In this document: positions 1 to 64,000 of the stretch, one piece after another
Layout of the letters: every line of letters begins with the position of its first letter
Position numbering within the stretch: position 1 is the first letter of the stretch
Assembly (NCBI GenBank): GCA_017614715.1
Contig: JAGABI010000024.1
Coordinates: forward strand, 27,999 to 91,998
From: Bacteroidales bacterium
GTDB taxonomy: Bacteria; Bacteroidota; Bacteroidia; Bacteroidales; UBA932
Length of the DNA stretch: 64,000 nucleotides
Reading direction: 5' to 3'
Translations under genes and position numbers: made by a program
The notes under the pieces: model-generated
What the model was told of the DNA's origin: nothing
Database searches by the model: none
What the model saw: only the letters and a program-made list of their open reading frames with translations

Positions 1-2
1 TT

Positions 3-575
3 GAGGCTGCCAAGCTGCGCGCAACCCTGGGTGAAATCAGCGACGCATGCGAAAAAGTTGTAGGACGTTATAAAGCCGTAATCCGTATGAACACAGGTGT
101 TTACTCTTCTGAGATAAAGAAGGACGCAGAATTTGAGAAGGCTAAGGAGATGGTGGCATCTTTCGCAAAGAAAGAGGGCCGTCAGCCCCGTATCATGGTT
201 GCCAAGCTTGGCCAGGACGGTCACGACCGCGGCGCCAAGGTGGTAGCTACCGGCTATGCCGACTGCGGATTCGACGTCGATATGGGTCCCCTGTTCCAGA
301 CTCCTGAAGAGGCTGTGAAAGAGGCTGTAGAGAACGACGTACATGTAATTGGCGTATCCTCCCTTGCAGCAGGTCACAAGACTCTCGTGCCTCAGGTTGT
401 GGAAGAGCTCAAGAAGTACGGCCGCGAGGATATCATCGTAATCGTGGGCGGCGTTATCCCGCCTCAGGATTACGACTTCCTGTACAAGAGCGGCGCAGCA
501 GCCATCTTTGGCCCAGGTACCCGCATCGCAAAATGCGTTATCGAAATCATGAAACTCCTGGGCGAGAAAGAGTAA
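3..575 (+). CDS. mutB: Methylmalonyl-CoA mutase large subunit, C-terminal part (5' end outside window)
   Basis: The enzyme interconverts succinyl-CoA and (R)-methylmalonyl-CoA using adenosylcobalamin, in the propionate/succinate pathway common in Bacteroidales. The frame is open from the window edge, so the real start lies upstream and the methionine codon at 87 is internal. The sequence before it (EAAKLRATLGEISDAC) is the usual mutase linker. The visible part is the B12-binding Rossmann domain, with the cobalamin motif GQDGHDRG (DxHxxG), then GVSSLAAGH and VIVGGVIP. The TAA stop is followed by a strong terminator. The family assignment is secure. The gene symbol (mutB or scpA) is only convention. 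Confidence 0.95.
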   Translation, partial: EAAKLRATLGEISDACEKVVGRYKAVIRMNTGVYSSEIKKDAEFEKAKEMVASFAKKEGRQPRIMVAKLGQDGHDRGAKVVATGYADCGFDVDMGPLFQTPEEAVKEAVENDVHVIGVSSLAAGHKTLVPQVVEELKKYGREDIIVIVGGVIPPQDYDFLYKSGAAAIFGPGTRIAKCVIEIMKLLGEKE

Positions 576-593
576 TCTTCCCTCCCCATAATG

Positions 594-631
594 CAACAAA
601 CCCGGCCCACAACGGTCGGGTTTGTTGTTTT
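594..631 (+). terminator. Rho-independent terminator after mutB
   Basis: An 11-bp stem (CAACAAACCCG at 594-604 with CGGGTTTGTTG at 617-627) encloses a 12-nt loop and is followed by T residues. It ends the mutase transcript. The stem is nearly symmetrical, so it may also help to stop the minus-strand gene that ends at 749. The rest of 632-748 holds nothing I recognise. Confidence 0.85.
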
Positions 632-748
632 CGTGGCAGCAACACTTCTGGCTATCAGCGCATTACACACATTCGCTTGCGCAATTTTACACAAGCGAGA
701 GTATGGAAAAGACTGATAATCAGTATCGAAGGTGCCACGGACACCGGG

Positions 749-2062
749 CTATTTGTTTTCCAGGGGTGAAATAACCGCTTTGCGGTAGTAGGAGACTACC
801 TGCAGGCTGTCGCGCATTTCAAAGGCGCGGGTTTTGGCCTTTTCAAATGCGGGCATATTCCCTTTGGAGATGGGATCGGCCGGGGGCGTGACCATCTTCA
901 GGGGATTGATGGGTTTGTTGTTCTCCCAGATGCGGAAATCGAGATGCGGGCCGGTGCAGCGTCCGGTGGCACCGACGTAGCCGATGACCTGGCCCTGCGA
1001 CACCCGGGCCCCGGGGCGGATACCCTTACCGAATTTGGAGAGATGCAGATATGCCGTGCGATAGTTTTTGGTATGCTGGATGCGGACGGTGTTGCCACCA
1101 GCCCCCTCATGCCGGGCCGACTGCACCACCCCGTCGCCGATGCTCACCACCGGAGTCCCTTTGGGGGCAGCGTAATCCACGCCGGTATGAGGCTGGACGC
1201 GGCGGGTCACAGGATGGCGGCGGGCATAGGAGAAGCCCGAACTGATGCGGGAGAATTTCAAGGGCGCCTTGAGGAAGGCCTTGCGAGACCCTTCGCCCTT
1301 CTCGTTCCAGTATTTGTTGCCACCCGCCTTGCCTTCATCAAAATAGTATGCCTGATACTCCTTGCCGGCGTGTATGAAAGATGCATAATAAACTTTGCCC
1401 ACTTCTGTCACCTGGCCGTCACACTCTTCTGTCTCATACACCGCCTTGAAGCCGTCACCCTTCTGCAGGGCAAAGAAGTCGATGGTCCATGCAAAAATAT
1501 CTGAAAGCTTGATTGCCAGCAGCGGGGTGCACCCCTCCTTCTGGGTGTCATACCAAAGGGAATTGTTGATGGTCACCTCATCGTAATGGAGGGCGGTGGT
1601 CATTTCTTTCTCATCCACATAGACTTTCAGGGTATCCTGAAGCGAGAACACCACCACGCTGCGCCGGTCGCGGTCATACACCAGATAAGCGAGCCGGTCG
1701 TCGCCGGTGGTGTCCGGCTCAAAATAAGCATGATACCGGTTGCCTACACGGATGTCTTTCACATCGAACACCTTGCGTCCGGCATCAATGAGTTCGTTCA
1801 CGGTGTTCTGCGGCACTCCCAGGGACTCCATGATCACAGAGAAGTAATCCCCCTCTTTGACTTCACCGTCTTCCACCGAATACATATCCACCGGAATCCC
1901 GTGCTCGTAGATGTGCTCATCTTCTGCCCCGGCACTGCTTCCGGAGTCGTTGCGAACTGCTACAGGCGCTTCTGTGGCTGCATTTTCTGTGTTGCTGCGG
2001 GCACATCCCACCCCTATTGTGACCGCCGTAGCGACAGCCAGTATTGCGACTCTTAAATCCAT
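749..2062 (-). CDS. M23-family murein endopeptidase, probably a lipoprotein
   Basis: Probable zinc-dependent peptidoglycan endopeptidase acting in the periplasm. The C-terminal third is a LytM/M23 domain with the metal ligands HTGVDYAAPKG (HxxxD) and the later HLHLSK and PHLDFRIW motifs. The long N-terminal part resembles the substrate-occluding regions of Bacteroidota M23 proteins. I start it at the ATG at 2062 because a short basic-hydrophobic signal and a possible lipobox (IGVGC) follow at once. The frame is open further upstream to 2176, but that part would run through the AT-rich promoter region shared with mraZ. It is divergent from the dcw cluster, which fits a cell-wall role. Stop is TAG. 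Confidence 0.85.
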   Translation of the reverse strand: MDLRVAILAVATAVTIGVGCARSNTENAATEAPVAVRNDSGSSAGAEDEHIYEHGIPVDMYSVEDGEVKEGDYFSVIMESLGVPQNTVNELIDAGRKVFDVKDIRVGNRYHAYFEPDTTGDDRLAYLVYDRDRRSVVVFSLQDTLKVYVDEKEMTTALHYDEVTINNSLWYDTQKEGCTPLLAIKLSDIFAWTIDFFALQKGDGFKAVYETEECDGQVTEVGKVYYASFIHAGKEYQAYYFDEGKAGGNKYWNEKGEGSRKAFLKAPLKFSRISSGFSYARRHPVTRRVQPHTGVDYAAPKGTPVVSIGDGVVQSARHEGAGGNTVRIQHTKNYRTAYLHLSKFGKGIRPGARVSQGQVIGYVGATGRCTGPHLDFRIWENNKPINPLKMVTPPADPISKGNMPAFEKAKTRAFEMRDSLQVVSYYRKAVISPLENK

Positions 2063-2154
2063 AGTGATAGTGATTTCCAAAGCCAAATTTAAGCACTTGT
2101 GTAATTTTTTGGAAATTTTTGTAAAAAAATGTAAAAAATTCGAGAAAAGTATTT

Positions 2155-2162
2155 TACCTTTG
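2155..2162 (+). promoter_or_regulatory. Bacteroidota -7 box (TACCTTTG) upstream of mraZ
   Basis: TACCTTTG matches the TAnnTTTG -7 consensus of the Bacteroidota primary sigma factor and lies 24 nt before the mraZ start. The -33 element is not clear. The surrounding 2100-2150 stretch is A/T-tract rich and is shared with the divergent M23 gene. This is the only strong candidate promoter seen before the dcw cluster. Confidence 0.55.
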
Positions 2163-2185
2163 CATACACACATCACTCTATTTAT

Positions 2186-2632
2186 ATGACCAATTTTATC
2201 GGCGAATACAAGGCGAAGGTAGATGACAAGGGGAGGCTGGTCTTCCCTGCCGCCTTCAAGGCCATCTGCGGAGATAGCATCAAGCAGGGTTTCGTCGTTA
2301 AAAAGACCTTGTTCGTTAACTGCCTCGAGATGTACTCATATGAGTCGTGGGAGAAGGAATCCGAGGCAGTTCGATCGAGGCTCAACCTTTTCAACAGGGA
2401 TGACGAGCGTTTCTGGCGTGCTTACACCAGCAACCGCACCTTTGTTGTTCCCGACGAGAAACTTGGCAGGATATCCATCCCCAAGGCTCTCCTGGAATCG
2501 GTTGGTATCGAAAAAGAGGCTGTATTTTGCGGCCGGGACTTCAAGATTGAGATTTGGGCGAAGGATAGTCTCGAAAGCACCCAATTATCCGACGAAGAAT
2601 ATGTAGCACTGGCAGAAAAGACGCTTGGATAA
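2186..2632 (+). CDS. mraZ: MraZ, transcriptional regulator of the dcw cluster
   Basis: DNA-binding protein with two SpoVT/AbrB-like halves, forming ring oligomers that bind repeats upstream of the dcw operon. The first half has the hallmark start (FIGEYKAKVDDKGRLVFPAAFK). The second half carries the matching DEKLGRISIPKALLE. At 148 aa it has normal length. It is the first gene of the cluster, and its stop lies 14 nt before the preferred rsmH start. It probably represses its own operon, by analogy with enterobacterial MraZ. I did not identify a clear repeat operator. Confidence 0.95.
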   Translation: MTNFIGEYKAKVDDKGRLVFPAAFKAICGDSIKQGFVVKKTLFVNCLEMYSYESWEKESEAVRSRLNLFNRDDERFWRAYTSNRTFVVPDEKLGRISIPKALLESVGIEKEAVFCGRDFKIEIWAKDSLESTQLSDEEYVALAEKTLG

Positions 2633-2648
2633 GCAGGAGGTACCGGTT

Positions 2649-3527
2649 ATGTCTGAATATCATACACCTGTTCTATTAAAGGAAAGTGTATCCGCCCTCT
2701 CAATTAAGCCAAGCGGCGTGTATGTAGATGCCACGTTCGGCGGAGGCGGCCATAGCAGGGCAATTTTAGAACAGTTATCGGACAAGGGACGGCTGATTGC
2801 CATGGATCAGGATATCGACGCCCTGGCAAACGCCCCCAGTGACGAGCGGCTTATACCGACACACTCAAACTTCAGGTTTATCCGCAACTGGATACTCTTC
2901 TATGGGTTTGAGGCTGCCGACGGCATTCTCGCGGACCTTGGTGTATCGTCGCACCAGTTCGACACTGCCAGCCGGGGCTTCTCTTTCCGCTTTGACAGTG
3001 CGCTGGACATGCGGATGAATGCCGGATCGGGCAAAACTGCAGAGGAAGTGCTCAACTCATATACAGAGGAGGCGCTGGAGCGCATCTTCCGCGAGTATGG
3101 AGAGATAACCAACAGCCGGCTTGCCGCCAGACTCGTTTGCGAGCGGCGCTCACAAGGGCCGATTGACACAACGGAGGCGCTGAACGCGGCGCTGGAGAGG
3201 GCCACCCCCCAGTTTGCGCAGCACAAGTATCTGGCTAAGGTTTATCAGGCTCTCCGCATTGAGGTGAACGACGAGATGAAGGCGCTGGAGCGCTTTATGC
3301 CGATGGCGGTGAAATCGCTTGCCCTGGGGGGAATCCTGGCGGTGATTACATATCATTCGCTTGAGGACCGCATCGTTAAGAACGCCCTGCGGGACGCAAT
3401 AACGGAAGGCACGATGGAGAAGGTCACTGCGAAGCCTATCCTCCCGGCAGAGGATGAGATAGCGGGCAACACGCGCGCCCGGAGTGCCAAACTGCGCGTG
3501 GCAAGAAAGGTTGCAATGAAACGATAG
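2649..3527 (+). CDS. rsmH: 16S rRNA m4C1402 methyltransferase RsmH (MraW)
   Basis: S-adenosylmethionine-dependent N4-methylation of C1402 in 16S rRNA. The SAM-binding motif VDATFGGGGHSRAIL is near the N-terminus. DLGVSSHQFDTASRGFSF and the C-terminal ITYHSLEDRIVKN are family signatures. I start at ATG 2649 because an exact AGGAGG ribosome-binding site (2635-2640) sits 8 nt upstream, which is unusually strong for this phylum. A longer reading starts at TTG 2625 inside mraZ. Stop is TAG, 8 nt before ftsL. Confidence 0.95.
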   Translation: MSEYHTPVLLKESVSALSIKPSGVYVDATFGGGGHSRAILEQLSDKGRLIAMDQDIDALANAPSDERLIPTHSNFRFIRNWILFYGFEAADGILADLGVSSHQFDTASRGFSFRFDSALDMRMNAGSGKTAEEVLNSYTEEALERIFREYGEITNSRLAARLVCERRSQGPIDTTEALNAALERATPQFAQHKYLAKVYQALRIEVNDEMKALERFMPMAVKSLALGGILAVITYHSLEDRIVKNALRDAITEGTMEKVTAKPILPAEDEIAGNTRARSAKLRVARKVAMKR

Positions 3528-3535
3528 AACTTGAT

Positions 3536-3871
3536 ATGAGCGGCAAAGGGAAGGCAATGTCCTGGTTCACCGGATTGTTCGGTGGAGAATATATTGCAAA
3601 AAAAGGTGTTGACAGACAACTTCTGTTCTTCTTTTTTTGTTTTATGCTGGTAAGCTTGTACCTGATGTGGGGACTCTGGGTAGAGGACCGGATGGCGGCC
3701 ATCAACAAAAACGACAAGGTAATAGAAGAACTCCAGATAGAATTCCACGAAAAGGATTTGCAGCTCACCGGCCTGGACCAGCGGACAAAGATAGAGAAGA
3801 TGTTGCTCCAAGGGGGCAACACCTCCCTGCACGCCCCCCAGGACCCGCCGCAACGAATTGTTATAGAATAA
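3536..3871 (+). CDS. ftsL: FtsL-like septum protein
   Basis: Small bitopic membrane protein of 111 aa. It has a cytoplasmic N-terminus, one strong transmembrane helix (around residues 31-52, rich in Phe/Leu) and a periplasmic segment with coiled-coil character (KVIEELQIEFHEKDLQL). Sequence similarity among FtsL proteins is poor. The call rests on size, topology and the conserved position between rsmH and ftsI. FtsL joins FtsB and FtsQ to activate FtsW/FtsI at the septum. It starts 8 nt after rsmH and ends 1 nt before ftsI. Confidence 0.8.
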   Translation: MSGKGKAMSWFTGLFGGEYIAKKGVDRQLLFFFFCFMLVSLYLMWGLWVEDRMAAINKNDKVIEELQIEFHEKDLQLTGLDQRTKIEKMLLQGGNTSLHAPQDPPQRIVIE

Positions 3872-3872
3872 G

Positions 3873-5885
3873 ATGAAGCAAAACGCAATCAAGGTGGCGC
3901 TGGTTTACGCGCTGTTCATGCTGATAGCTATAATAGCTGTCGGCAGGATTGTGTATTTGCAATTCTTTGACAAGGGTATCAAAACTACAATCTATACCCC
4001 CCAGGTTTTCCGCGAAGATACGATTTCTCCCATAAGGGGGAGTATCATTGCCCGCGACGGACGTTATCTGGCCTTCTCCACCCCGGAATATTTCATAAGG
4101 ATGGACTGCACCGTGTCAAAGGACACCACTTTCGAGAACAACGTCCGCAGCCTGGCGGAGGCACTCGCAAACGGCTTCGGCGAGAAGAGCGCAGACGAAT
4201 ATGAGCGGATGCTCCGGAACGACCGCGCAGCCGGCAAACGCTACTCCAAACTACTAAGGCAGCACGTCAGTTATGACGAGATGAAGGCCATCAGCGGATA
4301 TCCCATTCTCCGGCTGGGCAACCGCAGAGGCGGCCTGATTGTTGAGCCCACCGATCACCGTGAGTATCCTTACGACAAACTTGCATTCCGTACCCTCGGA
4401 TATCTGCGCAGCAGCGAAGACCACCCGCACATCGGTGTGGAAGGCGCACTGGATTCAGTACTTCGCGGCACTCCGGGCCTGAGGCCAATGCGCAAAATAG
4501 ATAAAGGTATCTGGATTCCCGATGCCGAATTCCCTGAGACACCTGCGATAAACGGGCAGGATGTCCAGATTTCGATAGACATCGATATGCAGGATATTGC
4601 ACAGAGGGCGCTGTTACGCAAGATAGAGAACGAAGCCGACCTCGAAGCCGGCACCGTGATAGTGATGGAGGTGGCCACCGGGGAAATCCGGGCGATGGTC
4701 AATATGGAGAAAGACGAGCACGGCCGATTCACGGAGCAGTACAATTACGCCATCGGCCGTCTTGGAGAGCCTGGCAGCGTATTCAAACTGGCTACCCTGG
4801 TAACCGCCCTGGAGGACAAGAAGGTTACTCTTGAAACCACCCAGAGGGCAGACGTTATTTGGCACTACGGCAAGACCGCCTTTGAGGACACCTACCTGCG
4901 CCACTACAGCAGCATCACCGTGCGCAAGGGGCTGGAGATCTCCTCCAATAACGTGTTCCGCCGCATCGCCGCCGAGAAGTACGGCAAAAATCCACAGGAA
5001 TTCGTGGACAAGCTCAATAATGAGCGCCGTATCAGTTATAACTATAATTTTGATTTGCCCGGAATGGGCAAGGCCCGCATCCGCGACCCCAAAGACAATC
5101 TTTGGAGCCCCGCCGACCTGCCCCAGATAGGAATGGGATATGCCGTACAGCTCACCCCGCTGCACATCCTCAGTTTCTACAACGCAGTGGCCAACGACGG
5201 GGTCATGGTCAAACCTCACATCTTCGTCAACCTCCAGCGAGGCGGTAACGTAGAGTACACCTACCCGGTAGAGACCATCGGACAGGTATGTTCCAAAGAG
5301 ACCGCAGCCAAGGCAAAAGAGGCTCTCCGCGGCGTCGTGATTGGCGAGAGCGGTACCGCACGCCGCGCATTTGCAAACTGCAAGGTTCATGTAGCCGGCA
5401 AGACAGGCACCGCCCGTATCGCTCTTCCGCGCGGCGGATATATGGACGGCGCCGGCCGCAAGAAGCACCAGGGCTCATTTGTGGGCTTCTTCCCTTACGA
5501 AAATCCAAAGTACTCCATAATAGTGGTGGTTTATTCCAGGCTGGCCGCAAGGAACTTCTACGGCGGTACCTGGGGAGGTCCGGTAGCTTGTGAGATTATT
5601 GATAACATTTATGCCTCCTCGCCCGACTGGAACACTCCCATCGTGTCGTCGGGGGCTATGCCGGACATTGCAAAGGATCTTCACCAGAGCCAGAACGACA
5701 CTATACACGGCGTACCCAACGTTATAGGGATGGGTCTGCGCGATGCAGTCTATCTACTTGAATCTCAAGGATATAAGGTTGAATCCAAGGGGCGTGGCAA
5801 GATTGTGGAGCAGAGCCCCGCAGCCGGTTCAAAAATCAATACAAAAACAGATTGTGTAACCCTTTCACTTGCAGAGAATATATGA
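3873..5885 (+). CDS. ftsI: FtsI/PBP3-type septal transpeptidase with PASTA domain
   Basis: Class B penicillin-binding protein that cross-links septal peptidoglycan. It has one N-terminal membrane helix (about residues 7-27), a dimerisation region and a transpeptidase domain. The active-site motifs are SVFK (Ser302), SSN (357-359) and KTG (510-512). A single C-terminal PASTA repeat (about residues 600-670, NVIGMGLRDAVYLLESQGY) follows, as in many Bacteroidota FtsI proteins. At 670 aa it is a normal length. The stop is TGA overlapping the murE start in ATGA, a clear case of TGA used as stop in this genome. Confidence 0.95.
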   Translation: MKQNAIKVALVYALFMLIAIIAVGRIVYLQFFDKGIKTTIYTPQVFREDTISPIRGSIIARDGRYLAFSTPEYFIRMDCTVSKDTTFENNVRSLAEALANGFGEKSADEYERMLRNDRAAGKRYSKLLRQHVSYDEMKAISGYPILRLGNRRGGLIVEPTDHREYPYDKLAFRTLGYLRSSEDHPHIGVEGALDSVLRGTPGLRPMRKIDKGIWIPDAEFPETPAINGQDVQISIDIDMQDIAQRALLRKIENEADLEAGTVIVMEVATGEIRAMVNMEKDEHGRFTEQYNYAIGRLGEPGSVFKLATLVTALEDKKVTLETTQRADVIWHYGKTAFEDTYLRHYSSITVRKGLEISSNNVFRRIAAEKYGKNPQEFVDKLNNERRISYNYNFDLPGMGKARIRDPKDNLWSPADLPQIGMGYAVQLTPLHILSFYNAVANDGVMVKPHIFVNLQRGGNVEYTYPVETIGQVCSKETAAKAKEALRGVVIGESGTARRAFANCKVHVAGKTGTARIALPRGGYMDGAGRKKHQGSFVGFFPYENPKYSIIVVVYSRLAARNFYGGTWGGPVACEIIDNIYASSPDWNTPIVSSGAMPDIAKDLHQSQNDTIHGVPNVIGMGLRDAVYLLESQGYKVESKGRGKIVEQSPAAGSKINTKTDCVTLSLAENI

Positions 5886-7351
5886 CACTGGACAGATTGA
5901 CGGCAGGTCTTGACATAATTGAAATATCGGCAAAACGGCCCCTGGAGATATGCAGCGTTGAGACCGACTCCCGCAAGTGTACCCCCGGCAGTCTGTTTGT
6001 GGCTGTGGAGGGGAATGCAGTGGACGGACATAAGTTCATAGCCAAGGCAATAGAAAACGGCGCTGTAGCCGTAGTGTATCAGAATAGGGAGGCCTTTGAA
6101 ATGACCGATACCGACCGGGTGGTTTACATAAAAGTAGCATCAAGCCGGCGCGCCCTGGCCACCCTGGCGGCCAATTTTTACGACAACCCCTCTGCGAAGC
6201 TGAATCTGGTGGGTGTAACCGGCACAAACGGCAAGACCACCACCGCCACCCTGCTGTATCGCCTTTTCACCTCGCTCGGCTACGAGTGCGGCCTGATATC
6301 TACCATCGCCAATTTTATCGGCAGCAAGCGCTACCACACCGACCATACCACCCCCGACCCGCTGGAGCTGAACGCCCTGCTGGCAGAGATGGCAGATGCC
6401 GGCTGCGAGTATTGCTTCATGGAGGTCAGCTCGCACGCAGTGAGCCAGGACCGCGTTGCCGCGCTGAAGTTCCGGGGCGGCATCTTCTCAAACCTGACGC
6501 ACGACCACCTGGACTATCACAAGACATTCGACAACTACCGCGACTGCAAGAAAGCCTTTTTTGACGGCCTGCCCAAGGACGCGTTTGCGCTGGTGAACAT
6601 AGACGACGCCAACGGCGAGGTGATGGTGCAGAACTGCAAGGCGCACATCTACCGCTACTCGTGCAAGAAGATGGCGGACTTCCGCTGCCGGCTGCTGGAA
6701 GAGACTATGGACGGCATGCAGCTGGTGATGGACGGCGTGCAGGTATGGACCCGCTTCATAGGGGCGCACAACGCATACAACCTGCTGGCCGTGTATTCTG
6801 CCGCAATCCTGCTTGGCGCAAACAAGGAGGAGACCCTCACCCTGCTGAGCGCGATGAAGGCGGTGGACGGCCGTCTCGAATATATCAAGGGGGGCAACAA
6901 CATCACTGCCGTGGTAGATTACGCCCATACCCCCGATGCTTTGGAGAATGTGCTCAAGACGCTCAAGGAGGCGGCCAAAGGGGAATTCCTGATATGCGTG
7001 TTCGGATGCGGCGGCGACCGCGACCGCACCAAACGCCCCGAGATGGGACAGATTGCAGCCAAGTATGCCGACCGGGTAGTGGTAACCTCCGACAACCCCC
7101 GCACCGAGCAGCCTGAGGATATAATTCAAGAGATACGCGCCGGAATGGATACAGCCGCCCGCGCAAAATCGGTGTTCATCACCGACCGTGCAGAGGCAAT
7201 CCGCAGCGCGATAGTATTCGCCCCGGAAGGTGCCGTGATACTGGTTGCCGGCAAGGGACATGAAGATTACCAGATAATAGGAACAACAAAACATCATTTC
7301 GACGACAAGGAGGTCATCTCCGGGGTCTTCGCTTCAATGGAGAAACAATAA
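5882..7351 (+). CDS. murE: MurE, UDP-MurNAc-tripeptide synthetase (meso-DAP type)
   Basis: ATP-dependent addition of the third amino acid to UDP-MurNAc-L-Ala-D-Glu in the cytoplasm. The P-loop GTNGKTTT is at residues 114-121. The specificity motif DNPR (404-407) is the form found in meso-diaminopimelate enzymes, so the murein is probably DAP-type. I start it at ATG 5882, in ATGA overlap with ftsI. An in-frame codon at 5852 lies inside ftsI and would add residues with no counterpart in the family. Confidence 0.95.
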   Translation: MTLDRLTAGLDIIEISAKRPLEICSVETDSRKCTPGSLFVAVEGNAVDGHKFIAKAIENGAVAVVYQNREAFEMTDTDRVVYIKVASSRRALATLAANFYDNPSAKLNLVGVTGTNGKTTTATLLYRLFTSLGYECGLISTIANFIGSKRYHTDHTTPDPLELNALLAEMADAGCEYCFMEVSSHAVSQDRVAALKFRGGIFSNLTHDHLDYHKTFDNYRDCKKAFFDGLPKDAFALVNIDDANGEVMVQNCKAHIYRYSCKKMADFRCRLLEETMDGMQLVMDGVQVWTRFIGAHNAYNLLAVYSAAILLGANKEETLTLLSAMKAVDGRLEYIKGGNNITAVVDYAHTPDALENVLKTLKEAAKGEFLICVFGCGGDRDRTKRPEMGQIAAKYADRVVVTSDNPRTEQPEDIIQEIRAGMDTAARAKSVFITDRAEAIRSAIVFAPEGAVILVAGKGHEDYQIIGTTKHHFDDKEVISGVFASMEKQ

Positions 7352-7355
7352 CGCC

Positions 7356-8612
7356 ATGCTATATCATCTTTTCAACTGGTTGCACGCCCAGGGCATCGAC
7401 TTCGCAGGTGCCGGCCTTATGAAATATATCTCCTTCAGGGTCGTCTGCTGCGCCCTGGTGAGCATCATCACCGCTCTCTGGGCAGGCAAGAACATAATAA
7501 AGAAACTCCGTAAGAATCAGATCGGGGAAGAGATCCGCGACCTGGGGCTCGAAGGGCAGCTGAGCAAGAAGGGAACCCCCACGATGGGCGGTATGATTAT
7601 AGCGCTGGCGGTACTTGTCCCGATACTGCTCTTTGGCGACCTGACCAACCTGAATAACATCCTGCTGATTATCGCCACGGTCTGGCTGGGCTTCGTGGGG
7701 TATCTCGACGATCATGCAAAGATTGTAAAGCACAATAAGGACGGCCTCTCCGGCAAAAAGAAAATTCTGGCACAGGTGGTGCTGGGCCTGGTGGTCGGCA
7801 TCACGCTGCTCTTCAGCAGCCAGCTGGGCTTCAGGGTACGCAGCAACAATAATCCTGAAGCCACGGCAGAACATCATGTGGCATCTGTGGTTGTGGAGAA
7901 CAACGCCAAGACCACCATCCCGTTCGTAAAAAACAACGAGTTTGACTACTCGTGGCTCTCTCCTTTCAAGGGGGAGGCTGGCAAGTGGTGGACCTGGGCT
8001 CTCTATATCCTGGTTATTATTTTCATCATCACCGCCTGCTCCAACGGTGCCAACCTCACCGACGGCATGGACGGATTATCGGCTGGCGTCGCGGCAATAG
8101 TGGGCACGACGCTTGGCATACTGGCATATCTGTCGGGCCACGTCGGATACGCCAACTATTTGAATATCATGTATATTCCTGCGAGTGGCGAGATAGCGGT
8201 GTATATGGCCGCACTGGTGGGAGCCCTGCTGGGATTCCTCTGGTATAACTCGTTCCCTGCAAAGGTATTTATGGGGGACACCGGAAGCCTTATGCTGGGT
8301 GGTGTGATAGGAGTTTGCGCCGTGCTCATCCGCAAGGAGCTGCTGCTCCCCATCCTGTGTGGCGTCTATCTGGCAGAAAGTCTCTCTGTTATTATCCAGA
8401 GGGGATATTTTAAATATACAAAGAAAAAAACAGGTACGGGTGTAAGGGTTTTCAGAATGGCTCCCCTCCATCATCATTTCCAGAAAGAGGAGCCCGATGC
8501 ACTTATTCAGAAACCCGATGAGATCCAGCCCGAGGCTCGCATAGTCTCCCGCTTCTGGATTGTCTCCATCATCCTTGCCGTACTGACTATTGTAACTCTA
8601 AAGATCAGATAA
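7356..8612 (+). CDS. mraY: MraY, phospho-MurNAc-pentapeptide transferase
   Basis: Integral membrane enzyme that makes lipid I from UDP-MurNAc-pentapeptide and undecaprenyl phosphate. Motifs seen: DD at 118-119 (YLDDHAK), NLTDGMDGL from residue 233, FMGDTGSLMLGG, and the cytoplasmic HHHFQ. At 418 aa it is longer than the E. coli enzyme. The extra length is a soluble insert at about residues 160-205, typical of Bacteroidota. It starts 4 nt after murE. Confidence 0.95.
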   Translation: MLYHLFNWLHAQGIDFAGAGLMKYISFRVVCCALVSIITALWAGKNIIKKLRKNQIGEEIRDLGLEGQLSKKGTPTMGGMIIALAVLVPILLFGDLTNLNNILLIIATVWLGFVGYLDDHAKIVKHNKDGLSGKKKILAQVVLGLVVGITLLFSSQLGFRVRSNNNPEATAEHHVASVVVENNAKTTIPFVKNNEFDYSWLSPFKGEAGKWWTWALYILVIIFIITACSNGANLTDGMDGLSAGVAAIVGTTLGILAYLSGHVGYANYLNIMYIPASGEIAVYMAALVGALLGFLWYNSFPAKVFMGDTGSLMLGGVIGVCAVLIRKELLLPILCGVYLAESLSVIIQRGYFKYTKKKTGTGVRVFRMAPLHHHFQKEEPDALIQKPDEIQPEARIVSRFWIVSIILAVLTIVTLKIR

Positions 8613-8626
8613 GCAAAGGGATGAAC

Positions 8627-8665
8627 AAGTCCCTCCCCCAGGGGGAGGGATTAGGGTGGGGGTAG
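8627..8665. repeat. Dispersed GC-rich palindromic repeat, copy 1
   Basis: A CCCTCCCCC/GGGGGAGGG hairpin followed by TTAGGGTGGGGGT lies between mraY and murD. A diverged copy in the opposite orientation is at 49246-49285, between hisA and hisH. Both have the same order: CCCCCACC, TAA, palindrome, ACTT (read on minus here). This looks like a REP- or MITE-type intergenic element. It lacks a T tract, so it is not an obvious terminator. Confidence 0.65.
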
Positions 8666-8748
8666 AAAATAAGCAAAATGTGCGGTGGGTTAAAAACGGT
8701 AGCGTAAGATAAACATTCGAAAGAAGAAAAAGGTAGAAAACAGATAAT

Positions 8749-10089
8749 ATGGTTAAGAATAGAATAGCAGTTTTAGGAGGTGGCGAAAGCGGAGTTGGAG
8801 CAGCGGTTTTGGCAAAGGTCAAGGGTTTTGACGTATTCCTGTCGGATATGTCCACCCTCACTTCTGCATACAAGAAGGTACTCAAAAAATATGACATCCC
8901 CTTTGAAGAGGGGGGGCACACCTGGGAAAACATACTGAATGCCAGCGAGATAATAAAGAGTCCAGGCATTCCGTCCACAGCTCCCCTGGTGGCCAAGGCA
9001 ATAGAGACTGGCATCCCCGTCATATCCGAGATTGAGTTTGCCGGACGCTACGACACAGCCAAGAAAATCTGCATCACTGGCAGCAACGGCAAGACTACCA
9101 CCACCTCGCTCATATATTATATGCTCAAGAATGTCGGCCTAAACGTGGGGCTGGGCGGCAATATCGGCCGCAGCTACGCCTATCAGGTAGCCACTGAGCA
9201 CTATGACATATATGTGCTTGAGCTGAGCAGCTTCCAGCTGGACAACATGTATGACTTCAAGGCCGACATCGCCATCCTGCTGAACATAACCCCCGACCAT
9301 CTGGACCGTTACGGCTATGACCTGCAGAACTATGTCAACGCAAAGTTCCGCATCACCCAGAATATGGCGGCGGAGGACTGCTTCATCTTCTGCTCCGACG
9401 ATGAGATAACCATCAAGAACCTCAACCAGATTGTTATCAAGGCCCAGATGCTCCCCATCAGCCAGGAGAGGGAGGTGGCGGTTGGCGCCTACACACTGGG
9501 GGGAAGGATGCACGTCAATTACGGCGGCGACCCCTACGAGATGCCGGTGGCCGATCTCTCTCTGCAGGGCAAGCACAATGTTTACAACACCATGGCAGCC
9601 GCCCTCACCGGTAAGCTGATGAACATAAAGAACGAGAGCATCCGCAAGGCCCTTACCTCCTTTATGCCGGTTGAACACCGCATGGAGAAGGTGCTGAGTG
9701 TGCGCGGAGTGCTGTATGTGAACGACTCAAAGGCGACCAATGTGAACTCTACCTGGTACGCGCTGGAGTGCATGACCACTCCGGTGGTGCTGATACTGGG
9801 AGGCAAGGACAAGGGCAACGACTACTCCGCACTGTTTGACCTGGTGCGCGAGAAGGTGAAAGCAATAGTATGCATGGGTGTGGACAACACCAAGATACAC
9901 GCTGCATTTGACGACAAGGTGGCCACGATAGTGGATACCGCCTCTGCTGTAGATGCGGTAAAACAGGCCAGCCTGCTGGCAAAGGAGGGAGACACCGTGC
10001 TGCTGAGCCCCTGCTGCGCAAGTTTTGATTTGTTCAAGAGTTACGAAGACCGCGGACAACAGTTTAAGGAAGCGGTAAGAAACCTGTAA
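8749..10089 (+). CDS. murD: MurD, UDP-MurNAc-L-alanine:D-glutamate ligase
   Basis: Adds D-glutamate to UDP-MurNAc-L-alanine using ATP. The N-terminal nucleotide-binding segment begins IAVLGGGESGVGAA. The P-loop GSNGKTTT is at residues 111-118, with LELSSFQL and NITPDHLDRYG in the central domain. The C-terminal ligase domain carries NDSKATNVNSTW and LILGGKDKGNDY. Length (446 aa) is normal. A 136-nt gap containing the palindromic repeat separates it from mraY. Confidence 0.95.
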   Translation: MVKNRIAVLGGGESGVGAAVLAKVKGFDVFLSDMSTLTSAYKKVLKKYDIPFEEGGHTWENILNASEIIKSPGIPSTAPLVAKAIETGIPVISEIEFAGRYDTAKKICITGSNGKTTTTSLIYYMLKNVGLNVGLGGNIGRSYAYQVATEHYDIYVLELSSFQLDNMYDFKADIAILLNITPDHLDRYGYDLQNYVNAKFRITQNMAAEDCFIFCSDDEITIKNLNQIVIKAQMLPISQEREVAVGAYTLGGRMHVNYGGDPYEMPVADLSLQGKHNVYNTMAAALTGKLMNIKNESIRKALTSFMPVEHRMEKVLSVRGVLYVNDSKATNVNSTWYALECMTTPVVLILGGKDKGNDYSALFDLVREKVKAIVCMGVDNTKIHAAFDDKVATIVDTASAVDAVKQASLLAKEGDTVLLSPCCASFDLFKSYEDRGQQFKEAVRNL

Positions 10090-10095
10090 AGTACT

Positions 10096-11415
10096 ATGGC
10101 AAAAGTCAGGTTAAGAGGCGACCGTGTTATATGGTTTATCGTTGCAGTATTTGCAATGATATCCATCATCGCCGTGTTCTCGGTGGGATCATTCCTCACC
10201 AAGAACAACCCCGACATAATGAGCAAGACCTCCATCTATGTGGAGCAGTTCGGCAGCGTGGCGCTCGGTTTTGCAGCCCTTTTCCTTTGCTATGCCATAA
10301 ACTACAAGTTTTACAAGCGCATCTCTCCGTTTATATTCATCGTGGCGGCGGTGATGCTGCTGATGCTTTTTGTTCCGCCGCTGCAGGACAAGCGCAACGG
10401 CGCTGTACGCGGCCTCAAGCTGATGGGTCACACCCTCCAGGTATTCGAATTCGTTAAAATCGGACTGATAATGTTTATCAGTTGGGGGCTGGAGAAATAC
10501 GGTCGCGATATAAAGACCTTCAAAGGGTTCTGCCTTAGGCTGCTGGTATGGGTCGTGGCGGTATGCGCCTGCATTATGGTAAACAGCTTCTCATCTGCGA
10601 TGCTGCTGGCCCTGGTGAGCATGATGCTGTTCTATTTTATGGATGTGAAAGTCACCCACCTGCTGCTCACGGTGGGGATTGCCATAGCCCTTGTGGCGGG
10701 GTTGTTTGGCTTGTATCATCTGGCACTCGCGGCATCGCCAAAAGCTGCAGAATTCCCCATATTCAACCGTCTGGGTACCGTGGAGAGCCGCGTACAACAC
10801 TTCATAAAGCCTGAGAGCGACACCACCATAGATATCTCAAAGATGACCCGCGAAGAGCTTGAGGATATGGACCGCGAAGAGCGGCAGAGCGAGAGCGCAA
10901 AGATAGCCATCAAGGCCGGCGGCCTGCTGGGCAAGGGGGTCGGCAACGGCATCGCCCGCCACTCCCTCTCCATGGCATTCTCCGACTTTATCTATGCTGC
11001 AATAGTGGAGGAGACCGGGCTTGTGGGGGGCATAGTGATAGTGTTGCTATACCTGATATTCCTGTTCCGGTGCATCAGCCTGTCGTTCAGGTGTCCCGAC
11101 GCTTTCTCGCAATCGCTGGTGCTTGGCCTGGCCTTCCTTATAACCACGCAGGCGTTCCTGCACATACTTGTGAATGTGCGGCTTATACCTATTACCGGGC
11201 ATACACTCCCCCTGATAAGCCACGGCGGCACCGCTTACCTGATGCTCAGCGCAGCTTTTGGCATGATACTCTCCGTGAGCCGGGCTGTAAACAAGCTGGA
11301 AGAGGAGCGGCGGGCAGAGGAAGCGGCGGCTGCAGCTGCAGCAGAGGAAGAGGCCGGAGCGGTTACAACAACTGAAGAAGAACCAACAGAAGAGATAATA
11401 CTTGAGGATAAATGA
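10096..11415 (+). CDS. ftsW: FtsW, septal peptidoglycan polymerase (SEDS family)
   Basis: Polytopic SEDS glycosyltransferase that polymerises lipid II with FtsI at the septum. About ten hydrophobic segments are visible, with the family features QVFEFVKIGLIMF, FSDFIYAAIVEETGLVGG and the C-terminal TGHTLPLISHGGTAYL. The tail after residue 400 is a cytoplasmic run rich in Glu and Ala, unusual in composition but harmless to the fold. The stop is TGA within the ATGA overlap with murG. Confidence 0.95.
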   Translation: MAKVRLRGDRVIWFIVAVFAMISIIAVFSVGSFLTKNNPDIMSKTSIYVEQFGSVALGFAALFLCYAINYKFYKRISPFIFIVAAVMLLMLFVPPLQDKRNGAVRGLKLMGHTLQVFEFVKIGLIMFISWGLEKYGRDIKTFKGFCLRLLVWVVAVCACIMVNSFSSAMLLALVSMMLFYFMDVKVTHLLLTVGIAIALVAGLFGLYHLALAASPKAAEFPIFNRLGTVESRVQHFIKPESDTTIDISKMTREELEDMDREERQSESAKIAIKAGGLLGKGVGNGIARHSLSMAFSDFIYAAIVEETGLVGGIVIVLLYLIFLFRCISLSFRCPDAFSQSLVLGLAFLITTQAFLHILVNVRLIPITGHTLPLISHGGTAYLMLSAAFGMILSVSRAVNKLEEERRAEEAAAAAAAEEEAGAVTTTEEEPTEEIILEDK

Positions 11416-12512
11416 AACGGATAATCATAAGCGGCGGCGGTACCGGCGGGCACATCTTCCCGGCGATATCGATTGCCGACGCACTGCGCGACAGCGGCAC
11501 TGAGTGCGAAATACTGTTTGTCGGGGCCAACGGCAAGATGGAGATGGAACGGGTCCCCAAGGCAGGCTATAAAATCATAGGCCTCCCTGTGGCGGGTTTG
11601 CAGCGCAAACTCTCCATCAAGAACCTGGCGCTCCCCATGAAGATGGCAAAGAGCCTTTGCCGGGCAAAAAAGATTATCCGTGAGTTCAAGCCCGACGTCG
11701 TGGTGGGTGTCGGCGGCTATGCCAGCGCTCCGCTGCTGATGGCTGCCTGCCGCATGCATATACCCACCTTGATCCAGGAGCAGAACTCATTTGCCGGCCT
11801 CACCAACCGCAAGCTCGGCAAAAAGGTGGACAAGATATGCGTCGCATACGACGGAATGGACAAGTTCTTTCCCGCCAGCAAGATACTTTTCACCGGCAAT
11901 CCCATCCGCAAGGATATCAACCCGCCAACACCAGAACAGCGCGTTGAAGGGTACAAGTATTACGGTCTTGACCCCGATAAAAAGACCCTGTTTGTGGTGG
12001 GTGGCAGCCTGGGGGCCCGCACCCTGAACGAGAGCGTGCAGAAATGGATTATTGAGAAGGGTGACAAAGCAGGGTTCCAGGTACTCTGGCAGAGCGGCAA
12101 GTATTACAGGAGTGAAATAGAGGGCTTCCTCAAACAACACACCTGCCCCGCCGTGAAGAACTGCACATTCATAGACAGGATGGATCTGGCTTACGCCGTG
12201 GCAGATGTAATTGTGTCCCGCGCCGGTGCCGGAACCATCTCCGAACTGTGTGTGGAGGGAAAGGCTACCATTTTTGTACCTTCGCCCAATGTGGCAGAAG
12301 ACCACCAGCGGCACAACGCGATGGCTCTTGTAGAGAAGGATGCTGCCATGATGGTGCTGGACGCCGATGCCCGTGAGAAACTGATGGACACGGCCGAGGC
12401 ACTTCTCGCCGACCCGGAAAAAATCGCCCTGATGGAGCAGAATATTATAAAGCTCGGCAAGAAACACGCTGCAGAAGATATTGCTAACGAGGTACTTAAA
12501 CTTTGTAACTAA
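11412..12512 (+). CDS. murG: MurG, lipid II synthase
   Basis: Transfers GlcNAc from UDP-GlcNAc to lipid I on the inner face of the membrane. The GT-B motif GGGTGGHIFPAISIAD is at the N-terminus. VGGYASAPLLMAA and the UDP-GlcNAc site region SRAGAGTISELCVEGKATIFVPSP follow. At 366 aa the length is normal. The start overlaps ftsW by 4 nt, and the last base of the stop is the first base of murC, indicating tight translational coupling. Confidence 0.95.
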   Translation: MKRIIISGGGTGGHIFPAISIADALRDSGTECEILFVGANGKMEMERVPKAGYKIIGLPVAGLQRKLSIKNLALPMKMAKSLCRAKKIIREFKPDVVVGVGGYASAPLLMAACRMHIPTLIQEQNSFAGLTNRKLGKKVDKICVAYDGMDKFFPASKILFTGNPIRKDINPPTPEQRVEGYKYYGLDPDKKTLFVVGGSLGARTLNESVQKWIIEKGDKAGFQVLWQSGKYYRSEIEGFLKQHTCPAVKNCTFIDRMDLAYAVADVIVSRAGAGTISELCVEGKATIFVPSPNVAEDHQRHNAMALVEKDAAMMVLDADAREKLMDTAEALLADPEKIALMEQNIIKLGKKHAAEDIANEVLKLCN

Positions 12513-13867
12513 TGTACGACAACTATTACTTTATTGGCATCGGCGGCATAGGGATGAGCGCCCTGGCCAGATATTTCAAATATCTCGGCAAGAACGTGTC
12601 CGGTTACGACCGTACCCCCTCGCGGCTGACGGAACAACTTGAAAGCGAAGGGATAATGGTCCATTACGATGACCGCCCGGACCTGGTTCCCATCAATATA
12701 GAGAAGACCTTTGTGATATACACCCCGGCTATTCCAGAAGACCTTGAGGAGCTCAAGTTCGTACGCAGCCATGGCTACAGCATATGCAAGCGCTCCCGCG
12801 CACTGGGCGAGATAGCAGCCGACAAAGAATGTCTTGCGATATCGGGAACTCACGGCAAAACCACCACCTCCACCCTCCTGGCGCATATATTTACCAGTGC
12901 CACCGATGACGGATGCACCGCCTTCCTTGGCGGCATATCCAAGAACTACCACTCAAACCTGCTGATGAGCCGCAGCGATGTACTGGTGGCAGAAGCCGAC
13001 GAGTTTGACCGCTCTTTCCATCAGCTGCATCCCAAGATTGCAGTTGTTACCGCAGTGGATGCCGACCACCTGGACATCTATGGTACCCACGATGCCGTTA
13101 AGGAGGCCTTCAGGATATTCGCCAGCCAGGTCGCAGCAGACGGTTATGTGGTGGCAAAGGTGGGTGCGGAGCTCCCCACAGAGGGAATCAGGGCCAAGCT
13201 GCTGCACTACAGCTACGACAAGCCGTGCGACTTCTTCGCCTCCGACATCAAACCCCTCCAGGGCGGATTCTTCTCCTTCACCCTGAACCACCCCGGCGGC
13301 AGGATTGCCGGCTGCACCGTAGGTGTACCCGGATGGGTCAATGTAGAGAATGCAGTGGCCGCATCTTCCGTAGCGCTGCTCTACGGCGTGGAGCCGGAAC
13401 GCATCAAACAGGCCATTGCATCATTCAGCGGCGTGGAACGCCGGTTTGACATACACGTAAACACCCCGCAAACAGCTTATATAGACGATTACGCCCACCA
13501 TCCCAACGAGATAGCATCGGCCATCAGTTCTATAAGGGAGATATTTGCAGGACGCCACCTGTGCGGCATTTTCCAACCGCACCTCTACACCCGCACCCGC
13601 GACTTTGCCGACGGATTCGCAGAGGCGCTCAGCGGCCTGGACAGCCTGATTATGCTGCCCATCTACCCTGCCCGCGAACTCCCGATAGAGGGTGTGAACT
13701 CAGAGATGATTTTAGACAAGGTTACTTTGAAAGATAAAGTCCTGGTGCCCAAAGAGCGCCTGATGGAGACCATCAAGAGCAGAAAAATAGATTGCCTGGT
13801 GAGCTTCGGCGCCGGTGACATAGACCGTTTTGTACCACAGATAGAGGAATATCTGAAAAATGTTTAG
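12512..13867 (+). CDS. murC: MurC, UDP-MurNAc:L-alanine ligase
   Basis: First amino-acid ligase of the murein precursor pathway. It begins YYFIGIGGIGMSALARYF, the family's N-terminal glycine loop. The P-loop GTHGKTTT is at residues 112-119, with EADEFDRSFHQL and DDYAHHPNEI further on. At 451 aa it is of normal size. It overlaps ftsQ by 8 nt. Stop is TAG. Confidence 0.95.
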   Translation: MYDNYYFIGIGGIGMSALARYFKYLGKNVSGYDRTPSRLTEQLESEGIMVHYDDRPDLVPINIEKTFVIYTPAIPEDLEELKFVRSHGYSICKRSRALGEIAADKECLAISGTHGKTTTSTLLAHIFTSATDDGCTAFLGGISKNYHSNLLMSRSDVLVAEADEFDRSFHQLHPKIAVVTAVDADHLDIYGTHDAVKEAFRIFASQVAADGYVVAKVGAELPTEGIRAKLLHYSYDKPCDFFASDIKPLQGGFFSFTLNHPGGRIAGCTVGVPGWVNVENAVAASSVALLYGVEPERIKQAIASFSGVERRFDIHVNTPQTAYIDDYAHHPNEIASAISSIREIFAGRHLCGIFQPHLYTRTRDFADGFAEALSGLDSLIMLPIYPARELPIEGVNSEMILDKVTLKDKVLVPKERLMETIKSRKIDCLVSFGAGDIDRFVPQIEEYLKNV

Positions 13868-14633
13868 GAAAATACTGGTCATAGCGTTATTCGTGCTTAT
13901 CTGCCTTTTGTTCAGCGGGTATTTCTACTGCGCCGACCGCTGTGTCACGCATTTGGAAACCCCGCTGTCTGGCGATGACGTCAAGGTGATCATCACCAAC
14001 CGTCAGGGCCAGAACTTCATATCCGAGAGCGAAATTGCAGAGAGGGTAAAACCCGCTGTGGCCGGCAAGACCATAGGTGATTTGAACATCCATGCGCTGG
14101 AGGACTTTCTGTGCAACAGCAGCGCAATATGCAAGGCTCAGGCCTACCTCCAGCACCCCTCCACCATTGTGCTGGAGGTTGAGCAGCGCAATCCGGTAGT
14201 ACGGTTCCAGAACGAGGGCAGCGGTTTTTACTGCGACAGCAGCGGTTATATACTCCCGCTGCTTGGGCGCATCACCCTGGACCTTCCCATCGTAGGGGGG
14301 AAATTCCCTTTCAAGACCCCCAAAGGATTCGATGGCTATCCCGAATCTGGCCGCGAATGGCTTGCCAGCCTTATCCACCTTACAGAAACAATCCGCAACA
14401 ACCCGTACTGGAGTCGTGAGATAGAACAGATCTGGGTGGAGAACGACGGCAATGTTGTGATTTACACACGCAGCGGCAACGAAAAATTTATTTTCGGCAG
14501 CCTTGACGATTCCGACGCGAAACTTACCAAGATGGCGGGATACTACCGTACAATCAAGCCAAAGGGGCTCGCTGCAGGGAAGCACTACACTACGGTTAAC
14601 CTCAAATACAGAGATCAAATTATTTGCAAATAG
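13860..14633 (+). CDS. ftsQ: FtsQ-like cell-division protein
   Basis: Bitopic division protein of 257 aa with an N-terminal membrane helix (about residues 5-23, LVIALFVLICLLFSGYFYC) and a periplasmic part. The region with GDDVKVIITNRQGQNFISESEIAERV is a diverged POTRA-like domain, and the beta-rich FtsQ domain follows. The call rests mainly on topology, size and the position between murC and ftsA. It overlaps murC by 8 nt, and its TAG stop is 2 nt before the chosen ftsA start. Confidence 0.85.
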   Translation: MFRKILVIALFVLICLLFSGYFYCADRCVTHLETPLSGDDVKVIITNRQGQNFISESEIAERVKPAVAGKTIGDLNIHALEDFLCNSSAICKAQAYLQHPSTIVLEVEQRNPVVRFQNEGSGFYCDSSGYILPLLGRITLDLPIVGGKFPFKTPKGFDGYPESGREWLASLIHLTETIRNNPYWSREIEQIWVENDGNVVIYTRSGNEKFIFGSLDDSDAKLTKMAGYYRTIKPKGLAAGKHYTTVNLKYRDQIICK

Positions 14634-14635
14634 AT

Positions 14636-16111
14636 ATGAACGATTTTTTAGTAGCAGTTGAATTGTGTACCTCCAAGGTTGCCATGGCGGTCGCAGAGGC
14701 TGGATACAACGGTATCCGGGTGATTCACCACAAGGTCGTGCCGGTGTCAAAGGGGATGTCCCGCGGCGATGTTCAGAACACCCAGCGCATTGTGGAGGCC
14801 CTCTCCCGCTGCAAGCGCGACATCGAGGCAGATTTTGGAGAAACCATCACCGACGTTATCCTGTGCGCAGGCAGCCAGAGTCTCCGCACCGTGGAGTACA
14901 CCATGCGCGCAAAGCGCAGCGGCAACAACCTTATCAGCCCTGAAGAGCTGCAGCAATGGCGCCAGCAGGCTTTCCGCGCCGAGACCATGGCGGGCGAAAC
15001 AGTGCTGGATGCAATCCCCCAGTCGTATAACATCGACGACAACATCGGCAATCCCCCGGACTCCGTAGAGGGTATGTCGGGCAAGTATATCGAGGCCCGC
15101 TACCGTCTGATTCTGGGCAAGTCAATTGCAGAAAGGAACAAGCACGATGTGGTGGAGAAATGCGGCATGAAGGTCGTGCGCACGGTACTTTCCCCCATCG
15201 GCAGTGCAATTTCCACCCTGAACGAGAATGAGATGGAGAACGGCGTGGCCATGATTGATATCGGTGCCGGCACCACCGACGTGGTGGTGGTCAAGGACCG
15301 TATCGTAAGGGCAGTCGGGGTCATCCCCTTCGCCGGCAACACTATCACCAGCGACATCCGTTACCACACATGTCTCACCACAGATGTAGCCGAAATCATC
15401 AAGATGAAATACGGCAACTGCATAGACGAGGGGTTCACGGAGAACAAGAAGCTCGTGATTCAGGGTGTAGGGGGCGGTGAGACCAAGGATGTCTCGCTCG
15501 ATTTCCTGCAGCAGATTGTGGAGGCGCGCGTCAGCGAGATTCTGGAGGCAGCCTACTACCTGATTGAGAAGTCCGGATATATCAACAAGATCCCTACCGG
15601 GCTGGTAATCACCGGAGGTACCGCCTATATGGAGCATATAAAGGAGCTCGCCCGCGCCATAACCGGGATGAGGGTCCGCCTGGCCAACGCACAGGGGAAC
15701 ATTTCCGAGGCTTCCCAGCGCAGCTGTTTTGACACTACAGCATGTTCTATAGTGGGGGCGCTGATTGACAGTTTCAACAACGAGAGTGAGATAGATGAGG
15801 AACACACTGTGAAACGCATAGATGCCAGACCTGCCAGAGAGGCCAGCATTTTCAAAGATCAGGACATTACCCGCCTCTCCCCTCGCGAGCAACGCCGCAG
15901 AGAAAAAGAAGAGAAGCGGCGCCTCAAACAGGAACAGGCCGCAGAGAAAGCCCGACGCAAAGAGGAGGAGCGCAAGGCCAAACAGGCAGAAGATGAAGAG
16001 GAGATAGAAGATGATGAGCCAGAAGATGAGCCTGTACAGGAGCCCAGCAAGATGGAGACACGCTGGGGCGGTTTTATCAAAGAATTATTTGACACAGGAG
16101 GATCCAACTAG
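14636..16111 (+). CDS. ftsA: FtsA, actin-like membrane anchor of the Z-ring
   Basis: ATP-binding actin-family protein that tethers FtsZ to the membrane and recruits the divisome. Actin-fold phosphate motifs are visible (VAVELCTSKVAMAVAE, AMIDIGAGTTDVVVVKD, LVITGGTAYMEHI). The C-terminus has a long Glu/Arg/Lys-rich stretch (about residues 415-470) before WGGFIKELFD, which probably forms the membrane-targeting helix. I start at ATG 14636. An in-frame TTG at 14624 would overlap ftsQ. It ends 2 nt before ftsZ. Confidence 0.93.
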   Translation: MNDFLVAVELCTSKVAMAVAEAGYNGIRVIHHKVVPVSKGMSRGDVQNTQRIVEALSRCKRDIEADFGETITDVILCAGSQSLRTVEYTMRAKRSGNNLISPEELQQWRQQAFRAETMAGETVLDAIPQSYNIDDNIGNPPDSVEGMSGKYIEARYRLILGKSIAERNKHDVVEKCGMKVVRTVLSPIGSAISTLNENEMENGVAMIDIGAGTTDVVVVKDRIVRAVGVIPFAGNTITSDIRYHTCLTTDVAEIIKMKYGNCIDEGFTENKKLVIQGVGGGETKDVSLDFLQQIVEARVSEILEAAYYLIEKSGYINKIPTGLVITGGTAYMEHIKELARAITGMRVRLANAQGNISEASQRSCFDTTACSIVGALIDSFNNESEIDEEHTVKRIDARPAREASIFKDQDITRLSPREQRRREKEEKRRLKQEQAAEKARRKEEERKAKQAEDEEEIEDDEPEDEPVQEPSKMETRWGGFIKELFDTGGSN

Positions 16112-16113
16112 TT

Positions 16114-17376
16114 ATGAAAAAGCAATACGATTCCATCATCCCAGACGACTGGATTGAGAAGGGCAACATAATAAAGATAATAGGTGTAGGCGGCGGTGGC
16201 ACCAATGCCGTGACATATATGTACGAGCAGAAGATGGAGCACATCGACTATGTTGTGTGCAACACCGACTTCCAGCACCTCAGCGCCAGTCCTGTGCCGC
16301 AGAAACTGCAGCTGGGCGGCGTAATCACCAAGGGGCTGGGTGCCGGCACCGATTTCCTGGTCGGCAAGAAAGCTGCCACCGAATCGCTCGACGACATCAA
16401 CAACATTCTGGGAGGCACCAATGAGATGGTGTTTATTACCTGCGGCATGGGTGGCGGCACCGGCACCGGGGCAGCCCCTGTAATTGCAGAGGCAGCCAAG
16501 AGCAAGGGCCTCCTGACCGTAGCTGTTGTCACCATCCCCTTCCGCGACGAAGGTCCCGACGCAATGTATCGCGCCACAGAAGGTATCCGCGAGTTGAGCC
16601 GTCACGTGGATTCACTCATTATCATAGACAACCAGAAGTTGTACGACGTATATCCCGACCTGAAATTCTTCGATGCCCTGGACCGCGCCAACGAGGTGTT
16701 GGCCACCGCAGTGAAGAGCATTACCGACATCATCTCATGCCGTGGCCTCATCAACGTCGACTTTGCGGACGTAAAGAGGATCATGAAGGACAGCGGCATG
16801 GCGTTTATGGGTATCGGCACCGGCGAGGGTACTGAACGCGCCCGCAACGCAGTGGAGAGCGCCCTTACATCTCCGCTGATGAGCAACTGCGATATCTCCA
16901 AGGCAAGCAAGGCGCTGGTGAACATAACCGCAAGCGAGCTCCGCGTGGAGGAGAAGCAGCAGATAATGGATTACGTGAACAGCGCCACCGGCGGAGCAAG
17001 CAACTTCAAGTGCGGAGTGGTGCGCGATGACACCTTTGGCGGCAAGATATCCGTGACCATTGTGGCCACCGGCTACGACATGACAGACCTGCCCCAGGTT
17101 GACCTGGACAGCGTGAACCGCGACAAGATAATCGTAGTTGACATAAACGACGAGGATTTGAGCTTCATACGCCACGGCCTCCCCATCAGCAGCGGGGACA
17201 TGGTGTCGGTAACCAAGCGCGACCGCTACAACGGCAAACCCGCGCTGGTTGTGGACAATTCTGAGGACCTGCAGCAGAAAGAGAGCGAGACCGCATTTGA
17301 CCGCCGCGACCGGATGCTGCGCAAACAACGTCAGGAACAGATAATGCAGAACTTTGAAAAACAAGCTGAACAATAA
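16114..17376 (+). CDS. ftsZ: FtsZ, tubulin-like division GTPase
   Basis: GTPase that forms the Z-ring at mid-cell. The tubulin signature GGGTGTG is at residues 113-119. The N-terminal IKIIGVGGGGTNAV and the T7 region DGMAF-like block (SGMAFMGIGTGEG) are present. The C-terminal tail (RDRMLRKQRQEQIMQNF) is short, and the canonical FtsA-binding peptide is not obvious. At 420 aa it is the usual size. It closes the division cluster, with rpiB 1 nt downstream. Confidence 0.96.
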   Translation: MKKQYDSIIPDDWIEKGNIIKIIGVGGGGTNAVTYMYEQKMEHIDYVVCNTDFQHLSASPVPQKLQLGGVITKGLGAGTDFLVGKKAATESLDDINNILGGTNEMVFITCGMGGGTGTGAAPVIAEAAKSKGLLTVAVVTIPFRDEGPDAMYRATEGIRELSRHVDSLIIIDNQKLYDVYPDLKFFDALDRANEVLATAVKSITDIISCRGLINVDFADVKRIMKDSGMAFMGIGTGEGTERARNAVESALTSPLMSNCDISKASKALVNITASELRVEEKQQIMDYVNSATGGASNFKCGVVRDDTFGGKISVTIVATGYDMTDLPQVDLDSVNRDKIIVVDINDEDLSFIRHGLPISSGDMVSVTKRDRYNGKPALVVDNSEDLQQKESETAFDRRDRMLRKQRQEQIMQNFEKQAEQ

Positions 17377-17377
17377 T

Positions 17378-17812
17378 ATGGCAACAGTTGGGATGGCCTG
17401 CGACCATGCAGGTTACGAACTCAAGGAATATATCAAAGGTATCCTCACCCAGGAAGGGTACCAGGTTACCGATTTCGGCACCCACTCTACCGCAAGCATG
17501 GATTATCCCGACACCGCACATCCCCTGGCCGATGCGGTTGAGAACGGCAGGGTTGATTTCGGGGTGGCGATGTGCGGCAGCGGCAACGGCATCACAATGA
17601 CCCTCAACAAGCACCAGGGGGTGCGGGCAGCACTCTGCTGGGATCCGGAGATAGCCTCGCTGGCAAAGCGTCACAACAACGCCAACATCCTCTCTATGCC
17701 GGCCCGCTTCATCTCCAAAGAAGAGGCTGTGGCCATTCTCGAGGCCTATCTGAACGCGGAGTTCGAGGGGGGGCGTCACCAGAACAGGATTGATAAGATT
17801 CCCTGCAGATAG
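17378..17812 (+). CDS. rpiB: Ribose-5-phosphate isomerase B
   Basis: Interconverts ribose 5-phosphate and ribulose 5-phosphate. The start MATVGMACDHAGYELK, the GSGNGIT active-site loop and KRHNNANILSMPARF are RpiB signatures. I place the start at ATG 17378, just after the ftsZ stop. An upstream in-frame start would fall inside ftsZ. A second, longer RpiB-family protein is encoded at 36680-37285. Stop is TAG. Confidence 0.92.
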   Translation: MATVGMACDHAGYELKEYIKGILTQEGYQVTDFGTHSTASMDYPDTAHPLADAVENGRVDFGVAMCGSGNGITMTLNKHQGVRAALCWDPEIASLAKRHNNANILSMPARFISKEEAVAILEAYLNAEFEGGRHQNRIDKIPCR

Positions 17813-17870
17813 GTCTGTGACAGGCGCCACTATAATCGACCGCAACTTTACCGGCCCCCTGTCGGAATCG

Positions 17871-18575
17871 ATGGAGAGCTATCCGGACGGCTTGATCATA
17901 GTGTTGGACAAGCCGCTCAACTGGACTAGCGCCGATGCGGTGCGGAAGATAAAGTTCACCCTTCAGAAACATTTCCACCAGAAAAAAATTAAGGTGGGGC
18001 ACGCCGGCACGCTGGACCCCCTGGCCACAGGTCTTCTTATGATATGTGTGGGCAAAGCCACCAAGATTTCTGAACAGCTGCAGTCGCACACCAAGGAGTA
18101 TGTGGCCACAATAGAGTTTGGCGCCACCACGCCGAGCTATGACCTGGAGAAGGAGATTGACGCGACTTATCCCTGCGACCAAATAACAAAAGAGGGCCTG
18201 AAGGCGGCCCTCGATGGGTTTATCGGTGAGCAGGAGCAGATACCGCCCATTTTTTCCGCAAAGATGATAAACGGGGTGAGGGCATACGAATACGCCCGCG
18301 CCGGCGAACCGGTGGAGGTAAAGCCGGCCACCATAACCATTGAGGAGGCTGAACTTCTCGGATTCGGCCCGGCATCCTCCGGCCGCCCCCAGGCCAGCAT
18401 CCGCCTCAGGTGCAGCAAGGGAACTTATATCCGCTCGTTTGCACGGGATTTAGGCCTCGCTGTTGGCAGCGGCGCCCACCTGACCGCCCTCAGACGCACA
18501 TTATCGGGTGATTTTGAAATAAATAACGCTATTTCTTTGGAATATTTCCTTTCATCGCATACTTTTGCGGTTTGA
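17871..18575 (+). CDS. truB: TruB, tRNA pseudouridine-55 synthase
   Basis: Makes pseudouridine 55 in the T-loop of tRNAs. The motif GHAGTLDPLATG contains the catalytic aspartate (Asp49 with this start). The C-terminal part has RCSKGTYIRSFARDLG. I prefer the ATG at 17871 because the family begins close to DGLIIVLDKP. The frame is open up to a TTG at 17790 inside rpiB. The gene ends with TGA. A longer product with an N-terminal extension is possible. Confidence 0.92.
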   Translation: MESYPDGLIIVLDKPLNWTSADAVRKIKFTLQKHFHQKKIKVGHAGTLDPLATGLLMICVGKATKISEQLQSHTKEYVATIEFGATTPSYDLEKEIDATYPCDQITKEGLKAALDGFIGEQEQIPPIFSAKMINGVRAYEYARAGEPVEVKPATITIEEAELLGFGPASSGRPQASIRLRCSKGTYIRSFARDLGLAVGSGAHLTALRRTLSGDFEINNAISLEYFLSSHTFAV

Positions 18576-18590
18576 TTACCGAAGTAGCGC

Positions 18591-19640
18591 ATGAAACAAA
18601 AAGAATTCGAATTCCCTCTCACCCTGGATCAAATTGCCAAGTATCCCTCTGAAGAGCGGGACGAATGCCGCCTTATGGTGCTCCATAAGGATACCGGCGA
18701 GATAGAACACCGCATTTTCAAGGATCTTATTGAATATCTGGACGAGGGCGACCTGTGCGTCTTCAACGACACTAAGGTCTTCCCCGCGAAACTCTACGGC
18801 AACAAAGAGAAAACCGGCGCAGAGATTGAGGTATTCCTGCTGCGCGAACTCAATCAGGAGCAGCACCTCTGGGATGTCCTAGTGGATCCCGCCCGCAAGA
18901 TCCGCATAGGCAACAAGCTCTATTTCGGCGATGACAACTCTCTTGTGGCAGAGGTGATTGACAACACCACCTCCCGCGGACGCACCCTCCGTTTCCTCTT
19001 CGACGGCCCGTACAGTGAATTCAAGAAGGCACTCTACTCCATCGGCTCACTGCCGGTTCCCAAATGGATCCGTCCCCGCGCAGAAGAGATTGACAAGGAG
19101 CGCTTCCAGACCATCTATGCAAAGAACGAGGGGGCCGTGGCGTCTCCCGCAGCCGGTCTCCACTTTAGCAAAATATTATTCAAGAGACTGGAAATCAAGG
19201 GTGTGGAGCAGGCTTTCATAACCCTTCACATGGGCAATGCCCACTTCCATACCGTGGATGTGGAGGACCTCTCCAAACACAAGATGGACAGCGAGCCGCT
19301 CTTTATTTCTGAAGAGACCGCGCAGAAGGTGAACTCCACCAAGCGCGCCGGACACAGGGTAGTTGCAGTGGGCATCACCGTGCTCCGCGGCCTGGAGACC
19401 TTTGTGACCACCACCAAAGAGATAGAGGAGTTTGAGGGCTGGACCAACAAGTTCATCTTCCCTCCCTACAAATGCTCCATCCCCGATGCCCTGATTTCCA
19501 ATTTCCATCTTCCAAAATCGACAATGCTGATGAATGTTGCTGCTTTTGGAGGATACCGCAACGTGATGCACGCATACGAGGTGGCGCTGCAGGAGGGCTA
19601 CAAATTCGGCACCTACGGCGACGCAATGCTGATTATCTGA
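18591..19640 (+). CDS. queA: QueA, S-adenosylmethionine:tRNA ribosyltransferase-isomerase
   Basis: Converts preQ1 in tRNA to epoxyqueuosine. Family blocks seen: [25 protein letters not shown] N-terminus, [30 protein letters not shown] and [17 protein letters not shown]. At 349 aa it is of normal length. It lies 15 nt after truB, so two tRNA-modification genes are paired here. The stop is TGA, and the protein ends where the family ends, which supports TGA as a true stop in this genome. Confidence 0.95.
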
Positions 19641-19730
19641 TTTTAAAAACAGACATAAACCGGCGGATTTCCCGCAAATATCCGCCCCGATAATCCCGTT
19701 TGACTACATTGCGAGTAAAAACGCAATTGG

Positions 19731-20843
19731 ATGAGACGGGATTATTTGATTGACACCGCCACTCTGGCGGGTTGTTTCGAGGGGAACAGCTCCCCCGCAA
19801 AGGAGATTCTTGAGACGTTTGGCAGTGCCACCGCAATATTCGAGCTGGGGCAACGTGAGGCAGTGAAGGTATTCCCGCCCCTAGAGCGGATTGCCGGCAA
19901 GCTGTTCAGCCGTCATACCGCCGACCAGGCGGCCCGCGACATAGACTGGGCGCTGGACCACCATGTGGATATAATTGCCTCAACCGACAGCGATTATCCC
20001 CGGCGGCTGAAGCAGTGCCCCGATGCCCCCCTTCTGTTATACAAAAAAGGGAGCTGCGATTTCTCGCGGCCCCGGTTCGCGGCAATTGTGGGTACCCGGG
20101 CCAGCACCCAATACGGCAGGCGATACTGCGAGCGGATTGTGGAAGGACTCTCCGCACTGAAGGTCAAGCCTGTGATAGTGAGCGGCATGGCGCTGGGTAT
20201 TGATACCCACGCCCACACCTTTGCCATGAAATACGGCCTCGATACCGTAGCGGTGATGGGCACCGGATTCAACACCATCTACCCCGCTGCCAACGAGCGT
20301 CTAGCAGAGCAGATCATTGAGGGGCACGGGGCGCTGGTGAGCGAGTTTTCCCCCTTCACCCCCTCCTATCCCATCAATTTTGTCAGGCGCAACCGGATAA
20401 TTGCCGGACTGGCCGATTGCACGCTTGTGGCTGAGTCCAAGGTGAAGGGGGGAGGCCTGATTACCGCCGCCATGGCCCTGGATTACAACCGCAGCGTATT
20501 TGCCATACCCGGGCGGATAGACGATATTACCTTTCGCGGATGCAATGCACTGATAGAGGATAATGTAGCAGCAATCGTCACCGGGGCCGAATCCATTATC
20601 AAGGCCATGGGCTGGGATGTGACCGACCCCAGCCTGCCCCTCTCCTTTGCCGACTCCACCGCAGAGCAGGACCCGGCCAAGCGGGAGATTCTCAGTTATC
20701 TGGCTGAACACCCCGAATCTGACATCAACGATATAGCCCTTGCCCTCTCCTCCACCCCCAGGGCAATCGCCCTCCCCCTGCTGGAACTCGAACTCTCGGG
20801 TGCCATTTGCATAGTCTCCGGCAACAAGTATTCCGCGAAATAG
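19731..20843 (+). CDS. dprA: DprA/Smf, DNA-processing protein
   Basis: Binds incoming single-stranded DNA and loads RecA during natural transformation. The Rossmann-like core is clear: AAIVGTRASTQYGRRYCERI, VSGMALGIDTHAH, TVAVMGTGFNTIYPAANERL, RNRIIAGLADCTLVAESKVKGGGLITAAMALDYNR. The C-terminal winged-helix-like part follows (DINDIALALSSTPRAIALPLLELELSG). At 370 aa it is typical. A GGCGGAT/ATCCGCC hairpin without a T tract lies in the gap to queA (about 19662-19685). Confidence 0.93.
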   Translation: MRRDYLIDTATLAGCFEGNSSPAKEILETFGSATAIFELGQREAVKVFPPLERIAGKLFSRHTADQAARDIDWALDHHVDIIASTDSDYPRRLKQCPDAPLLLYKKGSCDFSRPRFAAIVGTRASTQYGRRYCERIVEGLSALKVKPVIVSGMALGIDTHAHTFAMKYGLDTVAVMGTGFNTIYPAANERLAEQIIEGHGALVSEFSPFTPSYPINFVRRNRIIAGLADCTLVAESKVKGGGLITAAMALDYNRSVFAIPGRIDDITFRGCNALIEDNVAAIVTGAESIIKAMGWDVTDPSLPLSFADSTAEQDPAKREILSYLAEHPESDINDIALALSSTPRAIALPLLELELSGAICIVSGNKYSAK

Positions 20844-20860
20844 CTAAATTCGCGGGAATT

Positions 20861-21631
20861 ATGATTGACACACATTCCCACATATACGACGAGGCCTACA
20901 AGGAGGATTTTGACGAGATGATCTCCCGGGCGAGGGAAACCGGCGTCGAGCGGCTGGTCATGCCGGGCATCGACTCCTCCTGCCACGATGACATGGTGGC
21001 GTGCGCCGACGCCCTGCCAGGGTTTGCATATCCCGCAATCGGACTTCATCCTACAGAAATCGGGGAGAACTGGCGTGAAGAGTTGCAATTCGTTTACGAT
21101 CATTTTGACGACCGCCCCTGGGTCGCCATCGGCGAGATAGGGATGGACCTGTACTGGAGCAGGGAGTATCAGAAAGAGCAGATGGAGGTTTTCTGCGCCC
21201 AGCTCTCCCTTGCCGCAGAGAAAGACCTGCCGGTGATTATCCATGCCAGGGAGGCTACGGAGGAGATTTTCGAGTGCCTGCGGCGGGTGGCAAAACCGCT
21301 GCGGGGGTCGTTCCACGCCTTTACCGGGAGCTACGAGACCTATAGGCGGATCAAGGCCGCAGGCGACTTTTACGTGGGCATTGGCGGGGTGGTGACCTTC
21401 AAGAACGCCCACATAGCCCAGGCGGTGGAGCGTATCCCGCTGGAGGATATCCTGTTGGAGACCGACGCCCCCTACCTGACCCCTGTCCCCTACCGCGGAA
21501 AGCGCAACGAGAGTGCCTACGTGCGCTATGTTGCGGAAAAAATCGCGGCGGTCAAAGGGGTTGCATTCGAGGTCGTAAACAGGGTCACGACGGAGAATGC
21601 CGCAGATTTATTTCGCTTTTTCAAAAAATAA
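20861..21631 (+). CDS. tatD: TatD-family metal-dependent DNase
   Basis: Metal-dependent hydrolase of the TIM-barrel amidohydrolase superfamily. It begins MIDTHSHIYDE, with the HxH metal pair. EIGMDLYW, PVIIHAREA, FHAFTGSYE and LLETDAPYLTP supply the other ligands. I start at ATG 20861 because the family begins at MIDTH. The frame is open to 20807 inside dprA. TAA stop. Confidence 0.92.
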   Translation: MIDTHSHIYDEAYKEDFDEMISRARETGVERLVMPGIDSSCHDDMVACADALPGFAYPAIGLHPTEIGENWREELQFVYDHFDDRPWVAIGEIGMDLYWSREYQKEQMEVFCAQLSLAAEKDLPVIIHAREATEEIFECLRRVAKPLRGSFHAFTGSYETYRRIKAAGDFYVGIGGVVTFKNAHIAQAVERIPLEDILLETDAPYLTPVPYRGKRNESAYVRYVAEKIAAVKGVAFEVVNRVTTENAADLFRFFKK

Positions 21632-21648
21632 TTCTTAACTTGCAGCAC

Positions 21649-21656
21649 TATATTTG
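21649..21656 (+). promoter_or_regulatory. Bacteroidota -7 box (TATATTTG) before the ExbB operon
   Basis: TATATTTG fits TAnnTTTG and lies 40 nt before the exbB start. No convincing -33 element is seen at the expected distance. The gene order and the 65-nt gap after tatD suggest that a new transcription unit begins here. Confidence 0.5.
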
Positions 21657-21696
21657 TTAACAACGCAAAATCTATATTATCATTAATTAAAAACCT

Positions 21697-22512
21697 ATGA
21701 AAAAAGTTTTCATGTTTTTGGCAGTAGCAGGTCTTCTGACTTTCACTGCTTTCCAATCAGTCAAGGCTCAAGATGAACCGGCTGCAACCGAACAAACCGC
21801 AAGCGCGGCTACCGAAGACGAAGTGGCAGCACCTGCACTCGAGGCAGCTCCCGTTAATCCGTTCGAGGCTACCGGCAGCGACAAGCCTCTGCACCAGCAG
21901 CTCAAAGCTAAGTTTATCGAGGGTGGCGCAGGCTTCATGGCATTGGTATTGATCTGCCTTATCCTGGGTCTGGCTATCGCAATCGAGAGAATCATCACTC
22001 TCAACCTTGCCCAGACTAACACCAACAAGCTTCTCAATAGTGTTGAGGACGCTATCAAGAAGGGTGATATTGAGAAGGCTAAGGAGGTTTGCCGCAATAC
22101 CCGCGGCCCTGTTGCAAGCATCTTCTACCAGGGTCTCATCCGTATGGACCAGGGCGTTGAAAACGTAGAGAAAGCCGTTACCTCATATGGTTCCGTTCAG
22201 ATGGCCCAGCTGGAGAAGGGTCTCTCCTGGATCTCCCTCTTCATCGGTATCGCCCCGATGCTCGGATTCCTCGGTACTGTGATTGGTCTGATCCAGGCAT
22301 TCGATGCTATCGAGGTTGCAGGTGATATCTCCCCGAACCTGGTGGCAGGCGGTATGAAAGTCGCCCTGATTACCACCGTCGGCGGTCTGGTTGTTGCCAT
22401 CATCCTTCAGTTGTTCTATAACTACCTTATCTCCAAGATCGACACTATCGTGGCTCAGATGGAGGACGCTTCCATCAGCTTCGTTGACCTGCTGGTTAAA
22501 TATCAGAAATAA
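21697..22512 (+). CDS. exbB: ExbB/TolQ-family proton channel
   Basis: Inner-membrane component of a proton-motive-force energiser (ExbB-ExbD or TolQ-TolR). It has a cleavable-looking signal (MKKVFMFLAVAGLLTF..VKA) and an acidic, Ala-rich linker. Three membrane segments follow, with the MotA/TolQ/ExbB core block WISLFIGIAPMLGFLGTVIGLIQAF and a last helix VALITTVGGLVVAIILQLFYNYL. At 271 aa it has normal length for the phylum. Two ExbD genes follow, after one small membrane gene. Confidence 0.92.
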   Translation: MKKVFMFLAVAGLLTFTAFQSVKAQDEPAATEQTASAATEDEVAAPALEAAPVNPFEATGSDKPLHQQLKAKFIEGGAGFMALVLICLILGLAIAIERIITLNLAQTNTNKLLNSVEDAIKKGDIEKAKEVCRNTRGPVASIFYQGLIRMDQGVENVEKAVTSYGSVQMAQLEKGLSWISLFIGIAPMLGFLGTVIGLIQAFDAIEVAGDISPNLVAGGMKVALITTVGGLVVAIILQLFYNYLISKIDTIVAQMEDASISFVDLLVKYQK

Positions 22513-22553
22513 CATTCTGGGTAGAATTATTAACAATTGAAAACAACAAGACA

Positions 22554-22970
22554 ATGAAACTGGCTAAATATTTAAAATGGATCCTTCTGGGTATCTCTGC
22601 GATATTGCTGGTTGTTTTCTTCCTCCTGCCGCACAATAGCGCAAGCGACGCGATGGTGGATACCTATATTTTCTGGGCATACATCCTCGTGGCTATCTCG
22701 CTGATACTTGTGCTGGTCTTCCTGCTCATCGACGTCAGCAAGTCCAAGAAGAGCTTGATAGCATTTCTTGCGATTATCGTCGGTGCTGTGGCGCTGGTAG
22801 CCATTTGCTGGATGCTGGCTCCCGGCGGAGAGGTTGCAACAAACGCTGCTTACACCCCGAAGGTATCGAAATTCTCAGATGCTGCACTCTACGTCACTTA
22901 TGTGATGGTGGCTGCATCTATTTTGGCTATTGTGGCATCTGCCATCAGCAACGCTATCAAGAATCGTTAA
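22554..22970 (+). CDS. Small four-helix membrane protein in the ExbB/ExbD operon
   Basis: I do not recognise a named family. The 138-aa product has about four hydrophobic segments (residues 9-26, 39-60, 66-90, 110-131) with short polar loops and a basic end (NAIKNR). It sits 41 nt after exbB and 12 nt before the first exbD, so it is probably co-expressed and may be an accessory subunit of the channel. That role is inference from position only. Confidence 0.75.
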   Translation: MKLAKYLKWILLGISAILLVVFFLLPHNSASDAMVDTYIFWAYILVAISLILVLVFLLIDVSKSKKSLIAFLAIIVGAVALVAICWMLAPGGEVATNAAYTPKVSKFSDAALYVTYVMVAASILAIVASAISNAIKNR

Positions 22971-22982
22971 TAAGAAAGTAAA

Positions 22983-23564
22983 ATGGCATCAAAAAAGACT
23001 CCCGAAATAAATGGAAGCTCAATGGCCGACATCGCTTTCATTGCGTTGATATTCTTCCTGATGGTTACGACTATGGACCAGGAGAAGGGTCTCCCCCGTC
23101 GTCTCCCCCCCATGCCTGATGAAAACATGAAGCTGGAGAACGAGAAGGTGAACCGTCGTAACATCGTGATTGTGAAGATCAACGTCAATGACCGCGTATT
23201 TGCCGGGGATGAACCTATAGATGTCAGTCAACTTAAAGATAAGATTGTAGAGTTCCTCACCAACCCCAACAACGACCCCAACCTTCCCGAGAAGGTCGTG
23301 AAAGATATCCAGGGTTACGGACCGTATCCCGTATCAAAGGGTGTGATTTCTCTGCAGAACGACCGTGGCACGACGTACAGCAAGTATATCGCCGTACAGA
23401 ATGAATTGGTCAAGGCCATAAACGAGATCAGGGATGAGTTCTCCGTTGCCAACTATGGCAAGAAGTACGCCCAGCTCGATGATGACAAACAGAAAATCGT
23501 GCGTAAATGTATCCCGCAGCAGATTTCTGAGGCCGAGCCCAAGGATACCAAACTACAGAAATAG
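22983..23564 (+). CDS. exbD: ExbD/TolR-family protein 1
   Basis: Biopolymer-transport ExbD homologue: a short cytoplasmic N-terminus (KKTPEINGSSMADIAF), one membrane helix with the proton-relay aspartate in SMADIAFIALIFFLMVTTMD, and a periplasmic domain. At 193 aa it is longer than E. coli ExbD (141 aa). It shares the operon with exbB, the small membrane gene and a second exbD 12 nt downstream. Stop is TAG. Confidence 0.9.
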   Translation: MASKKTPEINGSSMADIAFIALIFFLMVTTMDQEKGLPRRLPPMPDENMKLENEKVNRRNIVIVKINVNDRVFAGDEPIDVSQLKDKIVEFLTNPNNDPNLPEKVVKDIQGYGPYPVSKGVISLQNDRGTTYSKYIAVQNELVKAINEIRDEFSVANYGKKYAQLDDDKQKIVRKCIPQQISEAEPKDTKLQK

Positions 23565-23576
23565 GAGGTTTACAGT

Positions 23577-24041
23577 ATGGCTACATTCAAGAAAAGTGGT
23601 AAAAAATCCATTCCGGCCATCTCGACCGGTTCACTGCCCGATATCGTGTTCATGATCTTGCTCTTCTTTATGGTGACCACAACTATGCGTCAGACAGAGC
23701 ATATGGTTATGGTATCTCTGCCTGCAGCTAGCGAAATATCCAAGTTGGAGCGCAAGGACCTGTCCAGCTACATCTATGTTGGTACTCCTTTGAAGAAGTA
23801 TCAGGGCAAGTATGGCACAGACAGCCGTATCCAGCTCAACGACTCTTTCCGCACCGTAGATGAGATCCGCGATTTCGTTGCATCGGAGCGTGAGAACCTC
23901 TCTGAGCAGGACCGTCCGTTCATGACCGTTTCCATCAAAGCTGACAAGGACACCCGCATGGGTATCATCACAGACATCAAACAAGAGCTTCGCCGCTGCA
24001 ACGCGCTTAAGATTCTTTATGGCGCAAATGCAGTTGAATAG
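23577..24041 (+). CDS. exbD: ExbD/TolR-family protein 2
   Basis: Second ExbD paralogue of 154 aa. The motif SLPDIVFMILLFFMVTTTM holds the conserved Asp at the membrane-helix start. The periplasmic part has LNDSFRTVDEIRDFV and KADKDTRMGIITDIKQELR, matching the peptide-binding fold of ExbD. Tandem dissimilar ExbD genes are common in Bacteroidota TonB-energising operons. Stop is TAG, followed by a terminator. Confidence 0.9.
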   Translation: MATFKKSGKKSIPAISTGSLPDIVFMILLFFMVTTTMRQTEHMVMVSLPAASEISKLERKDLSSYIYVGTPLKKYQGKYGTDSRIQLNDSFRTVDEIRDFVASERENLSEQDRPFMTVSIKADKDTRMGIITDIKQELRRCNALKILYGANAVE

Positions 24042-24063
24042 GCTTATGTACATAATTTAAGAG

Positions 24064-24099
24064 GAGTGGGTGGCATGTATTTGTTGCCCACTTCTTTTT
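24064..24099 (+). terminator. Terminator of the ExbB/ExbD operon
   Basis: A GTGGG/CCCAC stem within AGTGGGTGGCA and TGTTGCCCACTT is followed by CTTTTT. It lies directly after the second exbD and before the phosphatase gene. Confidence 0.75.
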
Positions 24100-24113
24100 A
24101 AACTACCAATCAG

Positions 24114-25334
24114 ATGAAAATCTTTAAAAACATTTTACTCTCCCTCATAACCGTTGTCGTTGCCGGTTCCTGCTGCGAAAAGCAACCCAAGGCACAGTAT
24201 GTATTCCTATTTATAGGTGACGGAATGGGCTTTGGCGCCGTATCGGTGGCAGAGACATACCTTGCACAGGCAGAGGGCGAAGATGCAATCGGAATGGGGC
24301 AGCTTGCCTTCTCCTCTTTCCCGGTGATGGGAGCATCCGCCACCTTCTCTGCAAACAGCCAGCGCACTGACTCGGCTGCCGGCGGCACCGCACTCTCAGC
24401 TGGTGAAAAGGTTAATAACAGCAGTATCTGCATATCGCCCAGCGGAGACACCCTGAAAAGCATAGCATATAAGATTCACGATGCCGGATACAAGGTGGGT
24501 ATCGCCGCCACGGTCTGCATAGACCACGCCACCCCTGCGGCGTTCTTTGGCCGCAGTTCAGACCGCGGCAATTATTACGAAATCGGCAGCCAGCTGGCCT
24601 CTTCCGGCTTTGAGTTTTTTGGCGGCGGGGATTTCAACCGCCCCGACCAGGAGCAGCCCGACTGCTTCTGCAAGGCTGAATCTGCCGGCTACACCATCGC
24701 GTACGGCCGCGAAGAGTTCTCACAGAAGAAGGGCGATGCCGGCAAGATTGTCTTCTTTCAGAAACGGGACACAGCAAGGGCTACCAATCAGTTCCCCACC
24801 CGTCTGGATAGGATAGAGCGTAACAATCCCGATGACCTCACCCTCGCAGAACTGGTTGAGGGAGGCATAGAGGTCCTGGACAACAAGAAGGGCTTCTTTA
24901 TGATGGCTGAAGGCTCCATGATTGACTGGGCTGCCCACAGCAACGACCTCCCCGGCATGATTAACGAAACGCTTGACATGAGCGATGCTATAGAGGTGGC
25001 GCTGGAGTTCTACCGCAAACACCCCAAAAACACCCTGATTGTTGTTACAGCAGACCATGAGACAGGTGGTCCCGCCTGCAACAAGCCCCAGTTAAACAAG
25101 GTGAAGGCTATATGCGAACCCTCTGAAGGGACAAACGTCGACAACTATATGTCGGGAGAAAACAACCGCGCCGACCTCTCGAAAGAGGCTGGCATCGGCT
25201 GGACCTCCGGCTCCCATACTGCCGACAGGGTACCGGTCTATGCTATCGGCGCAGGGAGTGAGAAATTCTCGGGCGAGATGGATAATACTGATATTCCGCG
25301 CAAAATTTGCGAAGCAATGGGCATAAACTTCTAA
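24114..25334 (+). CDS. phoA: Alkaline phosphatase (PhoA family), exported
   Basis: Zinc/magnesium phosphomonoesterase. The N-terminus has a hydrophobic signal ending in SCC, so it may be a lipoprotein. The metal site FLFIGDGMGFG follows. The nucleophile is Ser87 in TDSAAGGTAL. Later ligands are in MIDWAAHSNDLPG, TADHETGGP and WTSGSHTADRVPVYAIG. At 406 aa it is a short but complete member. It starts just after the ExbB-operon terminator, so it should have its own promoter. None is obvious. Confidence 0.9.
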   Translation: MKIFKNILLSLITVVVAGSCCEKQPKAQYVFLFIGDGMGFGAVSVAETYLAQAEGEDAIGMGQLAFSSFPVMGASATFSANSQRTDSAAGGTALSAGEKVNNSSICISPSGDTLKSIAYKIHDAGYKVGIAATVCIDHATPAAFFGRSSDRGNYYEIGSQLASSGFEFFGGGDFNRPDQEQPDCFCKAESAGYTIAYGREEFSQKKGDAGKIVFFQKRDTARATNQFPTRLDRIERNNPDDLTLAELVEGGIEVLDNKKGFFMMAEGSMIDWAAHSNDLPGMINETLDMSDAIEVALEFYRKHPKNTLIVVTADHETGGPACNKPQLNKVKAICEPSEGTNVDNYMSGENNRADLSKEAGIGWTSGSHTADRVPVYAIGAGSEKFSGEMDNTDIPRKICEAMGINF

Positions 25335-25354
25335 TTTTTTCGCATATTTGCAGT

Positions 25355-25732
25355 ATGAAAAAGATTTTGACATATATTTTGGTGGCTTTTGTGGCCCTTA
25401 CCGTTGTTTCATGCAAGAAAGATCCCGGTCCAAGCAAACTTGTGGGCGATGTTACTTACCGTGACAATCAGATTCCCGGAGTTGAAGTGACCCTTACCAG
25501 CGAAAATGATGTGCTCAAATACACGACCATCACAGACGGGTATTTCCTCTTTGAGAACATCCCTGCCGGCACATACGACGTTTCCTGCAGTTATAAGGGC
25601 AAAGCCGTAGATTCTTATCTGAAGAATTACGAAAAGAGTGACACCCCCAAGAGCATCATCATTCTCCCCGGGACGCTCCACACCCGTAATATAATTATTC
25701 CCAGCACAGAGATTCTGGACCTCGACGACTAA
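25355..25732 (+). CDS. Small lipoprotein with a carboxypeptidase-regulatory-like domain
   Basis: 125-aa exported protein. A signal peptide ends in the lipobox VVSC (MKKILTYILVAFVALTVVSC). The remainder is one beta-sandwich domain of the carboxypeptidase-regulatory/SdrD-B type, seen in LVGDVTYRDNQIPGVEVTLTSENDV, TDGYFLFENIPAGTYDVSCSYKG and the terminal acidic LDLDD. Start at ATG 25355. The upstream in-frame codons overlap phoA. Function unknown; such domains are usually surface accessory domains. Confidence 0.8.
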   Translation: MKKILTYILVAFVALTVVSCKKDPGPSKLVGDVTYRDNQIPGVEVTLTSENDVLKYTTITDGYFLFENIPAGTYDVSCSYKGKAVDSYLKNYEKSDTPKSIIILPGTLHTRNIIIPSTEILDLDD

Positions 25733-25758
25733 GGATAGTATCCAAAAACTATAATAAC

Positions 25759-25796
25759 AATAAGGCTGGCGATACATCGTCAGCCTTATTTGTTAC
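25759..25796. terminator. Bidirectional terminator between convergent genes
   Basis: AATAAGGCTG (25759-25768) pairs with CAGCCTTATT (25781-25790), with T-rich sequence on one side and A-rich sequence on the other. It lies between the small lipoprotein gene (+) and the glycosyltransferase (-). Confidence 0.8.
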
Positions 25797-25834
25797 GGAG
25801 CATAGCATGCCTGCGCCAGCACAGGCAGCCCTGG

Positions 25835-26842
25835 CTACAGCCTCAGCTTGTCGAATGTCAAGCGACCTAAGGCGCGGAAATAGCGGAGCACTATGCTGCC
25901 GTCGTAGCGACCCACATCGTTGCCGTCTTCGCTGAAAGATGATACATCAATGTCCGGGGCCATTCGCCGGAAATCGCGTTTAGCCCGCCATACCGCCTTG
26001 AAATAACTCCATCTGCCGGTGAACAGATACACCAGGGACGATGCGAAATCGAGCAGCCCTCGGATAGCCAGGATCTGCTGCCGCTCGCTTGTGGGAAGAT
26101 TCTTATGCAGCATCAACAGGCTGTTGCGGTAGTTCAGATATAGCTTGCGTGGACTCGCATTGTTAAGGGATGCGCCTCCAAGGTGGTAAACCACCGCCTC
26201 GGGAACCGCCCACACCTGATGCCCCGCCAACTTTGCCCGCCAGCAGAAATCAATCTCCTCCATGTGGGCAAAAAAGGCTTCGTCCAGGCCTCCCAGATAG
26301 TGATAGAGGTCGCTGCGTACCATCATGCACGCGCCGCTGGCCCAGAAACACTGGTCCGGGTCATCATATTGCCCCCGGTCCTTCTCTACATAAGAGAGGA
26401 TCCGGCCGCGGCAGAACGGGTATCCATAGCGGTCTATATAGCCACCCGCCGCTCCGGCATATTCAAAACAGTCGCGCTTTGCCAGCGAGCGGATCTTAGG
26501 CTGGCAGATTCCGGCATCTGGGTTGTCCTCCATAAAGGTGGTAAGGGCATCAAGCCAGCCGGGCGTAACCTCAACATCGGAGTTCAATAGCACATAATAG
26601 TCTGCCTCAACCAACTGAAGGGCGCGGTTGTAGCCACCTGCGTATCCGTAATTATGGTCCAGGGCAATCACCTCTACAGTGGGGTAATTGGCCTGAAGCC
26701 AAGGGAGGGAATCGTCGGTAGAGCCGTTGTCGGCCACCACCACGAAACAGTTCTCTTTGGGGACATTATCCAGCAAAACCGGGATGAACCGCTCCATGAG
26801 GGAGCGGCCATTCCAGTTGAGTATGACTATAGCGACGTCCAT
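25835..26842 (-). CDS. Family 2 glycosyltransferase
   Basis: Cytoplasmic GT-A glycosyltransferase of 335 aa, probably adding a sugar to a surface polysaccharide. It begins VAIVILNWNGRSLMERFIPVLL. The metal-binding DxD-like motif is in VLLNSDVEVTPGWLDAL, and the catalytic-side block is FFAHMEEIDFCWRAKLAGHQVWAVP. It resembles WcaA/rhamnosyltransferase-type proteins, but the donor cannot be told from sequence. It ends 1 nt before the region of the transporter start. Stop is TAG. Confidence 0.88.
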   Translation of the reverse strand: MDVAIVILNWNGRSLMERFIPVLLDNVPKENCFVVVADNGSTDDSLPWLQANYPTVEVIALDHNYGYAGGYNRALQLVEADYYVLLNSDVEVTPGWLDALTTFMEDNPDAGICQPKIRSLAKRDCFEYAGAAGGYIDRYGYPFCRGRILSYVEKDRGQYDDPDQCFWASGACMMVRSDLYHYLGGLDEAFFAHMEEIDFCWRAKLAGHQVWAVPEAVVYHLGGASLNNASPRKLYLNYRNSLLMLHKNLPTSERQQILAIRGLLDFASSLVYLFTGRWSYFKAVWRAKRDFRRMAPDIDVSSFSEDGNDVGRYDGSIVLRYFRALGRLTFDKLRL

Positions 26843-28372
26843 CTAACACTCGGAGGTAGCGGCCTCGAGCTTCTTCATCATTACGAACATGAAGATTGCA
26901 GAAATGACGCAAACGGCCAGGAACACAGCCCAGACAATCCACAACGGCAGATTGCCCCAGAGGTGACCGCCCACCTGTACCAGGAAATTGCCGAGTGCAG
27001 TTGCAACAAACCACATACCCATCATCATACCTTTGTACTTGGGAGGCGCAACTTTGGAGACAAACGAAATACCCATCGGGCTCAGGAGCAACTCCCCGAA
27101 GGTGAGGACAAGATATACGGTGATGAGCCAGTAAGGAGACACCAGGGTTTCCGGCATGCCGGCTGCACGGGCAGCGGCCTGGGTTTCCGGGGTATTGAGG
27201 CCGATGGAGGCCACTACCATAAGGGCAAAAGCGACGGCTGCCACAAGCATACCATAGGCAATCTTGCGCGGCGCAGAGGGCTCCTTACCCTTCTTTGCCA
27301 GGGCACCGAAGATTGCCAGAGACACCGGCGTCAAAGCAACCACATAGAAGGGATTGAAGTGCTGGAATATGGGGGCGCTGATTGCGATTGAGCCCTCCAG
27401 GCGGGTGTATTGCCAGTAAAGGTATGCACATGCAACGGCAACTACGCCCACGCCAATCAGTTTGCCCCTGCCGGTCGCCTCCTTGTCAAAGATGGAGAAC
27501 AGAGCATATACAATTGCGATTACTGCCACCAGGTTCCATACATTGAACGGCATGGAAGCTATACCCTCGCTGCTGCGCTGGGTAAACTCGTCTGCAAAAT
27601 AGGTGAGCGTAAGGCCGTTCTGGTGGAACGACATCCAGAAGAAGATGACTACCGCAAACACCAGGAACAGGGCGACCATGCGCTTTTTTGTCTGCTCCGG
27701 GGTGAGGGTATCGACCACTTGCGCCTTCTCCCCTTTTGCGTGACCGCCCTCCACATGTTTGAACCAGCTGCGGAATGCATAATAAATAGCTATTGAGACT
27801 ATCAGGGAGACGCATGCAACCGCAAAGGAGAAGTGATATGCGGAGTTGCCGTCAAAGCCCAGGCCAATTGCCCACTCCCTGATTTTGATGGCGGCAGTAG
27901 GTGCAAACAGGGCGCCTACGTTGATTGCCATATAGAAGAGCGAGAAGCCCGAATCACGTTTGGATGCGTACTTGGGGTCGTTGTAGAGGTCGCCGACCAT
28001 GACCTGGAGGTTGCCCTTGAACAGGCCGGTGCCGAAACCAATCAGCAGAAGCGCCGCCAGCATTCCGACAAGGGCCACGGTGCCGCTTCCGAGAGGTATG
28101 GAGAGCAGCAGGTAGCCGAGGAACATCACAATAATACCGGATGTCACCATCTTCCCGAAGCCGAACTTATCTGCAAGGATACCTCCGACGAGGGGGAAGA
28201 AATACACAAACATCAAAAACGAGCTGTAAATCAGTCCGGCAGTACTTGCCGAGAGGCCAAAGTTTGCCCTGAGGAACAGGGCAAAGACGGCAATCATCGT
28301 ATAATAGCCAAAGCGCTCGCCAGTATTGGCCAGCGCAAGGGCGAACAAACCTTTTGGTTGATTCTTGAACAT
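26843..28372 (-). CDS. POT-family proton-dependent peptide transporter
   Basis: Major-facilitator peptide importer of 509 aa. The proton-coupling motif ExxERFxYY is seen as NTGERFGYYTM at the N-terminus. KGNLQVMVGDLY and RDSGFSLFYMAINVGA are POT signatures, and about 14 membrane helices can be counted. The stop TAG lies next to the glycosyltransferase start at 26842. The PepD dipeptidase gene lies immediately upstream (28392-29855), so import and cleavage of small peptides may be linked. Confidence 0.9.
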   Translation of the reverse strand: MFKNQPKGLFALALANTGERFGYYTMIAVFALFLRANFGLSASTAGLIYSSFLMFVYFFPLVGGILADKFGFGKMVTSGIIVMFLGYLLLSIPLGSGTVALVGMLAALLLIGFGTGLFKGNLQVMVGDLYNDPKYASKRDSGFSLFYMAINVGALFAPTAAIKIREWAIGLGFDGNSAYHFSFAVACVSLIVSIAIYYAFRSWFKHVEGGHAKGEKAQVVDTLTPEQTKKRMVALFLVFAVVIFFWMSFHQNGLTLTYFADEFTQRSSEGIASMPFNVWNLVAVIAIVYALFSIFDKEATGRGKLIGVGVVAVACAYLYWQYTRLEGSIAISAPIFQHFNPFYVVALTPVSLAIFGALAKKGKEPSAPRKIAYGMLVAAVAFALMVVASIGLNTPETQAAARAAGMPETLVSPYWLITVYLVLTFGELLLSPMGISFVSKVAPPKYKGMMMGMWFVATALGNFLVQVGGHLWGNLPLWIVWAVFLAVCVISAIFMFVMMKKLEAATSEC

Positions 28373-28391
28373 ATCTTAAATCTATTTGTTT

Positions 28392-29855
28392 TTACTTCTT
28401 GGGCGCGTTCTCAAGCACCTTCACGACAAAATCCCAGAACTTGCCAACTGAGGCCACGTTCACGCGCTCGTCTGGAGAATGGGGAGAACACAGGGTCGGG
28501 CCTATGGATACCATATCGAGCCCCTTGTATGTAGCACCTATTATGCCGCACTCAAGACCGGCGTGGATTGCCATCACCAGAGGCTCCTTACCGTACATCT
28601 GCTTGTAAACCCGCTTCATCTCTGCCAGTATGGGAGATTTCATATCGGGCTGCCAGCCGGAGTATCCCCCACTGAACTCAACCCTGGCGCCTGCGAGTTC
28701 CATCACGCTGCGCATGCTCTCTGCAAGGTAATTCTTGGCGCTGTCCACACTGCTTCGAAGCAGGCAGTCTATCTCTATGGCCTTGCCGTTGGAGCGGACC
28801 ATTGCCAGGTTGTTTGAGGTCTCTACCAGACCGGGGACATCGGCACTCATCCGTGTCACGCCATTGGGGCAGCCCAGCACAGCCTTGGCCATCCTGAGCG
28901 CCACTCCGCCACGCATAACGCGCACCGCGGCATGAGGCTCAAGAAACATGTCAAAACCGCCGTCCACGCTGCCTATCTCGTTCTTGATGGCATCACGGGT
29001 GTAGTTTATAATCTCCTTCAGGTCAACAGCCTTGCCTGCGGGTACGGCCACAACTGCAACACATTCGCGCGGAATTGCGTTACGCAGGTTGCCGCCAGCT
29101 ATCGATGCAAGACGACCCTCTAAATCGCGCAAAACGGGCACCAGGGCACGGGCCATCGCCTTGTTGGCATTGCCCCTCCCCTCATTGATCTCCATTCCGG
29201 AGTGTCCGCCACGGAGTCCCTTCACAGTAATCTTGAAGAACTTGAACCCCTTGGGGGCCTTTTCTGTGATGTAAGGGAAACTGAAGTGTGCATCAAGACC
29301 TCCGGCACAACCGACATATATCTCCCCCTCTGTCTCGGAATCGAGGTTGAGCAGGATCTCCCCTTTGAGTTTATCCGGTTCCAGATTGAAGGCTCCGGTC
29401 ATTCCGGTCTCTTCATCAATGGTGAAGAGGGCCTCCACCGGTCCATGCTTGAGGTCTTTGGCCTCCAGGATAGCCATCGCCGTAGCCACCCCCATACCGT
29501 CGTCGGCGCCAAGGGTGGTGCCACGGGCCTTCACCCACTTCTCGCCATCAATTTCGTATTCGTAGGCATCCACGGGATCCTTCTCCCAGTCATGGGGGGT
29601 ATCGGCATTGTTCTGAGGTACCATATCGAGGTGGCACTGCAGAATTATCCCTTTGCGGTTCTCCATCCCGGGAGTCGCGGGTTTGCGGATGATAACGTTG
29701 CCCAGCGGGTCACGATATGTTTCAAGGCCGTTGTCGTGGCCAAACTTCTCTATGAAATCCACCGCCTTGTGCTCTTTCTTGCTGGGGCGGGGTACCTGGG
29801 TGAGCGCATAAAAGTTTTTCCATACGCGCTCCGGTTTCAATGATGCTATGCTCAT
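28392..29855 (-). CDS. pepD: PepD-like aminoacyl-histidine dipeptidase (M20C)
   Basis: Cytoplasmic metallopeptidase that splits Xaa-His and other dipeptides. Metal and catalytic residues are in QCHLDMVPQ, TTLGADDGMGVA and TIDEETGMTGA. The C-terminus has IHAGLECGIIGATYKGLDMVSIGP. At 487 aa it matches E. coli PepD. The peptide transporter follows on the same strand with a 19-nt gap. Confidence 0.92.
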   Translation of the reverse strand: MSIASLKPERVWKNFYALTQVPRPSKKEHKAVDFIEKFGHDNGLETYRDPLGNVIIRKPATPGMENRKGIILQCHLDMVPQNNADTPHDWEKDPVDAYEYEIDGEKWVKARGTTLGADDGMGVATAMAILEAKDLKHGPVEALFTIDEETGMTGAFNLEPDKLKGEILLNLDSETEGEIYVGCAGGLDAHFSFPYITEKAPKGFKFFKITVKGLRGGHSGMEINEGRGNANKAMARALVPVLRDLEGRLASIAGGNLRNAIPRECVAVVAVPAGKAVDLKEIINYTRDAIKNEIGSVDGGFDMFLEPHAAVRVMRGGVALRMAKAVLGCPNGVTRMSADVPGLVETSNNLAMVRSNGKAIEIDCLLRSSVDSAKNYLAESMRSVMELAGARVEFSGGYSGWQPDMKSPILAEMKRVYKQMYGKEPLVMAIHAGLECGIIGATYKGLDMVSIGPTLCSPHSPDERVNVASVGKFWDFVVKVLENAPKK

Positions 29856-29874
29856 ATCTCTTTCTGATTATGAA

Positions 29875-30915
29875 TTACAGGGGGAACGTGAGGGTCTCTC
29901 CAAACTGGTACATCGGGATGCGGGTCTGGAGCAGCATCTGGCTGCCGTCCATAACGCGCGCCGTTGCAGTGCGCGGCACCCTGTACATTATGCCGTTACT
30001 CTTGCCACCCGACGAAGGAGGGGTCACCTTCTCTTCCATTTGCAGGTCAAGCACTATAGGCCGCCCGGAGAGGTCGCTGGCCGGGAGCAGTCCTTCGGTC
30101 TCGGAGAGGCGGAATGCTACATACATATTATCCTTGCTGCCGGCCTTTGGCACGACGTCAAAGTTCATTGTCTGGACAGACTCCACAGTGGTACCATAGA
30201 ACAGGCTCATATACTCATCTTCCATACGGAGCAATTCCTGGATGGCAGCCGCCATAGCCTCGCCGCTGTAGGTGGCATCGGTGTCGCCCGTGACAATCGC
30301 CATACGCATATTGCGGAGCTTAAAGATGGTTGCAGCTGTCTCTGCCGCCTTTTTCTCTGCAGATTTCTCCACAACCTGGCTCTGCGATACCGCTACGCGT
30401 TCGTAGCCGTTTGCGGTCTTGACGGTCTTGTAAAGAGTCGTGGTGGCGGTAGAGAGGTTATCGTCCACATCCTTCCCGGCGAACTGTTCGTTGCCCGCCA
30501 GAGAGGGGAAGCGCCAAATCTCCTCCTTGCCGGTGTAACTGTCAGCGGCCACTACCAGGCCCTGGGAGCAGAGGTCCAGGAAACCGTTCCCTGCGCCATT
30601 CTTCAGGTTTGCAGTGAGACGCACCGACGGATCTGCCTCGAGATATGGTACAAGGCGGATTTTTTTCAGGTAATAGTTGACCCCGTTGGAGGTGCGGGCT
30701 TCGCTGCCCATATACTTTTTAGCATACTGCGCATAGGGACCTGCGATAAAATCTTCACGCACCGCATCCACACAGAAGGTGATGGAGGTGACGGGAAGCG
30801 AATATACCACAGTTCCGGAAGGGATGTTTTTTGCTGCCGGAGATGCCTGTGCAAACATCTCTGCGGGGAGAACCAGCACCAGGGCGGCAATCATCAGCTT
30901 TAATGTAGTTTTCAT
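29875..30915 (-). CDS. Exported DUF4831-like protein
   Basis: A 346-aa protein with a signal peptide (MKTTLKLMIAALVLVLPAEMFAQ). It resembles the Bacteroidota family DUF4831, with an N-terminal beta-rich half (SGTVVYSLPVTSITFCVDAVRE, AQYAKKYMGSEA) and a C-terminal half ending RIPMYQFGETLTFPL. No enzymatic motif is visible. I start at ATG 30915, because the open frame further upstream overlaps the acyltransferase gene and lacks a signal. Family assignment is from memory of the sequence pattern and is moderately sure. Confidence 0.7.
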   Translation of the reverse strand: MKTTLKLMIAALVLVLPAEMFAQASPAAKNIPSGTVVYSLPVTSITFCVDAVREDFIAGPYAQYAKKYMGSEARTSNGVNYYLKKIRLVPYLEADPSVRLTANLKNGAGNGFLDLCSQGLVVAADSYTGKEEIWRFPSLAGNEQFAGKDVDDNLSTATTTLYKTVKTANGYERVAVSQSQVVEKSAEKKAAETAATIFKLRNMRMAIVTGDTDATYSGEAMAAAIQELLRMEDEYMSLFYGTTVESVQTMNFDVVPKAGSKDNMYVAFRLSETEGLLPASDLSGRPIVLDLQMEEKVTPPSSGGKSNGIMYRVPRTATARVMDGSQMLLQTRIPMYQFGETLTFPL

Positions 30916-30920
30916 ATCGT

Positions 30921-31850
30921 TTAGTTTTTTATCTCTTTGCTGCAATTGTAGGGCCAGAGGTTTTTCCAGCGCTTGTGGCTCCAAAGCCAGTTTTCTTTGC
31001 GCGCAAGGATGTCCCTCTCGAGCAGGGCGGCGTATGTGTCTGTCACCGACCCCGGCCCGCCCAGCGAAGCATCGGAACAAATTTGCGAAATTTTAATGAT
31101 ATATTCACCTCTTTTGACCCTGTCCAGGTAAAGATATAATACCGGAAGGTGCAATTTGCGGGCTATCACCTCCCCTCCGTTGTGCCATTCGGTGGGCAAA
31201 CCAAGAAATGTATTGGCATGGGCAACGCCGCTGTACGGATATTGATCGGCAATAAAAAAGTACAACCGCTTCGCTTTGCGGTGTTCCAGAATATAGCGGA
31301 GTATCTTGTGAGAGGCAATCAGGCTGTCCGGGGCATTGAGCCGCTTGCGGCGCATTAGCAAAAACAACTGTTCAGAAAGGGGACTGTGGAGCGTCTGGTA
31401 GGCGGCCGTCAAATCTTTTATCCCAAAGGAGGGCTGCTGCATATAGTGGGGCAGATCGCTGGACAGTTCCCAGTTGCCCGTGTGCGCGAGCAGCACAACC
31501 ACAGAAGGGGAGTTCTCAAACGACTCGTTTATCACTTTTTCCGACTCAGGATCAACCCTGTAGAAACCCTTGCGGCGGATATGGTTACCGCTACGGGTCA
31601 TTGCCCAAACCATCTCGCACACCACGTCAGAGAGGTATTGATAGTATTCTCTCCTTATCGCATCCCTCTCCCCTTGCGGCATATCCGGGAAGGCCCCTTT
31701 AAGGTTGGTGTCAATCACATCGCGGCGATACTTGAAAACATCGCCCAGCAGCCATTCAAGGATATCTGCAAACAGGTAATGAACCCGCAGGGGAAGCAGC
31801 GAGAGCAGGTACAGGGGGGCCACCAGCAGATATGCCAGAACACGGTACAT
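30921..31850 (-). CDS. LpxL/HtrB-like lipid A biosynthesis acyltransferase
   Basis: Membrane-associated acyltransferase that adds a secondary acyl chain to lipid A. The catalytic HxxxxE motif is HTGNWE. An N-terminal hydrophobic segment (LLVAPLYLLSLLPLRVHYLF) and FFIADQYPYSG are typical. At 309 aa it has normal length. It starts 1 nt downstream of the rfbC TGA stop and precedes the DUF4831-like gene by 5 nt, so the three form an operon. Confidence 0.88.
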   Translation of the reverse strand: MYRVLAYLLVAPLYLLSLLPLRVHYLFADILEWLLGDVFKYRRDVIDTNLKGAFPDMPQGERDAIRREYYQYLSDVVCEMVWAMTRSGNHIRRKGFYRVDPESEKVINESFENSPSVVVLLAHTGNWELSSDLPHYMQQPSFGIKDLTAAYQTLHSPLSEQLFLLMRRKRLNAPDSLIASHKILRYILEHRKAKRLYFFIADQYPYSGVAHANTFLGLPTEWHNGGEVIARKLHLPVLYLYLDRVKRGEYIIKISQICSDASLGGPGSVTDTYAALLERDILARKENWLWSHKRWKNLWPYNCSKEIKN

Positions 31851-31851
31851 A

Positions 31852-32388
31852 TCAGCTGTTTAAAAAGGGCGCCACGCGGTCTTTTGCAGAAAGTATCACT
31901 TCGGTTTCGTCCAGCATCCACTTCACACCGATAGCGGGATCATTCCAGCGGATAGACCCTTCCGATGCCGGATTGTAATAGTTGTCACATTTGTATTGGA
32001 AGATAGTGTCATCCTCCAGCACCGCAAATCCGTGCGCGAACCCGCGCGGGATATAAATCATACGGTGGTTATCGCCGGAGAGCTCCACAGAAACATACTT
32101 GCCGAATGTGGGTGAACCTTCGCGGATATCCACCGCAACGTCCTGCACGCGCCCTTTCACCACCCACACCAGCTTTGCCTGCGCCGAATCACCCTTTTGG
32201 AAGTGCAACCCGCGGAGCACCCCGCGCCTTGCCGACCACGACTCGTTCTCCTGCACAAACTCTACGTCTGCCACCTCCCTGCGGAACTCATCCGAGCGGA
32301 AACTCTCAAAAAAGAAACCCCGCTCATCGCCAAACACCTTTGGCTCAATAATCATGGGCCCCTCTATATCGGTTTTGATGTAGTTCAT
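31852..32388 (-). CDS. rfbC: dTDP-4-dehydrorhamnose 3,5-epimerase
   Basis: Epimerase in dTDP-L-rhamnose synthesis for surface polysaccharide. It is a cupin of 178 aa with DERGFFFESFR, RGVLRGLHFQ (catalytic His), VVKGRVQDVAVDIREGSPTFG and IPRGFAHGFAVL. I start at ATG 32388 (MNYIKTDIEGP), the family N-terminus. The longer frame up to 32451 has no support. The gene ends with TGA exactly where the family ends, and the acyltransferase ATG follows at once. Confidence 0.93.
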   Translation of the reverse strand: MNYIKTDIEGPMIIEPKVFGDERGFFFESFRSDEFRREVADVEFVQENESWSARRGVLRGLHFQKGDSAQAKLVWVVKGRVQDVAVDIREGSPTFGKYVSVELSGDNHRMIYIPRGFAHGFAVLEDDTIFQYKCDNYYNPASEGSIRWNDPAIGVKWMLDETEVILSAKDRVAPFLNS

Positions 32389-32474
32389 ATCAATGTCACT
32401 AATAATTTTCAAATATACGAATTTCTTCTGTAACCCGCTGCCACGCCCCAAATTCGCCGGCAGGCATGCAAGAG

Positions 32475-32517
32475 TTGCCAGAGTCGGGCGGATAAACTAC
32501 CTTTGGATGTATGAAAC
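32475..32517. repeat. 43-bp perfect inverted repeat, left copy (promoter plus start codon)
   Basis: Identical in reverse complement to 35799-35841. The repeat runs from a TTGCC at the -33 position to the first codons ATGAAAC of the sugar kinase. It includes the -7 box TACCTTTG (32498-32505). The -7 box is only 5 nt from the start codon, so the transcript would be leaderless or nearly so. Identity ends sharply at both edges. Confidence 0.9.
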
Positions 32518-33821
32518 ACATTGGAATTGATATTGGGACAAGCAGCATCTGCGGCGTGGTGTACGATGATGTCCAGGGGCAGATGCGGGCTGAAACCCGC
32601 GAAAACAGCGCCGCTATTACCGATTGCGTGCCCGCATGGGCGTTCCGGCAGGATGCAAAATGTATACTTGATACGGTGCGGGGGCTGCTGGATGAATTGA
32701 TTACCGGCGACGTTGCCTCTATCGGCATTTGCGGGCAGATGCACGGTATGCTTTATATTGATGCGGCCGGCAAACCGGTGAGTCCGCTGTACACATGGCA
32801 GGACGGCAGTGCTGCTCAGCCGTATCGCGAAGGGAAAAGCTATGCTGAATGGCTCTCTGCGGCAACCGGATACGAGATTGCGACGGGCTACGGCCTGGCG
32901 ACCCATTTTTACAATATCCAGACTGGCAGCGTACCTCAATCTGCCATGCAACTCTGTACTGTGATGGACTTTGTGGCGATGAGCCTGTGCGGGAAAGAGC
33001 GACCCGTGTGTGAACCGTCAAATGCTGCCGCCTTGGGCTTTTTTGACAAGCGCAGTATGCAGTTCGACCGTGAGGTGCTGCACAAGGTTGGGATTGATCC
33101 CGCCCTTTTGCCCGACGTACGCCCTGCCGGGACAGTTGTCGGCAAATACAATGGCATACCCGTGTTTGTCCCGATTGGAGACAATCAGGCGGCTTTTCTG
33201 GGCTCCGTACAGGACAAGACTTCTCAAATTCATGTTACGATTGGCACCAGCAGCCAGATATCGGTTTATACCGATGACTATCTGGAGGTGCCTTCTCTTG
33301 ACACCCGCCCGCTGCCCGGCGGTGGATACATCCTCGTAGGGGCAGCGCTGTGCGGCGGCTGTTCGCTGACACTTCTAAAGGACTTCTACAAACAAGTCGT
33401 TGAACAGATAACCGGTATGCAACCTTCTGATGCTGAAGTATATGACAAGATGAGCACCGGAGCCGCGACCCAGACCGACGCTCTTGCCGTACGTACTACT
33501 TTTGAAGGCACCAGGCAGGACGCTTCGCTGCGCGGAGAGATTTCCGGGATAAGCTTGCGCAACTTTACCCCGGGTCGCATGACAACTGCCTTGCTTAAAG
33601 GTATTTGCCAGGAACTCAAAGATTTCTACGACAGATTGCCGGAGGCTGTCCGCAGCGGGCGCACAGAAGTGGTCGGATCGGGAAACGCCCTGCGCAAGAA
33701 TCCGCTGCTTGTAAAGTCGCTTTCGGAAACTTTTGGCCGGCCGGTAGTTCTTACAAAGAATCAAGAGGAGGCTGCCTTGGGCGCTGCTATTGCCTGCAAG
33801 GGCTCAGCCGAACGTTCTTAA
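32511..33821 (+). CDS. FGGY-family carbohydrate kinase (sedoheptulokinase/xylulokinase-like)
   Basis: ATP-dependent sugar kinase of 436 aa with the two-domain actin-like fold. The phosphate-1 loop is IGIDIGTSSICGVVYD. GQMHGMLYIDAAGKPVSPLYTWQD is the FGGY sugar-binding region. VPIGDNQAAFLGSV has the catalytic Asp, and EVVGSGNALRKNPLLVKSL lies near the end. Its shortness and VMDFVAMSLCG recall sedoheptulokinase more than xylulokinase, but the substrate is uncertain. It overlaps the convergent glycosidase gene by 35 nt at the 3' end. Promoter and start codon lie in the 43-bp inverted repeat. Confidence 0.85.
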   Translation: MKHIGIDIGTSSICGVVYDDVQGQMRAETRENSAAITDCVPAWAFRQDAKCILDTVRGLLDELITGDVASIGICGQMHGMLYIDAAGKPVSPLYTWQDGSAAQPYREGKSYAEWLSAATGYEIATGYGLATHFYNIQTGSVPQSAMQLCTVMDFVAMSLCGKERPVCEPSNAAALGFFDKRSMQFDREVLHKVGIDPALLPDVRPAGTVVGKYNGIPVFVPIGDNQAAFLGSVQDKTSQIHVTIGTSSQISVYTDDYLEVPSLDTRPLPGGGYILVGAALCGGCSLTLLKDFYKQVVEQITGMQPSDAEVYDKMSTGAATQTDALAVRTTFEGTRQDASLRGEISGISLRNFTPGRMTTALLKGICQELKDFYDRLPEAVRSGRTEVVGSGNALRKNPLLVKSLSETFGRPVVLTKNQEEAALGAAIACKGSAERS

Positions 33822-35805
33822 CCTTCATTCCGGTAGATGTAATCTCCAGATTCTCTGCCTTAAGGCCGTGACGGTGAGTTATCATTGTCCGCTGCCCGGC
33901 AATCTCCACATCAACAAGCGAACCGCCCCACTTGGGTTCTCCCTTCACTATCACCTTCACGGTGAATGGTTTGTCCAGTCCGCGGATATTCTCCAGGGCA
34001 TAGTTGCCGGCGTCGTAGGGTGCACCACCTTCCCGCAGCGACTTGCTGGGAGAACCGTCGTTAGAGAACTGTGCCCTGCACGTTGCTTCGTCAAGATCCC
34101 ACCTGCAGGTGCGTTCAGCATCGCCCAAAGTCAGTGCAACGTGGCCGTCGGAGGATGGTTCCACGTCAAAACTAAGCACGAATGACCGGCAGCCGGTTGC
34201 GGCCGACATCCCTTCCTCACCGACAATGCGGGCCAGCATCTTTCCGCAAGAGGTGAGTGGCATCATCTCCGGCATAAACCGCGAGCCTATGGTGCCGTCG
34301 CTGTACTGCAGAAGTTCCCGCACCACCAGCGGGCCTCCCCAGTGACCGTTTACGGTCACCCAGCCAGCCATCAGATAGCGTCCGTCGCCAATCCGGGTGA
34401 TGCTGGGCACGCACAGGCCGTCGTAAAGGTCAAGCCCCTTAGCCACTACGTCCTCATAATCTTCTATCGGTGCAGAGACTGGCTTCTTCCACATATTCAC
34501 AAAGCCGCCCACAATGTATTGCCAGTCGCCCCAGGTAAAGATAAAGGTACAGTCGCCTCCGGGAGGGAAATCTTCGCTTATGCAGCTCCACGGGCCGCGC
34601 AGGTCGCTGGAGGTCCAGGTGCCGCGTGAGGCATAGTTGGCCAGCATACACAACCGGCCATCGTTATCTGTATAGATTGTCGGATTCTCTGCAGGATGGA
34701 TAATCAGGCGCGACTTTTCAAAGCTGGCAACTCCGTCGCGGCTCACACAAAAGGTTGTGCCGGAAGGATATAGGCTGTCGAGACTGTCAAAAGGCAGCAC
34801 CTCGCTGCAGCCGAATTCCCGGATATGTGCCCATTCGCGCGGCGATGCGGTCTGCTCTTCGTTGTAGAGTCGCGAGGTGTGCATGCCGTAGCTTATCATC
34901 AGCGAATCGTGCCATACAAAGGGGGCGCCGGTCCCCATCGTCTCCCACTGGTGCTCTATGGGCGTTGCCGCCTCGTGCTCGGTCCAATGCTTGAAATCGG
35001 CGGTAGAGAGGTGTTCAAAATAGTGCCCGCCGCGGCCAAATTTGCCCTGATGACCGCGCCTGTCAAGAAGATAGAACACGTGGTAGCGGCCTTTGTACCA
35101 GATAGCAGCAACATCGCCGACCCATGCATTATGGCCACGGGGAGTGAAATACTGTGCCTCAGTATACTCGTTTTTAGCAGCCGGCATTTCGCGAACCTCC
35201 AGGCAGGGAACATATATGCGGCTTTCGCCGATATACCGGCTGTCGCATACTGCTGTCACGGAAGCAAGTTCTTTGCTCGGATAGCCAAAAGCATAATCCC
35301 GGTCAACCAGATGACCGTCCAGATACATCTCCCACGCCACTCCGGTAAAATGCAATGTCATCTCATGCTCACCCCATGGCCTGGCGAGCAGTCCAAGGGG
35401 TACTCCCACCGTCATATCACGCGCACCTTCAGGCGGATACAGCGTCAGCGAAGCCTCCAATACCGGCACGCGACCATCTGCCATAACCCCGGCCGGGTAG
35501 TTCTGCTTGGCTATATCATTAGGGTCATGATGCCGCAGTTTCACAGACAGCAAGCCGGGAATGGATATCAATTCAGCATCCTCGTCAAAGTCAGCAAGGG
35601 TAACGGGAGTCACCATAGTGAATCCCTCCTGCATCCCGCCAGAAAAGGCTTTCAGGTCACCACCCGATGCTGGCAGAACCGCCACAGGCTCACCGGGAGT
35701 GTTAAAAGAGTATAAATCGCTGCGGAGCAGCACCTTGCTGCCCTTGCAAGATGTGAATGAGAGGCACGCAATGAGCAGTATGCCTATGGGAAATAGTCGT
35801 TTCAT
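33787..35805 (-). CDS. GH32-like beta-propeller glycosidase lipoprotein
   Basis: 672-aa exported protein with a signal and lipobox (IACLSFTSC). The middle is a five-bladed beta-propeller of the GH32/GH43/GH68 type (GDVAAIWYKGRYHVFYLLDRRGHQG, HLSTADFKHWTEH, TMGTGAPFVWHD). A beta-sandwich-like domain lies before it and another after it (SFVLSFDVEPSSDGHVALTLGD). The usual GH32 nucleophile motif WMNDPNG is not intact, and NAWVGDV takes its place. Activity and substrate are therefore open. It shares its promoter sequence with the convergent kinase, which suggests joint use of one sugar. Stop is TAG. Confidence 0.75.
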   Translation of the reverse strand: MKRLFPIGILLIACLSFTSCKGSKVLLRSDLYSFNTPGEPVAVLPASGGDLKAFSGGMQEGFTMVTPVTLADFDEDAELISIPGLLSVKLRHHDPNDIAKQNYPAGVMADGRVPVLEASLTLYPPEGARDMTVGVPLGLLARPWGEHEMTLHFTGVAWEMYLDGHLVDRDYAFGYPSKELASVTAVCDSRYIGESRIYVPCLEVREMPAAKNEYTEAQYFTPRGHNAWVGDVAAIWYKGRYHVFYLLDRRGHQGKFGRGGHYFEHLSTADFKHWTEHEAATPIEHQWETMGTGAPFVWHDSLMISYGMHTSRLYNEEQTASPREWAHIREFGCSEVLPFDSLDSLYPSGTTFCVSRDGVASFEKSRLIIHPAENPTIYTDNDGRLCMLANYASRGTWTSSDLRGPWSCISEDFPPGGDCTFIFTWGDWQYIVGGFVNMWKKPVSAPIEDYEDVVAKGLDLYDGLCVPSITRIGDGRYLMAGWVTVNGHWGGPLVVRELLQYSDGTIGSRFMPEMMPLTSCGKMLARIVGEEGMSAATGCRSFVLSFDVEPSSDGHVALTLGDAERTCRWDLDEATCRAQFSNDGSPSKSLREGGAPYDAGNYALENIRGLDKPFTVKVIVKGEPKWGGSLVDVEIAGQRTMITHRHGLKAENLEITSTGMKVKNVRLSPCRQ

Positions 35806-35841
35806 ACATCCAAAGGTAGTTTATCCGCCCGACTCTGGCAA
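35799..35841. repeat. 43-bp perfect inverted repeat, right copy (promoter plus start codon)
   Basis: Reverse complement of 32475-32517. Read on the minus strand it supplies the -7 box TACCTTTG and the start codon of the glycosidase at 35805. The two copies face inward and bound a 3.3-kb kinase/glycosidase pair. Confidence 0.9.
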
Positions 35842-35889
35842 TAAAGAATCATGTACAGCTATGTGAATCCATTTTAGTACCTTTACGGT

Positions 35890-36474
35890 ATGAGTAATAA
35901 TAAAACTGTAGCCGTATATCTCGGCTCCCGAAAGGGCAAGGGGCCCGAGTTCGTAAATAATGCATACCGGCTGGGGCAACTGCTGGCCCAGAATGACATC
36001 CAGATTGTGTATGGAGGGGCTTCGGTGGGCACCATGAAGGCGCTGGCCGACGGGTGCGCTGCCGCCGGCGGACACATCACAGGAGTATTCCCAACAGGCT
36101 TCAAGGGGAAGCGGGACAACGCCGCCGCCGGAATCCACGTAGGCCCGGAGGGAGTTGCCCTGAGCGAAACCATCTTTGTAAACGACATCGCAGAGCGCAT
36201 CGCCACAATGGAGCGGCTCTCCGACGCAATGATATTCCTCCCCGGCAGCTTTGGCACAATGACCGAGGCATTCAGCTGGATGGAAGGCTGGCAGCTCGGC
36301 TACCATTTCAAACCCGCCTTCATCCTGAACACCGACGGATACTACGACGGCCTCCTGACGCAGATGCGCACCATGATCGCCTCCGGCTTCATGGACGGCG
36401 ACGACACCAACCTCCTGCACGTCGCTGATACCCCAGACTCCTTAGTGAACACTCTCACCCACATTTCAATGTAA
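35890..36474 (+). CDS. LOG-family protein (TIGR00730-type)
   Basis: 194-aa Rossmann-fold protein of the LOG family, which cleaves AMP or cytokinin riboside monophosphate to release the base. The signature is PGSFGTMTEAFSWMEGWQLGYH, a variant of PGGxGTxxE with Ser for the second Gly. VYGGASVGTMKALADG is the N-terminal phosphate-binding block. A TACCTTTA element just upstream (about 35876-35883) may be its -7 box. Physiological role in bacteria is mostly nucleotide salvage. Confidence 0.88.
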   Translation: MSNNKTVAVYLGSRKGKGPEFVNNAYRLGQLLAQNDIQIVYGGASVGTMKALADGCAAAGGHITGVFPTGFKGKRDNAAAGIHVGPEGVALSETIFVNDIAERIATMERLSDAMIFLPGSFGTMTEAFSWMEGWQLGYHFKPAFILNTDGYYDGLLTQMRTMIASGFMDGDDTNLLHVADTPDSLVNTLTHISM

Positions 36475-36612
36475 ACAGAAAACTTCCCATGCAAGCAGAA
36501 CTTTTGCCGTCACATCAAGTAGGCGGAGCATAAGTCGGAGGTCGGCTGATGCATCAAAGAAACCGTGGGCCACTGCACCCTCTCTGCATGAAGCCCGGTA
36601 TGATGTACACAC

Positions 36613-36658
36613 AAAAAGAAGGTGTATCCCTGAGAACCCAGGAATACACCTTCTTTTT
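36613..36658. terminator. Strong bidirectional terminator
   Basis: AAAAAGAAGGTGTAT is mirrored by ATACACCTTCTTTTT across a short CCTGAGAACCCAGG loop. A and T tracts flank the stem, so it works in both directions. It serves the RpiB-like gene (-) and probably the LOG gene (+). The stretch 36475-36612 holds no gene that I can support. Confidence 0.9.
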
Positions 36659-36679
36659 GGTGCGGTATGGAGAACCGCG

Positions 36680-37285
36680 TTAGCGTTTGCACATCAGAGG
36701 AACGCTGGAGAAGCCTTCCGGACGGTCGTAGAGCTCGCAGTGGCAGTCGCCGAGATGTTTAACCTTGAAGCCGTTGGCCTTGTACTCCTCATAGTTGAAA
36801 GCATTGAGCTCATCGATGGCAATCTGGTGGAACTTGTCAAAATCGGGCCACCACTCCCAGCCGCTGCCAAAGTCGTTGTAGAGGAAAGCGTCGGCGCACT
36901 GCTTGCCCAACTCGGGAGTCACATAGAATGCACCCATAGCCAGAACGTTCACGCCGTTGCCGGTGATGGCACGGAACGCTGCAGGGACAGACTCAACAAC
37001 ACCCGCATGCACACCGGGGCACTTGCTTGCAGCGATGTGGATACCCATACCGGTGCCGCAGAAGATGAGCGCACGCTCAAACTCCTTCTCAGTGATCATT
37101 GCACCTACGCGGAGGCCGATGCGGTGAAACATCAGTTCAGTATCTTCAGGATCTGAATCTGCCTTGACTCCGATATCGGTAACGGTCCAACCCTTCTTCT
37201 CAAGATATTCTTTGATAGCCTCTTTGAGAGGATAGCCGGCGAAATCGGCGGCCATCAGAATTTGTTTGTCAGCGACTTTTTTCAT
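36680..37285 (-). CDS. RpiB/LacA/LacB-family sugar-phosphate isomerase, long form
   Basis: 201-aa RpiB-family protein: AADFAGYPLKEAIKEYL at the start and CGTGMGIHIAASKCPGVHAG around the active-site Cys, with NGVNVLAMGAFYV following. It is about 50 residues longer than true RpiB, with a C-terminal extension containing FGSGWEWWPDFDKFHQIAIDELNAF. It differs clearly from the rpiB at 17378, so it probably acts on another sugar phosphate or an unphosphorylated keto sugar. A TATATTTG box lies 42 nt upstream (37327-37334 on minus), so it has its own promoter. It neighbours two 3-keto-sugar genes. Confidence 0.82.
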   Translation of the reverse strand: MKKVADKQILMAADFAGYPLKEAIKEYLEKKGWTVTDIGVKADSDPEDTELMFHRIGLRVGAMITEKEFERALIFCGTGMGIHIAASKCPGVHAGVVESVPAAFRAITGNGVNVLAMGAFYVTPELGKQCADAFLYNDFGSGWEWWPDFDKFHQIAIDELNAFNYEEYKANGFKVKHLGDCHCELYDRPEGFSSVPLMCKR

Positions 37286-37356
37286 GTCAGATAATTGATT
37301 TATTGTTAATTATTGTTTGCTTGTCACAAATATACAAAAACTGCCAGAATTATACC

Positions 37357-38181
37357 TTACAGTTCCTTAACCTTGATGTTCTTGAAAAATACCTGATGGC
37401 CGTGGTCCTGAAGCAGGATATAACCCTCTTCATAATTGCCAAAATTTGGCCAGTCGCGGTACTTGCTGTAATCCACAAGCGCATCCCACATCTGATTGTT
37501 GCGCTCATATTCCACAACCTTCTCCCCATTGAGCCAATGCTCCACATGATTGCCGTCCACCACAATCATCGCGTGACGCCAACCATCGGCATCAGCCTCA
37601 TCCCAGGGGCCGCGCTTTGCGGGAATCAGATCATAGAGTGAAGCCAGGGTGCGATTGCCGTTCACGCCCAACTTGGCGTCCGGGTGATGCTCGTCGTCCA
37701 GAATCTGGAACTCACAGCCAATGGAACTGCCGGCGCCTGTGTTCAGGAACGGATCAACAAAATACTTGATGCCGCTGTTGGCGCCCTCAGTGATCTTGAA
37801 ATCTACCTTCAGGATAAAATTGCGGTATTTGCGGGTAGTGATTATGTCGCCACCGTTTGCGCTCTCTGCACCGTCGCCCGCAAAGACATAAAGCAATCCA
37901 TCTTCTGTAATGCCCCAGCCACCCTCGGGAAACTTGCCCATGTTGACCGGCTTGGAGCTCTGCCACCCATCGGTGGTCTTGCCGTCAAAGAGGAGCTGCC
38001 ATCCGTCGGCCACTTCTGCCTCGGTGAGAGTATTTGGCTCTGCGGCGGCCACCATTGCGGCATATTCGCCCCAGTTGGGCTGCTGGCACTCCTGATTGCC
38101 AGAACAAACATTTTTGCATTGACGACAGCATGCTGGGGCAATCATCGCCAGGATGGCGACAACTATTATCACTCTTTTCAT
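37357..38181 (-). CDS. DUF1080 protein, probable 3-keto-glycoside hydrolase
   Basis: Exported protein of 274 aa of family DUF1080 (3-keto-disaccharide hydrolase). It has a signal with a Cys-rich mature start ([17 protein letters not shown]). The lectin-like jelly-roll fold is marked by [51 protein letters not shown] and [15 protein letters not shown]. The gene follows a Gfo/Idh oxidoreductase by 6 nt. Known partners oxidise glycosides at C3 so that DUF1080 enzymes can eliminate the aglycone. I start at ATG 38181 rather than the GTG two codons earlier. Confidence 0.88.
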
Positions 38182-38187
38182 AACCAC

Positions 38188-39642
38188 TTACATCTTGTAG
38201 TATTCATCCCAACCCTTGCGGGGCAGACGGTCGGCGAGCAGGCTGTTTGCAAACGGATCGTTTACGATAGTGTTGCTGACCTTGTCGAACGTAATCTTAC
38301 GCTGAGTGCGGATGGCAATGATACCCAGGCAGAAGGTCTGGCACATGGGGCCGAACACTTCAAACGGGCTGCGGGTCTTCTCCTCACCTTTGCAGGCCTT
38401 AAGGAAGTTTGCATAGTGGTTCGACGGAGTTTCCGGGACCTCGGGCAGTTTGCTTTCCATCTCTTTTGCCACATCGGGAGGGATAATCTGCAGGGGCGCG
38501 CCGTGGGTACCGCCGCGGAAGGTGAGATTCTTGCTGTAGATGACCTTTCCGGGACTCAGTGACAAATCGTCTACCGGATTATTCTGGCCGGAGGCCGGAA
38601 CGTCATCCTGATATATATCCCGCTTGCCGTAGCCCTCCGGAATAGGCGGATAATTGGTCTCGCCGTCATACCATGTGAGGTCCACAGGCGGCATGTCACC
38701 GCGGGCGGGGAACTTGAATCGCAGGGTGGTCTCCTTGGGGAAGAAGTAGTCGTTATAGTCGGTAATCTTGAGCGGATCCACCTCGTAAGGGAGACCCAAC
38801 TGGAGGAATTCGTGGCAGGTGTCTATGATGTGGGCACCCCAGTCGCCCAGTGCACCCAGGCCAAAGTCATACCAGCCGCGCCAGTTGCCGGGATGGTATT
38901 TATCGTTGTAATCGTGGAACTGCGCAGTGGTGTTCCAGATGTTCCAGTCCATGCCGTCGGGCACCGGCATTGCCTCGGGATAATGGTCAATTACAGGGTC
39001 GTACGGATACCAGCGGCGCCAAGCGTTGAAGAAGGCATCGATGCGGTAAACATCTTTGATGATACCGGCCTCCACCCATGTCTTGAACTGCCAGTAATTG
39101 GCCTCGGAATGGCCCTGGTTGCCGACCTGGGTGACCAGGTTGGGGTGACGGCGGGCACAGTCCATCATCAGCTGGCATTCATAAAATGTGCGGGCCATCG
39201 GTTTCTCCACATACACATGCTTGCCCTGGTTCAGCGCGAGCATGGTCACGGGGAAGTGTGAGAAATCGGGGATGGCTATGCAGACGGCATCGAACTGGCT
39301 GCCATACTCGTCGAACAATTTGCGGAAGTCGGTGAAAACCTTTGCAGCAGGATGCTCCGCGATGGTCATCTGGCTCTCTGCGCTCTTGGGATCGACATCA
39401 CACAAGGCCACGAACTCGCACAGCCCGGTGGCGTCGAATTCCTGAATAATCTGGCGCCCGCGATTTGCGATGCCGACAGCTGCCATACGGACTTTTTCCG
39501 GCTTGGGAGCAGCGGTTGCCTCTTTTTTCTTTTTGCGGGGATCCATCGCTTCCATTGCGTTAAGGCCGCTGGTGGCCGCAATCACGCCGGCTGCACTTGT
39601 TGCGCCGACCTGTATAAACTTGCGTCGTGAAATGTTGTTCAT
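38188..39642 (-). CDS. Gfo/Idh/MocA-family oxidoreductase with twin-arginine signal
   Basis: 484-aa NAD(P)-dependent dehydrogenase exported through Tat. The signal is NNISRRKFIQVGATSAAGVIAATSG with the SRRKF motif. The Rossmann part has KVRMAAVGIANRGRQII, and the conserved lysine is in GKHVYVEKPMART. GWYDFGLGALGDWGAHIIDT is typical of the periplasmic subgroup. It probably oxidises a glycoside at C3, and the product would be handled by the DUF1080 protein encoded directly downstream. A Lys-rich and Ala-rich linker follows the signal. Confidence 0.88.
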   Translation of the reverse strand: MNNISRRKFIQVGATSAAGVIAATSGLNAMEAMDPRKKKKEATAAPKPEKVRMAAVGIANRGRQIIQEFDATGLCEFVALCDVDPKSAESQMTIAEHPAAKVFTDFRKLFDEYGSQFDAVCIAIPDFSHFPVTMLALNQGKHVYVEKPMARTFYECQLMMDCARRHPNLVTQVGNQGHSEANYWQFKTWVEAGIIKDVYRIDAFFNAWRRWYPYDPVIDHYPEAMPVPDGMDWNIWNTTAQFHDYNDKYHPGNWRGWYDFGLGALGDWGAHIIDTCHEFLQLGLPYEVDPLKITDYNDYFFPKETTLRFKFPARGDMPPVDLTWYDGETNYPPIPEGYGKRDIYQDDVPASGQNNPVDDLSLSPGKVIYSKNLTFRGGTHGAPLQIIPPDVAKEMESKLPEVPETPSNHYANFLKACKGEEKTRSPFEVFGPMCQTFCLGIIAIRTQRKITFDKVSNTIVNDPFANSLLADRLPRKGWDEYYKM

Positions 39643-39660
39643 GCTATATTCTTTATGATT

Positions 39661-39687
39661 TTGACAAATACATGTTTGTCAAAGATA
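39661..39687 (-). promoter_or_regulatory. -7 box with overlapping palindromic operator candidate
   Basis: On the minus strand TATCTTTG (39680-39687) fits the Bacteroidota -7 element for the Gfo/Idh-DUF1080 operon. The adjoining TTGACAAA-6 nt-TTTGTCAA (39661-39682) is a perfect 8-bp-arm palindrome covering the predicted transcription start. That is the position expected for a repressor site. No regulator gene is adjacent. Confidence 0.55.
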
Positions 39688-39724
39688 ATCATTATTCGCG
39701 AGAATATAGCAACCTTTCCGGATA

Positions 39725-40093
39725 TCAAACTTGCCTTTCGCGGCGGGGTGAAGCAAAGGCCAGTCCGAGGGCGATGGCACCACCGGCAATCAGGAGCATT
39801 ATTATGTATCTCGCCCATCCCTGCAGAAACATGGAGAGCCTGACGATGAATTGGGTGCCGAGAGATCCGGGCGCAACGGGATGGAGCATGATAATGGCTG
39901 TGATGATGCAACCCAACAGCAACCCTGACGCCAGTGCTGCCAGCAAAAGCGCCCGGCTGCGGCTGCGCTCTGCCGACACAGCCCGCTTGACAGCCTCCAC
40001 AGCCTCCAGCCGGGAGTTGACCTCAATCATAAAGTTCCCTTCCGCAGGTTCAAGCGGCTTGTTTTCTTTCAAGAATTGTTCTATATCGTTCAT
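39725..40093 (-). CDS. Membrane protein downstream of the ECF sigma gene (possible anti-sigma or partner)
   Basis: 122 aa with a short acidic soluble N-terminus (MNDIEQFLKENKPLEPAEG) and two membrane helices (about residues 49-70 and 90-112). Its start overlaps the sigma-factor stop by 4 nt. This position and the N-out-of-membrane layout are common for anti-sigma factors, but no zinc-binding HxxxCxxC motif is present. Role is inference. Confidence 0.7.
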   Translation of the reverse strand: MNDIEQFLKENKPLEPAEGNFMIEVNSRLEAVEAVKRAVSAERSRSRALLLAALASGLLLGCIITAIIMLHPVAPGSLGTQFIVRLSMFLQGWARYIIMLLIAGGAIALGLAFASPRRERQV

Positions 40094-40569
40094 ATCCTGA
40101 TATGTTCTTTAAGATGTTTGCGCCCCGACGACAGCCAGTAAAGCACGGTACCGATTGGGGCGTGCATTATGGCCGCAATCTCTTTTGCGGGCAGATCTTC
40201 AAAATAATGAAGGACTATTGCGGCGCGCTCCTTCTCCGGAATCAACGCCAGCGCCCGCTGCAGCTCCTCGCGACGGAAAGCGGTGTATTCTCCCTCCGAC
40301 GAGGGGATGCGTTCCGCTGCCGGTGAGCTGATATCCACCGCCGGCAGCGGAGTGCGGCGGGTCATGTCAATGAAACAGTTATAGGCGATACGGTATAGCC
40401 AGGCCCTGAAATTGCCCTTGAAACCGTCGGAATTGATATATGCGCGTACCAGCGCTTCTTGTGCAATATCGTCTGCCCGGGAAGCATCACCCCCGCATAG
40501 CGATGCCAGGAACCGCCTGAGCGACCCCTGACACGCCCTCACTTCGGAGATGAACTGCTCCCTTGTCAT
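40090..40569 (-). CDS. ECF-type RNA polymerase sigma factor
   Basis: 159-aa sigma-70 family factor with only regions 2 and 4. Region 2 has ADDIAQEALVRAYINSDGFKGNFRAWLYRIAYNCFID, and region 4 has ALALIPEKERAAIVLHYFEDLPAKEIAAIMHAPIGTVLYWLSSGRKHL. It overlaps both neighbours by 4 nt, so the three genes are translationally coupled. The stop is TGA in an ATGA overlap. Target promoters are unknown. Confidence 0.9.
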   Translation of the reverse strand: MTREQFISEVRACQGSLRRFLASLCGGDASRADDIAQEALVRAYINSDGFKGNFRAWLYRIAYNCFIDMTRRTPLPAVDISSPAAERIPSSEGEYTAFRREELQRALALIPEKERAAIVLHYFEDLPAKEIAAIMHAPIGTVLYWLSSGRKHLKEHIRI

Positions 40570-41006
40570 TCCGACAAATTGTTCTCTTCCGCCTCAATCT
40601 CTTTGGCAAGCATCTTCTTGCCAACCATGAACGAGATAAAGAGAGCCACGCCGATTGCCACCATTATTCCGCCAAAAATAGAGAAACCGAGACTTTCTTC
40701 CGCATCTAAATCACCTTGGGCAGACATGTAACAAGAGATTACCAAAACTACTGTACCAATGAAAAAAGTAATACATGCTCCTGTGAGTTTGCCAAGAAGC
40801 TGACTCTTGACCGTCTTGGTCGCTCTGGCGGGCTTGAAGTAATCTGCATCTATATCTTTGCCAGCCTCGATGGCCTTTAGCATCACCTCAGCCTTGCGAT
40901 TGGTCTCATTCGTCTTTGCCCTGAGATTGAGCCATACTACAATGATGGGGAGTATTACACAGATACCAATCGGTATGAGCGTATCAAAAAAAGAATTCCA
41001 TGACAT
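40566..41006 (-). CDS. Small membrane protein (DUF6249-like)
   Basis: 146 aa with an N-terminal helix (IPIGICVILPIIVVWLNLR) and a soluble linker (KTNETNRKAEVMLKAIEAGKDIDADYF). Two further helices (about residues 76-95 and 108-128) follow, then an acidic end. The pattern recalls DUF6249 proteins found next to ECF sigma genes in Bacteroidota. It is the first gene of the three-gene sigma operon. Family name is tentative. Confidence 0.7.
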   Translation of the reverse strand: MSWNSFFDTLIPIGICVILPIIVVWLNLRAKTNETNRKAEVMLKAIEAGKDIDADYFKPARATKTVKSQLLGKLTGACITFFIGTVVLVISCYMSAQGDLDAEESLGFSIFGGIMVAIGVALFISFMVGKKMLAKEIEAEENNLSE

Positions 41007-41083
41007 AACATTAATCGTTTAATTGTTTAACCACAGATATAACGCAAAGCTACCATGAATTATTGGCAAATTGTGAAAATAAT

Positions 41084-41091
41084 TATCTTTG
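41084..41091 (+). promoter_or_regulatory. -7 box (TATCTTTG) before the SDR gene
   Basis: TATCTTTG fits TAnnTTTG and lies 28 nt before the ATG at 41119. TTGG-like sequence occurs near -33. The sigma-factor operon diverges from here. Confidence 0.6.
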
Positions 41092-41118
41092 ACTATATCA
41101 ACTTATAAAAAGTACACA

Positions 41119-41850
41119 ATGATCAAGAGTGGTGAGAAGATGACGGCGCTGGTGACCGGCGCTTCGCGCGGGATAGGGCTTGCCATTGCCCGCGAACTGG
41201 CCGATACAGGGTATAACCTGGCGCTGGTGGCGCGCAATGCTGAGGCGATGAATAAGGTTGCAGGAGAAATTGAGAAGGACTCTCAAGTCCGCGTAAAGCC
41301 TATTATCGCAGACTTGGCGCTGGAGGAATCTTATGCCCGCGTGGTTGCGACAACCGTGCAGGAGTTTGGCGGCATCGACCTGCTGGTCAATTGCGCCGGA
41401 CTGGCACAGCAAGGCAGTTTTACCGAGGTAGAGCCCGCCGGGTGGGACGCCATCTTTGCAGTGAATGCCAAAGCGCCATTCTTCCTGTGCAAAGAAGCCC
41501 TACCCTATCTGAAACAATCCAAAAAGCCGATTATCATCAATATAGCATCGGTAGTGGGCTTCAAGGGATACATCCACCAATCTGTGTATTCTTCCAGCAA
41601 GCACGCCCTCACCGGCTTCACCAAGGTGCTGGCCAAGGAGGTGCAGCCCTTTGGCATCCGGGTGCATCTGATTTCTCCCGGCGGCGTCGCAACCGAGATG
41701 GTCACAAAGATGCGCCCCGACATCAAGGCGGACGAATTGCTGCAGCCAGAAGAGATTGCGGAGATAGTCCGCTTCCTGGTCACCCGCAAAGGGCGCGGCA
41801 CAATAGACCAGTTCTACCTGCGCCGCTACTCCTCGCTGGCGTTCGATTAA
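41119..41850 (+). CDS. Short-chain dehydrogenase/reductase (FabG-like)
   Basis: NAD(P)-dependent oxidoreductase of 243 aa with TGASRGIG for cofactor binding, NCAGLAQ, an active-site Ser (NIASVVGFKG) and YSSSKHAL (YxxxK). It resembles 3-oxoacyl-ACP reductases but has no biosynthetic neighbours, so the substrate is unclear. Start at ATG 41119, after the -7 box. Its end overlaps the convergent glycosidase by 4 nt. Confidence 0.88.
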   Translation: MIKSGEKMTALVTGASRGIGLAIARELADTGYNLALVARNAEAMNKVAGEIEKDSQVRVKPIIADLALEESYARVVATTVQEFGGIDLLVNCAGLAQQGSFTEVEPAGWDAIFAVNAKAPFFLCKEALPYLKQSKKPIIINIASVVGFKGYIHQSVYSSSKHALTGFTKVLAKEVQPFGIRVHLISPGGVATEMVTKMRPDIKADELLQPEEIAEIVRFLVTRKGRGTIDQFYLRRYSSLAFD

Positions 41851-44258
41851 CGCAGTTTAAGCACTTTGCTTTCAAACGGAATCGGATAAGTCGATATCCA
41901 GACAGAGGGCTTGATCTGGTCCGAGGTGGCAGCCACTGCCCATACCTCCAGGGTCTTGCCCTTCAAATCTTCTGTAAGGGGGTAGTAATAGGTGTAGTTG
42001 CCCTCAGTATCGTTGAGCCAGACCTCCCAGCCGTAAGGGTCACAACTGTAAGACGGTGCGCGGTCGGGGCAGCCGTGCCACTGCCCCTCTATCTTGAGGG
42101 CCGCCCATGCTCCTTCCCGCTCAAACTTGCCGTCGAGGGCTATGCACAGATAAGCGCCTTTAGGGATCTCGTCAAGGCAGACTTCCCCTTGCCAGGTGTA
42201 TCCTTTCCAGTTGCCCTCAGCCTCATTCTTCTTTACCCAGTAGGTCGGGAACAGGTTGGTGGCGCGCCATTTAGTGCGGTCCATCGGCGCTCCGCCCCGG
42301 TATCCGCGGATTTCAGTGATGCGCATCGGGGTGAAATCGAGTTTGAAATACCGGAAAGGACCTGCTGCGCGCAAATCTACCACTGAACGAATGTCACTTA
42401 GGAAAGTTACCGGCTTCCAGCCCTTAAGGTCAGGGGAAACCCATGCCGTGGCCCCCTCCTCTATATAATATGGCAACAGGGAGAACTCGTCGTAGGTGTC
42501 AATCTCTATCGAATCCAACTCCGCAACTTCGCCCAGATCCAGGCAGAGCGATGTTGTGAACGGCTTGAAAAAGCCGTCGCGGATGGCCACAGAGAATGAT
42601 GTGTTAGGGTCGTCATCAAACATAAAGCGGTCCCAGCAGTCGCGGATTGCAAACGAACGCTGGTTGAAAAGGGCGTCGCGCGCCGCCTGAACCTGCGGTA
42701 TGGCGGTGGAGCCGGAACGCTCCAGGGATCGGAGTTCCAGGGCATTGTTATCTGCCGCATAGGTCATGGCATCGTAGATGCACTGCCCCTCGGCAGGGTA
42801 TTCCACCCGCTGCATATCCGCGAGCTTGCGATGGTACTCCCGCTTGAGCGGTTCGCCGGGGAACTTCACCCTGAAAGAACCACCCCGCGCAATTGAAGCG
42901 TTCGACCTCCCGTCCAGAGTGGCATTGCGGAACCTTACAGCACCCTTCTCCACCTTTGCGGTGTATGACTTGCCCGGCATACCCAGCAGCTTGACTTCCA
43001 CCTCATCCCCAACCTTGTCATTTACAACCTGATACGGTATTCCGCTTAGCGCCACTTTGTCCTTCTCCGGGACGGTGGTGAGTTTTATAAGGGCTGCACG
43101 GAACGGCAGCACCTCAACCTCTATCGTTTTTCCGTATGCATGACTGCCAAGGTCATAGATATAAGGGTGATACTGGCGGACCTTGACTTTAGAAGCCTTC
43201 TCCAGTCCGATGGATTCGTCCAGACGGACGGTATATTTCACCGGCTCCCAAGTGAGGTTTCGCAGGGTCAGGAAACGGGTGGAGCCGTCTCCACGGCTCA
43301 AAGCCTCGGGGCCATACTGCTCCTCCGGCAGCCTGAACCCGTTAACCAGAATGTCGCGATACTGGCGGTGAAGATTGTAGATGAATGCCAGCATCGGATA
43401 CTCATCATCGCGCAACAGCCAGGGGTTTGCATATATCTGCGGTGCCATTATCAGCTCCCGGCCGAATGCCTGCAGAATCAGGTCATCCTCCCAGTAATCC
43501 AGGCAGGAAGAGAGGCAGACGCCATGATCTTCCGTCAGGCGGGTGAGATTCTCCGGCGCCTTGCGCGAAATGGCCTGTCCGCGATGGTGCGGCGCCGTCA
43601 TCGTGTTGGTCATGAAGACATCAATATAAGTCTCATCACCGCCCAGCAGGTAGGTCGTGGAATATTTTGTTCCCGGGCCAAGTTTCAGGCGGTGGTTCAG
43701 CAGCACAAAATCGGGACGCAACTCCCTCACTTTTGCCATCATCTGCTCAAAATAGTCGTATTTGGACGGGCGGAGCGGGCCGCATACACCATCCATCTTG
43801 AAGAGTCCCAGATTGTAATCGCGGACAAACTCCCAAACCATGTCCATACGCTCCGCTGCCTCCTCCGGTGTATCGCCAAAACCGTCGGGACCGCCCCATA
43901 CACCCAGGCTTGCGCCAAAACCCGCCGCCTTGTCGCGGATGGGTGCCAGGCCGTGGGGATATTGATTTTTAAAGCGTTCAGAGCGGGTAGAGCCGTAGAA
44001 ATGACGGCCGTCCAGCATCCCGGCATCAAAAGCAAAGATGTCCAGCTCCATCCCGTAAGTATCATGCAGCCACTGGAAAAAGTCCAGCTCGGCATAGGTC
44101 TGCTCTTCACTGGGGCCCTCGTTGGTATGGCTCATCCATGTGAAATATTCCGCCTTGGAGGGGGTCTTTTCGTCCGCCCCTGCAATGGGATAATCTTGTG
44201 CAAAAACATACGTGGAGACCATCGTAAACGCCATTACGGCAAAAAGAATCTTTTTCAT
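41847..44258 (-). CDS. Clan GH-D-like glycoside hydrolase (alpha-galactosidase-type), exported
   Basis: 803-aa secreted protein with signal MKKILFAVMAFTMVSTYVFAQ. A TIM barrel occupies about residues 30-400, with DIFAFDAGMLDG, GVWGGPDGFGDTPEEA and the probable nucleophile motif LGLFKMDGVCGPL (KxD as in GH27/GH36). A beta-sandwich follows. A discoidin/F5-8-like carbohydrate-binding part (LCLDLGEVAELDSIEIDTYDEF) and a C-terminal beta domain come last. The substrate is not clear. It may belong with the GH106 and 3-keto enzymes as part of a glycan-degrading repertoire. Confidence 0.8.
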   Translation of the reverse strand: MKKILFAVMAFTMVSTYVFAQDYPIAGADEKTPSKAEYFTWMSHTNEGPSEEQTYAELDFFQWLHDTYGMELDIFAFDAGMLDGRHFYGSTRSERFKNQYPHGLAPIRDKAAGFGASLGVWGGPDGFGDTPEEAAERMDMVWEFVRDYNLGLFKMDGVCGPLRPSKYDYFEQMMAKVRELRPDFVLLNHRLKLGPGTKYSTTYLLGGDETYIDVFMTNTMTAPHHRGQAISRKAPENLTRLTEDHGVCLSSCLDYWEDDLILQAFGRELIMAPQIYANPWLLRDDEYPMLAFIYNLHRQYRDILVNGFRLPEEQYGPEALSRGDGSTRFLTLRNLTWEPVKYTVRLDESIGLEKASKVKVRQYHPYIYDLGSHAYGKTIEVEVLPFRAALIKLTTVPEKDKVALSGIPYQVVNDKVGDEVEVKLLGMPGKSYTAKVEKGAVRFRNATLDGRSNASIARGGSFRVKFPGEPLKREYHRKLADMQRVEYPAEGQCIYDAMTYAADNNALELRSLERSGSTAIPQVQAARDALFNQRSFAIRDCWDRFMFDDDPNTSFSVAIRDGFFKPFTTSLCLDLGEVAELDSIEIDTYDEFSLLPYYIEEGATAWVSPDLKGWKPVTFLSDIRSVVDLRAAGPFRYFKLDFTPMRITEIRGYRGGAPMDRTKWRATNLFPTYWVKKNEAEGNWKGYTWQGEVCLDEIPKGAYLCIALDGKFEREGAWAALKIEGQWHGCPDRAPSYSCDPYGWEVWLNDTEGNYTYYYPLTEDLKGKTLEVWAVAATSDQIKPSVWISTYPIPFESKVLKLR

Positions 44259-44316
44259 AGCATGGTACTTATGTTCTCCAAAGGTAGTGAGAATGCACCA
44301 TTATCACGAATGTTTT

Positions 44317-44347
44317 TTTGTTTGACTTGGAAGAATAGTTACATTTG
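44317..44347 (+). promoter_or_regulatory. Bacteroidota promoter before the AbrB-like gene
   Basis: TTTG at 44317-44320 and TACATTTG at 44340-44347 are 19 nt apart, matching the -33/-7 consensus. The start codon of the AbrB-like gene is 29 nt downstream. Confidence 0.7.
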
Positions 44348-44375
44348 TGGGAAATTTCTAACAAGTATAACAATT

Positions 44376-44585
44376 ATGCAAGAGAGCGACGGCAAATACA
44401 TCTTCGGAGTTGTGAAGGTGGGTGACAAAGGGCAGGTCGTGATTCCACGCGACGCCCGCAAGCTTTATGGCATCAAACCTGGCGACGCACTGCTGGTTCT
44501 GGGCGACCAGAAGGGTATGGCGATGCTCAAGACGGAGGTCTTTCAGGCCGCAATCGACCAGGCCATGGAGGGGCTTCAGAAATGA
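44376..44585 (+). CDS. AbrB/SpoVT-type DNA-binding protein
   Basis: 69-aa swapped-hairpin DNA-binding protein (FGVVKVGDKGQVVIPRDARKLYGIKPGDALLVLGD). The N-terminal half is the AbrB/MazE domain. The C-terminal helix (TEVFQAAIDQAMEGLQ) may dimerise or bind a partner. The frame is open far upstream, but the true start is the ATG at 44376 behind a good promoter. Its TGA stop overlaps the acyltransferase start (ATGA), so the pair is co-expressed and the small protein probably controls it. Confidence 0.85.
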   Translation: MQESDGKYIFGVVKVGDKGQVVIPRDARKLYGIKPGDALLVLGDQKGMAMLKTEVFQAAIDQAMEGLQK

Positions 44586-45721
44586 GAAAGCATTGGATTG
44601 ACAATTTGCGCTGGGTCACCGTACTGCTGGTGCTGTTTTACCACGTAATCTATTTTTATAATAACAAGGGGGTCTTTGGAGGCATAGGCGGCTTTGGCGA
44701 ATATCCTGAGTATAAACAGTATCAGGATGTCGTTATGTATATCCTTTATCCCTGGTTCATGCCGCTGCTTTTCCTGCTGGCCGGCATAAGCGCCCGCTAC
44801 GCGCTGCAGAAACAGACGGCTAAGAAGTGGTTCTCTACCCGCACCCGCAAGCTGCTGGTTCCCTCCACCATCGGCCTGTTTGTATTCCACTGGATGGTGG
44901 GGTATTTCAATACCGTCGTGGCTGCGAGAGAAGGCACGTTTGGCGAGATGCCGGCTGTAGCAAGATACCTGATGTGTGCAGTCAGCGGCACCGGCCCGCT
45001 GTGGTTCATACAGGTGCTGTGGGTGCTCTCCGCCCTGCTTCTGCTGATTCGTGCAATAGACAGCAAAGACCGCCTGTGGAGCGCCTGCGGGAAGTTCTTC
45101 GGAGGCGGGGATGGCAGCAAGGGGCGCATCGTCTTTATTATACTGCTGGGCGTGCTGTTCTGGCTTGGCGAGCAGACCCTGATAAAGAATCCCCGCCCCG
45201 AGTCGCTGGACGGCCTTTTGAACCTTTACAAGCCGTTGTTCTATATGGTGCCCTTCCTGATGGGATACTTCGTATTCTCCCACGATTCTGTTCAGGAGCA
45301 TGTCAAGAATGCATGGATTCCGATGCTGAGCGCAGCATGTGCGGCCGGCGTGGTGCTTATTGCAACCACCTTCGGCCAGGACAACACCTCGCCGCAATAC
45401 CTCGGCAACCCGCTTAACTGCCTGTACGGCTGGCTGGCGTGCCTTGGGCTGATGGGATGGTTCAATGCCAAATTTGACCGCACCGGCAAGTTTGCAGGAT
45501 ATATGACACGCTCCAGCTTTGGGCTATACATTATCCACTATCTGGTGATTGCAAGTATCGGCTATATGATGAAACAATATACACAGCTGCCGCCGGTGGC
45601 GATGTACCTGATACTGACCGTCGCCGTATTCACCCTCACCCCCCTGATTTACGAAATCATCCGCCGCATCCCGTTCATCCGCTGGTGCGTCCTGGGAGAG
45701 AAAAAGCAGCTTCATGCCTGA
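44582..45721 (+). CDS. Acyltransferase-3 family membrane protein
   Basis: 379-aa polytopic membrane protein with about ten helices. The start RKHWIDNLRWVTVLLVLFYHVIYF holds the family's catalytic-type His, as in OpgC and surface-polysaccharide O-acyltransferases. A likely role is acylation or succinylation of a glycan. It is coupled to the AbrB-like gene upstream. It overlaps ybaK by 8 nt, and the stop is TGA. Confidence 0.85.
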   Translation: MRKHWIDNLRWVTVLLVLFYHVIYFYNNKGVFGGIGGFGEYPEYKQYQDVVMYILYPWFMPLLFLLAGISARYALQKQTAKKWFSTRTRKLLVPSTIGLFVFHWMVGYFNTVVAAREGTFGEMPAVARYLMCAVSGTGPLWFIQVLWVLSALLLLIRAIDSKDRLWSACGKFFGGGDGSKGRIVFIILLGVLFWLGEQTLIKNPRPESLDGLLNLYKPLFYMVPFLMGYFVFSHDSVQEHVKNAWIPMLSAACAAGVVLIATTFGQDNTSPQYLGNPLNCLYGWLACLGLMGWFNAKFDRTGKFAGYMTRSSFGLYIIHYLVIASIGYMMKQYTQLPPVAMYLILTVAVFTLTPLIYEIIRRIPFIRWCVLGEKKQLHA

Positions 45722-46196
45722 TAAACAACATATACAGAAGACCAACGCCGCCAGGTTGCTGGATGCTGCCGGGATAGAATATGAACTTATCCCGTATGAG
45801 GTGGATGAGAACGACCTCGCGGCAGGTCATGTAGCCTCGCAACTTGGCGAGCCGATAGAGACTGTGTTCAAGACGCTGGTGCTGCGCGGCGACCGTAACG
45901 GCCTGTTTGTGTGCGTGATGCCGGGCGACATGGAGGTGGATATGAAGGTTGCCGCAAAGATATCCGGCAACAAGTCGTGTGCGATGATCCACATGAAAGA
46001 GTTGCTGCCCGAGACGGGTTACATCCGCGGAGGATGCTCCCCCATCGGCATGAAAAAGCCCCTGCCCACCTTCATCTACGAATCCGCCATGCTCTACGAC
46101 CACATCTACGTCAGCGCCGGTATCCGCGGTCTCCAAATAAAAATCAACCCCGACGACCTCATCCGATTCGTCGGGGCTGGAATATATCCGATTTAA
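45714..46196 (+). CDS. ybaK: YbaK-type Cys-tRNA(Pro) deacylase
   Basis: 160-aa trans-editing protein that hydrolyses Cys-tRNA(Pro). The YbaK/EbsC domain is complete: GIEYELIPYEVDENDLAAGHVASQLG, VFKTLVLRGD (conserved Lys), CVMPGDMEVDMKVAAKISGNKSC and GYIRGGCSPIGMKKPLPTFI. It starts inside the acyltransferase gene. TAA stop is 3 nt before the convergent membrane gene. Confidence 0.93.
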   Translation: MPDKQHIQKTNAARLLDAAGIEYELIPYEVDENDLAAGHVASQLGEPIETVFKTLVLRGDRNGLFVCVMPGDMEVDMKVAAKISGNKSCAMIHMKELLPETGYIRGGCSPIGMKKPLPTFIYESAMLYDHIYVSAGIRGLQIKINPDDLIRFVGAGIYPI

Positions 46197-46199
46197 ACC

Positions 46200-47120
46200 T
46201 TATTGCTTATCCCGCAGTGCGTACACGCCCCGGGCGGTCCAGACGATAATGGTGGACATGATCCAGCGGGAGAAAAGGATGACCCACCAGATGCCGCCGG
46301 CCAGCGAGAAGAGGAGCAAGTCTTCCAGATTGCTGTGAGAGATGCCTACGTGCAGATTGACAAGGTCGATATCGCGGCGCGACAGGCGGCCGCTCTGCGC
46401 CTCCTGCATCATGGCCGCACCGCCGTAGGCCAAGCCTATCACATTGGCTACCAGCCAGAAAAATGCGCACTTGACGGGCAAACCAAACACTTTCATAAGG
46501 GGAGAGAGAGCCTTGGATATGGGCTTGATGGCGCCCGAATCCTTTAGAATCTGCTGCAGTATGCTGAGCGAGAAGATTATGCACGTCATCTTGAACGCAA
46601 GCTTCAGCATTCCGGTAAGCCACGCGAGGAATTGTGTCCAGAACGGCTCTGGCGACGGTGCGGCGGCGGCCGATGCAACAGCCGTGGAGCCCAACTCCGG
46701 CAGCAACAGGTTCAGCAGGAAGCCCATCAGGATGGAGACGCAGGTGCGCAGGACAATCACGAGCGCCGCGCTGGTGCCGGTCTTCTTCTGGATGGTCACC
46801 TCAACCGGCATATTGTGGGCACAGAGGGCCATCACCGCCAGAATAGTCATCTGCCTGGTATCCAGACCCATTGTGACGCCCGCCGCAATGGCGCTGTAGC
46901 AGTTCACAAAGTAGCCCGACACCCACGCCAGCGAAGCGGCCCCGGGGAGCCCCAGATGCTTGAAAAGAGGTTCAAGATATACAGACAGCCACGCAAGTAC
47001 GCCAAAATACTTGAGCAGGAAGATTACAAACGACACGCCTGCGGTGATCTCAATCATCCACAGGCATATCTTTGCAGCATCCGGGAGGGCCGTCTTTACC
47101 GAACCCCAAAGATTCTTCAT
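46200..47120 (-). CDS. Nucleoside-recognition (Gate) domain membrane protein, SpmA/SpmB-like
   Basis: 306-aa membrane protein with about eight helices and two Gate-type repeats. One repeat contains AASLAWVSGYFVNCYSAIAAGV and the other contains FGLPVKCAFFWLVANVIGLAYGGAAM. Such proteins are related to SpmA/SpmB and to nucleoside transporters, but their substrate is unknown. It follows hisIE by 3 nt on the same strand, so it may be the last cistron of the his operon. Confidence 0.8.
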   Translation of the reverse strand: MKNLWGSVKTALPDAAKICLWMIEITAGVSFVIFLLKYFGVLAWLSVYLEPLFKHLGLPGAASLAWVSGYFVNCYSAIAAGVTMGLDTRQMTILAVMALCAHNMPVEVTIQKKTGTSAALVIVLRTCVSILMGFLLNLLLPELGSTAVASAAAAPSPEPFWTQFLAWLTGMLKLAFKMTCIIFSLSILQQILKDSGAIKPISKALSPLMKVFGLPVKCAFFWLVANVIGLAYGGAAMMQEAQSGRLSRRDIDLVNLHVGISHSNLEDLLLFSLAGGIWWVILFSRWIMSTIIVWTARGVYALRDKQ

Positions 47121-47123
47121 AAG

Positions 47124-47723
47124 TTATTTGTGACGGACTGCAAGTTCCTCTTCTATATCCTTCAAGCAGAAGCCCATCTGCTCGCAGAGCACCATCAGGT
47201 GATAGACCAGATCGCCCGCCTCATAGAGGAACCTCTCTTTGTTGCCGTCAACAGCCTCGATAACGGTCTCCACAGCCTCTTCGCCCACCTTCTGGGCAAT
47301 CTTGTTGACACCTTTGGTGAAGAGGTGGGTGGTGTAGCTCCCCTCGGGCATATCGCGGTGGCGCTGCTGGATGCAGGCCTGCAGGGTGCCCAGGAAGCCC
47401 TCGTTCTCGCGGGTGTCAAAGCAGGCGGTGGTGCCGCGGTGGCAGGTCGGACCATCGGGATGCGCCTTGATGAGCACGGTGTCCGCGTCACAATCGGCAT
47501 ACATATCCACTACATGCAGATAGTTGCCGCTGGTTTCGCCCTTGGTCCAGAGGCACTGCCGGGTGCGGCTGAAGAAGGTTACCAGAGAGGTAGAGACAGT
47601 CTTTTCAAAGGCCTCCTGATTCATGTAGCCCAGCATCAGCACCTTGAGGGTGTCTGCGTCCTGAATAATTGCCGGCAGCAGGCCATCGGCACATTTTTCC
47701 AACTTGAAATCACTGAATGTCAT
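47124..47723 (-). CDS. hisI: HisIE, phosphoribosyl-AMP cyclohydrolase / phosphoribosyl-ATP pyrophosphatase
   Basis: Bifunctional enzyme for steps 2 and 3 of histidine synthesis. The N-terminal cyclohydrolase has [31 protein letters not shown] and the metal-binding CDADTVL and PTCHRG. The C-terminal pyrophosphatase has [15 protein letters not shown] and [14 protein letters not shown] start at ATG 47723, overlapping the hisF TGA in ATGA. The open frame further upstream lies inside hisF. Confidence 0.95.
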
Positions 47724-48475
47724 AATCTTACAGGTATATTTTGTTTTCTTAATTCTTGTTTGAGGGTCGGGATTGGTATCTCGCCGCTGTGAAATATAGA
47801 TGCTGCCAGGGCGGCATCGGCCTTGCCCGCAGTAAGCACATCCGCAATGTGTTGTATGCAGCCCGCACCGCCGGAGGCGATAATAGGTATGGAGAGCGAC
47901 TCTGCCAGGGCGGCGTATGTCCCGCAAGGATAGCCGTCGCGGGTGCCGTCATGATCCATGGAGGTGAAGAGCAGCTCCCCCGCCCCACGCTCCTGAGCCT
48001 CACGCGCCCAGCTGAAAAGGTCCAGATTGGTGGCATTGCGCCCGCCGTGTGTAGTACACATCCAGCGGCCGTCCACCACGCGCGCATCTATCGCAATGAC
48101 AACAAACTGCGAACCGTATTTGCCGGCAATGGCGTCTATCAGGCCGGGATTATTGATGGCGGCGGTGTTGACGCTGATTTTGTCGGCACCGGCATCCAGC
48201 AGGCGCGCCGCATCGTCTATGGTGGAGATGCCGCCGCCCACGGTAAACGGAATGTTAATTTGTTCCGCCACCCTGCTGACCAGGTCGCAGAAGGTCTTGC
48301 GCCCCTCTGCCGAGGCGCTGATGTCAAGATAGACCAACTCGTCGGCACCCTCCGCGGCATATCGTGCGCCCAGCTCCACGGCATCGCCCATATCGCGCAG
48401 CCCCACAAAGTGAATCCCCTTCACGGTGCGGCCATCCTTGACGTCAAGGCACGGAATTATGCGTTTTGCAACCAT
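47720..48475 (-). CDS. hisF: HisF, imidazole glycerol phosphate synthase cyclase subunit
   Basis: TIM-barrel cyclase that works with HisH to give IGP and AICAR. Motifs: [16 protein letters not shown] (catalytic Asp), [41 protein letters not shown] and PIIASGGAG. Length is 251 aa, as usual. It overlaps hisA by 19 nt and ends with TGA within the hisI start. Confidence 0.96.
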
Positions 48476-49179
48476 CGTTCGATATCTTTGAGAGTGATAC
48501 GGTTTTCATATATCGCCTTGCCGACTATAACTTTGCGAAGGCCCTCCTCGTTGAGGCGTTCGATATCTGACATAGAACTGATGCCGCCCGAGACTGTGAA
48601 GTCTATTGAGCCGTAGCGCTCCTGCAGGTCTTTGTAGAGTTCAAACGCCGGCCCTTGCAGCATACCGTCCTTTGAGATGTCGGTGCAGATTATCTGGGTG
48701 ACTGCGGCAAAGCGCGCAATAATATCGTCAATTGTCATATCCACAGCCTCTTTCCAGCCGTTAATGGCGACCTTGCCGTCTTTGAGGTCGGCGCCCAGAA
48801 TCATTTTTGACGGGCCATACGCCTCGAGCCAGAGGTCGAACAGTTCTGGCTGACGGGCAGCGACGCTCCCTGCAATGGCGTATGTCGCGCCGTAGTCAAA
48901 GACCGCCTGCAGAGCATCGGTGCTTTTGATGCCGCCGCCAAACTCAATCTCCAGGTTTGTGCGGGTCGCAATCTGCTCCAGGGTGGCGAGATTCTGCGGG
49001 CCGGCCGCCTTTGCACCGTCCAGGTCGACCAGGTGCAGGCGCCTTACGCCCGCCTGCTCATAGGCCTTTGCCATGTCCAGCGGCTGCGCGTCGTAGCTCG
49101 TCTTGCGCTCATAATCGCCCTCCGAGAGGCGCACGCAGCGGCCTTCAATTATATCTATGGCGGGGATAATTTCGATCAT
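48457..49179 (-). CDS. hisA: HisA, ProFAR isomerase
   Basis: TIM-barrel isomerase of the fourth histidine step, paralogous to HisF. It begins [24 protein letters not shown] and has [43 protein letters not shown] and [12 protein letters not shown] start at ATG 49179. Another ATG lies two codons upstream. The 145-nt gap to hisH, which holds a palindromic repeat, is the only sizeable break in the operon. Confidence 0.95.
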
Positions 49180-49245
49180 AACCATTAAAGATTTACTAAC
49201 CTCGAACTCAGTGCCGATGAGGCCCACGCACATTCTCTATAACGT

Positions 49246-49285
49246 AACCCCCACCTTAAATTCCTCCCCTCGGGGGAGGAACTTA
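49246..49285. repeat. Dispersed GC-rich palindromic repeat, copy 2
   Basis: CCCCCACCTTAAATT followed by a CCTCCCC/GGGGGAGG palindrome and AACTT. It matches 8627-8665 in inverse orientation with a few differences. It lies within the his operon between hisH and hisA, so the transcript should carry a stable hairpin here. Confidence 0.65.
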
Positions 49286-49324
49286 CCATCGCCCTTCGGG
49301 CTCCAAAATCGGCTAACCTATTTT

Positions 49325-49933
49325 TCATAGCGCGAGAAAATTCTTAAGGATCTGCTCGCCCACAGCGCCACTTTTTTCGGGGTGGAACTGGCAGGCGTAA
49401 AAGTTGTCGCGGCTCAGTGCAGCGCTGAAATCGATGCCGTGATTGCTGATGGCGATGGTGCTGGCGCAGACTTCAGGGTAATACGAGTGGACAAAGTAGA
49501 CGTAATCGCCCTGTCTTAGGCCGGCGAAAAGCGGCGAGGAGAAGCCGTTTGCTCCCTCCTGCGGTTCCCGCAGGCTGTTCCAGCCCATGTGGGGAACTTT
49601 CTCGGCGGGGGTCTCCTTGAAGCGGCGCACCTCGGCGGGGAAGATGCCCATGCAGCGGGTATCGCCCTCCTCGCTGCCGGCACACATCAGCTGTGCACCG
49701 ACACAAATGCCCAACACGGGCTGCTCAAGTGTCGGGATGAAATCGGCCAGGCCGGCGTCCCGCAACGCCTGCATGGCGCATGAGGCCTCTCCCACTCCGG
49801 GGAGTATCACGTGCGACGCCTCGCGCAACTGCCCGCGATCGGCCGTCAGCACAAAGTCGGATGCTCCGACGCGACCCAGCGCATTCAAGACAGACCGGAT
49901 ATTGCCCGCATCATAGTCTACTATCGCTATCAT
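49325..49933 (-). CDS. hisH: HisH, imidazole glycerol phosphate synthase glutaminase subunit
   Basis: Class I glutamine amidotransferase that feeds ammonia to HisF. The nucleophile Cys lies in LGICVGAQLMCAGSEEG, and the His/Glu pair is in CQFHPEKSG. It begins IAIVDYDAGNIRSV. I start at ATG 49933, overlapping hisB by 4 nt. TGA stop. Confidence 0.95.
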   Translation of the reverse strand: MIAIVDYDAGNIRSVLNALGRVGASDFVLTADRGQLREASHVILPGVGEASCAMQALRDAGLADFIPTLEQPVLGICVGAQLMCAGSEEGDTRCMGIFPAEVRRFKETPAEKVPHMGWNSLREPQEGANGFSSPLFAGLRQGDYVYFVHSYYPEVCASTIAISNHGIDFSAALSRDNFYACQFHPEKSGAVGEQILKNFLAL

Positions 49934-51042
49934 AACAATCCTTTGCTGCTGGGGAGTTCGTAGTCGAAGGGGTTGCAGGCGACTGCCTGGCGAAGGGCAC
50001 GGGCAAACGCCTTGAACACCGCCTCGGCCAGGTGATGATTGTTCTCGCCGCGGGCGCGGATGTGCAGGTTGCACTGCATCGCCTCGCACAGCGACTTATA
50101 GAAGTGGCGGAACATCTCGGTGGGGGTATCACCCACGTATTCGCGGGTAAAGGGGACCTCCCATGAGAAGTCGATCCGGCCGCCGAGGTCCATCAGCACC
50201 ATAGCCTCGCATTCGTCCATAGGGAGGGCAAAGCCGTAGCGGCCGATGCCACGCTTACTGCCAAGGGCCTGGAGCAGAGCCGTTCCAAGGGCGATTGCCA
50301 CATCTTCCATTGTATGGTGTTCGTCAACCTGCAGGTCGCCTTTGGCCTCAATCTGAAGGCCGATGCCGGAGTGGTGTGCAATCTGGTCCAGCATGTGGTC
50401 AAAGAAGTTCAGGCCGGTGGAGATGCGGCTCTCCAGGCGGCCGTCCAGATCTACGGTGACTGTGATTTGAGTCTCCTTTGTGTTGCGGCTGATTGTTGCA
50501 CGGCGCTCACCTTTGCGGAGGAATTCTGCGATATCGGCCCAGGAATAAACCTGGCAGACCCCGCCCTTAATATCAGCCTGATTGCCGCCAGCAACATCTA
50601 ACAGGATTGCACGGCATCCGAGATTTTCCGCCAACTTCATATCTGTCTCCCGGTCGCCAATCACATAGCTGGCCGCCAGATCATACTCTCCGGAGAGATA
50701 CTTCCCGAACATTCCGGTGCCGGGCTTGCGGGTGGGCTTGTTATCCTCCGGGAAGCTGTCGTCTATCAGTATATCATCAAATTCGACACCCTCGCCGCGA
50801 AGCGTGCGCAGCATCAGCTCCTGCGGCCCTATGAAACTTTCGTATGGGAAAGAATCGGTGCCGAGGCCATCCTGGTTTGTGGCCAGGACCAGCTCGTAAT
50901 CCAGGCCGGCGATGCTCTTCAGCGCAGAAATCGCCCCGGGGATAAACTCAAACTTATCGAACGAATCGACCTGCTCTGACGGCTGCGGCTCCACTATGAT
51001 GGTGCCGTCGCGATCTATAAATAATGCTTTCTTAAGACTCAT
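49930..51042 (-). CDS. hisB: HisB, bifunctional histidinol-phosphatase / IGP dehydratase
   Basis: 370-aa fusion of the two activities. The N-terminal HAD phosphatase has FIDRDGTIIVEPQPSEQ (DxD) and YVIGDRETDMKLAENLG. The C-terminal dehydratase has FFDHMLDQIAHHSG, DEHHTMEDVAIALG and AEAVFKAFARALRQA. It overlaps hisC by 11 nt and ends with TGA in the hisH start. Fusion HisB is usual in Bacteroidota and enterobacteria. Confidence 0.96.
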   Translation of the reverse strand: MSLKKALFIDRDGTIIVEPQPSEQVDSFDKFEFIPGAISALKSIAGLDYELVLATNQDGLGTDSFPYESFIGPQELMLRTLRGEGVEFDDILIDDSFPEDNKPTRKPGTGMFGKYLSGEYDLAASYVIGDRETDMKLAENLGCRAILLDVAGGNQADIKGGVCQVYSWADIAEFLRKGERRATISRNTKETQITVTVDLDGRLESRISTGLNFFDHMLDQIAHHSGIGLQIEAKGDLQVDEHHTMEDVAIALGTALLQALGSKRGIGRYGFALPMDECEAMVLMDLGGRIDFSWEVPFTREYVGDTPTEMFRHFYKSLCEAMQCNLHIRARGENNHHLAEAVFKAFARALRQAVACNPFDYELPSSKGLL

Positions 51043-52108
51043 ACGTCTCTATGGCTTTTAGCAGTTTTTCATTTTCAGAAGGGGTTCCGACGGTAATGCG
51101 GAGGCACCCTTCGCAGAGCGCCACGCTGCTGCGGTCGCGCACAATCAGTCCGCCAGCAATCAGCGCGTTGTAGAGCCCGCGCGGGTCAACTACCTTCACC
51201 AGAAGGAAGTTGGCGTCGGAGGGATAAACCTTCCGCACACACTTGAATGCGGGCAGCAGCCCCGCCAGGCGGTCGCGTTCCGATATTATCTCCTCCACCT
51301 GGGGAGTAATGTCTGCCTTGAGGCGGTCCAAGGCAAGGGCAAGGGTGTCGGTGCCGATGTTGTAGGGATATTTCACCTGCCGGAAGAGCGAGATGATGTA
51401 GGGATTGGACATCGCCAGACCGATGCGCAGGCCGGCAAGACCCCACGCCTTGGAGAGGGTCTGCAGCACGATGACGTTGTCGGACTTCTCAATGAGCGGC
51501 AGCACGCCCGGTTTTGAAGAGAAGTCTATGTAGGCTTCGTCCACCACCAGGATACCGCTGAATGCCTCCGCGAGAAGTTCTATATCAGCCACATCGAAGG
51601 CATTACCCGTGGGGTTGTTGGGCGAGCAGATGAACATCAGTTTTGTATTCTCGTCAACCTGGGCCAGCAGACGCTCCACCGGGAGGGCGAAAGTTTCGGG
51701 CTCCAGAAGTACCATCCGGCACCCGACATTGTTGATGTCGGCACACACGCTGTACATGCCGTAACTGGGGGCAATCATCACGGCGTTGTCGCGGCCCGGT
51801 TCGCAAAACACCCTGTAACAGAGGTCAATGGCCTCGTCGCTGCCATTACCCAGGAACAGCCGCTGAGGGGCAACACCTTTGAGTGCAGCCACTTTTCCCC
51901 GCACCGCCTCCTTCAGGGAGGTGGAAGGATAACGGTTTATAACGTATGCACCGCCCGACTCGGAACCCTCATCTGAGTAGGGAGCGTCATAAGGATTCTC
52001 GTTGGCATCCAGCAAGATGCCCAGCGAGCCCTTATACTCGTCACGCGCTGTGGAATACGGTGTCAGGGCAGCTATGTTTGCTCGCACCAGCTTTCTGATG
52101 TCTTTCAT
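51032..52108 (-). CDS. hisC: HisC, histidinol-phosphate aminotransferase
   Basis: PLP enzyme of fold type I, 358 aa. ILLDANENPYDAPY is near the start. FICSPNNPTGNAFD and VVDEAYIDFSSKPG follow. The PLP lysine lies in LQTLSKAWGLAGLRIG. It overlaps hisD by 4 nt and hisB by 11 nt, so expression is tightly coupled within the operon. Confidence 0.96.
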   Translation of the reverse strand: MKDIRKLVRANIAALTPYSTARDEYKGSLGILLDANENPYDAPYSDEGSESGGAYVINRYPSTSLKEAVRGKVAALKGVAPQRLFLGNGSDEAIDLCYRVFCEPGRDNAVMIAPSYGMYSVCADINNVGCRMVLLEPETFALPVERLLAQVDENTKLMFICSPNNPTGNAFDVADIELLAEAFSGILVVDEAYIDFSSKPGVLPLIEKSDNVIVLQTLSKAWGLAGLRIGLAMSNPYIISLFRQVKYPYNIGTDTLALALDRLKADITPQVEEIISERDRLAGLLPAFKCVRKVYPSDANFLLVKVVDPRGLYNALIAGGLIVRDRSSVALCEGCLRITVGTPSENEKLLKAIETYES

Positions 52109-53382
52109 TTGCCAAGACGATATTTGACGGCAGCAGCGTGGGCATCCAGACCTTCCGCCTCTGCCATAGTTGTTATTGTCTCTCCCAGTGACTCAAGACC
52201 TTCGCGGGTGAGCTCCTGATAGGTTATCGAGTGCATGAAGCTGTCCAGGCCGATTCCGCTCCAGGCACGGGCAAGGCCCATTGTCGGGAGGGTGTGGTTG
52301 GTACCCGATGCATAATCGCCGGCGCTCTCCGGAGAGTAGTTACCAATGAACACACTGCCCGCAGCGGTGATTTTTTCCGCCACCTTCCACGGCTCCCGCA
52401 TAGAGATGATGAGATGCTCGGAGGCGTACGCATTGGCAAAGTCAATGGCGGTTTCACGGCCGTCAACAACAATTATTCGGCTGTTTTCCAGCGCCTTGAC
52501 TGCGATTTCACACCTGGGAAGCAGCGCCAGCTGACGCTCAACTTCTGCCGCTACAGCCGATGCGAACTTTTCGTCCTGGCACACCAGGATGGCCTGGCTG
52601 TCGGGGCCATGTTCTGCCTGGGAAAGGAGGTCCGAAGCCACAAATCCCACATTGGCGCTCTCATCGGCTATTACCATCACCTCAGAAGGGCCCGCCGGCA
52701 TGTCGATAGCCACCCCGAGAGCCGTCACCAGCTGCTTTGCCTTGGTGACATAGCGGTTGCCTGGGCCGAATATCTTGCTCACCGGAGCGATGGTCTCTGT
52801 GCCAAAGGCCATGGCGGCGATTGCCTGGGCGCCTCCAAGCGAATAGATGGTATCCACGCCACAGACAGAGGCGGCATAGAGCACGGCCGGTGCAACCTTT
52901 CCGTCACGCCCTGCGGGGGTGCAAAGCACAATCTCGCGGCAACCTGCAATCTTTGCAGGGATTGCCAGCATGAGCAGAGTAGAAAACAGCGGGGCACTGC
53001 CGCCGGGGATGTACAACCCGACCCTCTCTATCGGCAGGCTGCGTCGCACGCAGCGCACCCCGGGGAGAGTCTCCACCTCAACCTGCGCAGATTTCTGAGC
53101 CGAGTGGAATGCACGGATATTGGCCGCCGCACGTGCGATAGCCACTTTCACAGCATCGCTCACCTGAAGCGAAGCAGCTGCAATCTCTTCTGCCGACACA
53201 GCAAAAGAAGCGACCTGCCGGCCTTCTACCTCCTTTGTAATATCTGCCAGCGCCGCATCGCCACCGGTGCGGACACGCTCCAGGATGGCGCGCACACGAG
53301 CCTCAATCACGCTGTCATCTGTCTCGGCGCGCTTGCAAAGCTCCTTCCAGAGGCTCCTTTCAGGATTTAATATTATCTCCAT
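52105..53382 (-). CDS. hisD: HisD, histidinol dehydrogenase
   Basis: Zinc- and NAD-dependent oxidation of histidinol to histidine. Signatures: LPIERVGLYIPGGSAPLFST, KIFGPGNRYVTKAKQLV, DMPAGPSEVMVIAD, LLSQAEHGPDSQAILV and NHTLPTMGLARAWSGIGLDSFMH (given here as separate family blocks). 425 aa, normal length. It abuts hisG, sharing the base at 53382. Confidence 0.96.
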   Translation of the reverse strand: MEIILNPERSLWKELCKRAETDDSVIEARVRAILERVRTGGDAALADITKEVEGRQVASFAVSAEEIAAASLQVSDAVKVAIARAAANIRAFHSAQKSAQVEVETLPGVRCVRRSLPIERVGLYIPGGSAPLFSTLLMLAIPAKIAGCREIVLCTPAGRDGKVAPAVLYAASVCGVDTIYSLGGAQAIAAMAFGTETIAPVSKIFGPGNRYVTKAKQLVTALGVAIDMPAGPSEVMVIADESANVGFVASDLLSQAEHGPDSQAILVCQDEKFASAVAAEVERQLALLPRCEIAVKALENSRIIVVDGRETAIDFANAYASEHLIISMREPWKVAEKITAAGSVFIGNYSPESAGDYASGTNHTLPTMGLARAWSGIGLDSFMHSITYQELTREGLESLGETITTMAEAEGLDAHAAAVKYRLGK

Positions 53383-54233
53383 CAGTCAATTACTTTATCG
53401 AGGTGAAGCACCAGAATACCCTCTGCACCCAGTGCCTTGAGCCGCTCAATCTTGTCCCAAAGCTCGTTCTCCAGCACCACGCTATGCAGCGAGCACCACC
53501 CCTCCGCAGCCAGCGGCATCACGGTTGGCGAGCGCATAGCCGGCAGTATCTTCACCGCCTCGGAGACCTTGTCGGTGGGGAGATTCATAAGGATATATTT
53601 CTTTCCGCCGCTCTCCATCACTGCGTCAAAGCGGAACAGCATCTTGTCCAGAATCGCCTGTTTCTCTGCCTCCAGGCCGTGGCGGGCAATCAGCACCGCC
53701 TCACTGGCAAGCACCGTCTCCACCTCTTTTAACCCATTGGAAACCAATGTTCCGCCAGATGAAACTATGTCAAATATTGCGTCCGCAATGCCGGCTGCGG
53801 GAGAGATCTCCACCGACCCCATAATCTTGCGGATGTCGGCCTTCACGCCGTTTGCAGAGAGCCACCCGGAGAGCACATTGGGATAAGAGGTGGCGATGCG
53901 CTTCCCCTCAAAAAATTTTGGGCCGGTATACTCCTGATCCTTTGGGATGGCCAACGACAGGCGGCATGCGCCAAAGCCCATCTTGCGCACCACAACCACA
54001 TCTGCCCCGGTTTCTGCGACCTCGTTGAGACCGACAATACCCAGGTCTGCACTGCCACTGGCCACTACGCCGGGAATATCATCGTCGCGCAGGTAGAGCA
54101 CCTCCAGCGGGAAGCCGGCAGCGCGCGCCAGGAACTTGCGTTTGAGTTCGTCTATCTTAATGCCCGCCTCGCGCATCAGCGCCAGCGAATCTTCGCTCAA
54201 GCGACCTTTTGACTGAATTGCTATTCTAATCAT
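53382..54233 (-). CDS. hisG: HisG, ATP phosphoribosyltransferase (long form)
   Basis: First and feedback-regulated enzyme of the pathway, 283 aa. It begins RIAIQSKGRLSEDSLALMREAG. VASGSADLGIVGLNEV and the PRPP-binding region DAIFDIVSSGGTLVSNGL follow. The C-terminal ACT-like regulatory domain (ESGGKKYILMNLPTDKVSEAV) makes it the long form, which does not need HisZ. It is the first structural gene behind the leader-attenuator. Confidence 0.96.
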   Translation of the reverse strand: MIRIAIQSKGRLSEDSLALMREAGIKIDELKRKFLARAAGFPLEVLYLRDDDIPGVVASGSADLGIVGLNEVAETGADVVVVRKMGFGACRLSLAIPKDQEYTGPKFFEGKRIATSYPNVLSGWLSANGVKADIRKIMGSVEISPAAGIADAIFDIVSSGGTLVSNGLKEVETVLASEAVLIARHGLEAEKQAILDKMLFRFDAVMESGGKKYILMNLPTDKVSEAVKILPAMRSPTVMPLAAEGWCSLHSVVLENELWDKIERLKALGAEGILVLHLDKVID

Positions 54234-54245
54234 ACCTTACATATT

Positions 54246-54281
54246 AAAAAGACTTGCCTCAGAACAGGTCCGGGCAAGTCT
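54246..54281 (-). terminator. his attenuator terminator
   Basis: On the minus strand AGACTTGCC (54281-54273) pairs with GGCAAGTCT (54258-54250), followed by TTTTT. It lies between the His-rich leader peptide and hisG. Its position implies transcription attenuation rather than simple termination. Confidence 0.85.
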
Positions 54282-54312
54282 CATATTACTTAAAAATTCG
54301 CACACGCCGAAC

Positions 54313-54366
54313 CTAAATCACCTGGAAGTGATGATGATGGAGGGTATGTACAAACGAAAAAACCAT
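54313..54366 (-). CDS. hisL: His-operon leader peptide
   Basis: A 17-codon reading frame on the minus strand encodes MVFSFVHTLHHHHFQVI and ends in TAG. Five of 17 residues are His, four of them in a row. It lies between a -7 box (54387-54394) and the attenuator hairpin (54246-54281), 80 nt before hisG. When His-tRNA is scarce, ribosomes should stall on the His codons and prevent terminator formation, as in enterobacterial hisL. Sequence, position and order all fit. Confidence 0.9.
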   Translation of the reverse strand: MVFSFVHTLHHHHFQVI

Positions 54367-54386
54367 CTCTAACGTTGTTTCAACCG

Positions 54387-54394
54387 CAAAGGTA
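54387..54394 (-). promoter_or_regulatory. -7 box (TACCTTTG) of the his operon
   Basis: Minus-strand TACCTTTG matches TAnnTTTG and lies 20 nt before the hisL start. The upstream part is a poly-T/A tract, and no clear -33 element is seen. Confidence 0.65.
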
Positions 54395-54410
54395 AAATAG
54401 TTTTTTTTTA

Positions 54411-57400
54411 TTACAACCTGTAAGCAACAATTTTTACGGGACCGAGCAATCCGGAGGGCTGGAGAGGACTCTCTGCGCTCCATGGATTAACGGTCATCCA
54501 CACCTTGCGTTCTTTCTCCGGCAGGCGCATATCACCCACGATACGGTTCTGCCAGTTGTTGACCACCTCCACCTCGACGGTGTTGATACCCTTCTTGAGC
54601 GCATCTGTGATGTTTACCCTGAACGGAGCCGTCCATGCGCCGCCCATCTCCTTGCCGTTGACCTTGACCTTGGCCATTACCATAACGTTGCCCAGGTCGA
54701 TATATATATCGGAGTCGGGCAGGTCAGAAAGCTCAAACTGGTTGCGGTACTGCGCCGCCCCGGAATAGTACCTGATACTGTCGTCTGCAGAAGCAGTCCA
54801 GTCAGACAGCGTATCAAAACTGATTTTTCCCTCAGGTCCGCGACGGGCGGTGTCAAAGGTGACCGTCCATCCGGCAGCGAGCTCGCAAAGCTCTGTCTCA
54901 GAGGGGTAATTCTCTTTGTAGCTGCGTCCTTCCGGTTTCTGGTCACAGAATACCACGAAAGAACTCTCCAGATCGCGGAGTTTCAGGAAGACGGTGGTGG
55001 ATGTTCCGTTATCCTCAAACTGAGGCAGGGCGCGGATCTCTCCGGTGAGCGGATTCCACAACTGCGGGGCACGGCCGCTTACGCGGAAGGTTGCGTTGAA
55101 CTCCACTGGGATTGCAGCCTGGTTTGCCACAAAATAGATGTCACCTTTGTCCAAATGGCGGTGGATGAACTTAATCTGGGCGCCGGGATTGTCCTTAACC
55201 AGAAAATCGGGTTCTATCCCCTTCTCTTCAAATACCTTGGCTAGCGATACTCCGTCGGCATAGACTGTGCCGAAGCCATACTGTACTGCCTGGCGCTGGT
55301 TGCTACCCCAGAGTTCGCCAGCAAGACTCTTGACTTTGGCATCGGCATCGGGGTAATTCTTCAGGCTAGGAGAAGCTTCAGGGGCAGGGCCCAGTACAGT
55401 GAGACCGTCGGATACCAGTTGCTTGATCTTGGCAAGTATCTCTGGACGCATCGTCTGCTGGCGCGGCAGCACCAGTACCCCGTAGTTCATGCCGTCGGGG
55501 AGCATCAGGCGGCCGTTCTTCATCCTGGCATCGCGCAAAAGCACCTCCGCATTGATATAGTCAAAAGAATACCCGTCCGGAAGCGCGGGGTCGGTGACAC
55601 CCGTCATCTTGGGGGCGTCTTCGCCAATGAAATATGCGGCATCGGCCACATAAAGGCCCTGCTGGAGCATCAGGTTGCAACGTTTGATATAGCGGCCAAA
55701 GACATCCATATGGCTGAACCAGATGTTCTTGCGGTTGAATTCGTTGCCGAACCATGCGTCCACGCCGGGGTTGCGGTCTTCATACGGCTGCTGGATATAG
55801 AGATGCAGCAGGGTGCTGTTGATGCCCTCTGTAAAGAACCTGTCCAGACGCTGCTTCATTATGCGGGGATAGCGGCTGAACACCGGGCCGCCGCTGGTGC
55901 AGCTCTCCGCCCATACCTTGCGTTTGCCGTAAATGTGCGCACAGGATGATGCGGCGCGGTTTTCTATGTCTCCCAGCGACCCCTCGCTCCAGAATTCGCC
56001 CGCCACCTCGTCGCTCTGGCCGCCGTACATCAGGAACTCTCCGGGGAAGCCCCAGTGGCCGTAGCACTCCAGCCAGGTGCTCAATCCCACCTTGTGGCTG
56101 GCCTCGCGCAGGCCGGCAACATAATCATAGGCAACCCTGTCGGCAATCAGGCGACGCAGGTCCCAGAGGAAACGGTCGCTGATATCACGGTTGCCAACAA
56201 CCTTGCCGCTGAGGGCAGGGAGATAGGGGGTCGGATCGTAACCGTATTTCTCTACAAAACTATCGGCCATATCGTCGGTCCAGTCCATGCCGCCCGTCTC
56301 GTAACTGTCCTCCACCACAACCTTGAAGGTCTTGCGATCGTCTGCCGGGATGCGGCGCAGAATCTCGCCGATAAAGTTATCAAAGTGGTATTGTATGAGC
56401 TCTTTGCTCATCTTGTCAATCTCCAGGCCGGTCCCTTCCGGAGATGCCGGGGCGTTGGTCTGGCCGGTGGTGCGCATGGCAAGGCGGGAGATTGTCCAGC
56501 GACCCTTGGGCGCATCCCAATTGAGCACATCACCGTCCATCTTGTCGGTCAGGTCAATGACCTTGGCCGGGTCTATGCACGATGCCTCGGGGGCCTCGGG
56601 CTGCACGGGCCACATATAGGCATCCCACATAGGCAGCGGTGTCTGGAACATCTTGCCCAGCGTCTTCTCTGCATAGCGCTCAACCATGGCACGGGTGGTG
56701 AGTTCCACATCCAGGATGCCCGCTCCAGGCTCTGCCAGCGACAGGCGGAAGGTTTGCGCGTCGGTCTTGGGCAGCGCCACAACCAGCGGTGCATAAGGGA
56801 GATAGCCCACGTTTACGCTGGGGTTGCTGCGGTCTATGTCAATATCCAGAAGTTTCTGCCAGGAGTCGCCCTCTTTGGCCATCAATTCGCCTCTGGTGAT
56901 TATCGCAGTACCGGCATGGGGAGTGATTACCAGCGACTTATAACTCTCGCCAGACTGACCGTCAAAGATGGTCTCGCTCCGTTCGCCGTTCTGCTTCACC
57001 ACCGTTGCCTTCACGCTGGAGGCTTCAATCGCGGGATAAGCTATCACCTTTACATCTGCCATGGCGTCGGGGGCAACCTTGTCAAGGGTGACCGAGATGC
57101 TGCCTCCGTCGGACTCTATGGTCTTGTCCACACAATCCAGATAACGCATACTCTGCTCAGGTGCGACCCAGGGCCCTCCCGACTGGCTCCAGCCGGGGCA
57201 GTTGAAGATACCTATCTCAATTCCAAGCTCAGAGGCGGTCTTGAGGGCAGTGTGCATCACCTCCCACCACTCGGGGGTAAATATCTTTATTTCACCCCAG
57301 GGGAGGTCGGCTGTAACGTTGCCTATGAACGCCCGGTTGATTCCCACCGACTTCATGGCCTGCAGGTCCTTAACGACGCCCTCCTTGGAGATATTGTCGT

Positions 57401-57617
57401 TTACCCAGTACCAGTACACCGCCAGCTTCATATCGTCCGGCTTCTGGAAACCTTTCTGGATAGTCTTGAAAGATTCGTTGGGGCCGAACGCAGTGGGGTC
57501 ATTGAATTTGGTTATTGAAGATGTGCTGTGGGAACAGCTGGATGCGGTATTTGCCAGGGCAAGTGCGCCCACAGCTAAAGCCGCCGTTACTAAGAACGCG
57601 ATATATGATTGCTTCAT
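54411..57617 (-). CDS. GH106 alpha-L-rhamnosidase, exported
   Basis: 1068-aa secreted glycosidase with a signal (IAFLVTAALAVGALALANTASSC, possible lipobox). The GH106 pattern is clear near the N-terminus: AVYWYWVNDNISKEGVVKDL, PWGEIKIFTPEWWEVMHTAL and GIFNCPGWSQSGGPWV. Further on, VVEDSYETGGMDWTDD and WLECYGHWGFPGEFLMYGG lie in the catalytic domain. A beta-sandwich ends the protein (LPDSDIYIDLGNVMVMAKVKVNGK). Such enzymes remove rhamnose from pectic or other plant polysaccharides. It has no adjacent SusC/SusD pair. Confidence 0.88.
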   Translation of the reverse strand: MKQSYIAFLVTAALAVGALALANTASSCSHSTSSITKFNDPTAFGPNESFKTIQKGFQKPDDMKLAVYWYWVNDNISKEGVVKDLQAMKSVGINRAFIGNVTADLPWGEIKIFTPEWWEVMHTALKTASELGIEIGIFNCPGWSQSGGPWVAPEQSMRYLDCVDKTIESDGGSISVTLDKVAPDAMADVKVIAYPAIEASSVKATVVKQNGERSETIFDGQSGESYKSLVITPHAGTAIITRGELMAKEGDSWQKLLDIDIDRSNPSVNVGYLPYAPLVVALPKTDAQTFRLSLAEPGAGILDVELTTRAMVERYAEKTLGKMFQTPLPMWDAYMWPVQPEAPEASCIDPAKVIDLTDKMDGDVLNWDAPKGRWTISRLAMRTTGQTNAPASPEGTGLEIDKMSKELIQYHFDNFIGEILRRIPADDRKTFKVVVEDSYETGGMDWTDDMADSFVEKYGYDPTPYLPALSGKVVGNRDISDRFLWDLRRLIADRVAYDYVAGLREASHKVGLSTWLECYGHWGFPGEFLMYGGQSDEVAGEFWSEGSLGDIENRAASSCAHIYGKRKVWAESCTSGGPVFSRYPRIMKQRLDRFFTEGINSTLLHLYIQQPYEDRNPGVDAWFGNEFNRKNIWFSHMDVFGRYIKRCNLMLQQGLYVADAAYFIGEDAPKMTGVTDPALPDGYSFDYINAEVLLRDARMKNGRLMLPDGMNYGVLVLPRQQTMRPEILAKIKQLVSDGLTVLGPAPEASPSLKNYPDADAKVKSLAGELWGSNQRQAVQYGFGTVYADGVSLAKVFEEKGIEPDFLVKDNPGAQIKFIHRHLDKGDIYFVANQAAIPVEFNATFRVSGRAPQLWNPLTGEIRALPQFEDNGTSTTVFLKLRDLESSFVVFCDQKPEGRSYKENYPSETELCELAAGWTVTFDTARRGPEGKISFDTLSDWTASADDSIRYYSGAAQYRNQFELSDLPDSDIYIDLGNVMVMAKVKVNGKEMGGAWTAPFRVNITDALKKGINTVEVEVVNNWQNRIVGDMRLPEKERKVWMTVNPWSAESPLQPSGLLGPVKIVAYRL

Positions 57618-57764
57618 TGAAAATTAAAAAATGTGTGTGATGTTCTGGCAAATTTAGGTAATACCGCGTTCCATGAACCCGGTGCCAAAGCTGTCTTTTC
57701 AACAAGTTATGAAAACGGCAATTCCTTTAGACTGTTCGGGACTACGGGTGTCTGAAATAATTCT

Positions 57765-57772
57765 TACATTTG
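57765..57772 (+). promoter_or_regulatory. -7 box (TACATTTG) of the tRNA pair
   Basis: TACATTTG fits TAnnTTTG and lies 10 nt before the tRNA-like gene with anticodon UCA. The expected start point would be almost at the mature 5' end. A Bacteroidota-type promoter argues that these tRNAs are native or adapted to this host. Confidence 0.65.
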
Positions 57773-57782
57773 TGCATGATAT

Positions 57783-57875
57783 GCGGAAGTAGTGTAACGG
57801 CAGCACGCAAGCCTTCAGAGCTTGATTCGGGGCAATTCCAATGTCCAGGCGCGGGTTCGACTCCCGTCTTCCGCT
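57783..57875 (+). tRNA. tRNA-like gene, anticodon UCA (UGA-decoding), glycine-type acceptor, long variable arm
   Basis: Cloverleaf read by eye. The acceptor stem GCGGAAG/CTTCCGC is followed by discriminator T, and G1-C72, C2-G71 and U73 are the glycine-type set. The D-arm is GTGTAACGGCAGCAC. The anticodon stem CAAGC/GCTTG has loop CTTCAGA, with U33 and anticodon UCA. A variable arm of about 26 nt contains a GGGC/GTCC stem. The T-arm is GCGGG-TTCGACT-CCCGT. UCA pairs with UGA. A long variable arm is abnormal for tRNA-Gly and recalls tRNA-Sec or allo-tRNAs, but the 7+5 acceptor/T stems are not the tRNA-Sec layout. CCA is not encoded. Charging with glycine is inference from the acceptor and from UGA=Gly in the nearby genes. 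Confidence 0.75.
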
Positions 57876-57883
57876 CTGCCGAT

Positions 57884-57974
57884 GCGGGCATAGTGTAATG
57901 GCAGCACACAGGTTTTCGGGGCCTGATTGCCGGTTTCCACCCCGGTAGAGGAGGTTCGATTCCTCCTGCCCGTG
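57884..57974 (+). tRNA. tRNA-like gene, anticodon UCG (CGA-decoding), long variable arm
   Basis: Nine nt after the first tRNA. Acceptor GCGGGCA/TGCCCGT with G73; D-arm GTGTAATGGCAGCAC; anticodon stem CAGGT/GCCTG with loop TTTCGGG (U33, anticodon UCG). The variable arm is long, with GCCGG/CCGGT closing TTTCCACC. The T-arm is GGAGG-TTCGATT-CCTCC. Normal tRNA-Arg is class I, so a class II tRNA with an arginine anticodon is odd. It is clearly a paralogue of the gene at 62090. The amino acid is unknown. Confidence 0.7.
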
Positions 57975-58094
57975 CGATAATACTGGGGCGCTGCCCCAAA
58001 CCCCGCCGCTTCGCGCTGGCTATTGCGCAGGCTTGCCCGCGCGCGCTACGCTATCGCCTGATGGCGATTGTTACCGGTGACCACGACGTTTGTC

Positions 58095-59093
58095 ATGACA
58101 GAAGAGTACATAAACTTGCCGCGGGTGCGCGGGCATATCAGGGGCAGCAACGACCTCACTTACAATGAGGTCCGCAAACTGTTTTCGCGCGCAAGGCTGC
58201 GAGAAGTGCTCACCCACAGTTCTTATTACAAAGCGCCCGGCCGAGGCAACAGCCGCTGGGTCTTTGCCGGTATGTTCGTGTTCAAGGGACAGGTGGCGGA
58301 GGTGCTCCACAACTATTTCACAGGCGACGGCACCCGCCTCCAGCACATCCTGGGCAACCTTTTTTCCAAGGAGCGGCTGGAGCGGATGTTCGAAGAATGG
58401 AAACTGGCAAAGTTTGTCCGCGCCGGGGACGGATTCGACATCCAGGGCCACCGTCACATTTTTGTCTATGCCCTGTTCGGCTATGTCTCCTCTCTGGACG
58501 AAGATGTCCGCAACTGGTTCATCTCCAAATATATCCTTGCCGACGACGTGAAACACCTGTTCACCCACCGCCGCCGCAACCGCGACCTCCTACATCAGGC
58601 CGACGAGATTGTGCGCCAAAGCGACGGGCGGCGGCTCTCCCTGCAGATGGAGCAGACCGCCGATGGACTTCACATTGCTCGGGCGGTGCTCTCCGACGGA
58701 ACCATCCTTTGCGAAGCCACCAGCAAAAGCTGGCGCTATGCCCGCACAAAGGTTACCAAGATGGCGCTCAACCTTCTGGCGACCCCCTCCCGCAAAGCTC
58801 TGCTCGCCGATACCGGTTTTCAGGAACGCGAAAGGGAGCGACTGGAGCGAGAACGTGAAGAACGCGCCGCCGCCATACGCGAGCGGGATGAGGCCAGAGA
58901 GGCCCTGCGCGCAAAAAGGGCAGAAGAACGTGCCGCGATAGCCCGCCTGAAAGACATCAAACGCCGTCAGAGCCAGGCCGAGGCAAAGAAGAGGCGTGCA
59001 GAAAACGCAGCCCGCGCCGCCGCCAAGGCCGCCAAGGAGGCCCGCCCCATGAGCGCCCGCAAACGTCGCCACCTGGAAGACAAAAAGAAATAA
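58095..59093 (+). CDS. RNase III-like pseudoenzyme with dsRNA-binding domain and basic coiled-coil tail
   Basis: 332 aa from ATG 58095 (the longer TTG start at 58068 lacks support). Residues about 20-130 follow the RNase III fold: LREVLTHSSYYK matches the ALTHRS region. The first catalytic block (NERLEFLGD) is replaced by NSRWVFAGMFVFKGQ, and the second (ADxxEAxxG) by IFVYALFGYVSS. The metal-binding acids are therefore missing. Residues about 180-230 resemble a dsRBD (ADGLHIARAVLSDGTILCEATSKSWRYARTKV). The last 90 residues are a highly charged Arg/Glu/Ala coiled coil. It probably binds structured RNA without cutting it. It uses the standard code and follows the tRNA pair by 120 nt. A TGGGGC/GCCCCA hairpin lies between (57984-57998). 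Confidence 0.65.
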   Translation: MTEEYINLPRVRGHIRGSNDLTYNEVRKLFSRARLREVLTHSSYYKAPGRGNSRWVFAGMFVFKGQVAEVLHNYFTGDGTRLQHILGNLFSKERLERMFEEWKLAKFVRAGDGFDIQGHRHIFVYALFGYVSSLDEDVRNWFISKYILADDVKHLFTHRRRNRDLLHQADEIVRQSDGRRLSLQMEQTADGLHIARAVLSDGTILCEATSKSWRYARTKVTKMALNLLATPSRKALLADTGFQERERERLEREREERAAAIRERDEAREALRAKRAEERAAIARLKDIKRRQSQAEAKKRRAENAARAAAKAAKEARPMSARKRRHLEDKKK

Positions 59094-59117
59094 AAAACCC
59101 CAGGCTATTTGCCGGGG
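59092..59117 (-). terminator. Terminator of the recoded gene, abutting the RNase III-like gene
   Basis: CCCC-A-GGC (59098-59105) pairs with GCC-GGGG (59111-59117). On the minus strand the stem is followed by TTTTTT, formed by the A run after the RNase III-like stop codon. It ends the minus-strand gene at 59124 only a few bases after its stop. The junction between the GC-rich and AT-rich DNA is therefore a working gene boundary, not a random cut. Confidence 0.75.
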
Positions 59118-59123
59118 CGGCTA

Positions 59124-61541
59124 TTACTGTACTGACTTAGTGATTTTTAATTCAATATCTGGCACTTTTCTTCATTGAGTGTCTAATACACATACATCAA
59201 ATTCAGCATCACGGCTTCATCCATATCTAAGCCATGATTCTTTGTTCCAGTACCACTTGATATCGTTATTGGCAACTATAATAATTGATTTGTTGCCTTC
59301 ATTAAATTCATATTTTTTTCATTCGTATTCAAATTGTACTCACTTACCGATGTAACATATTCATGGACCACTGGGTAATTCAACTTCATTTTTATTAAAT
59401 TGTAATTTATCTAGTTTGCTAGATTGTAATAATTCATTTTTTAGCAGTTTCTCCATATCAATAAAGTATCGCTTTCATCAATCTACCAATTCTCAATTTG
59501 TTGTTTCGTCTTTATATTGAAATGTTTCTTCTATAAGATAATTATTATATATTATCGTCATTGCATCTTCTGCTGTAATACCTGGATGACTGGACATAAC
59601 AACATCCACAGCGTTTCACGATATCCCACTAGCTACCGCAGTAGGGAATGAAGCAGTTGTATTATAATCAATACTACCATTCGACATAGTTAATCAAATC
59701 ATCGCCATTAATAAATTTCATTTATCCTTTTCAAATCATGCAGGCATAGCACTTTTTAATCATCAATATGTACCATAATTAGACGAATAATAATTATAAG
59801 ATAACCATGATGCACTATATCCAGTTACAGTAATTTTATTATTCAAATTACTATTAATAGAACATGACTTATATCTATTTCAATTTTTAATATTTTCATT
59901 ATAGACTGTCCAATTTTCACCTCGATTACCATCAGAACAAACAAGCACAACATTAGGTTTTTCTAGTATCCTTCTTTGAACTGCTGTATGTGTATTTTCA
60001 TTAAGTTGCTTCCGAGTATCTCATCATCACGTATCCGCAGCACAACTAATCATAAAGAAATCATTAGGATGTTGGTTTATGTAGTTTTCCAAATTAGTCC
60101 GCGTATCATCATATCACTTTATAGGAACATCTGGACATAATATTCTTATACGATGAGATCATTCAAGTGCATGATCACTTCGATCTGTATATTGTCATAT
60201 ATTTTCTACTCCATTTGCATTTGTAGTTTCTCACATAATAATGTGTACCCTATTAGGTTGCTTAGACCGATTACATGCAGCATATGAAGATAACAAATGT
60301 GGATATATAAAATCCTTCATCGATTGTGGTAAGGTATTGTATCGAGGATATTTTTCATCTATGACATTAGCTGTTTCTATAGTTGGTGCTATATATTCAC
60401 ATCATTTGATAGTTAATGTATCCGACCTAGCTTCTCTAGTTTCTCATGATTTTCATCTAACCGTGAAAATGATATTACATGTTCATGGGTAGCTTGGCGT
60501 ATAGTGATGTGGATCATTTATCTGAGTACGTTGTCCATCCATCTCTATCTCTACTTTGACTAACTCCACTCCATCAGCGAAAGTGATGCCGTTGAGTAGA
60601 TCTACTTCATTATCTACTTGTATATTTAGGTTATTGAGAGTTTCTAATCCATAGATAGTATCATTCGTGATATTGATTTCTACGTTGCTAGATTTTCAGG
60701 ATTCGTCAGTGACCGTGAGAAGTAGCGTTCCAGCCTGATTGATGATATCTCACGATTTGATTTCACTTCCATTTCGTTGAAGTGATACGTTGCAGTCCTC
60801 GGTGCGGTCATCACTTCGTGATGCGATTACTTCATCTCAAAGTATGAGTTGGCTATCTGATATACTGACTGCTATTCATCAGAAAATATTCATTTCAGAA
60901 GCTTTCAGGTCGATTTCTGGAGCATTATTGATTATGTTTAACTGAATATTAACGGAAGAAGATTTTCATTCTCCGTCAGTTACAGTAAGCGTGAGGATAC
61001 CTTCAGCATTTAGAGTATCTCCTGATTTGATTTCATTGCCATCCAATTTGAGAGAAATTGAGCAGTTTTGAGTTTTGTCATCGGACCAGGAAGCGACAGC
61101 TTCATCTCAAATGATTAGTTGATTTCCATCAATAGACACAACTTTTCATTTAGAGACATCTATTTCAGCAGTTGTCAGATCGATTTCAGGAGCGTTATTG
61201 ATTATGTTTACTTTTACTGATGTGGTTTGTGTATTTCCAGCATCATCTGTTACGCTTATCGTGAGCGTTCCGGCTTCGGAGATGGTGTCACCTGATTTAA
61301 CCTCGCGGGTCTCTCATCCTTCAGGGGTGAACGTTACGGTCACTGCGCAACTGGTTGAGACATCATCCCTCCAACTGGCAGCCTTCTGGCCGCCGATGAT
61401 AAGATTGTTGCCGAATACGGTAACCTCCGCACCCGCTATTACATTGAACTGGGTCGATATAACGGTCACCTCTGGAGCTGTAGTGTCCTGCTTCTTGCAG
61501 CCAAACAAGACCATTGCCGCCAGCAACAACACCAGCAGCAT
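59124..61541 (-). CDS. Recoded (UGA=Gly) exported protein: lipoprotein signal, Ig-like repeats, divergent subtilisin-like domain
   Basis: With TGA read as Gly the frame is open for 805 codons, with about 35 TGA and no TAA or TAG until a tandem TAA-TAG end. The N-terminus (MLLVLLLAAMVLFGCKK) is a Bacteroidota-style lipoprotein signal. Three Ig-like repeats follow (about residues 20-280), each with xxLI[IL]G..xASxxDD and ending VTDxxGxxxxxVxI. Where repeat 1 has GGN, repeats 2 and 3 have TGA in several columns (GxxLIIG, KSGD, DDAGN versus DESGK). From about residue 330 there is a divergent subtilase-like domain: NVVLVCSDGNRGENW (AAGN-like) and TTASFPTAVASGISG (serine region), then HPGITAEDAM. 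The first 85 codons are GC-rich and the rest AT-rich. The start could also be ATG 61592. Under the standard code only the N-terminal 75 residues would be made. Confidence 0.75.
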
Positions 61542-61592
61542 ACGGCCCGTCCTGTATGTCTTATCCCTGAAGAAAAGTGTGCGTCAGTACAT

Positions 61593-61880
61593 AATCTTGC
61601 ATAAACTTAAGCGAAAACCCTGCGGATATGCTCGGCACGGATTAAGGATCTGAACCTTGGCGGAACGACGCTCTTTGTGGTGCCCATCGATGGGCGACAG
61701 CCTTGCCGACTTGCCTCCATATCCCTATGGAGCATATTACGGCACACTTTCTATTCCCCGCCCTTGCACTCGCCGTTCCCGAACAGTCCTCTCGTCGCGG
61801 ACGACGCCCTGAACGCCGATAAACGCTAGTCGCCGCCGCCCTCCCCCGGCACATACCCCGGACCTCCGCCCGGTTAAACG
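61593..61880 (-). ncRNA. GC-rich structured leader or non-coding RNA upstream of the recoded gene
   Basis: About 290 nt on the minus strand between a near-consensus promoter and the recoded gene. The strand is markedly GC-rich, with clear hairpins: CGTCG-TCCG-CGACG (61793-61806), CTCCATA-GGGA-TATGGAG (61715-61732) and GCCCAT-CG-ATGGGC (61682-61695). No convincing reading frame is present. It does not match RNase P RNA, tmRNA or SRP RNA as far as I can judge. It may be a regulatory 5' UTR or a separate RNA. The adjoining 61917-62073 holds only short frames that I cannot support. Confidence 0.5.
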
Positions 61881-61884
61881 TTAA

Positions 61885-61916
61885 CAAAGATATGCAATTA
61901 TGATTAGCGACACAAA
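61885..61916 (-). promoter_or_regulatory. Near-consensus Bacteroidota promoter for leader RNA and recoded gene
   Basis: On the minus strand TTTG (61916-61913) is 20 nt before TATCTTTG (61892-61885), matching TTTG-N20-TAnnTTTG. Transcription would begin near 61878 and run through the structured leader into the UGA=Gly gene. This is the best promoter in the window. Confidence 0.75.
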
Positions 61917-62073
61917 TAATGGCGAACCATTAGATGTATCAAGGACGAAGGCGGTTATGGGCGGTATCAGAGAGAAAAGAAGCGCTAACGGTTCTAGAGA
62001 CCGCTTTAAATGTAACCTTGCCATAACCAGCCGCAAACATGTTGTGTACGCTTTCGATACTGACAATTATTTG

Positions 62074-62081
62074 TACTTTTG
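62074..62081 (+). promoter_or_regulatory. -7 box (TACTTTTG) of the CCG tRNA-like gene
   Basis: TACTTTTG fits TAnnTTTG and lies 8 nt before the tRNA-like gene. A CTTTCG sequence 18-22 nt upstream may serve as the -33 element. Confidence 0.55.
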
Positions 62082-62089
62082 CAATACAT

Positions 62090-62180
62090 GAGGGCATAGT
62101 GTAACGGAAGCACACAGGCTCCCGGGGCCTGATCGCCGGTTTCCACCCCGGCAGAAGAGGTTCGACTCCTCTTGCCCTTG
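62090..62180 (+). tRNA. tRNA-like gene, anticodon CCG (CGG-decoding), long variable arm
   Basis: Acceptor GAGGGCA/TGCCCTT with G73; D-arm GTGTAACGGAAGCAC; anticodon stem CAGGC/GCCTG with loop TCCCGGG. This gives anticodon CCG but C instead of U at position 33. The variable arm GCCGG-TTTCCACC-CCGGC is nearly identical to that of the gene at 57884. The T-arm is AGAGG-TTCGACT-CCTCT. The loop is self-complementary (CCCGGG) and lacks U33, so function is less certain than for the other two. It may be a diverging duplicate. Confidence 0.6.
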
Positions 62181-62261
62181 CTATTGTATTGACATATACA
62201 CTTTCGGAATTATTTAATTATTGTGTATATTTACGAATGAATTAATAAAAATATTTCCCCA

Positions 62262-62519
62262 ATGATTAAACCAAAAGAAATATCAGCCATTAAAAATGGC
62301 AAATTAAATGCAGACTATTTATTGGATAATTATCCGATAAAAACACTCGTTGAGGATTTGGTTGAAATAATACGTAAATCAGAAACGCCTGGAGTAGCCA
62401 AGCCAATACCTATTTCAAGGGAAGATCTCGATAGAATTAATGGCCTGTTTCGTATTATTGGATATGAATCCAACGGGCAACCCACAAAAAGAGGCCGGAA
62501 AAAGATATCTGAAAAATAA
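62262..62519 (+). CDS. Small protein of unknown function
   Basis: 85 aa from ATG 62262 to TAA, AT-rich but readable in the standard code. The sequence is helical and charged (IKPKEISAIKNGKLNADYLLDNY, SREDLDRINGLFRIIGYESNG), with a basic end (KRGRKKISEK) that could bind nucleic acid. I do not recognise a family. It follows the CCG tRNA-like gene by 81 nt and ends in a terminator shared with the second recoded gene. Confidence 0.6.
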   Translation: MIKPKEISAIKNGKLNADYLLDNYPIKTLVEDLVEIIRKSETPGVAKPIPISREDLDRINGLFRIIGYESNGQPTKRGRKKISEK

Positions 62520-62520
62520 A

Positions 62521-62556
62521 GAAATCGCTATTCGATTTGAATAGCGATTTCTTTTT
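62521..62556. terminator. Bidirectional terminator overlapping the end of the second recoded gene
   Basis: GAAATCGCTATTC (62521-62533) pairs with GAATAGCGATTTC (62539-62551), followed by TTTTT on plus and by T-rich sequence on minus. On the minus strand the stem also encodes the last residues EIAIQIE and the TAG stop of the recoded gene. Coding and termination are thus folded into one element. Confidence 0.8.
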
Positions 62557-64000
62557 CCATGCTGAGACCGTTCCACTGGTCGTCGACGGCGAGCATTTTG
62601 CCAAGGATTGTCTGGCCGAACGAGTATCCGTATTTGCGGAGGATCTCTCCATTTATCCTCCACTCCAAGTTCATAGGATTCTGAGATTTAATTAAGGATG
62701 CATTTTCTTGGTTGTACGGTATCCACTCTCAGTTAATTTTGGCTTCAGCTCATGGGATTGCGAATATTACTCATTTATAGTATCATTTATTGAGGGAGAT
62801 AGTTTGTCATGGTTGAATAGGTGTTGGTAGGTCCTCAGGCATGAGATATTTTTTGAAAAATCAGGCTGGATTGATGAGTTGGAGTTCTTGAGTGTCTCAA
62901 TTAAATCTTATATAATCTGTGAGAGCGGTAGATCTAACCATTTCCAGTAGTTGGTCAACATCTTCAACTTCAGCAAACATCTGGAAGCACAAATCCATTA
63001 TGGCTACATTGAAGTAATTGCTAAGTGATGTTGAATATTTTCAATTATTTCTATATCCTTCTGCATAAATTTCATCTGTTGTGTATAAATGTGTGGGGAA
63101 TGTACGTCCTGAGAATAGTACGTTGTTTGCAAATCATATTGGGTATTTGCTGCTTTCGGCTGCTTCATTTGTTTGGTCTATATCTCAGTCGGCTTCTGTA
63201 GCTATTGTTACTAATAGGTGTATATTTGGTTGTGTGTTTTTATCTGAATTACTAAGTGAGGCTAAAGAATATCGTCCATGTTCATCTGCTTCGTATTCTC
63301 AATTGTAAATTTTGTTTCTAAGACTTCAATTATGGGTTTCAAGATTTGTTCATGCAGCAAATATAATGAAGTTTTTTGATTTACATAAATCTATTATGTC
63401 TTTTTTAAGCAGTGTGTTTTCGTAAGATGTTTTATTACTTGCTGCAGAATATGTAGAACTTCAAAATATGTTAATTGTGCTTGGGTTGTCTTTTATGTAA
63501 TCACTCATGGTTTCTTGTCGAGATTTTTCGAAATCTCACAATAATAGTTTAAAGTTGGTATGATTTACTAATTTATTTAAAATGTAATATTCTGTGTGGG
63601 CATGTTCATTTGGTTTTAAATATCATTGAATGCCCATCATTTCATAGTTGCTAAATCATGTGGGTATTTCTCATCTCATCCCAGTATTGAGTCTACTCAT
63701 CAATTGTTGATATTCTTCCTTTGAATGAGGGCCAGCACCATATTCTCGCATCATGTCTCTAATCTTAGTAGCTTCAGCTACCCTGAGATGTTCTATATGT
63801 TCATAGGCGTTTTTATCTCCATATTCTACTTGTCATATAATAGGTAGTATATCTACTGGTTTAATATTAGTTATTTCTGGGGCTTTATATTCTAGTGGTT
63901 TGATAGTCAAAGCATCCGATCTAACTTCTCTAGTCTCTCATGATTTTAATTTTATCGTGAAAATGATATTAAATGTTCATGGGTATTCTGGTGTATAATT
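62528..64000 (-). CDS. Second recoded (UGA=Gly) protein with subtilisin-like domain, C-terminal 490 residues (5' end outside window)
   Basis: Open across 490 codons with 21 TGA and no TAA or TAG until the TAG at 62528. The N-terminal visible part (TPEYPGTFNIIFT, KSGETREVRSDALTIK) matches the first recoded protein, with TGA at the same two Gly positions. A divergent subtilase-like domain follows: NEHAHTEYYILNKL (possible His), KNFIIFAAGTNLETHNGSL (typical AAGN strand), HLLVTIATEADGD and GKYSTSLSNYFNVAIM (possible Ser). The C-terminal 45 codons (MNLEWRINGEILRKYGYSFGQ onward) switch to GC-rich, host-like codons. Under the standard code it would be broken everywhere. It is a paralogue of 59124-61541 with a different C-terminus. 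Confidence 0.72.

Follow-up and report, generated by a model that had tools for sequence, protein, structure and literature searches.

To our knowledge, all alternative genetic codes of cells are used genome-wide, and gene-specific recoding in bacteria is represented by selenocysteine and pyrrolysine. Selenocysteine insertion employs tRNA-Sec, SelB and a SECIS element, and the crAss-like and Lak phages are known for code switching. In the Absconditabacteria, UGA encodes glycine and CGA and CGG encode tryptophan, as reported in PMC8629427. In viruses, UAG is read as glutamine or UGA as tryptophan by means of suppressor tRNAs, according to the part of PMC10746230 used here.

The window analysed here, by which the whole stretch of 64,000 nucleotides of Bacteroidales DNA is meant, resembles each of these systems in part. 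As in the code of the Absconditabacteria and Gracilibacteria (table 25), UGA would be glycine via a tRNA(UCA), CGA would be read as tryptophan, and the same tRNA identity rules apply. That code is genome-wide in AT-rich, host-dependent cells, whereas here it would concern a few genes of a genome of approximately 55% GC (as judged from the window), in which RF2 and UGA stops are kept and the tRNAs are class-II-shaped. As in selenocysteine insertion, UGA would be a sense codon on chosen mRNAs, read by a special long-armed UCA tRNA with an RNA element in the mRNA; such a cis element is present on the recoded mRNAs in the form of a leader, the function of which is predicted. However, standard amino acids are involved here, many UGA codons occur per gene, a sense codon is changed too, and the element lies at the 5' end. 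Additionally, there is no Sec-type tRNA, and selA has no match in the genome (4 of 14 control genomes were matched, 1 over the cut-off). As in phage code switching, a suppressor tRNA encoded by the element would let a standard-code cell read a stop codon, but the locus is chromosomal rather than part of a viral genome, combines UGA = Gly with CGA, and includes a leader RNA and an RNase III-like protein. Allo-tRNAs and selC-like tRNA-Cys, as far as they are covered by the part of PMC7609411 used here, are likewise rare, with long variable arms and with anticodons that are UCA or unusual, but have serine, alanine or cysteine identity and not the Gly or Trp type found in the window.

The features of the locus (Table 1) are best explained, with a probability of approximately 0.8, by a second genetic code that is restricted to certain genes of an otherwise standard-code Bacteroidales genome. 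This second code would be served by cassette tRNAs, and its use is likely limited to mRNAs that carry the leader. The preliminary description had listed a new case of recoding among its possible explanations; this part is supported, in a form that it did not foresee, namely gene-restricted, with CGA likely read as tryptophan, with adjoining tRNAs and with a common leader RNA. Among the open-licence papers listed in the searches, judged by title and the start of the abstract, no description of UGA = Gly in Bacteroidota or of a leader-marked second code was found.

Table 1. Features of the recoded locus (positions are those of the window).
Feature	Position	Strand	Evidence
tRNA, anticodon UCA (for UGA); G1:C72, C2:G71, G3:C70, U73, long variable arm	57783..57876	+	ARAGORN, labelled 'SeC'; fits glycine identity rule
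tRNA, anticodon UCG (for CGA); G1:U72, G73, N20 not A, long variable arm	57884..57975	+	ARAGORN; fits provisional tryptophan rule (PMC8629427)
RNase III-like and dsRNA-binding protein; long C-terminal helix, active-site acids missing	58068..59093	+	profile, model, alignment
Recoded lipoprotein gene; Ig-like repeats and C-terminal domain, 36 in-frame TGA	59124..61592	-	ORF reading, repeats, shuffles
Structured leader RNA; model core 61678-61835, outer limits approximate	61593..61884	-	alignment, covariance
Promoter-like TAnnTTTG (TATCTTTG), 57 nt 5' of leader core	61885..61892	-	sequence reading
tRNA, anticodon CCG (for CGG); G1:U72, G73, A20, C33, long variable arm	62090..62181	+	ARAGORN
Another recoded lipoprotein gene with 21 in-frame TGA; 3' end GC-rich, truncated on the 5' side by the contig end	62528..64000	-	ORF reading

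A recount of the minus-strand frame at 59124-61541 agrees with the open frame, the approximately 35 TGA and the tandem stop first reported: the frame has 805 codons, 35 of them TGA, lacks internal TAA and TAG and ends with TAA-TAG. The true start lies upstream, at the ATG at 61592 (ATG TAC TGA CGC), which places a 36th TGA at codon 3. In 1000 dinucleotide-preserving shuffles of 59124-61592 (300-nt blocks), the mean number of in-frame TAA and TAG is 36.6 and the minimum 21, compared with 0 internal ones in the real gene; the TGA count is not unusual against the same shuffles (mean 27.9, maximum 44). The alternation of glycine codons and TGA in corresponding columns of the Ig repeats, also described earlier, is as claimed at most positions when the repeats are re-read, and CGA occupies a W/W/CGA column. 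The GC profile of the window drops from approximately 0.55-0.60 to 0.34 at 59.1 kb, and the profiles of most recoded genes reveal GC-rich ends and an AT-rich, TGA-dense middle.

In Bacteroidales, recoded lipoprotein genes form a family to which the window gene belongs. The second gene of the window is truncated because the window ends where contig C68 (91,998 bases) ends, and a third recoded gene of the same genome lies on contig C24. By eye, the recoded window protein bears a likeness to subtilisin-type S8 domains. Pfam yields only sub-threshold matches for this protein, no match at E 0.01 for four of five further recoded proteins and a weak match to DivIC for the fifth; PADLOC finds no match for two proteins, and a profile of the recoded family has no match among solved structures.

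To assign the codons, a masked alignment of 22 genes (20 recoded and 2 standard) was used. The 20 recoded genes comprise 12,310 codons, with 334 TGA, 49 CGA and 8 CGG; the absence of TAA and TAG from this set is by construction because the genes were chosen as frames open to TAA or TAG. Strict sites are those at which one residue occurs in at least 80% of at least four locally similar comparisons, the comparators being 15 database proteins (14 of normal Trp/Gly content and P0011) and the unambiguous codons of the other genes. At such sites, TGA falls on glycine in 79 of 83 cases, as the preliminary description had proposed, and the control codons fall on arginine (AGA 35/38, AGG 15/16, CGT 11/13, CGC 1/2). 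When only 14 of 17 database proteins are compared, which have a normal Gly/Trp content (the other 3 were dropped as likely mistranslated), TGA sites are glycine in 122.1 of 156 cases, similar to GGT (63.5/84). By site majority at a local identity of at least 0.5, the count is 121.5 of 174. UGA = glycine in the recoded genes is thus strongly supported by these comparisons.

The assignment of CGA to tryptophan is likely. All four strict CGA sites fall on tryptophan; they are not independent events because they represent two columns and three loci (G000, L102 and L104). Against the 14 database proteins, tryptophan accounts for 4 of 13 CGA sites, which are the all-Trp columns of g2, L102a, L102b and L104b, and by site majority for 10.5 of 22. 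The BLOSUM sum for CGA ranks tyrosine, tryptophan and phenylalanine highest and is weaker than the site counts. For CGG, which has no strict site and six majority sites with no clear residue, tryptophan is perhaps the meaning. At L099, one CGA (in L099c) lies on arginine in 14 of 14 database relatives, with valine or arginine among the recoded genes in the same column, and one CGG (in L099a) lies on arginine in 6 of 6 database relatives. This locus has the UCA tRNA alone, without a UCG tRNA, so arginine at its CGA fits, although the numbers are tiny; it may be either a natural exception that is to be expected or an indication that the tryptophan reading of CGA does not hold throughout. Under the recoded reading, the paralogue pairs L102a/b (dN 0.136, dS 0.739) and L104a/b (dN 0.214, dS 0.807) show purifying selection on the recoded genes when they are read with the second code.

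The acceptor stems of allo-tRNAs are longer, with 8/4 or 9/3 branches. The window tRNAs do not share these branches: ARAGORN assigns them a 7-bp acceptor and a 5-bp T stem, that is, a 7/5 branch; an eighth acceptor pair is possible in two UCA tRNAs of other loci. With a 4-bp D stem and glycine identity, the UCA tRNA of the window is not Sec-type, and its acceptor stem is identical to that of the tRNA-Gly(UCC) of its own genome. According to the part of the work of Shulgina and Eddy used here (PMC8629427), UCA tRNAs are classed as glycine tRNAs by G1:C72, C2:G71, G3:C70 and U73, and CGA/CGG tRNAs provisionally as tryptophan tRNAs by G73 and the absence of A20, with A/G1:U72 as supporting. ARAGORN finds 43 such tRNAs in 24 sequences (20 UCA, 18 UCG and 5 CCG), all with variable regions of 22-26 nt that contain UCCA. 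The glycine rule fits 18 of the 20 UCA tRNAs as printed and the other two after their 8-bp acceptor is shifted to the 7-bp register. G73 and A/G1:U72 are present in every UCG and CCG tRNA (18/18 and 5/5), and N20 is either C or T in each of the 18 UCG tRNAs and A in two CCG tRNAs, both of the source genome; the CCG tRNA of the window has an identical copy on contig C24. A20 and C33 in this tRNA are odd for a functional tryptophan tRNA. By eye, a promoter-like TAnnTTTG lies directly 5' of the tRNA cluster.

It is conceivable, and in our view rather doubtful, that the UCG and CCG tRNAs receive serine or arginine and that the sole true reassignment is UGA = Gly. C35/G36 suits ArgRS; A20 in the CCG tRNA of the window and the arginine columns of L099 also favour this reading. 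G73 with a long variable arm suits SerRS, serine identity likewise consisting of these two elements in the part of PMC7609411 used here. Charging of this type is opposed by the position of CGA on tryptophan columns in G000, L102 and L104, by the rarity of serine at CGA sites and by an N20 that is never A in the 18 UCG tRNAs.

The rest of the window follows the standard code. In the window, 25 ORFs reach a length of 250 codons or more (24 that have an ATG, plus the RNase III-like ORF; these are ORFs, not curated genes). They end with TAA in 13 cases, TGA in 7 and TAG in 5, and they contain 82 CGG and 20 CGA. The gene prfB for release factor 2 is present (471 bits, above the curated cut-off), and native tRNA-Arg (ACG, CCG, CCT) and tRNA-Gly (UCC, CCC) were found in the genome; no native tRNA-Trp is among the tRNAs read from this incomplete genome. 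Instead of the loss of RF2 and of UGA stops that a genome-wide reassignment would entail, prfB is kept and UGA still ends ORFs. Because prfB is present, 7 of 25 ORFs stop at TGA and 82 CGG are in ordinary use, the host code is taken as standard, with native CGG and CGA assumed to be arginine.

The second code is apparently tied to a leader RNA. An alignment of 14 leaders contains 45 pairs, 23 of which retain pairing through two-sided changes, and no Rfam family matches the leader. The covariance model of the core, trained on these 14 sequences, gives 18 matches in 39 loci (3 of them duplicate records), each at a UGA-gene locus. In 398 family genomes, 7 matches occur in 5 genomes (G000, G181, G378, G417 and G426), all five with UGA-containing homologues; judged by length and coordinates, L095, L096, L097 and L111 correspond to the contigs of the G378, G426, G417 and G459 loci, respectively. 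Outside the training set, L111/G459 has a leader (80 bits), and the UGA gene behind it carries UGA at codon 4. Among 12 tested genomes, only G459 has a leader, and none was found in the tRNA carriers G152, G351, G744 and G542 or in G341 and G281, the genomes with standard-code homologues. At three loci without a leader match (L087/L097, L100 and L105), the recoded gene has its 5' end at or near the contig end; L101 and L107 have no leader match and no clear recoded gene was seen there, and L109 has a UGA-containing frame but no leader match. The promoter-like TAnnTTTG, which we liken to the -7 motif of Bacteroidota, precedes 13 of 16 leaders. A pairing between UGGAAA of the leader and UUUCCA of the tRNA arm was dropped, as it is not conserved (the window has UAGAAA).

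Behind each of the 16 distinct leaders, a frame opens with AUG and has UGA at codon 3-5 (codon 3 in 12, codon 4 in 2 and codon 5 in 2). The distance from the core to this AUG is 80-105 nt in 14 leaders; in L085 it is 165 nt, and in L168, where only 29 codons are visible, it is 351 nt. The codon number of the first UGA depends on the choice of start because an earlier in-frame AUG exists in 7 of the 16 loci: in L110, L102, L106 and L108 the first UGA would then be codon 17-27, and in L095, L096 and L098 the earlier AUG is two codons upstream. The proteins of L103, L106 and L111 are by eye unlike the lipoprotein family and have no confident Pfam match, yet they share the leader and the UGA use. 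Additionally, the UGA at codon 3 is kept where few others occur, as in L099c (5 TGA, GC 0.48) and the partial L089 and L108.

The RNase III-like ORF (341 codons) lies directly 3' of the UCA and UCG tRNAs. It matches PF14622 with an E value of 1.6e-6, which is below the curated cut-off, with a hint of a dsRBD, and the same position in L087, L089 and L090 holds an RNase III-like protein of 72-74% identity. The AlphaFold model (mean pLDDT 75, pTM 0.39) matches RNase III enzymes and mitoribosomal chains (5t16, 1o0w, 7qh7_c) with E values of approximately 1e-6 and TM-scores of 0.25-0.38; the mitoribosomal chains are presumably mL44, and mL44 is a non-catalytic relative of RNase III. The protein has an RNase III fold and a dsRBD in common with RNase III and mL44, but in contrast to RNase III it carries a long C-terminal helix and has lost the catalytic signature, NERLEFLGD being replaced by NSRYVFAGM in an alignment with 3n3w (a weak match, E 0.076). 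The catalytic acids are missing in this alignment, and the protein looks inactive.

In the proposed mechanism, native GlyRS would charge the tRNA(UCA) and TrpRS the tRNA(UCG/CCG). The cassette UCA tRNA would then insert glycine at UGA and the UCG tRNA tryptophan at CGA, with the CCG tRNA perhaps acting likewise at CGG. The early UGA may serve as a gate, in that translation would stop after a few codons without the cassette; a UGA at codon 3 would make expression dependent on the cassette tRNAs even where other UGA codons are few. The tRNAs may be confined to tagged mRNAs by the leader together with their long variable arms and the RNase III-like RNA-binding protein. Insulation of this type is suggested because free tRNAs would read through UGA stops and misread native CGG and CGA codons. 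The complete form of this model is evenly balanced between right and wrong: two codes would operate simultaneously, the standard one and, on leader mRNAs, one with UGA = Gly and CGA/CGG = Trp, which would be insulated by a dead RNase III-like adaptor and long-armed tRNAs, locked by the UGA at codon 3, and used for genes shared with candidate-phylum neighbours in which UGA is glycine.

Recoding may instead proceed with no insulation, the tRNAs being weak suppressors on every mRNA, with read-through and Arg-to-Trp errors that are tolerated, and the leader an ordinary regulatory 5' UTR. The promoter-like element seen by eye directly before the tRNA cluster, the immediate second stop behind 2 of the 7 TGA stops and the four genomes that keep the tRNAs with no detectable leader would all fit such a situation. 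The common use of native CGG and of TGA stops in the window ORFs makes it unlikely, however, as does the conservation of the leader on different recoded genes and its absence from two standard-code homologues.

The gene bodies may have a different history from their surroundings. Among the 36 nearest database proteins, 26 contain at least 4.5% tryptophan and at most 4.4% glycine, with tryptophan at our TGA positions in those inspected, which is consistent with organisms in which UGA is glycine and which were annotated under a UGA = Trp code; such proteins sit on contigs of up to 62.7 kb. By eye, some of the 36 (for example P0012 and P0027) look like recoded genes of Bacteroidota instead; the others are presumably from Absconditabacteria. 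Standard-code relatives also exist (L091, L086 and 14 of P0159-P0175). In a weakly supported tree of the gene bodies, built with G, W and R masked, the four recoded genes that were included do not separate from their nearest proteins, and support is too poor for the transfers to be dated or oriented. Transfer from a lineage like the Absconditabacteria or Gracilibacteria, as considered at the outset, is thus plausible for the AT-rich middles only; the leader, the 5' and 3' ends, the promoter-like element and the tRNAs look native to Bacteroidota.

It is improbable that the genes are silent foreign passengers from Absconditabacteria or Gracilibacteria in which UGA is a relic and nothing is translated. 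Such an origin would suit the AT-rich bodies (GC of 0.28-0.39 in the densest 200 codons of 17 of the 20 recoded genes), the nearest proteins that are Trp-rich and Gly-poor as if predicted with the wrong code, and the recoded genes not forming one clade in the weakly supported tree. However, dedicated tRNAs adjoin the genes, UGA persists at codon 3 and in parts that are GC-rich and look native, and the paralogue pairs are under purifying selection.

The cassette recurs in other genomes, with a patchy distribution. Relatives of the RNase III-like protein occur at 17 database loci, the MAG titles of which name Bacteroidales, Bacteroidia, Prevotella, Prevotellaceae, Muribaculaceae and uncultured bacterium, and 7 of which name a ruminant (goat, yak, water buffalo and red deer among them); a metagenomic protein search gives 289 relatives. 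The UCA tRNA lies just 5' of the RNase III-like gene in 15 of the 17 loci, accompanied by the UCG tRNA in 13 of these 15 (L099 and L109 have UCA only). The contig of L107 begins within the UCG tRNA. In L100, a UCG tRNA (80 bits) with a 5' acceptor strand unlike the others is present, which was detected separately and is not among the 43 of ARAGORN; the 126 bases 5' of it contain no UCA tRNA. Cassette tRNAs were found in 6 of 11 further genomes (G181, G351, G459, G152, G744 and G542) and not in the other 5, among them G341 and G281, both with long standard-code homologues. The RNase III-like gene is present at 38-41% identity in L143 (G744) and in L156 and L160 (G152), and was not found in G181 despite leaders, a UGA gene and one cassette-type tRNA. 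In a 393-genome sample of the order, the tRNA model matches 65 genomes at E 0.001, with more than 40 bits only in G000, G459, G744 and G542 and at most 34.2 bits in the others. A DNA search of 99 genomes for the UCA-UCG pair finds the full pair only in G000 and short pieces elsewhere.

This patchy spread, in which 8 of 398 family genomes have the RNase III-like gene (weak and partial matches included), could reflect an element of phage or plasmid type that has a code of its own, which is very improbable: the RNase III-like protein has no match in phages, plasmids or IMG/VR, nor have one tRNA pattern and one leader pattern in IMG/VR. The sharp GC step at 59.1 kb and contig ends that lie inside such genes had also raised a chimera of Bacteroidota and Absconditabacteria genomes by assembly or binning. 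This reading is excluded, as many independent MAGs of several projects (with goat, yak, water buffalo and red deer in the titles) share the architecture and the junctions are in frame, with UGA inside GC-rich segments and a native tRNA-Gly acceptor stem on the UCA tRNA.

If the gene-restricted second code is true, both a stop codon and a sense codon would change meaning from gene to gene, and two codes could coexist in one cytoplasm. It would represent a stepwise route to codon reassignment and would explain how genes cross the genetic-code barrier. Additionally, the cassette would be a natural orthogonal translation module.

The cassette of long-variable-arm tRNAs (anticodons UCA and UCG, with CCG nearby) and RNase III-like gene lies in an ordinary chromosomal setting in the window, as judged from the adjoining alpha-L-rhamnosidase. 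In the window, the CCG tRNA is separated from the second recoded gene by a small ORF.

Recoded genes are broken by contig ends repeatedly (the contig of the window, G000:C24 of the same genome, G417:C2, G426:C198 and G378:C20), which suggests that these genes are multicopy repeats; they are probably under-assembled in MAGs. Recoded gene L099c, at a locus with the UCA tRNA alone, contains only 5 TGA codons and has a GC content of 0.48, yet its leader and early UGA are present. The body of the gene has nearly returned to the standard code, with the early UGA retained.

Features of the cassette, the recoded genes and related loci
Feature	Location	Strand	Remarks
Alpha-L-rhamnosidase (GH106)	window 54411-57617	-	cassette neighbour; Pfam, 713 bits
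Small ORF, about 85 aa	window about 62260-62519	+	C-terminal end ...RGRKKISEK
Recoded gene L099c	L099:15458-17824	-	leader; UGA at codon 3
UCG tRNA	L100:127-224	+	aberrant acceptor start
abiF RNA (RF03085)	L105:3874-3910	-	Rfam, 58 bits
Diverged tRNA set	L143 (G744)		UCA/UCG
Diverged tRNA set	L156 (G152)		UCA/UCG
Diverged tRNA set	L160 (G152)		UCA/UCG + CCG
Diverged tRNA set	L144 (G542)		UCG only
Diverged tRNA set	L157 (G351)		UCA only

The UCG tRNA of L100, an RNase III-like locus, is missed by ARAGORN because its first acceptor bases differ from those of the other copies; it may be a decayed copy or an assembly error. At L105, a distance of about 1.3 kb separates an abiF RNA and the tRNA cluster.

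The tRNA sets of genomes G152, G744, G542 and G351 are diverged, and no leader is detectable in these genomes despite the tRNAs. In G152 and G744, the tRNAs are accompanied by an RNase III-like gene that is also diverged. These sets may represent a form of the system that is older or different.
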